The position numbers were made by a program, and so were the translations under genes. Of a DNA stretch of 18,632 nt, positions 1 to 18,632 are shown piece after piece (position 1 is the first letter of the stretch; every line of letters starts with the position of its first letter). Source of the stretch: an uncultured Lachnospiraceae bacterium (GTDB taxonomy: Bacteria; Bacillota; Clostridia; Lachnospirales; Lachnospiraceae); assembly GCA_902797565.1 (NCBI GenBank), contig CADBTO010000229.1:1-18632 (forward strand). The letters run 5' to 3'. The notes beneath the pieces were generated by a model that ran no database searches, was not told where the DNA came from, and was given only the letters and a program-made list of their open reading frames with translations.

Positions 1-613
1 CTTTTCCGAGTTTCTTCCTTATATAAGAGAGGTATACCCAGACCACGTTTGATTCGGTTTCGGAATCATAGCCCCAGATCTTGTCCATAAACTGGTCTGC
101 GGAGATGATTTGCCCGGGGTTTGTCATCAGCATTTCGAGCATCTGGAACTCCTTGTTGGACAGCTTGATGGCAGAGGCATCCGGGCCGGAGAGCGTGAAG
201 GTTGTCCGATCCAGGGAGACATTTCCAAAAGTCAGGATTTCACTTGTGACTTCGCCCTGCCTGCGTGTAATAGAACGGATCCGCGCCAGCAGCTCTTTCA
301 TAGCGAAGGGCTTTGTCAGGTAATCATCCGCGCCGGCGTCCAGTCCTGTGACCCGGTCATCGACTTCGGATTTTGCAGTCAGAAGGAGCACGGGCGTGTC
401 CATTCCTTTAGAACGGATTTTCTTCAGAACCGTAATACCGTCCAGTTTTGGCATCATGATGTCCAAAATTGCAGCATCGTATAATCCGGTTTCCAGATAA
501 TCCAGTGCATCCTGCCCGTCATACACAGCGTCCACAGAATAGTGGCTGTGCTTGAGGACGGCTGTGACTGCGCGGGACATTTCTTCTTCATCTTCGGCTA
601 ATAGTAATCGCAT
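1..613 (-). CDS. OmpR/PhoB-family response regulator (partial, C-terminus off the window)
   Basis: This is the DNA-binding half of a two-component system. Reading the reverse strand from the ATG at 613-611 gives 204 codons without a stop before the edge. The receiver domain covers about residues 1-118, with the acidic pocket E7/D8, the likely phospho-acceptor D51 in ILDIMMP, T79 and the conserved K101 in YLTKPF. An OmpR-type winged helix starts near residue 126 and reaches the recognition-helix region (VVWVYLSYIRKKLG). Only about 20 residues should be missing, judged from the usual length of about 225. An AAGGAG ribosome binding site lies 7 nt before the start (621-626 on the plus strand). 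The cognate histidine kinase would be expected just outside the left edge, but that is inference. The gene is divergent from the HTH-Panacea gene. Confidence 0.95.
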   Translation of the reverse strand, partial: MRLLLAEDEEEMSRAVTAVLKHSHYSVDAVYDGQDALDYLETGLYDAAILDIMMPKLDGITVLKKIRSKGMDTPVLLLTAKSEVDDRVTGLDAGADDYLTKPFAMKELLARIRSITRRQGEVTSEILTFGNVSLDRTTFTLSGPDASAIKLSNKEFQMLEMLMTNPGQIISADQFMDKIWGYDSETESNVVWVYLSYIRKKLGK

Positions 614-657
614 AAACAGACTCCTTGATTGTTTGGGATTGAAAAAGTGATAATCAA

Positions 658-667
658 ACTATACCAC
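658..667 (-). promoter_or_regulatory. Possible extended -10 promoter for the response regulator
   Basis: On the minus strand TATAGT (663-658) is preceded by TG plus one base (666-664), an extended -10 arrangement. No good -35 is visible 16-18 bp upstream. The predicted transcript start near 651 leaves about 38 nt of leader containing the AAGGAG site. This is a motif match only. Confidence 0.4.
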
Positions 668-699
668 AAAAACTGGCCGGCGGGAGCAAAAAAATAAAA

Positions 700-718
700 A
701 AATATGCACAGCATATTT
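700..718. promoter_or_regulatory. Perfect 8-bp inverted repeat in the divergent control region
   Basis: AAATATGC, a 3-nt spacer (ACA), and GCATATTT form a perfect dyad. It lies between the divergent response regulator and the HTH-Panacea gene, 31 bp upstream of the TTGACA box at 750 and about 37 bp upstream of the regulator's -10. It could be an operator for either product. It is not followed by a T-tract and is not near a gene end, so it is unlikely to be a terminator. Confidence 0.5.
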
Positions 719-749
719 GAAAAAACATGGTCACAAAGCCAAAAGTGGG

Positions 750-777
750 TTGACAAGTGCGGTTTTTTGAGTATAAT
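750..777 (+). promoter_or_regulatory. Consensus sigma-A promoter for the HTH-Panacea operon
   Basis: TTGACA (750-755) and TATAAT (772-777) both match consensus exactly, with a 16-bp spacer. Transcription should begin near 784, about 33 nt before the TTG start at 817, with an AGGAGG site between. This position rules out the GTG at 757 as a start, because it lies inside the promoter. No other good promoter is visible before 8786, so this one may serve the whole run of genes. Confidence 0.85.
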
Positions 778-816
778 GAGGCTACAAAACCTTTTGAAGA
801 AAGGAGGAATGAAAGT

Positions 817-1662
817 TTGGATGAAGCGTACAGGAAAGAACACAAGCTCCTGTCTCCGGAAGAAATCAAGGAGATTCGGGAGCAGTACGGGCTGAGCCAA
901 AGAGGCCTGGCGCGGGTTCTTGCTTGGGGAGACAAGACGATTCACCGATACGAAAAGGGGGCTGTGCAGGACAAGGCACACAACGGGCTCCTGCTTCTGA
1001 TGAAGGATCCCCAGAACATGAAGCAATATCTTCTGGAATGCGAGACCAACGTGCCGGAAAAGCAGGTACAGCGTGTTCTGCGCCACATTGAATTGCTGGA
1101 AAAAACCGTGACGCGGGAGCAGGGCAGGCGGATTATGCGGAGAGCGCAGGGCGGCGAGGCGTCCGAGGCCAACGGGATGAAACGGTTTGATCCGGAGAAG
1201 TTTGCGGCGGCAGCGGTTTATGTGGCGGCGCATGCGGACAGGGCGCAACGCATCCGGTTTTACGGATTATTGTTCTATGTGGATATGCTGCACTACTCCA
1301 GGAAAGGGACGTCTCTGACAGGAACCTGTTACCAGCGTGCTGCAGAGGGCGTGGCGCCGAAGAATGCGGATATCCTGATGGGCGCACTGCAGACGCAAAG
1401 TCTGATCCAGATTGACGCGGAGTTTGTGAATGATGTGGAAGTGTATCCGGTCAAGGCTGCGGCAAAAATACCGGAGGGGCTGGAGGCGGACGAGACAGCG
1501 CTGATCGATGAAGTGCTTCAGGCACTCCGGGATTCCAGCAGCTTTGATATCGCAAGTGCCATCCGCAAGGATTCTGCCCTGGCGCATCTTTTGCCGGGAG
1601 ATGAGATTTCCTATGTTGAAGTTTCAAAATCGGGTGAGGTGGTGAAGTTGATTGATCCGTAA
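817..1662 (+). CDS. HTH plus Panacea/SocA-like (DUF4065) protein, antitoxin-type regulator
   Basis: The protein has 281 residues when started at TTG 817, which lies 9 nt after AGGAGG (802-807); the longer in-frame GTG at 757 is inside the promoter. Residues about 10-70 form a helix-turn-helix of the MqsA/YgiT type (LSPEEIKEIREQYGLSQ, then WGDKTIHRYEKGA). Residues about 125-235 resemble the Panacea/SocA fold (IRFYGLLFYVDMLHYSRKG, TSLTGTCYQ, then a GPVP-like turn replaced by GVAPKN). In relatives an N-terminal CxxC zinc ribbon often precedes the HTH; here it is missing and translation starts where the ribbon would end. Panacea domains are known as antitoxin modules able to neutralise varied toxins. 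No small toxin gene is adjacent, so the partner is unknown. The end overlaps the next gene by 11 nt. Confidence 0.85.
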   Translation: MDEAYRKEHKLLSPEEIKEIREQYGLSQRGLARVLAWGDKTIHRYEKGAVQDKAHNGLLLLMKDPQNMKQYLLECETNVPEKQVQRVLRHIELLEKTVTREQGRRIMRRAQGGEASEANGMKRFDPEKFAAAAVYVAAHADRAQRIRFYGLLFYVDMLHYSRKGTSLTGTCYQRAAEGVAPKNADILMGALQTQSLIQIDAEFVNDVEVYPVKAAAKIPEGLEADETALIDEVLQALRDSSSFDIASAIRKDSALAHLLPGDEISYVEVSKSGEVVKLIDP

Positions 1663-3691
1663 GTTGGAAAACGGGATCGCTGCGTTTGCGCTGTCTGTGG
1701 TACTGGCGATTGCGTCAGTGTTTGGAAGCATTGGATTCCAGAGAAGTGCGGAGGCGGCAGCATGGGGGAACCCGGAATACACCGGTGTGATCCAATGTCC
1801 GGAAACGGTGGGCGGCCTGAAGGCGGCATTCTATTATACAGACGACTTTTTTGCACATGCGCCGGATCAGTATGATGCGTCTCTGGCACAGGCATCGTTG
1901 GTGCTGGCTGCCGCATCCTGCAATGATGGATCAGGGAAGACGCAGAGCCGTTCGGTCGAAGCGGCACTGGTACGGATGGGTTTTTCTGATTTCCAGGCGA
2001 ATGAGGATTATCAGAAAACGCCGACGGTGGATTCGATGGGTGTTGCGGCGGCAAAAAAGAAAATCAGCCTTCCTTCAGGAAAATATACGCTGGTTTCTGT
2101 ACAAATGCGGAGTGCCGGGTATGAAAAGGAATGGGAGAGCAATTTCGACCCCGGCACAGAGGGTGACCACAAGGGATTTGCAGAATCGGCAGAAAAAGCA
2201 AAGGCTTTCCTGGAAGAGTATCTGGCGGCGAAGAAAGTCAAAGGAGATGTGATCTTCTGGATCACGGGATATTCCAGAGGGGCGGCCGTGGCAAACCTGC
2301 TGGCTGGATCTTTGGACGGAATGGCGGCAACTGGCGGAGACGCGGCACAGCTGGGCGGGATTGCTCTGGAGAAAGGGCGTATCTATGCCTATACGTTTGC
2401 AACACCGGCAGGAACTATCCGGTCGGATGCAAAAGCGGATGCGTATACGAATATCTTCAATATCATCAGCCCGTATGATCTTGTGCCCAGGGTTGCTCCG
2501 GAACGCTGGGGGTTCCAGCGGTTTGGGAACGATGTATGCCTGCCGCAGGAAGGAGATACGGATTTCCCGGAAAAGCTTGCGGCGATGCAGAAGCAGCTGG
2601 GAAAACTGGACAGTGGAACGGCTTATGATCCGTCCTCATTTGCGGTATATAAGGCTGTGGTACAAAATGCCGAATCCGGCACGCAGATCGAATATGTGAA
2701 GAATCCGGAAGATGCAAGCAAAATGCCGGAGTTTCTGGATGAGGCAATGGAAAGCCTTGCAGGAACGCATATGAAAGACCGTGCGGCATACGCAGGCTGC
2801 CAGACTGCGGTACAGGGGCTGGTGGAGATCAATTACAATGCTTCGGATTCTGAAAAACAGATGATGCAATCCTATCTGGGCGGCCTTTCCTTTTCCGGGG
2901 GAATCCCGCAGGATGGCGGGACGGAGCGGAAGAAGATCCGGGAGAGCCTGGATCAGAAGCAGATGTTTGCGCTCAGTCTGGGATTGAAACAGATGGGAAT
3001 CCGGGATACGGACGCCTTTTTGGACAGCCTCCAGAATCTGCTGGATATAACGGAACCGTTTCTGACTGAGCAGGAGTACCGTTATTCGGCGACACTGCGG
3101 CAGAATGCTCCGCTGATTCTGGCATCCCATACGCCGGCTGTGTATCTGGCGTGGCTCCAGAGTGCGGACAGTGGATTCGCGAAAAAGACAGCTGGTGCAA
3201 AGCAGCCTGCAGAAGTGCGCTGCACCTACACACAGTCCCAGGGCAGACAGAAACTGGAAATGCGTGTGTATGACGGTACTAGTATTACACAGCTGCTGCG
3301 CGAAGAGCGTGATGCAGCGGGCAAGCTGGAATCACTGGAATGTGTGGTATACAGCAAAGGGAAGCAGCTGGCGAAAGAACGGTTCGTGCCGCTCTCCGGA
3401 AAGAAGGCGCTGAAGATCCGTACGGTGTCCACGAAAAAGAAGACGGTGGAATTGGCGGATACGTTTGTGTTGTCGGACAAAAGCACCTGGAAGGTGACAA
3501 CAGTCGGAGCAAACGCATTCAAACAATGTAAAAAGCTGAAGAAGATCCGTCTGGGAAAACATACGGTCCGTTTTGAAAAAAGCGCATTTTCAGGTCTGAA
3601 GGAGGGGGCGGTTCTTGCGGTGCCCAAAGCAAACGTGAAAAGCGTGAAGAAAAGCTTGAAAGGGACGGGACTGGTGGTCAAAAAAGGCTGA
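1652..3691 (+). CDS. Secreted lipase-like alpha/beta hydrolase with C-terminal LRR_5 segment
   Basis: The protein has 679 residues from TTG 1652, overlapping the previous gene by 11 nt, which suggests translational coupling; a weak GGTGAGG lies upstream. A TTG at 1664 is an alternative start. Residues about 1-37 are a Sec signal peptide with hydrophobic core and an AEA-A cleavage site. The hydrolase part resembles the class 3 lipase/DUF2974 group: the nucleophile elbow is GYSRG with S208, a likely acid is D276 in SPYDLVP, and H493 in ASHTPAVYL is the best candidate histidine. The triad is inferred from order and context. Residues about 580-665 (VGANAFKQCKKLKKIRLG) match a short BspA-type leucine-rich repeat. 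There is no LPXTG anchor or membrane tail, so it is probably released or loosely wall-associated. The substrate is unknown. Confidence 0.8.
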   Translation: MIRKLENGIAAFALSVVLAIASVFGSIGFQRSAEAAAWGNPEYTGVIQCPETVGGLKAAFYYTDDFFAHAPDQYDASLAQASLVLAAASCNDGSGKTQSRSVEAALVRMGFSDFQANEDYQKTPTVDSMGVAAAKKKISLPSGKYTLVSVQMRSAGYEKEWESNFDPGTEGDHKGFAESAEKAKAFLEEYLAAKKVKGDVIFWITGYSRGAAVANLLAGSLDGMAATGGDAAQLGGIALEKGRIYAYTFATPAGTIRSDAKADAYTNIFNIISPYDLVPRVAPERWGFQRFGNDVCLPQEGDTDFPEKLAAMQKQLGKLDSGTAYDPSSFAVYKAVVQNAESGTQIEYVKNPEDASKMPEFLDEAMESLAGTHMKDRAAYAGCQTAVQGLVEINYNASDSEKQMMQSYLGGLSFSGGIPQDGGTERKKIRESLDQKQMFALSLGLKQMGIRDTDAFLDSLQNLLDITEPFLTEQEYRYSATLRQNAPLILASHTPAVYLAWLQSADSGFAKKTAGAKQPAEVRCTYTQSQGRQKLEMRVYDGTSITQLLREERDAAGKLESLECVVYSKGKQLAKERFVPLSGKKALKIRTVSTKKKTVELADTFVLSDKSTWKVTTVGANAFKQCKKLKKIRLGKHTVRFEKSAFSGLKEGAVLAVPKANVKSVKKSLKGTGLVVKKG

Positions 3692-3706
3692 TGAACAGGA
3701 GAAACG

Positions 3707-4372
3707 ATGGGAAAAGTAGTTGAACCGGAATTGATCTATGAAGATACGTCCATCCTGGTGGTATACAAGCCGTCTTTGATGGCGACGGAAAGCCGGGACG
3801 GGAGTGCGATGGATCTGGTTTCATGGATTCGGAATTATCGGGCTCGCAAGGGTGAAGAACCCTATGTTGGCGTAGTCAGCAGGCTGGACCAGCCTGTGGA
3901 AGGTATTTTGTGCTTCGGCAAGACGAAGGCGGCGGCTGAGGCACTGTCCAGACAGCTTCGGGAGCGGAAATCAACCAAAAAGTATATCGCCGTGACTTCG
4001 AAAAGCTCTCTTCCCAAAGAGGGCATCCTCACGGATTATCTGGTGAAGGACAGCCAGGCGATGAAGGCGAAGGTGGTGTCTCCGGATGATCCGCGTGCGA
4101 AAAAAGCGGAGCTTTCATACCGGATTATGAAAGAACTGGATAATGAGTTTCTGATGGAAATCAGCCTGAAGACGGGGAGGTTCCACCAGATTCGGGTACA
4201 GCTTGCCTATCGGATGACACCCATTGTGGGGGATATCAAGTATGGCGGGCGTGCAACAGGGGGAGCCCTGGCGCTTTGCGCAAAGGAAGTTTCTTTCCTG
4301 CATCCGGGCACGGGCAAACCGATCCACTTTGAGATCAATCCGTGCAATCCGGAATTGCGGAAGTTCCTGTGA
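3707..4372 (+). CDS. RluA-family RNA pseudouridine synthase
   Basis: This 221-residue protein converts uridine to pseudouridine in rRNA or tRNA, by family. The catalytic aspartate is D61 in [11 protein letters not shown], corresponding to the usual HRLDxxTSG, here with S in place of H and PVEG in place of TSG. Further family blocks are [20 protein letters not shown] and a C-terminal [12 protein letters not shown]. There is no N-terminal S4 domain, so it is a short RluA/RluD-like form. AGGAGA (3697-3702) lies just upstream of the ATG, 15 nt after the hydrolase stop. The RNA target cannot be read from sequence. Position next to proS and cca fits a translation-related role. Confidence 0.9.
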
Positions 4373-4389
4373 AAAGGAGTTCACACATC

Positions 4390-5826
4390 ATGAAAGAAAA
4401 AAAATTAGTAGAAGAGATCACCTCCATGGAGGAGGATTTCACCAGGTGGTATACGGATGTTGTAAAAAAGGCGGAGCTGATGGACTATTCTTCCGTCAAA
4501 GGCTGCATGATTTTCAAACCAAACGGGTATGCAATCTGGGAGAACATTCAGCGCCAGCTGGATCAAATGTTCAAAGAGACTGGGGTGGAGAATGTATACC
4601 TGCCGCTGTTTATTCCAGAGCATTTGCTTCAAAAAGAAAAAGACCATGTGGAGGGGTTTGCGCCGGAGGCTGCATGGGTGACGCATGGCGGGGATGAGGA
4701 GCTGCAGGAGCGGCTTTGTGTCCGGCCGACTTCTGAAACGCTGTTCTGCGATCTGTATTCAAACATCATTCATTCTTATCGGGATCTGCCGAAAGTATAT
4801 AACCAATGGTGTTCGGTTGTCCGTTGGGAGAAGACAACACGTCCGTTCCTGCGTTCGAGTGAATTCCTGTGGCAGGAAGGTCATACAGCACATGCCACTG
4901 CAGAGGATGCACAGGCACGGACGATCCAGATGCTGAATGTTTATTCGGATTTCTGCGAACAGGTTCTGGCGATTCCGATGATCAAGGGTCAGAAGACGGA
5001 CAAGGAAAAGTTTGCCGGAGCGGAGGCAACCTATACGATTGAGGCGCTGATGCATGATGGGAAAGCGCTCCAATCCGGGACAAGCCACAACTTCGGTGAT
5101 GGATTCGCAAAGGCGTTTGATATCCAGTATACAGATAAAGAGAACCAGCTGCAGTATGTCCATCAGACATCCTGGGGCGTGTCCACCCGCCTGATCGGGG
5201 CGCTGATTATGGTGCATGGAGATGACTCAGGCCTTTGCCTGCCGCCCAAAGTGGCGCCGGTACAGGTCAATATTGTACCAATTCAGCAGAACAAAGAGGG
5301 CGTGTTGGACGCGGCACAGGGCATCAAACAGGCACTTTTGGATGCCGGGATCCGCGTGACGCTGGATGATTCGGACAAGCGTCCCGGATGGAAATTCGCG
5401 GAAGCAGAGATGCGCGGCGTGTCGCTGAGGATCGAGGTTGGGCCGAAAGACTTGGAAAAAGGGACCTGTGTGTTTGTACGGCGTGACAACCGGGAAAAGA
5501 CGGTATGCGGCATCAATGAGGCGGCATCCATGGCAAAGACCCTGATGGAACAGATGCAGGCGGATATGCTGGAGCGGGCACGGCAGCATTTGCAGGAGCA
5601 TATATATGATGCCCACAACTACGAAGAATTCAAGGAAATCGTCACAAACCGGCCGGGGTTCATCCGCGGAATGTGGTGCGGTGATGTGGCTTGCGAGGAA
5701 AAGATCAAAGAGGATACCACAGCAACCAGCCGTTGTATGCCGTTTGAGCAGGAGCAGATTTCAGATACCTGCGTCTGCTGCGGACGGAAGGCGCAAAAGC
5801 TGGTATTCTGGGGAAAGGCATATTAG
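4390..5826 (+). CDS. proS: Prolyl-tRNA synthetase, type 3 (archaeal/eukaryote-like form)
   Basis: It charges tRNA-Pro with proline. The ATG at 4390 gives 478 residues, the usual size of the short ProS type 3, and follows AAGGAG (4374-4379) by 10 nt; the frame is open 16 codons further upstream but without a better site. Class II motifs are visible: RPTSET before motif 2, motif 2 starting [11 protein letters not shown] at R145 with FLWQEGH, and [14 protein letters not shown] followed by [17 protein letters not shown] for motif 3. An anticodon-binding domain follows ([12 protein letters not shown] onward). The C-terminal domain carries the C461-x-C463-C464 cluster and ends in WGKAY, as type 3 enzymes do. 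There is no editing (INS) insertion between motifs 2 and 3. It lies 17 nt after the pseudouridine synthase gene and 2 nt before cca. Confidence 0.96.
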
Positions 5827-5828
5827 AA

Positions 5829-8786
5829 ATGAAGATTACCCTTCCAGACGAGGTAACAAAAATCATCCATATCCTGGAGGAACAGGGCTATGAAGCCTAT
5901 GCGGTAGGCGGCTGCGTGCGTGATTCTGCACTGGGAAGAGTGCCAGAAGACTGGGACATTACAACATCCGCACTGCCGGAGCAGGTCAAAGCATGTTTCC
6001 GAAGGACGATAGACACCGGGATTGAGCATGGCACGGTGACGGTACGGCTGAATCACAAAAGTTTTGAGGTTACGACCTACCGGCTGGATGGAAAATATGA
6101 GGATTCCAGGCATCCGAGCAGCGTGTCCTACACCCCTTCGCTGGAAGAGGATTTGAAACGCCGGGACTTTACGATCAATGCGATGGCATACCATCCCCGG
6201 AAGGGGCTGGTCGATCTGTTTGGCGGGATGCAGGATCTGGAAGGGAAGGTCATCCGTTGTGTTGGAAATGCGCAGGAGCGTTTTTCAGAGGATGCGCTGC
6301 GTATGCTCCGTGCGCTGCGGTTTTCGGCGCAGCTGGGCTTTTCGATCGCGCAGGATACACAGGATGCGATTGCGGCGCAGGCGGGGCGGCTGGAAAAGAT
6401 TTCAGCGGAGCGTATCCGGGACGAGCTGGTCAAGCTGCTCCTGTCGGAACATCCGGACCGGCTGGAACTGATGTACCAGCTGGGGCTGTCCAGGATATTT
6501 TTCCCGGAATGGGATGCGATGATGGAGACGGAGCAGCATACGAAGCACCACAAGTATAGTGTGGGCTGGCATACGATCCAGGTCATTGCATCGATTCCTT
6601 CCGGTGTGCCGTCTGAAAAGGCATTGCATCTGGCGGCTCTGCTGCACGATGTGGCAAAGCCTGCGATGAAGAAGACAGACAAAAAAGGAAACGACCATTT
6701 TACAGGGCATCCCCAGGCAGGAGAGGCGATGGCACGGCGGATTCTGCGGCGGTGGAGGTTGGATAATGACACGATTGCGCAGGTCTGCGCATTGGTGAAG
6801 TTCCATGACGAGCGGCTGCAGCTTGTGGGCGGAAAAGAAAACGAGCGGCATGATATGCGTGTGATGCGCAGGATGGTCGCCCGTACCGGCAGTGATCTGT
6901 ATCCGGAGCTTTTCTATCTGCAGCGGGCAGACATTGCGGGACAGAGTGATTATAAACAGGAAGAAAAACTGGCGCTGGTGGATCGGGAAGAGGCAGCCCT
7001 GCGGAAAATCCGTGAAGAGGAGGAATGTACCAGCCTGAAAGACCTTGCCATAGACGGGCGGGAATTGATTGCGCTGGGAGTTCCGAAAGGACGGGAGGTG
7101 GGAGAGATGCTGAAAAAGCTTCTTTCTATCGTGATTGAAGATCCGGGGATGAACGATCTGGAAAAACTGAAAAGTCAGGTGAAGGATTTCCTGCTGAATC
7201 TTTGCGTGGCACTCCTGATCCCGATCTGTGCCTATGGGCTTGCCGGGTGTGCGGGGATTCGTGATGCATCTGCCACAGATACGAGCGGCATCCATCGTCC
7301 GAAAATTCTGAATGCAGCAGAGGATGGGACAGATGGCATGGCAGGCGTGGGAGAAGCGTCCGGAGCAGATGATGCAGCAGGCGTGGGAGAAACGTCCGGG
7401 ACAGATGGCGCGGAGGACGGGGGAACAGCGTCCGGGGGCACATCGGCAGGCGTGGGAAAAGTTGCGGAGGCATCCACACTTTCAGTGTCCGGGCGTTCTG
7501 AGGTGGTCATTCTTGTGGATATCAAGCCGAAACGGGAATATCTGATCGTGGAGGACATTGTCACCGGACAGCAATACCGTTATGCTTATGGGCTGACCAC
7601 GGAATTTCTGGATAAATACGGAAACAGCGCGCCGGCTTCGGATTTCTCGCCGGGTATGATGATTGAGCTGGGCGAGATGACCTTTGACGGGATATTGAGC
7701 AGTGTCCGGAAATCGGACAAAGTATGGGAATATGACGAGCTTTCGGATTATACGCTGGATACGGATCGGGAACTTCTGGTGATCATGGGGAAACGGTACC
7801 GGATCCGCAGGAATATTCCGGTGTTTTCCGGAAAGAACGTCGTTGAGATCGAGGATATCGGGGAAAATGATATTCTCCGGGTGTTCGGACAGGGGAAGGA
7901 TGTGCTTTCCGTGGCAGTTACCACGGGCTATGGCTATCTGTCTGTCAGCAATACATCCCTGTTTGATGGAAGCCTGCTATGGGTCGGGGATGAGATCGTG
8001 ACCAAAGTGAATGGCGATGCGAAGATCGAGGTGCCGGAGGGCAACTATGCGGTAACGGCCGCCCATAATGGTTATGGCGATACGTTGACCTTCAAAGTCA
8101 GGCGGGGGAAGACAACGGAAGTGGACCTTTCCAGGTTCCAGGGCAGCGGGCCCAAGAGCTGTGAGGTGCGCTTTGACGTTTCTGTCGATGGTGCCAAGGT
8201 CTACCTGGATAATGAAAAGGTCAGTACGAAGGAAACCCTGTCTGTGAAATATGGGAAGCATGCGCTGCGTGTGGAAGCGGACGGGTATAATACCTGGGAG
8301 CGGACGTTGTTTGTTAATTCTCCCAAGGCGGTAGTCCGTCTGGATCTTTCTGACGAACAGAAAAGCAGCAGTTCGTCATCCGCATCGCGCAGCAGTTCTT
8401 CGGATTCCGGAAATTCGGCTGCACAGCAGGGGGATTCCGGAAATGAAACGGAAATACAGGAAGAAGGCGGGGCAAACAATACGGGAAGCAGTACTTCGCG
8501 CATGAATTCCAGCTCCAGTAGTTCCTCATCCGGAAATGGGAACCGGCGCAGCAGTGATTCCAGCAGCACGGGTGGGAATTCCAGTACGGGAAACAGCACC
8601 CGAAGGACACCGGATACGAGTTATGGCGCGACAGGCAGAGGAACCACAGCCTCCGGGGACAGCGGAAGTACAGGCAGCAGTTCCGGTTCAGGAAGTTCCA
8701 GTCAGAATACAACAACAGCCGAGGATACGGAACTGGATTATCTGAACACGTTGTCTGACGCGATTTCAAATATGTTTGGAAATTAA
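5829..8786 (+). CDS. cca: CCA-adding tRNA nucleotidyltransferase fused in frame to a PEGA-domain lipoprotein
   Basis: The open frame runs 985 residues. Residues 1 to about 450 are a complete CCA-adding enzyme, which builds or repairs the tRNA 3' CCA end: GGCVRD (27-32), the metal-binding D41 and D43 in EDWD, RRDFTINAMAY, an RNA-binding region, and an HD domain with H273-D274. The enzyme should end near residue 450. Instead the frame enters a lipoprotein signal peptide (hydrophobic 454-470, lipobox LAGC with C474), a Gly/Ala/Asp-rich tandem repeat, a beta-rich domain (about 555-695), two PEGA domains (about 699-772 and 777-841, the second with YGKHALRVEADGYNTWER), a Ser/Gly-rich tail (845-962) and a short C-terminal end. 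A cytoplasmic tRNA enzyme joined to an exported lipoprotein makes little biological sense as one chain. A frameshift artefact or internal start is likely. The gene starts 2 nt after the proS stop. Confidence 0.85.
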   Translation: MKITLPDEVTKIIHILEEQGYEAYAVGGCVRDSALGRVPEDWDITTSALPEQVKACFRRTIDTGIEHGTVTVRLNHKSFEVTTYRLDGKYEDSRHPSSVSYTPSLEEDLKRRDFTINAMAYHPRKGLVDLFGGMQDLEGKVIRCVGNAQERFSEDALRMLRALRFSAQLGFSIAQDTQDAIAAQAGRLEKISAERIRDELVKLLLSEHPDRLELMYQLGLSRIFFPEWDAMMETEQHTKHHKYSVGWHTIQVIASIPSGVPSEKALHLAALLHDVAKPAMKKTDKKGNDHFTGHPQAGEAMARRILRRWRLDNDTIAQVCALVKFHDERLQLVGGKENERHDMRVMRRMVARTGSDLYPELFYLQRADIAGQSDYKQEEKLALVDREEAALRKIREEEECTSLKDLAIDGRELIALGVPKGREVGEMLKKLLSIVIEDPGMNDLEKLKSQVKDFLLNLCVALLIPICAYGLAGCAGIRDASATDTSGIHRPKILNAAEDGTDGMAGVGEASGADDAAGVGETSGTDGAEDGGTASGGTSAGVGKVAEASTLSVSGRSEVVILVDIKPKREYLIVEDIVTGQQYRYAYGLTTEFLDKYGNSAPASDFSPGMMIELGEMTFDGILSSVRKSDKVWEYDELSDYTLDTDRELLVIMGKRYRIRRNIPVFSGKNVVEIEDIGENDILRVFGQGKDVLSVAVTTGYGYLSVSNTSLFDGSLLWVGDEIVTKVNGDAKIEVPEGNYAVTAAHNGYGDTLTFKVRRGKTTEVDLSRFQGSGPKSCEVRFDVSVDGAKVYLDNEKVSTKETLSVKYGKHALRVEADGYNTWERTLFVNSPKAVVRLDLSDEQKSSSSSSASRSSSSDSGNSAAQQGDSGNETEIQEEGGANNTGSSTSRMNSSSSSSSSGNGNRRSSDSSSTGGNSSTGNSTRRTPDTSYGATGRGTTASGDSGSTGSSSGSGSSSQNTTTAEDTELDYLNTLSDAISNMFGN
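7179..8786 (+). CDS. PEGA-domain lipoprotein read as a separate protein (alternative to the fusion)
   Basis: A GTG at 7179 in the same frame would start a 535-residue protein whose first 24 residues form a textbook lipoprotein signal: positive MK, hydrophobic stretch, lipobox LAGC with the lipidated Cys at position 24. The mature part would be a tandem-repeat spacer, a beta-rich domain, two PEGA domains and a long Ser/Gly tail, suited to an envelope-bound surface protein; PEGA domains are small beta modules common in envelope proteins. There is no clear ribosome binding site before GTG 7179, so initiation would depend on coupling to cca. An in-frame ATG at 7149 would give a 34-residue signal. 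This entry overlaps the fused frame and is an interpretation. Confidence 0.45.
   Translation: MKDFLLNLCVALLIPICAYGLAGCAGIRDASATDTSGIHRPKILNAAEDGTDGMAGVGEASGADDAAGVGETSGTDGAEDGGTASGGTSAGVGKVAEASTLSVSGRSEVVILVDIKPKREYLIVEDIVTGQQYRYAYGLTTEFLDKYGNSAPASDFSPGMMIELGEMTFDGILSSVRKSDKVWEYDELSDYTLDTDRELLVIMGKRYRIRRNIPVFSGKNVVEIEDIGENDILRVFGQGKDVLSVAVTTGYGYLSVSNTSLFDGSLLWVGDEIVTKVNGDAKIEVPEGNYAVTAAHNGYGDTLTFKVRRGKTTEVDLSRFQGSGPKSCEVRFDVSVDGAKVYLDNEKVSTKETLSVKYGKHALRVEADGYNTWERTLFVNSPKAVVRLDLSDEQKSSSSSSASRSSSSDSGNSAAQQGDSGNETEIQEEGGANNTGSSTSRMNSSSSSSSSGNGNRRSSDSSSTGGNSSTGNSTRRTPDTSYGATGRGTTASGDSGSTGSSSGSGSSSQNTTTAEDTELDYLNTLSDAISNMFGN
7341..7472 (+). repeat. Degenerate 36-bp tandem repeat (12 residues) inside the lipoprotein spacer
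   Basis: Two closely similar 36-bp units (7341-7376 and 7377-7412) begin GCAGGCGTGGGAGAA and encode AGVGEASGADDA and AGVGETSGTDGA. A diverged 33-bp unit (7413-7445) and a partial unit from 7446 (AGVGK) follow. The array lies between the lipobox and the folded domains, so it probably acts as a flexible, length-variable linker. Confidence 0.75.
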
Positions 8787-8797
8787 GCAGTTTACTC

Positions 8798-8814
8798 GCG
8801 GGGCTTGTCCCCGC
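8798..8814 (+). other. Small GC hairpin in the cca-phosphomutase intergenic gap
   Basis: GCGGGG (8798-8803) pairs perfectly with CCCCGC (8809-8814) around a 5-nt loop, 12 nt after the lipoprotein stop. There is no T-tract, so if it terminates at all it is weak; it could protect the upstream mRNA 3' end. The rest of the 97-nt gap holds no clear promoter, only the strong AAGGAGG site for the next gene. Confidence 0.4.
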
Positions 8815-8883
8815 TTAGTATAAGAAGTCATCCTGCTGCGAAAGGGCGGGGGCGCTTCATCAACAATCAACAAGGAGGATACG

Positions 8884-10626
8884 ATGGGATACAAAGAAGA
8901 GTACGAAAAGTGGCTGTCGGATGACTATTTCGATGCGAAGACCAAGGAAGAACTGAAGGGGATCGCGGGCGATGAGAAGGAGATCGAGGATCGCTTCTAT
9001 CGTGCCCTGGAGTTTGGTACGGCAGGTCTCCGCGGGGTGATCGGGGCAGGCACGAACCGTATGAACGAGTACACGGTGCGCCAGGCGACCCAGGGCCTTG
9101 CAAACTACATCAACAAGGTTGGCGGGGCGCAGAAGGGCGTCGCAATCTCTTATGACTGCCGGAATATGTCTCCGGAGTTTGCTGATTTTGCAGCGCTTTG
9201 CCTCGCGGCAAACGGGATCAAGGCATATGTGTTTGATTCCCTCCGCCCGACCCCTGTACTGTCCTATGCTGTCCGGAAATTGGGCTGCATTGCCGGGATC
9301 AATATCACGGCAAGCCACAATCCGCCTGAATACAACGGCTATAAGGTGTATTGGGAAGATGGTGCACAGATCACGCCGCCTCATGACAGCGGGATCATGG
9401 ACGAAGTGAAGGCTGTTTCAAACTTCGCGGATACCAAGACAATGGAGAAGGAAGAGGCCATCTCCAAGGGGCTGTACCAGGTCATTAACAAAGAGATCGA
9501 CGATCCGTATATGGACGAGCTGAAAAAGACAGTGCTCCATCAGGATGCGATCGATGCGGAAGGGGACAATATTACGATTGTCTACACACCGCTGCACGGG
9601 ACAGGGAATATTCCGGTTCGTCGGATTCTTTCGGAATTGGGATTCAAGAATGTCTTCGTCGTTCCGGAGCAGGAGAAGCCGGACGGGAATTTCCCGACCG
9701 TGTCTTATCCGAATCCGGAGGCAAAAGAGGCCTTTGCCCTGGCACTCAAGCTTGGCGAAGAGAAGAATGCAGATCTGGTGCTGGCAACGGATCCGGATGC
9801 AGACCGTCTTGGCGTCTATGTCCGGGATAAGGAGGGCGCGTACCACTGCCTGACCGGGAATATGTCCGGCTGCCTGATCGGGAATTATGTCATCAGCCAG
9901 CGTCTGGCACGGGACGGGAAGCTGCCGGAGGATGGTGCGTTCGTCCGTTCGATCGTTTCCTCGAATATGGCAGATGCGATCGCGAAGAAGTATGGAATCC
10001 AGTTGATTGAAGTGCTGACCGGATTCAAATATATCGGCGGCAAAATCCTGGAGTTCGAGACCACTGGCAAGGGAACCTATCTGTTCGGTATGGAAGAGAG
10101 TTATGGCTGCCTGACAGGGACGTATGCCCGTGATAAGGACGCTGTGGTGGCATCTATGGCGCTTTGTGAGGCGGCAGCGTATTACAAGACCCAGGGCAAG
10201 ACCCTTTGGGACGCGATGCTCGATCTGTATGAGGACGTTGGATATTACCAGGATGCGGTCAGCTCCATCGGATTGTCCGGCAAGGAAGGGATCGAGAAGA
10301 TCGGCAAGATCATGGTAGATCTGCGTGCGAATGCGCCGAAAGAGATTGGCGGCTATGAAGTGCTTAAGGTTCGGGATTACCAGACGGATGAGATCCGGAC
10401 CGTGGCGGACGGAAGTGTGGTACCGACCGGTCTTCCGAAGTCAAACGTCTTATATTACGAACTTTCGGATGATGCCTGGGTTTGCGTCCGTCCGTCCGGT
10501 ACGGAGCCGAAAATCAAGTTCTATTTCGGCATCAAAGGGGCAAATCTGGACGATGCGCAGCAGAAATCGGATGCAATGGCATCGGCTTTAGACCAGCTTT
10601 CTAAAGAATTGATCGACAGAAACTAG
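8884..10626 (+). CDS. Alpha-phosphohexomutase (phosphoglucomutase/phosphomannomutase)
   Basis: This 580-residue enzyme interconverts hexose 1- and 6-phosphates, feeding glycogen, cell-wall and exopolysaccharide precursors from glycolysis. Four active-site blocks are visible: the phosphoserine loop TASHNPPEYNGYK with S144, the magnesium site DPDADR (D303, D305, D307), the sugar-binding loop GMEESYG (402-408), and the phosphate-binding RPSGTEPK (536-543). Length and motif spacing match the bacterial PgcA/YbbT type of about 570-580 residues, rather than the shorter GlmM (about 450). Whether glucose or mannose phosphate is preferred cannot be decided. The ATG follows AAGGAGG by about 5 nt, a strong site. 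It could have its own promoter in the gap, but none is clear. Confidence 0.94.
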   Translation: MGYKEEYEKWLSDDYFDAKTKEELKGIAGDEKEIEDRFYRALEFGTAGLRGVIGAGTNRMNEYTVRQATQGLANYINKVGGAQKGVAISYDCRNMSPEFADFAALCLAANGIKAYVFDSLRPTPVLSYAVRKLGCIAGINITASHNPPEYNGYKVYWEDGAQITPPHDSGIMDEVKAVSNFADTKTMEKEEAISKGLYQVINKEIDDPYMDELKKTVLHQDAIDAEGDNITIVYTPLHGTGNIPVRRILSELGFKNVFVVPEQEKPDGNFPTVSYPNPEAKEAFALALKLGEEKNADLVLATDPDADRLGVYVRDKEGAYHCLTGNMSGCLIGNYVISQRLARDGKLPEDGAFVRSIVSSNMADAIAKKYGIQLIEVLTGFKYIGGKILEFETTGKGTYLFGMEESYGCLTGTYARDKDAVVASMALCEAAAYYKTQGKTLWDAMLDLYEDVGYYQDAVSSIGLSGKEGIEKIGKIMVDLRANAPKEIGGYEVLKVRDYQTDEIRTVADGSVVPTGLPKSNVLYYELSDDAWVCVRPSGTEPKIKFYFGIKGANLDDAQQKSDAMASALDQLSKELIDRN

Positions 10627-10676
10627 CAAAAACGCACAAATCCGGCGTTTATCCACACAAAAGTTGCGAGAAAGCC

Positions 10677-10705
10677 TTGACAAGCCCTTGGAAAATGATT
10701 ATAAC
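10677..10705 (+). promoter_or_regulatory. Sigma-A promoter for the HU gene
   Basis: TTGACA (10677-10682) and TATAAC (10700-10705) are separated by 17 bp. Transcription would start near 10712, giving an untranslated leader of about 180 nt before the HU start. I see no known riboswitch in the leader. It contains a GCGCGCGC run near 10813 and a short A-rich tract near 10795. Confidence 0.75.
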
Positions 10706-10892
10706 TAGGTACTGTTGATGAGGGCTGTCCAGGTATTGCAGTTTGCAGGCTTTAGGCGGTGTGGCAGTACGGTGTTGCAGGCGGCTCTTGAAGAAAAAAA
10801 GACTTCCATCGCGCGCGCTTCGTCCCAGGGGGCAGAGCCGGGGATGCGGGCATCAGAAAGCGTGGGGAGGTTTTGAAAGCAGGAGGATTGGT

Positions 10893-11168
10893 ATGAATAA
10901 GACAGAGTTGGTTACAGCTATGGCTGATAAGGCGGGGATCTCCAAGAAGGACTGTGATGCTGCGCTGAAGGCTTTCATCGATGTTGTGACAGAAGAGCTG
11001 ACCAAGGGGGAAAAGATCCAGCTGGTGGGTTTCGGAACCTTTGAGGTGGCTGAGCGTGCAGCAAGGACTGGCAGGAACCCGCAGACGGGCGAAGAAATGC
11101 AGATTCCTGCATCGAGAGCACCGAAGTTCAAGGCTGGGAAGGCTTTGAAGGATGCTGTCAACGCATAA
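10893..11168 (+). CDS. hup: HU-family histone-like DNA-binding protein
   Basis: The 91-residue product is a nucleoid protein that binds and bends DNA as a dimer. The ATG at 10893 follows AGGAGG (10881-10886) by 6 nt and gives the standard HU length. Visible family features are [20 protein letters not shown] at the start, VGFGTFEV, and the DNA-binding arm [14 protein letters not shown] ending in [12 protein letters not shown]. The frame is open another 50 codons upstream, but that part is Arg-rich, unlike HU and lacks a site, so it is leader. The gene is an independent unit with its own promoter and terminator, and opens the conserved hup-rqcP-divIC-tilS-hpt-ftsH order. Confidence 0.97.
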
Positions 11169-11192
11169 TCGTCTGGATGATAAGGAAACAGA

Positions 11193-11220
11193 AAGCGGAG
11201 CCTTCGGGTTCCGCTTTTTT
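11193..11220 (+). terminator. Rho-independent terminator with UUCG tetraloop after HU
   Basis: AAGCGGA (11193-11199) pairs with TCCGCTT (11210-11216). The stem continues through a G-T wobble and two C-G pairs to a C(TTCG)G tetraloop (11202-11207). Six T follow the stem (11215-11220). It starts 24 nt after the HU stop, so HU transcripts should end here and the genes to the right need another start or read-through. Confidence 0.93.
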
Positions 11221-11245
11221 ATCGCAGCGCCGTCGAAAGGAAGAA

Positions 11246-11261
11246 GTCGGCACACGCCGAC
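11246..11261 (+). other. Short perfect hairpin upstream of rqcP
   Basis: GTCGGC (11246-11251), ACAC, GCCGAC (11256-11261) form a 6-bp perfect stem with a 4-nt loop and no T-tract. It lies between the HU terminator and rqcP. A TTGACA at 11289-11294 follows, but no sensible -10 leaves the rqcP ribosome binding site on the transcript, so the promoter for rqcP remains unidentified. Confidence 0.35.
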
Positions 11262-11332
11262 CGGCGGCTTGCGGGCGAGCAGGGTGGATTGACATCCCCC
11301 TTCTCGATTTCAAATATATAAGGAGTGCAAAC

Positions 11333-11572
11333 ATGAGGCTGGATAAATATCTGAAGGTGTCGCGGCTGATCAAACGCCGGACTGTGGCACGGGAAGCGTG
11401 CGACGGCGGGAGAGTCAGCATCAACGGCAGGACGGCGAAGGCAAGCAGCAATGTCAGTGTGGGTGATGAGATCGAAATTGCGTTTGGGAACAAGACAGTC
11501 CGTGTGCGTGTGCTGGCGATTGCAGACACGACGAAAAAAGAAGAGGCAAAAGAATTATTCGAATATATATAA
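11333..11572 (+). CDS. rqcP: RqcP (YabO-type) S4-domain ribosome quality control protein
   Basis: This 79-residue protein consists almost wholly of an S4 RNA-binding domain (MRLDKYLKVSRLIKRRTVAREACDGG with VSINGR following), and ends in a short basic to acidic tail. In Bacillus the family (RqcP/YabO) works with RqcH on the stalled 50S subunit to add C-terminal alanine tails to blocked nascent chains. Assignment rests on length, the S4 pattern and the classic place between hup and divIC. The alternative, Hsp15/HslR, is longer and has a different context. AAGGAG (11320-11325) lies 7 nt before the ATG. Confidence 0.92.
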   Translation: MRLDKYLKVSRLIKRRTVAREACDGGRVSINGRTAKASSNVSVGDEIEIAFGNKTVRVRVLAIADTTKKEEAKELFEYI

Positions 11573-11618
11573 AGTTTTTTGCAATTCATCCCGATATAGA
11601 ATACAAGATAGAGTTGTG

Positions 11619-11632
11619 CCGCTGGGGAGCGG
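11619..11632 (+). other. Small hairpin between rqcP and divIC
   Basis: CCGCT (11619-11623), GGGG, AGCGG (11628-11632) form a perfect 5-bp stem followed by TTTC. It may be a weak attenuator or mRNA end structure. The 93-nt gap also holds TTGCAA (11579-11584) with a poor TACAAG 17 bp downstream, which I do not regard as a secure promoter. Confidence 0.3.
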
Positions 11633-11665
11633 TTTCGGACGTGTATTTTGGTAAGGGGTGATCAT

Positions 11666-11962
11666 ATGGAGAAAAAAGGACGGGCAGGCGGAGTACCAAC
11701 TGGGCGGAGGACGCTGGTTTTGGTGCTGGTGCTGTTTTTACTGGTAGCACTTACGTTTGAAACGTTTTCTTTGTACCATAGGTACATTAAGTACCGTGGC
11801 AAGGAAGTGGCGCTGGAAAAAGAACTGGTTGTCCAGGAAGAGAAAAAGCAGGATCTGAAAGATTACGAGGAATATACAAAATCTGATGAATATGTGGAGA
11901 ACACGGCAAAGAGTAAGCTGGGACTAATAAATGAAAATGAGATAATTTTCAGGGAAAAGTGA
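11666..11962 (+). CDS. divIC: DivIC/FtsB-like septum formation initiator
   Basis: The 98-residue single-pass membrane protein belongs to the divisome, where DivIC works with FtsL and DivIB to activate septal wall synthesis. A basic N-terminus (KKGRAGG, TGRR) is followed by a transmembrane segment (about residues 17-35), then a coiled coil (about 42-72, rich in K, E and L) and the family end motif KSKLGLINENEIIFRE. The ATG at 11666 follows AAGGGGTG (11653-11660) at good distance; a TTG six codons upstream is open but poorly placed. Its TGA overlaps the tilS GTG as GTGA. The context next to tilS, hpt and ftsH is the usual one for divIC. Confidence 0.9.
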   Translation: MEKKGRAGGVPTGRRTLVLVLVLFLLVALTFETFSLYHRYIKYRGKEVALEKELVVQEEKKQDLKDYEEYTKSDEYVENTAKSKLGLINENEIIFREK

Positions 11963-13377
11963 TTGTGGAAGATATCAAAGCGATTGTTCGGGCGTATATC
12001 GAAAAGCATCGGATGATTAGGCAGTCTGAAACAGTGACTCTGGGTGTTTCCGGAGGAGCTGATTCAGTCTGTCTTTTTTTGTTGTTATATGAGATGCGCT
12101 GGGAACTGGGGATACATTTGTATGTGGTGACAATCGACCATGGGATCAGGGGCGAGGAGAGCCGCCAGGATGCGGACTTTGTGGAGCGACTGTGCCTTCG
12201 GCGGGATGTACCATGCAAGCGGGTGGAGTTCGATGTGCCCGCCGCCGCGAAGCGGGAGAAGCGTTCGATCGAAGAAACGGCGCGTGACCTGCGCTATGCC
12301 GCGCTCGAAACAGCGGCGGGGCAGGGGGGTGTGATTGCCGTAGCACACCATGCCAATGATAATGCGGAAACGATCCTCTTTAACCTTGCCAGGGGTACGG
12401 GTGTACGAGGACTGTGTGGTATGGATCCGGTTTCTTCCAGGGGGAACTGTGACCTGATCCGCCCCTTGCTGTGTCTGACACGGGAGCAGATCGAGGAATA
12501 TCTTCTGGAGCGCGGCCAGGGATGGCGGACAGATGCGTCAAATGACGCACTTGTCCATTCGAGGAACCGGATCCGTCTATTGGTCGTACCGGAGCTTTGC
12601 AAGGTGAATCCCAGGGCGGTAGAACACATCAATGCGGCGGCGGAAAAACTGCGCAGTATTAGTGCAAGGGAACAGCGGGACGGAGAAGACGGCGTGGAGT
12701 ATGCCAGTGGAAGTATTGGGCTGGATACGCGCCGGATGATGCATATGTCGGACGAAGAACGGCAGAATGTAATTATGGCGTGGCTGCGGCAGGGGCTGGA
12801 TGGATGGCGGGATATTACGGAAAACCATATTATTGCGGTCACACGGCTTCTGGATCGTCCGGATGGGAAGGGGATTGATCTGCCCCATGGCTTTCGGGTA
12901 CGGAAGACACGCAGTGAGATCATCCTGGAACGGAGGCAGGAAGGGGATGCGGAAGAGCCTGAAATATTGCCTGAGATTCCTATTTCGCCATTACGCATGA
13001 ACGAGACGGTAGAGCTGTCATGGGGGATTTTCCAGTTCCGGCTCCGGGTTTTGCCATATTCTCCGGCAGATCGTTACAAAATTCCAAGAAATAACTATGC
13101 GAAATGGATCGATTATGATAAAATAAGAAATGGTCTGGTGCTTCGGGCAAGGAAGCGGGGAGATGTCATCGCCCTTCTTCCAAACAGCGGGCACAAGAAA
13201 TTCAAGGATTTCTGCATTGACCGGAAAATTGACCGACAGGAGCGGGACCGCATCCCGATCTTCGCGGATGGAAGTTCCGTGATCTGGGCGGTAGGCGTCC
13301 GGAATGGCGAGGACTATCGTGTGGATATGAATACAAGGCGCGTGCTTTCCATCCAGGCGTGGAATGTACAGGAGTAA
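11959..13377 (+). CDS. tilS: tRNA(Ile)-lysidine synthase
   Basis: TilS adds lysine to C34 of the CAU-anticodon tRNA-Ile2, changing it from Met to Ile decoding; it is essential in most bacteria. The 472-residue protein has the N-type ATP pyrophosphatase loop VSGGADS (30-36), the HHANDNAET block, RPLL followed by the TDASN motif, and a C-terminal TilS_C domain with RARKRGDVI, KFKDFCIDRKI and FADGSSVIWAVGVR. GTG 11959 overlaps the divIC stop by 4 nt. A second GTG at 11965 sits 9 nt from AGGGA (11951-11955) and may be the true start. The length is typical of Firmicutes. Confidence 0.95.
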   Translation: MIVEDIKAIVRAYIEKHRMIRQSETVTLGVSGGADSVCLFLLLYEMRWELGIHLYVVTIDHGIRGEESRQDADFVERLCLRRDVPCKRVEFDVPAAAKREKRSIEETARDLRYAALETAAGQGGVIAVAHHANDNAETILFNLARGTGVRGLCGMDPVSSRGNCDLIRPLLCLTREQIEEYLLERGQGWRTDASNDALVHSRNRIRLLVVPELCKVNPRAVEHINAAAEKLRSISAREQRDGEDGVEYASGSIGLDTRRMMHMSDEERQNVIMAWLRQGLDGWRDITENHIIAVTRLLDRPDGKGIDLPHGFRVRKTRSEIILERRQEGDAEEPEILPEIPISPLRMNETVELSWGIFQFRLRVLPYSPADRYKIPRNNYAKWIDYDKIRNGLVLRARKRGDVIALLPNSGHKKFKDFCIDRKIDRQERDRIPIFADGSSVIWAVGVRNGEDYRVDMNTRRVLSIQAWNVQE

Positions 13378-13378
13378 G

Positions 13379-13393
13379 CGCGCGCAAAGCGCG
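13379..13393 (+). other. Short GC hairpin directly after tilS
   Basis: CGCGC (13381-13385), AAA, GCGCG (13389-13393) can form a 5-bp stem with a triloop, 3 nt after the tilS stop. No T-tract follows. It resembles the 3' arm sequence of the larger hairpin element just downstream and may be part of the same repeat. Confidence 0.35.
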
Positions 13394-13398
13394 AGCGA

Positions 13399-13454
13399 AA
13401 CTCCGACTGCGCGCTGGAACGTCAGACGGAGATGTAGGCGCGCACAAAGGAGTT
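13399..13454 (+). promoter_or_regulatory. Hairpin leader element, copy A (upstream of hpt)
   Basis: AACTCC (13399-13404) pairs with GGAGTT (13449-13454). After an internal loop of GAC against CAAA, TGCGCGC (13408-13414) pairs with GCGCGCA (13438-13444). The loop of about 23 nt holds CGGAG (13427-13431), which could pair instead with CTCCG (13401-13405), so two exclusive folds exist on paper. The element carries a Shine-Dalgarno-like AAAGGAG in its 3' arm, yet hpt has its own AAGGAG (13462-13467) closer to the start. It shares architecture and sequence with 18094-18150. Confidence 0.65.
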
Positions 13455-13473
13455 CTAAAATAAGGAGAGACTT

Positions 13474-13995
13474 ATGAGCGATAAAATCAATGTTCTGCTG
13501 CCGGAAGAGCAAATTGCAGCAAGGATTCGGGAACTGGGGAAGGAGATCAGTGAGGATTACGCAGGGGAAAGCGTGTACCTGGTGTGTGTGCTGCGTGGGG
13601 CAGTGTTTTTTACCTGTGAGCTGGCAAAGCGTATTACAGTACCAGTGATGCTGGACTTTATGATCACCAGCAGCTATGGTTCCGGTACGGTATCCAGCGG
13701 CGATGTCCGGATCAAGAAGGATGTGGAACTTCCCGTGGAAGGCGAGAACGTCATCATCGTGGAAGATATCATAGACAGCGGGAATACACTGGCAACACTT
13801 TCGAAGGTGTTCGCGGAACGGAAGGCGAAGAGCATCCGGCTGTGTACTCTTCTGGACAAGCCGGATCGGCGGGAAGTGGATGTGGACGTGGATTATATCG
13901 GCTTCACGATCCCGGACGAGTTTGTGGTGGGTTACGGACTGGATTATGATCAGAAATACCGGAATCTACCATATATCGGAGTGGTAGAGCAGTAG
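13474..13995 (+). CDS. hpt: Hypoxanthine phosphoribosyltransferase
   Basis: The 173-residue purine salvage enzyme joins hypoxanthine (and usually guanine) to PRPP to give IMP or GMP. The PRPP-binding loop is VIIVEDIIDSGNT (93-105) with the acidic pair E97-D98; an N-terminal LRGAVFF block and a C-terminal DEFVVGYGLDYDQKYRNLPYIG block are typical of bacterial HPRTs. Full length. It follows tilS and precedes ftsH, the standard order. AAGGAG lies 6 nt before the ATG, downstream of hairpin element A. Confidence 0.96.
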   Translation: MSDKINVLLPEEQIAARIRELGKEISEDYAGESVYLVCVLRGAVFFTCELAKRITVPVMLDFMITSSYGSGTVSSGDVRIKKDVELPVEGENVIIVEDIIDSGNTLATLSKVFAERKAKSIRLCTLLDKPDRREVDVDVDYIGFTIPDEFVVGYGLDYDQKYRNLPYIGVVEQ

Positions 13996-14063
13996 CATTA
14001 AAAACAAAGGTGTGCCTGCGTGAACTTTTGGATATGCGATGAATGATCGAAAGCCAGGCAAGT

Positions 14064-14078
14064 GCACAAAGGAGTTCT
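14064..14078 (+). promoter_or_regulatory. Ribosome binding site module shared with the hairpin elements (upstream of ftsH)
   Basis: GCACAAAGGAGTTCT precedes the ftsH ATG and is nearly identical to the 3' end of the two hairpin elements. AAAGGAG lies 10 nt before the start. GAACT and TTTG (14022-14030) could pair with AGTTC and CAAA with the GG bulged, a weaker version of the same occlusion; TGCCTG (14013-14018) with CAGGCA (14055-14060) is an alternative fold. Confidence 0.5.
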
Positions 14079-14084
14079 GTAATC

Positions 14085-15971
14085 ATGAATAAAAGTACGG
14101 GGTTCGGCTTTTATGTAATTTTGATCCTGATGGTGTTTTTCTTCTGGTATTATTTTGCGGCAGGCCAGTCTCCCAGCCTCACGCAGTCCGAATACGAGAA
14201 CGCGATGGAGAATGGCAGCGTCGTTTCTATTGCGATCCGGCAGAATGCGGAGGTACCGACCGGGTCGGCACATATTATGATGAAAAACCAGAAGGTGGAA
14301 AAAGTCTTATACCTTTCGGATGTGAATGAATTTCAGGAAGATCTGCAAAACCGGGGGTTCAAGGCGTATCAGGTGTTCAACGTGCCCCAGGACGGCTGGC
14401 TGAAAGAAATGATGCCGATGCTCATCATCGTGGCGGCATTGTTCCTGCTTTTCATGTATATGATGAACAACCAGAACCAGCCATTTGGCGGGACGTCTGC
14501 TTCAACGAATACGAGTGGGCGGATGCTGAATTTTGGCAAGAGCCGTGCAAACCTGACCACAAAAGGCAAGATGAAGATCCGCTTTGATAATGTGGCAGGA
14601 TTGCAGGAGGAAAAAGAAGAGCTGACCGAAGTGGTGGACTTCCTCAAGAATCCGCTGAAATACACGCATGTGGGAGCCAGGATCCCGAAAGGCGTGATCC
14701 TCGTGGGCCCGCCCGGAACGGGGAAGACCTTGCTGGCAAAGGCAGTGTCCGGAGAGGCGGGGGTGCCGTTTTTTTCCATTTCCGGGTCGGATTTCGTGGA
14801 GATGTATGTTGGCGTCGGTGCATCGCGGGTGCGCGACCTGTTCAGCGAGGCGAAGAAGAACAGCCCGTGTATCGTGTTTATCGACGAAATTGATGCCGTG
14901 GCGAAGCGGCGCGGCAGCGGTGCGGGTGGTGGGCATGATGAGCGGGAACAGACACTCAACCAGCTGCTGGTAGAGATGGATGGCTTTGGTGAGAATGAGG
15001 GCATCATCGTGATGGCGGCGACGAACCGGGTGGATACGCTGGATCCGGCGATCATGCGGCCCGGACGGTTTGACCGCAAAGTGTTTGTGGGCAGGCCGGA
15101 TGTGGGCGGCAGGGAAGAGATTCTGAATGTCCATGCGAAAAACAAGCCGCTGGCCGAGGATGTGGATCTTCATACGGTGGCACAGACCACGGCGGGTTTC
15201 ACTGGTGCGGATCTGGAAAACCTGTTGAACGAAGCGGCGATTGCGGCCGCAAAAGCGGATCGTCGATTTATCCGAATGAACGATATCCGGCAGTCATTCG
15301 TGAAAGTCGGAATCGGCACAGAGAAGAAGAGCAAGGTGATCTCAGAGAAGGAGAAACGCATTACGGCGTACCATGAATCCGGGCATGCCATCCTCTTCCA
15401 TGTGCTGCCGGAAGTGGGACCGGTGTATTCGGTTTCGATCATTCCAACGGGGGCCTCTGCGGCAGGCTATACCATGCCGCTGCCTGAGCGGGACGATATG
15501 TTCAGCACGCGCGGCCGGATGATCGAAGACATCATTGTGTCGTTTGGCGGCAGGGTGGCGGAAGAGCTGATTTTCGATGATATCACCACAGGTGCATCCC
15601 AGGATATCAAGCAGGCGACGGCGACGGCGCGGAATATGGTGACAAAGTACGGGATGTCCAAAAAGGTCGGCCCGATTGATTACAAATTCAGTGACGACGA
15701 GGGCTATGCGGGATTTGGCCAGGTACGTGTTTATGGCGAGGATGTGGCGGCGGAAATCGACCGGGAAGTGAAGCGCATTCTGGAAGAGTGCTATGCGAAG
15801 GCGCGGGAAATTATACGGGAGCACGAAGATGTGCTCCACCAGTCTGCGGCGCTTCTTCTGGAAAAAGAAAAAATCGGCAGGAAGGAATTTGAAGAGCTGT
15901 TCGGGGACCGGGTGTTCCCGAAGGACGAAAGCCTCTTGATCGGCGAAGGCGTAGCGGTGGAAGATATGTGA
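14085..15971 (+). CDS. ftsH: ATP-dependent zinc metalloprotease FtsH
   Basis: The 628-residue membrane-anchored AAA+ protease degrades damaged or regulatory membrane and cytosolic proteins as a hexamer. Two transmembrane segments (about residues 7-25 and 108-126) flank a small extracellular domain. The AAA module has Walker A GPPGTGKT (208-215), Walker B FIDEID and the second region of homology [20 protein letters not shown]. The protease has the zinc motif HESGH (H430, E431, H434) and a likely third ligand D507 in ASQDIKQAT. The start at 14085 gives a normal N-terminus with a membrane segment directly after; the ATG at 14043 is in frame but upstream of the binding site, so it is not used. 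Confidence 0.97.
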
Positions 15972-15984
15972 GGAGTTCTAAAAA

Positions 15985-18018
15985 ATGAACAGGGAAGCAA
16001 TCTTTAGTGACGGGACAAGCGAATTTCAGGAACCCTTTGAACCCATGGAGCATGATCGGGTGGTGATCCGTCTCCGTACTGCAAAGGGTGATCCCCAGGC
16101 AGTATACATCTGTACCGGGCGCTCCAGAAAAGAGATGTATCTGGAACGTTCCACCGATGTGTTCGACTTTTATCGGACGAAGGTGCATCTGTCGGATGAG
16201 GATTTTTCGTATTATTTTGAAATTCAGAGTGGAGACGAGGTTTGCTATTTTGACCGGTACGGGGTCAGTGATGAAGTGCGCTGGCAGTACCGCTTTACGA
16301 TTGTGCCAGGCTTTTCCACACCGGATTGGGCGAAGGGCGCGATCATGTATCAGATCCTCGTGGATCGCTTTGCGAACGGGGATGAATCGAATGATGTAGC
16401 GGATCGGGAGTACCATTATATTAGTTTGCCAGTACGGCATATCTCAGACTGGAACCAGCCGCCAACGGAATTTGATGTGGCAAACTTCTATGGCGGCGAC
16501 CTGCAGGGTGTGCGGGACAAGCTATACTATCTGAAGGGCCTGGGGGTCGAGGTGATCTACTTCAACCCGATCTTTGTTTCGCCATCGAACCACAAGTATG
16601 ACAGCCAGGATTATGACTATATCGACCCGCATTATGGGAAGATTGTCCGGGATGGCGGGGAGACGCTGGCGGAAGGGGACGCGAACAACCATCATGCGAC
16701 CAAATATATACAGCGTGTCACAGATCGGGAAAATCTGGAGGCGTCCAACCGGTTTTTCGCAGAATTTGTCCAGGAAGCGCATGACAAAGGCATCAAGGTC
16801 ATTCTGGACGGCGTTTTCAACCATTGCGGTTCGTTCAACAAGTGGCTGGATCGGGAAGGGATCTATGAAGGCGCAGATGGCTATGAAGCAGGCGCGTATG
16901 TTGCGGAAAACAGTCCATACCACGACTTTTTCCGTTTTTATCCCGGCGGGGGCTGGCCCTACAATAATTCTTATGACGGCTGGTGGGGGCATGATACGCT
17001 TCCGAAGCTGAATTATGAAGGAAGCCAGGAACTGACGGATTATATTCTGGGGATCGGCAGGAAATGGGTGTCTCCGCCGTACAACTGTGACGGCTGGCGG
17101 CTGGACGTGGCGGCGGATCTCGGACATTCCGAGGAGTTCAACCACAAGTTCTGGCGGATGTTCCGGGATGAGGTCAAGAAGGCGAATCCGAATGCGATTA
17201 TCCTGGCGGAGCATTATGGTGATGCACACAACTGGCTGGCGGGAGACCAGTGGGACACGATCATGAACTACGATGCGTTCATGGAACCGGTGTCTTATTT
17301 CCTGACGGGCATGGAGAAGCATTCAGACCGCTACGAAGGGGACGCGATCGGCAATGGATACCGGTTCGAAATGACCATGCGTCATAATATGACGGAGTTT
17401 CTGACACCGTCGCTGCATTGCGCGATGAATGAGCTGTCGAACCATGACCATTCGCGTTTTCTGACGCGGACAAACCACAAAGTGGGGCGTGTTGCACAGT
17501 TGGGGAGTGCAGCGGCTGGCGAAGGGATCAATGTGGCCGTTTTCAAAGAGGCGGCGCTTATGCAGATGACCTGGCCTGGTGCACCAACGATCTATTATGG
17601 TGATGAAGCGGGCGTGGTCGGGTTTACGGATCCGGATAACCGTCGAACTTATCCCTGGGGGGATGCGGATTATTCCCTGATTGACTTCCATCGGGATTTG
17701 ATTTATATGCACCGCTTCCACGAGGCACTCAGACAGGGAGCCTTTGAATTCCTCTGGTGCGGGCAGGATTTTGTCAGCTATGCCCGCTTCACGGTAACCG
17801 AAAAGATCGTCTGCGCGATCAATTCCAGCGATCGGGAATATGACACGGCGATTCCTGTATGGAAAGCGGAGGTGCCGGACGGGGCAAAGATGCGTCAGAT
17901 TTTTGTGACGGATGAGAAGGGCTATTCGATCATGGCCATCGACCATGAAACCCGAAGCGGCGAACTGCCGATCCATATGACGCCCCATATGGGGATTGTG
18001 CTGTGCGTGTATACATGA
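15985..18018 (+). CDS. GH13 alpha-glycosidase, neopullulanase/cyclomaltodextrinase-like
   Basis: This 677-residue enzyme probably hydrolyses alpha-glucans or maltooligosaccharides inside the cell, since there is no signal peptide. The N-terminal part (about 1-115) is a beta domain like those before neopullulanases. The catalytic barrel (about 116-590) carries GH13 regions: DGVFNH (275-280), the nucleophile D374 in DGWRLDVA, the acid/base E409 in AEHYGD, and the transition-state D488 in SNHDHSR. WWGHDTLPKLNYE supports the neopullulanase group. The C-terminal residues form a small beta domain. Exact specificity (pullulan, cyclodextrin or maltodextrin) is not readable. The ATG follows GGAGTTCT 13 nt after the ftsH stop, an unusual neighbour for a sugar enzyme. 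Confidence 0.92.
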   Translation: MNREAIFSDGTSEFQEPFEPMEHDRVVIRLRTAKGDPQAVYICTGRSRKEMYLERSTDVFDFYRTKVHLSDEDFSYYFEIQSGDEVCYFDRYGVSDEVRWQYRFTIVPGFSTPDWAKGAIMYQILVDRFANGDESNDVADREYHYISLPVRHISDWNQPPTEFDVANFYGGDLQGVRDKLYYLKGLGVEVIYFNPIFVSPSNHKYDSQDYDYIDPHYGKIVRDGGETLAEGDANNHHATKYIQRVTDRENLEASNRFFAEFVQEAHDKGIKVILDGVFNHCGSFNKWLDREGIYEGADGYEAGAYVAENSPYHDFFRFYPGGGWPYNNSYDGWWGHDTLPKLNYEGSQELTDYILGIGRKWVSPPYNCDGWRLDVAADLGHSEEFNHKFWRMFRDEVKKANPNAIILAEHYGDAHNWLAGDQWDTIMNYDAFMEPVSYFLTGMEKHSDRYEGDAIGNGYRFEMTMRHNMTEFLTPSLHCAMNELSNHDHSRFLTRTNHKVGRVAQLGSAAAGEGINVAVFKEAALMQMTWPGAPTIYYGDEAGVVGFTDPDNRRTYPWGDADYSLIDFHRDLIYMHRFHEALRQGAFEFLWCGQDFVSYARFTVTEKIVCAINSSDREYDTAIPVWKAEVPDGAKMRQIFVTDEKGYSIMAIDHETRSGELPIHMTPHMGIVLCVYT

Positions 18019-18023
18019 AAACC

Positions 18024-18065
18024 AAAGGGGGCAGAGGGGCAAGGCAGCCTCTTCTGCCCTTTATT
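18024..18065 (+). terminator. Probable terminator after the GH13 gene
   Basis: GGGCAGA (18029-18035) pairs with TCTGCCC (18053-18059), with extra G-C and G-T pairs inside and AAA against TTT outside, after a two-G bulge. The stem is followed by TTTATT, a weak U-tract. It begins 6 nt after the GH13 stop. Confidence 0.7.
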
Positions 18066-18070
18066 CATAT

Positions 18071-18090
18071 ACTCCGGCTGTGCGCACACA
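18071..18090 (+). repeat. Shrunken copy of the hairpin leader element
   Basis: ACTCC-GGC-TGTGC is followed directly by GCACA-CA and then CAAAAAACT. The order 5' arm, three-base linker, inner stem, CACAAA matches the two full elements, but the loop is lost so the inner stem is the palindrome TGTGCGCACA (18079-18088). It lies a few bases before the full copy at 18094. Confidence 0.5.
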
Positions 18091-18093
18091 AAA

Positions 18094-18150
18094 AACTCCG
18101 ACTGTGCGTGGAATCGCGCTGCCGGAACATGATGCGCACACAAAGGAGTT
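18094..18150 (+). promoter_or_regulatory. Hairpin leader element, copy B (upstream of the TetM-like GTPase)
   Basis: AACTCC (18094-18099) pairs with GGAGTT (18145-18150). Across the same GAC/CAAA internal loop as in copy A, TGTGCG (18103-18108) pairs with CGCACA (18135-18140). Compared with copy A, one inner C-G pair is replaced by T-A on both strands, a compensating change. The paired GGAG is the ribosome binding site of the downstream gene (9 nt before ATG 18158), so folding should hide it. TCCG (18097-18100) could alternatively pair with CGGA (18123-18126). Confidence 0.7.
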
Positions 18151-18157
18151 CTCAATA

Positions 18158-18632
18158 ATGAATAAAAAATTAAAAACCATGGGCATCCTCGCCCATGTTG
18201 ACGCAGGGAAAACAACGCTTTCAGAAGCTTTGCTGTACAAGTCCGGGGCGATTCGTTCGCTGGGACGGGTGGACAGCCGGGACGCATACCTGGATACAGA
18301 CACCCAGGAGCGGGAGCGGGGCATTACGATCTATTCCAAGGAAGCGCGGATGGAGGTGGGGGATGTTTGCCTCACCCTGCTGGATACGCCGGGGCATGTG
18401 GATTTTTCGGCAGAAACAGAACGTGTTCTGCCGGTTCTGGATTTTGCGGTACTGGTCATTTCCGGGCTGGATGGCGTGCAGAGCCACACCAGGACGCTAT
18501 GGCACTTGCTGGAGGAGTACCGGGTTCCGCTGGTGGTCTTTGTCAACAAAATGGATATTGCGCGAAAGAGCAGGGAAGAGCTATTGCAGGATATCCGGGA
18601 AAAGCTTTCGGATGCCTGTGTGGATTGGGAAC
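18158..18632 (+). CDS. TetM/EF-G-like translational GTPase (partial, runs off the right edge)
   Basis: The first 158 codons encode the GTPase domain of an EF-G relative. P-loop AHVDAGKT (12-19), switch region RERGIT, G3 DTPGH (76-80) and G4 NKMD (130-133) are all intact. The start ILAHVDAGKTTLSEALLYKSG and the lack of an EF-G-type longer N-terminus place it nearer to the ribosomal protection group (TetM/TetO/TetW) and their uncharacterised chromosomal relatives in Clostridia than to housekeeping EF-G. Resistance cannot be inferred from this domain. ATG 18158 follows AAAGGAG within hairpin element B. About three quarters of the protein is missing. Confidence 0.85.
   Translation, partial: MNKKLKTMGILAHVDAGKTTLSEALLYKSGAIRSLGRVDSRDAYLDTDTQERERGITIYSKEARMEVGDVCLTLLDTPGHVDFSAETERVLPVLDFAVLVISGLDGVQSHTRTLWHLLEEYRVPLVVFVNKMDIARKSREELLQDIREKLSDACVDWE

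Follow-up and report, generated by a model that had tools for sequence, protein, structure and literature searches.

Organization of the locus

The window (18,632 nucleotides; contig CADBTO010000229.1 of an uncultured Lachnospiraceae bacterium) carries at 5829-8786 of the plus strand an uninterrupted frame of 985 codons in which a CCA-adding enzyme, a hydrophobic segment and a PEGA lipoprotein follow one another. The first-pass annotation had described one frame that joins a complete CCA enzyme to a lipoprotein with lipobox Cys474, and we confirm this description. The features of the fused gene and its neighbours are as follows.

4342..5826, plus strand: prolyl-tRNA synthetase (Pfam ProRS-C_1, tRNA-synt_2b, HGTP_anticodon); 2-base gap to the fused gene
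5829..7169, plus strand: predicted class II CCA-adding enzyme, residues 1-447; motifs invariant in 41 selected fused proteins
7179..7181, plus strand: GTG codon 451, proposed internal start; ribosome site -3.3 kcal/mol against a control median of -4.1
7188..7247, plus strand: predicted internal signal-anchor, residues 454-473, a hydrophobic segment of 20 residues
7248..7250, plus strand: lipobox Cys474 (LAG-C), from the alignment of 41 selected fused proteins
7251..7496, plus strand: low-complexity, repeat-rich linker, residues 475-556; pLDDT mostly <50
7497..7931, plus strand: beta-rich stretch with no assigned family, residues 557-701; boundaries by judgement
7932..8153, plus strand: transthyretin-like beta domain, residues 702-775; CarboxypepD_reg match below cut-off
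8184..8342, plus strand: PEGA domain (PF08308), residues 786-838; Pfam score 37 bits, above the gathering cut-off of 20.8
8343..8720, plus strand: Ser/Gly/Thr-rich tail; low-confidence model with no regular structure
8721..8780, plus strand: short C-terminal helix, residues 965-984; low-confidence model; Y971 nearly invariant
8884..10626, plus strand: phosphoglucomutase/phosphomannomutase, downstream neighbour of the fused gene

By eye, a prolyl-tRNA synthetase-like gene also lies upstream in 13 of 20 related stretches compared, and a phosphoglucomutase/phosphomannomutase-like gene lies 3' of the lipoprotein in several related stretches. Elsewhere in the window, a helix-turn-helix/Panacea (SocA-like) gene (757-1662) runs into the first codons of a 679-codon frame (1652-3691) that contains a Lipase_3 domain.

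The CCA-adding half

Judged by its sequence, the N-terminal half is a complete class II CCA-adding enzyme that ends at about residue 447. It has the GGxxRD/DxD catalytic head and the RRD and EDxxR motifs of class II tRNA nucleotidyltransferases, matches NCBIfam PRK13299 with 313.5 bits (cut-off 290) and agrees in overall fold with known CCA enzymes. D41/D43, RRD 111-113, E154-D155-x-x-R158 and H273-D274 do not vary among 41 aligned fused proteins; these representatives, the others being 35-50% identical to the protein of the window, were chosen by eye from 99 fused proteins among the 120 database matches listed, leaving out near-copies (mostly one group of 862 aa) and the short or partial P0095, P0098 and P0104. 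In contrast to the class II CCA enzyme of Bacillus stearothermophilus (PDB 1miv), the enzyme of the window runs on, with no stop, into a membrane segment and a lipoprotein. An export signal at the N-terminus of the CCA half was considered and rejected, as the first 30 residues have, by eye, no hydrophobic stretch.

None of the 20 readable tRNA genes of the window's genome encodes CCA (21 matches above the score cut-off; loci L146-L166). The genome search gave one cca match in this 81% complete assembly. A single cca gene (at E 1e-20) is also seen in each of the eight genomes of the genus with a completeness of 90% or more, so a second enzyme is improbable in the genome of the window as well. 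Because no readable tRNA gene encodes CCA and one cca was found, the fused enzyme should be needed by the cell.

The lipoprotein half

In a Foldseek search, the PEGA half had no clear whole-length structural relative (best match 6fwv_B, E 5.5e-5, query TM-score 0.18). The C-terminal helix with Y971, which follows the low-complexity Ser/Gly tail, is perhaps a docking peptide. The motif around Y971 is, by eye, often YLxTLS.

PEGA lipoproteins encoded next to cca in other Lachnospiraceae are homologous to this half, have a lipobox in nearly all cases and have similar neighbours. In those bacteria, however, the lipoprotein is a gene of its own that overlaps cca, lies just after it or stands one gene of ~330 codons apart, whereas in the window the two are fused in frame. 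The intervening gene (2988-3989 in L076, 3056-4057 in L077 and 3246-4238 in L084), by eye CotS-type phosphotransferase-like, separates cca from the lipoprotein gene in many relatives; the fused locus lacks it.

The junction between the two halves

The halves are linked by a hydrophobic segment that ends in LAG-C474, with the lipobox Cys at +1 and the small residue at -1 that are typical of bacterial lipoproteins. This signal lies at residues 454-473 of 985, and the protein has no signal peptide at its own N-terminus. Cys474 is kept in all 41 selected fused proteins and is the sole invariant residue between N442 and G609. Position -1 is small throughout (G in 19, A in 17 and S in 5), position -3 is L, F, M, I, V or A in 39/41, and the eight residues preceding the hydrophobic core are net positive in 38/41. 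In the AlphaFold model, a single helix (444-471) runs unbroken from the CCA tail and ends at the lipobox, with a mean pLDDT of 90 at 451-460 and 75 at 461-470; a continuous helix of this kind would hold the CCA enzyme close to the membrane.

For comparison, we assembled 49 separately encoded homologues, excluding 13 duplicate or partial locus identifiers as well as short frames and counting one genome twice (L048, L075); for the lipobox, L048 was also dropped, leaving 48. The Cys is lost in two of these 48 (L071 and L072), which have a plain hydrophobic anchor instead, against none of the 41 fused proteins, a difference that alone is not significant. No segment was returned for L125, and seven others missed the pattern solely because their Cys stands at -3. 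Because Cys474 and the small residue at -1 are strictly kept and the Cys is lost in two separate homologues, the lipidation and cleavage site seems to be selected, and the fusions seem to retain a working site of this kind beyond a mere anchor. In L071 and L072, cca and the PEGA homologue share a reading frame and are separated by a stop codon.

A polyprotein model for the fused gene

We propose a model in which the fused gene encodes a bacterial polyprotein whose lipoprotein half would be exported by means of the internal signal, with Lgt and LspA lipidating and cutting the chain at Cys474; we put the probability of this model at about 0.7. In the model, the ribosome would translate the whole CCA-lipoprotein chain, the CCA half would fold in the cytoplasm, and Sec would insert the hydrophobic segment in the N-in/C-out orientation, with the positive charges on the upstream side, leading to export of the PEGA half. 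Lgt would lipidate Cys474 and LspA would cut just before it. Two products would result: a PEGA lipoprotein on the outside of the membrane, and a CCA enzyme whose C-terminus stays anchored in the membrane through the leftover signal peptide; an M50-family site-2 protease might release this enzyme at a later stage. Homologues of Lgt, LspA and the M50 site-2 protease are each found in 13/13 same-genus genomes. LspA would have to cut at a signal that lies 450 residues from the N-terminus, a point against the model. The strict retention of the lipobox suggests that the inserted chain is then split into its two halves. Passages in PMC5837995 deal with ordinary SPII processing and unrelated polyproteins. 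It had been pointed out in the first-pass annotation that the two halves need opposite cell locations; this is right, and it poses no contradiction, since each half would reach its proper side through a signal-anchor in the N-in/C-out orientation.

The same topology would result from an uncut membrane protein, N-in/C-out like the PASTA-type receptor kinases, in which an outside PEGA domain holds the CCA enzyme on a lasting tether and the Cys is maybe lipidated. A permanent tether would fit the modelled helix, continuous with the CCA tail, and the retention of the fusion across a clade of 14 rows of the tree described below, but we consider it unlikely: an anchor alone needs neither the Cys nor the small residue at -1, yet both are present in all 41 proteins, two separate homologues have a plain anchor without the Cys, and LspA and Lgt are present in every genome searched.

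Internal initiation

Alternatively, internal initiation might yield two products, the full CCA-lipoprotein chain and a lipoprotein begun just upstream of the signal segment. We searched for in-frame ATG, GTG or TTG codons in an interval of 26 codons comprising the first core residue and the 25 codons upstream. Seven of the 15 fused genes with DNA have no start in this interval (L006, L007, L010, L016, L017, L070 and L132), as opposed to 1/49 separate homologues (Fisher p 7e-5). An ATG of L132 falls just beyond the interval, 27 codons before the core, and L010 has a GTG inside the hydrophobic core, where initiation would shorten the signal. Ribosome sites have a median of -6.4 kcal/mol in the separate homologues with a start (n=48) and of -4.1 kcal/mol in control intervals within the CCA domain, 29/188 of which have no start; L002 (-0.5) and L005 (+0.4) have essentially no ribosome site. 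The GTG at 7179, with a site of -3.3 that is weaker than the control median, was rejected as a start.

Three fused genes of one clade (L003, L004 and L008) do have an in-frame ATG six codons before the core with ribosome sites of -8.0, -6.2 and -9.3, respectively, and L080 has a junction start with a moderate site (-5.8), making two products by internal initiation possible in these four. It also speaks for internal initiation that the separate homologues begin within the end of cca in several relatives, and start-codon-based overlaps of 4-28 bases between cca and the lipoprotein gene are found in G003, G070, G085, G328, G386 and G398. The essential enzyme, however, would even then exist solely as the full chain, and with seven start-less genes, the two without a ribosome site and the weak GTG, internal initiation is, as far as these start sites tell, no general answer for the fused genes. 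Thus the internal start at GTG 7179 that had been offered as an option fails as a general solution, and an internal start is plausible in L003, L004 and L008; as an account of the fused genes, we regard internal initiation as rather improbable.

Distribution and repeated change of the fusion

The fusion is present in 12/13 same-genus genomes, counting that of the window and also G008, in which the fused gene is split by a contig end across two contigs that we left unjoined. The exception is G003, where cca and the lipoprotein are two genes in different frames with a 23-base overlap. Outside the genus, fusions are found in G035, G370 and G313 (frame cut by a contig end), and in G016, which is congeneric with G370, the two genes are separate. 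A sample of 397 Lachnospiraceae genomes includes at least four with the fusion (G012, G035, G313 and G370), a lower bound, as one of the two listings used a strict cut-off. Among the 120 database matches listed, the CCA domain is followed in 99 by a hydrophobic stretch with a terminal Cys, scored by eye where the pattern failed and including many near-copies from the 862-aa group. The names of two proteins (P0020 and P0064) tie the fused group to 'Candidatus Weimeria'; PMC6974650 concerns Candidatus Weimeria bifida. Lachnospiraceae bacterium C10 (G006 contig; L093; L004), whose record is not labelled a MAG, is fused as well.

That the exact fused protein is known from a single contig of an incomplete (81%) assembly would suit a sequencing, assembly or strain error in which a one-base change fused two genes, but 12/13 genomes of the genus and many further proteins are fused, including P0062, the quick-tree neighbour of the window's protein, and within the window the frame, the signal segment and the lipobox fit together, so that this explanation, already refuted at the level of the family, is scarcely credible. 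The comparison of relatives indicates that the fusion is genuine and not a sequencing error. Between the other two options of the first-pass annotation, this favours a real fusion, which 12 of 13 genomes support, and makes a one-base error very unlikely; nor were the genes always separate when the cca loci of relatives were compared.

Three states of the locus occur in relatives: a gene of ~330 codons between cca and the lipoprotein gene, the two genes adjacent, and the two fused. We built a tree of the CCA half with 88 rows chosen from the sequences retrieved (L061 and L095 are identical), of which 43 are fused, 24 adjacent, 16 separated by a gap of ~1.0-1.25 kb and 5 without a lipoprotein in the stretch examined; 29 fused rows were taken from the database as protein sequence alone. 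On this tree the fused state requires 11 changes (13 on a quick tree), at least six of them forced by well supported branches, although such counts on the CCA-half tree cannot separate gain from loss. The AU test rejects a clade that unites all fused rows (p 2e-37); like the careful tree, it was run under a plain LG+G4 model. The state of the cca/lipoprotein fusion thus seems to have changed repeatedly in Lachnospiraceae, and joining seems to have been more than one event. In our view, a merger of the neighbouring genes can be tolerated because the lipoprotein signal carries a cleavage site of its own, which would explain the recurrence.

Overlaps of 4-89 bases between the stop-to-stop frames are seen in 17 of the 24 adjacent rows. 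Stop-codon readthrough was rejected as a mechanism for the family, because 6/24 adjacent rows are in frame 0 compared with 8 expected by chance. Same-frame cca and lipoprotein genes with an intervening stop are found in G077, G223, G239, G281, G430 and L107 and, by listing, also in G216, G243 and G400; the open frames of >900 aa in the first five of these have a stop between the genes in the DNA and were excluded from the fused count.

Discussion

Both halves of the fused protein belong to known families, and what is unusual is the order of the parts, an internal lipobox being preceded by a soluble tRNA enzyme within a single predicted polyprotein. PASTA-type receptor kinases such as PknB and PrkC combine a cytoplasmic enzyme domain, one membrane segment and exported repeat domains. 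The fused protein shares with them the cytoplasmic enzyme, the single membrane segment and the exported domains but differs in its enzyme and in having a lipobox; we know of no lipobox-type cleavage in PknB or PrkC. The nearest precedent known to us, the FbcH cytochrome b/c1 polyprotein of Bradyrhizobium japonicum, comprises two respiratory subunits and is cut at an internal signal sequence by type I signal peptidase, releasing the exported second half. Like FbcH, the fused protein is a single chain with an internal signal sequence; unlike FbcH, it combines a soluble tRNA enzyme with a lipobox, and hence would depend on LspA. The terms fbcH and signal sequence were not found together in the open-licence PMC literature, and the titles and abstract beginnings of the best-ranked matches in that literature mention neither a fusion of a CCA enzyme with a lipoprotein nor an internally placed lipoprotein signal peptide.

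In a group of gut bacteria, an enzyme on which the tRNAs apparently depend thus seems to be produced solely as the N-terminal part of a membrane polyprotein. If the polyprotein model is correct, the Lgt/LspA lipoprotein pathway would act as a protein-splitting device that makes the fusion of a cytoplasmic gene to a lipoprotein gene tolerable, and LspA would be directly relevant to tRNA maturation. The model also predicts further fusions of cytoplasmic enzymes to lipoproteins. It is tempting to go further and imagine a switch, in which the full chain persists and the state of the PEGA domain, or the rate of cleavage by LspA or the site-2 protease, sets whether CCA addition takes place at the membrane or in the cytoplasm; we think this a long shot, which if true would couple tRNA maturation to the cell envelope.

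Finally, sources that name the fused proteins call them just CCA tRNA nucleotidyltransferase or CCA-adding enzyme, and users of annotations should be warned that these names cover the CCA half alone. According to precomputed Pfam assignments, database matches P0101-P0120 include other cca fusions, with HAD hydrolases (e.g. P0103 and P0106-P0112), a DHH pair (P0101), an amino-acid kinase with PUA (P0113) and a pseudouridine synthase domain (P0114).
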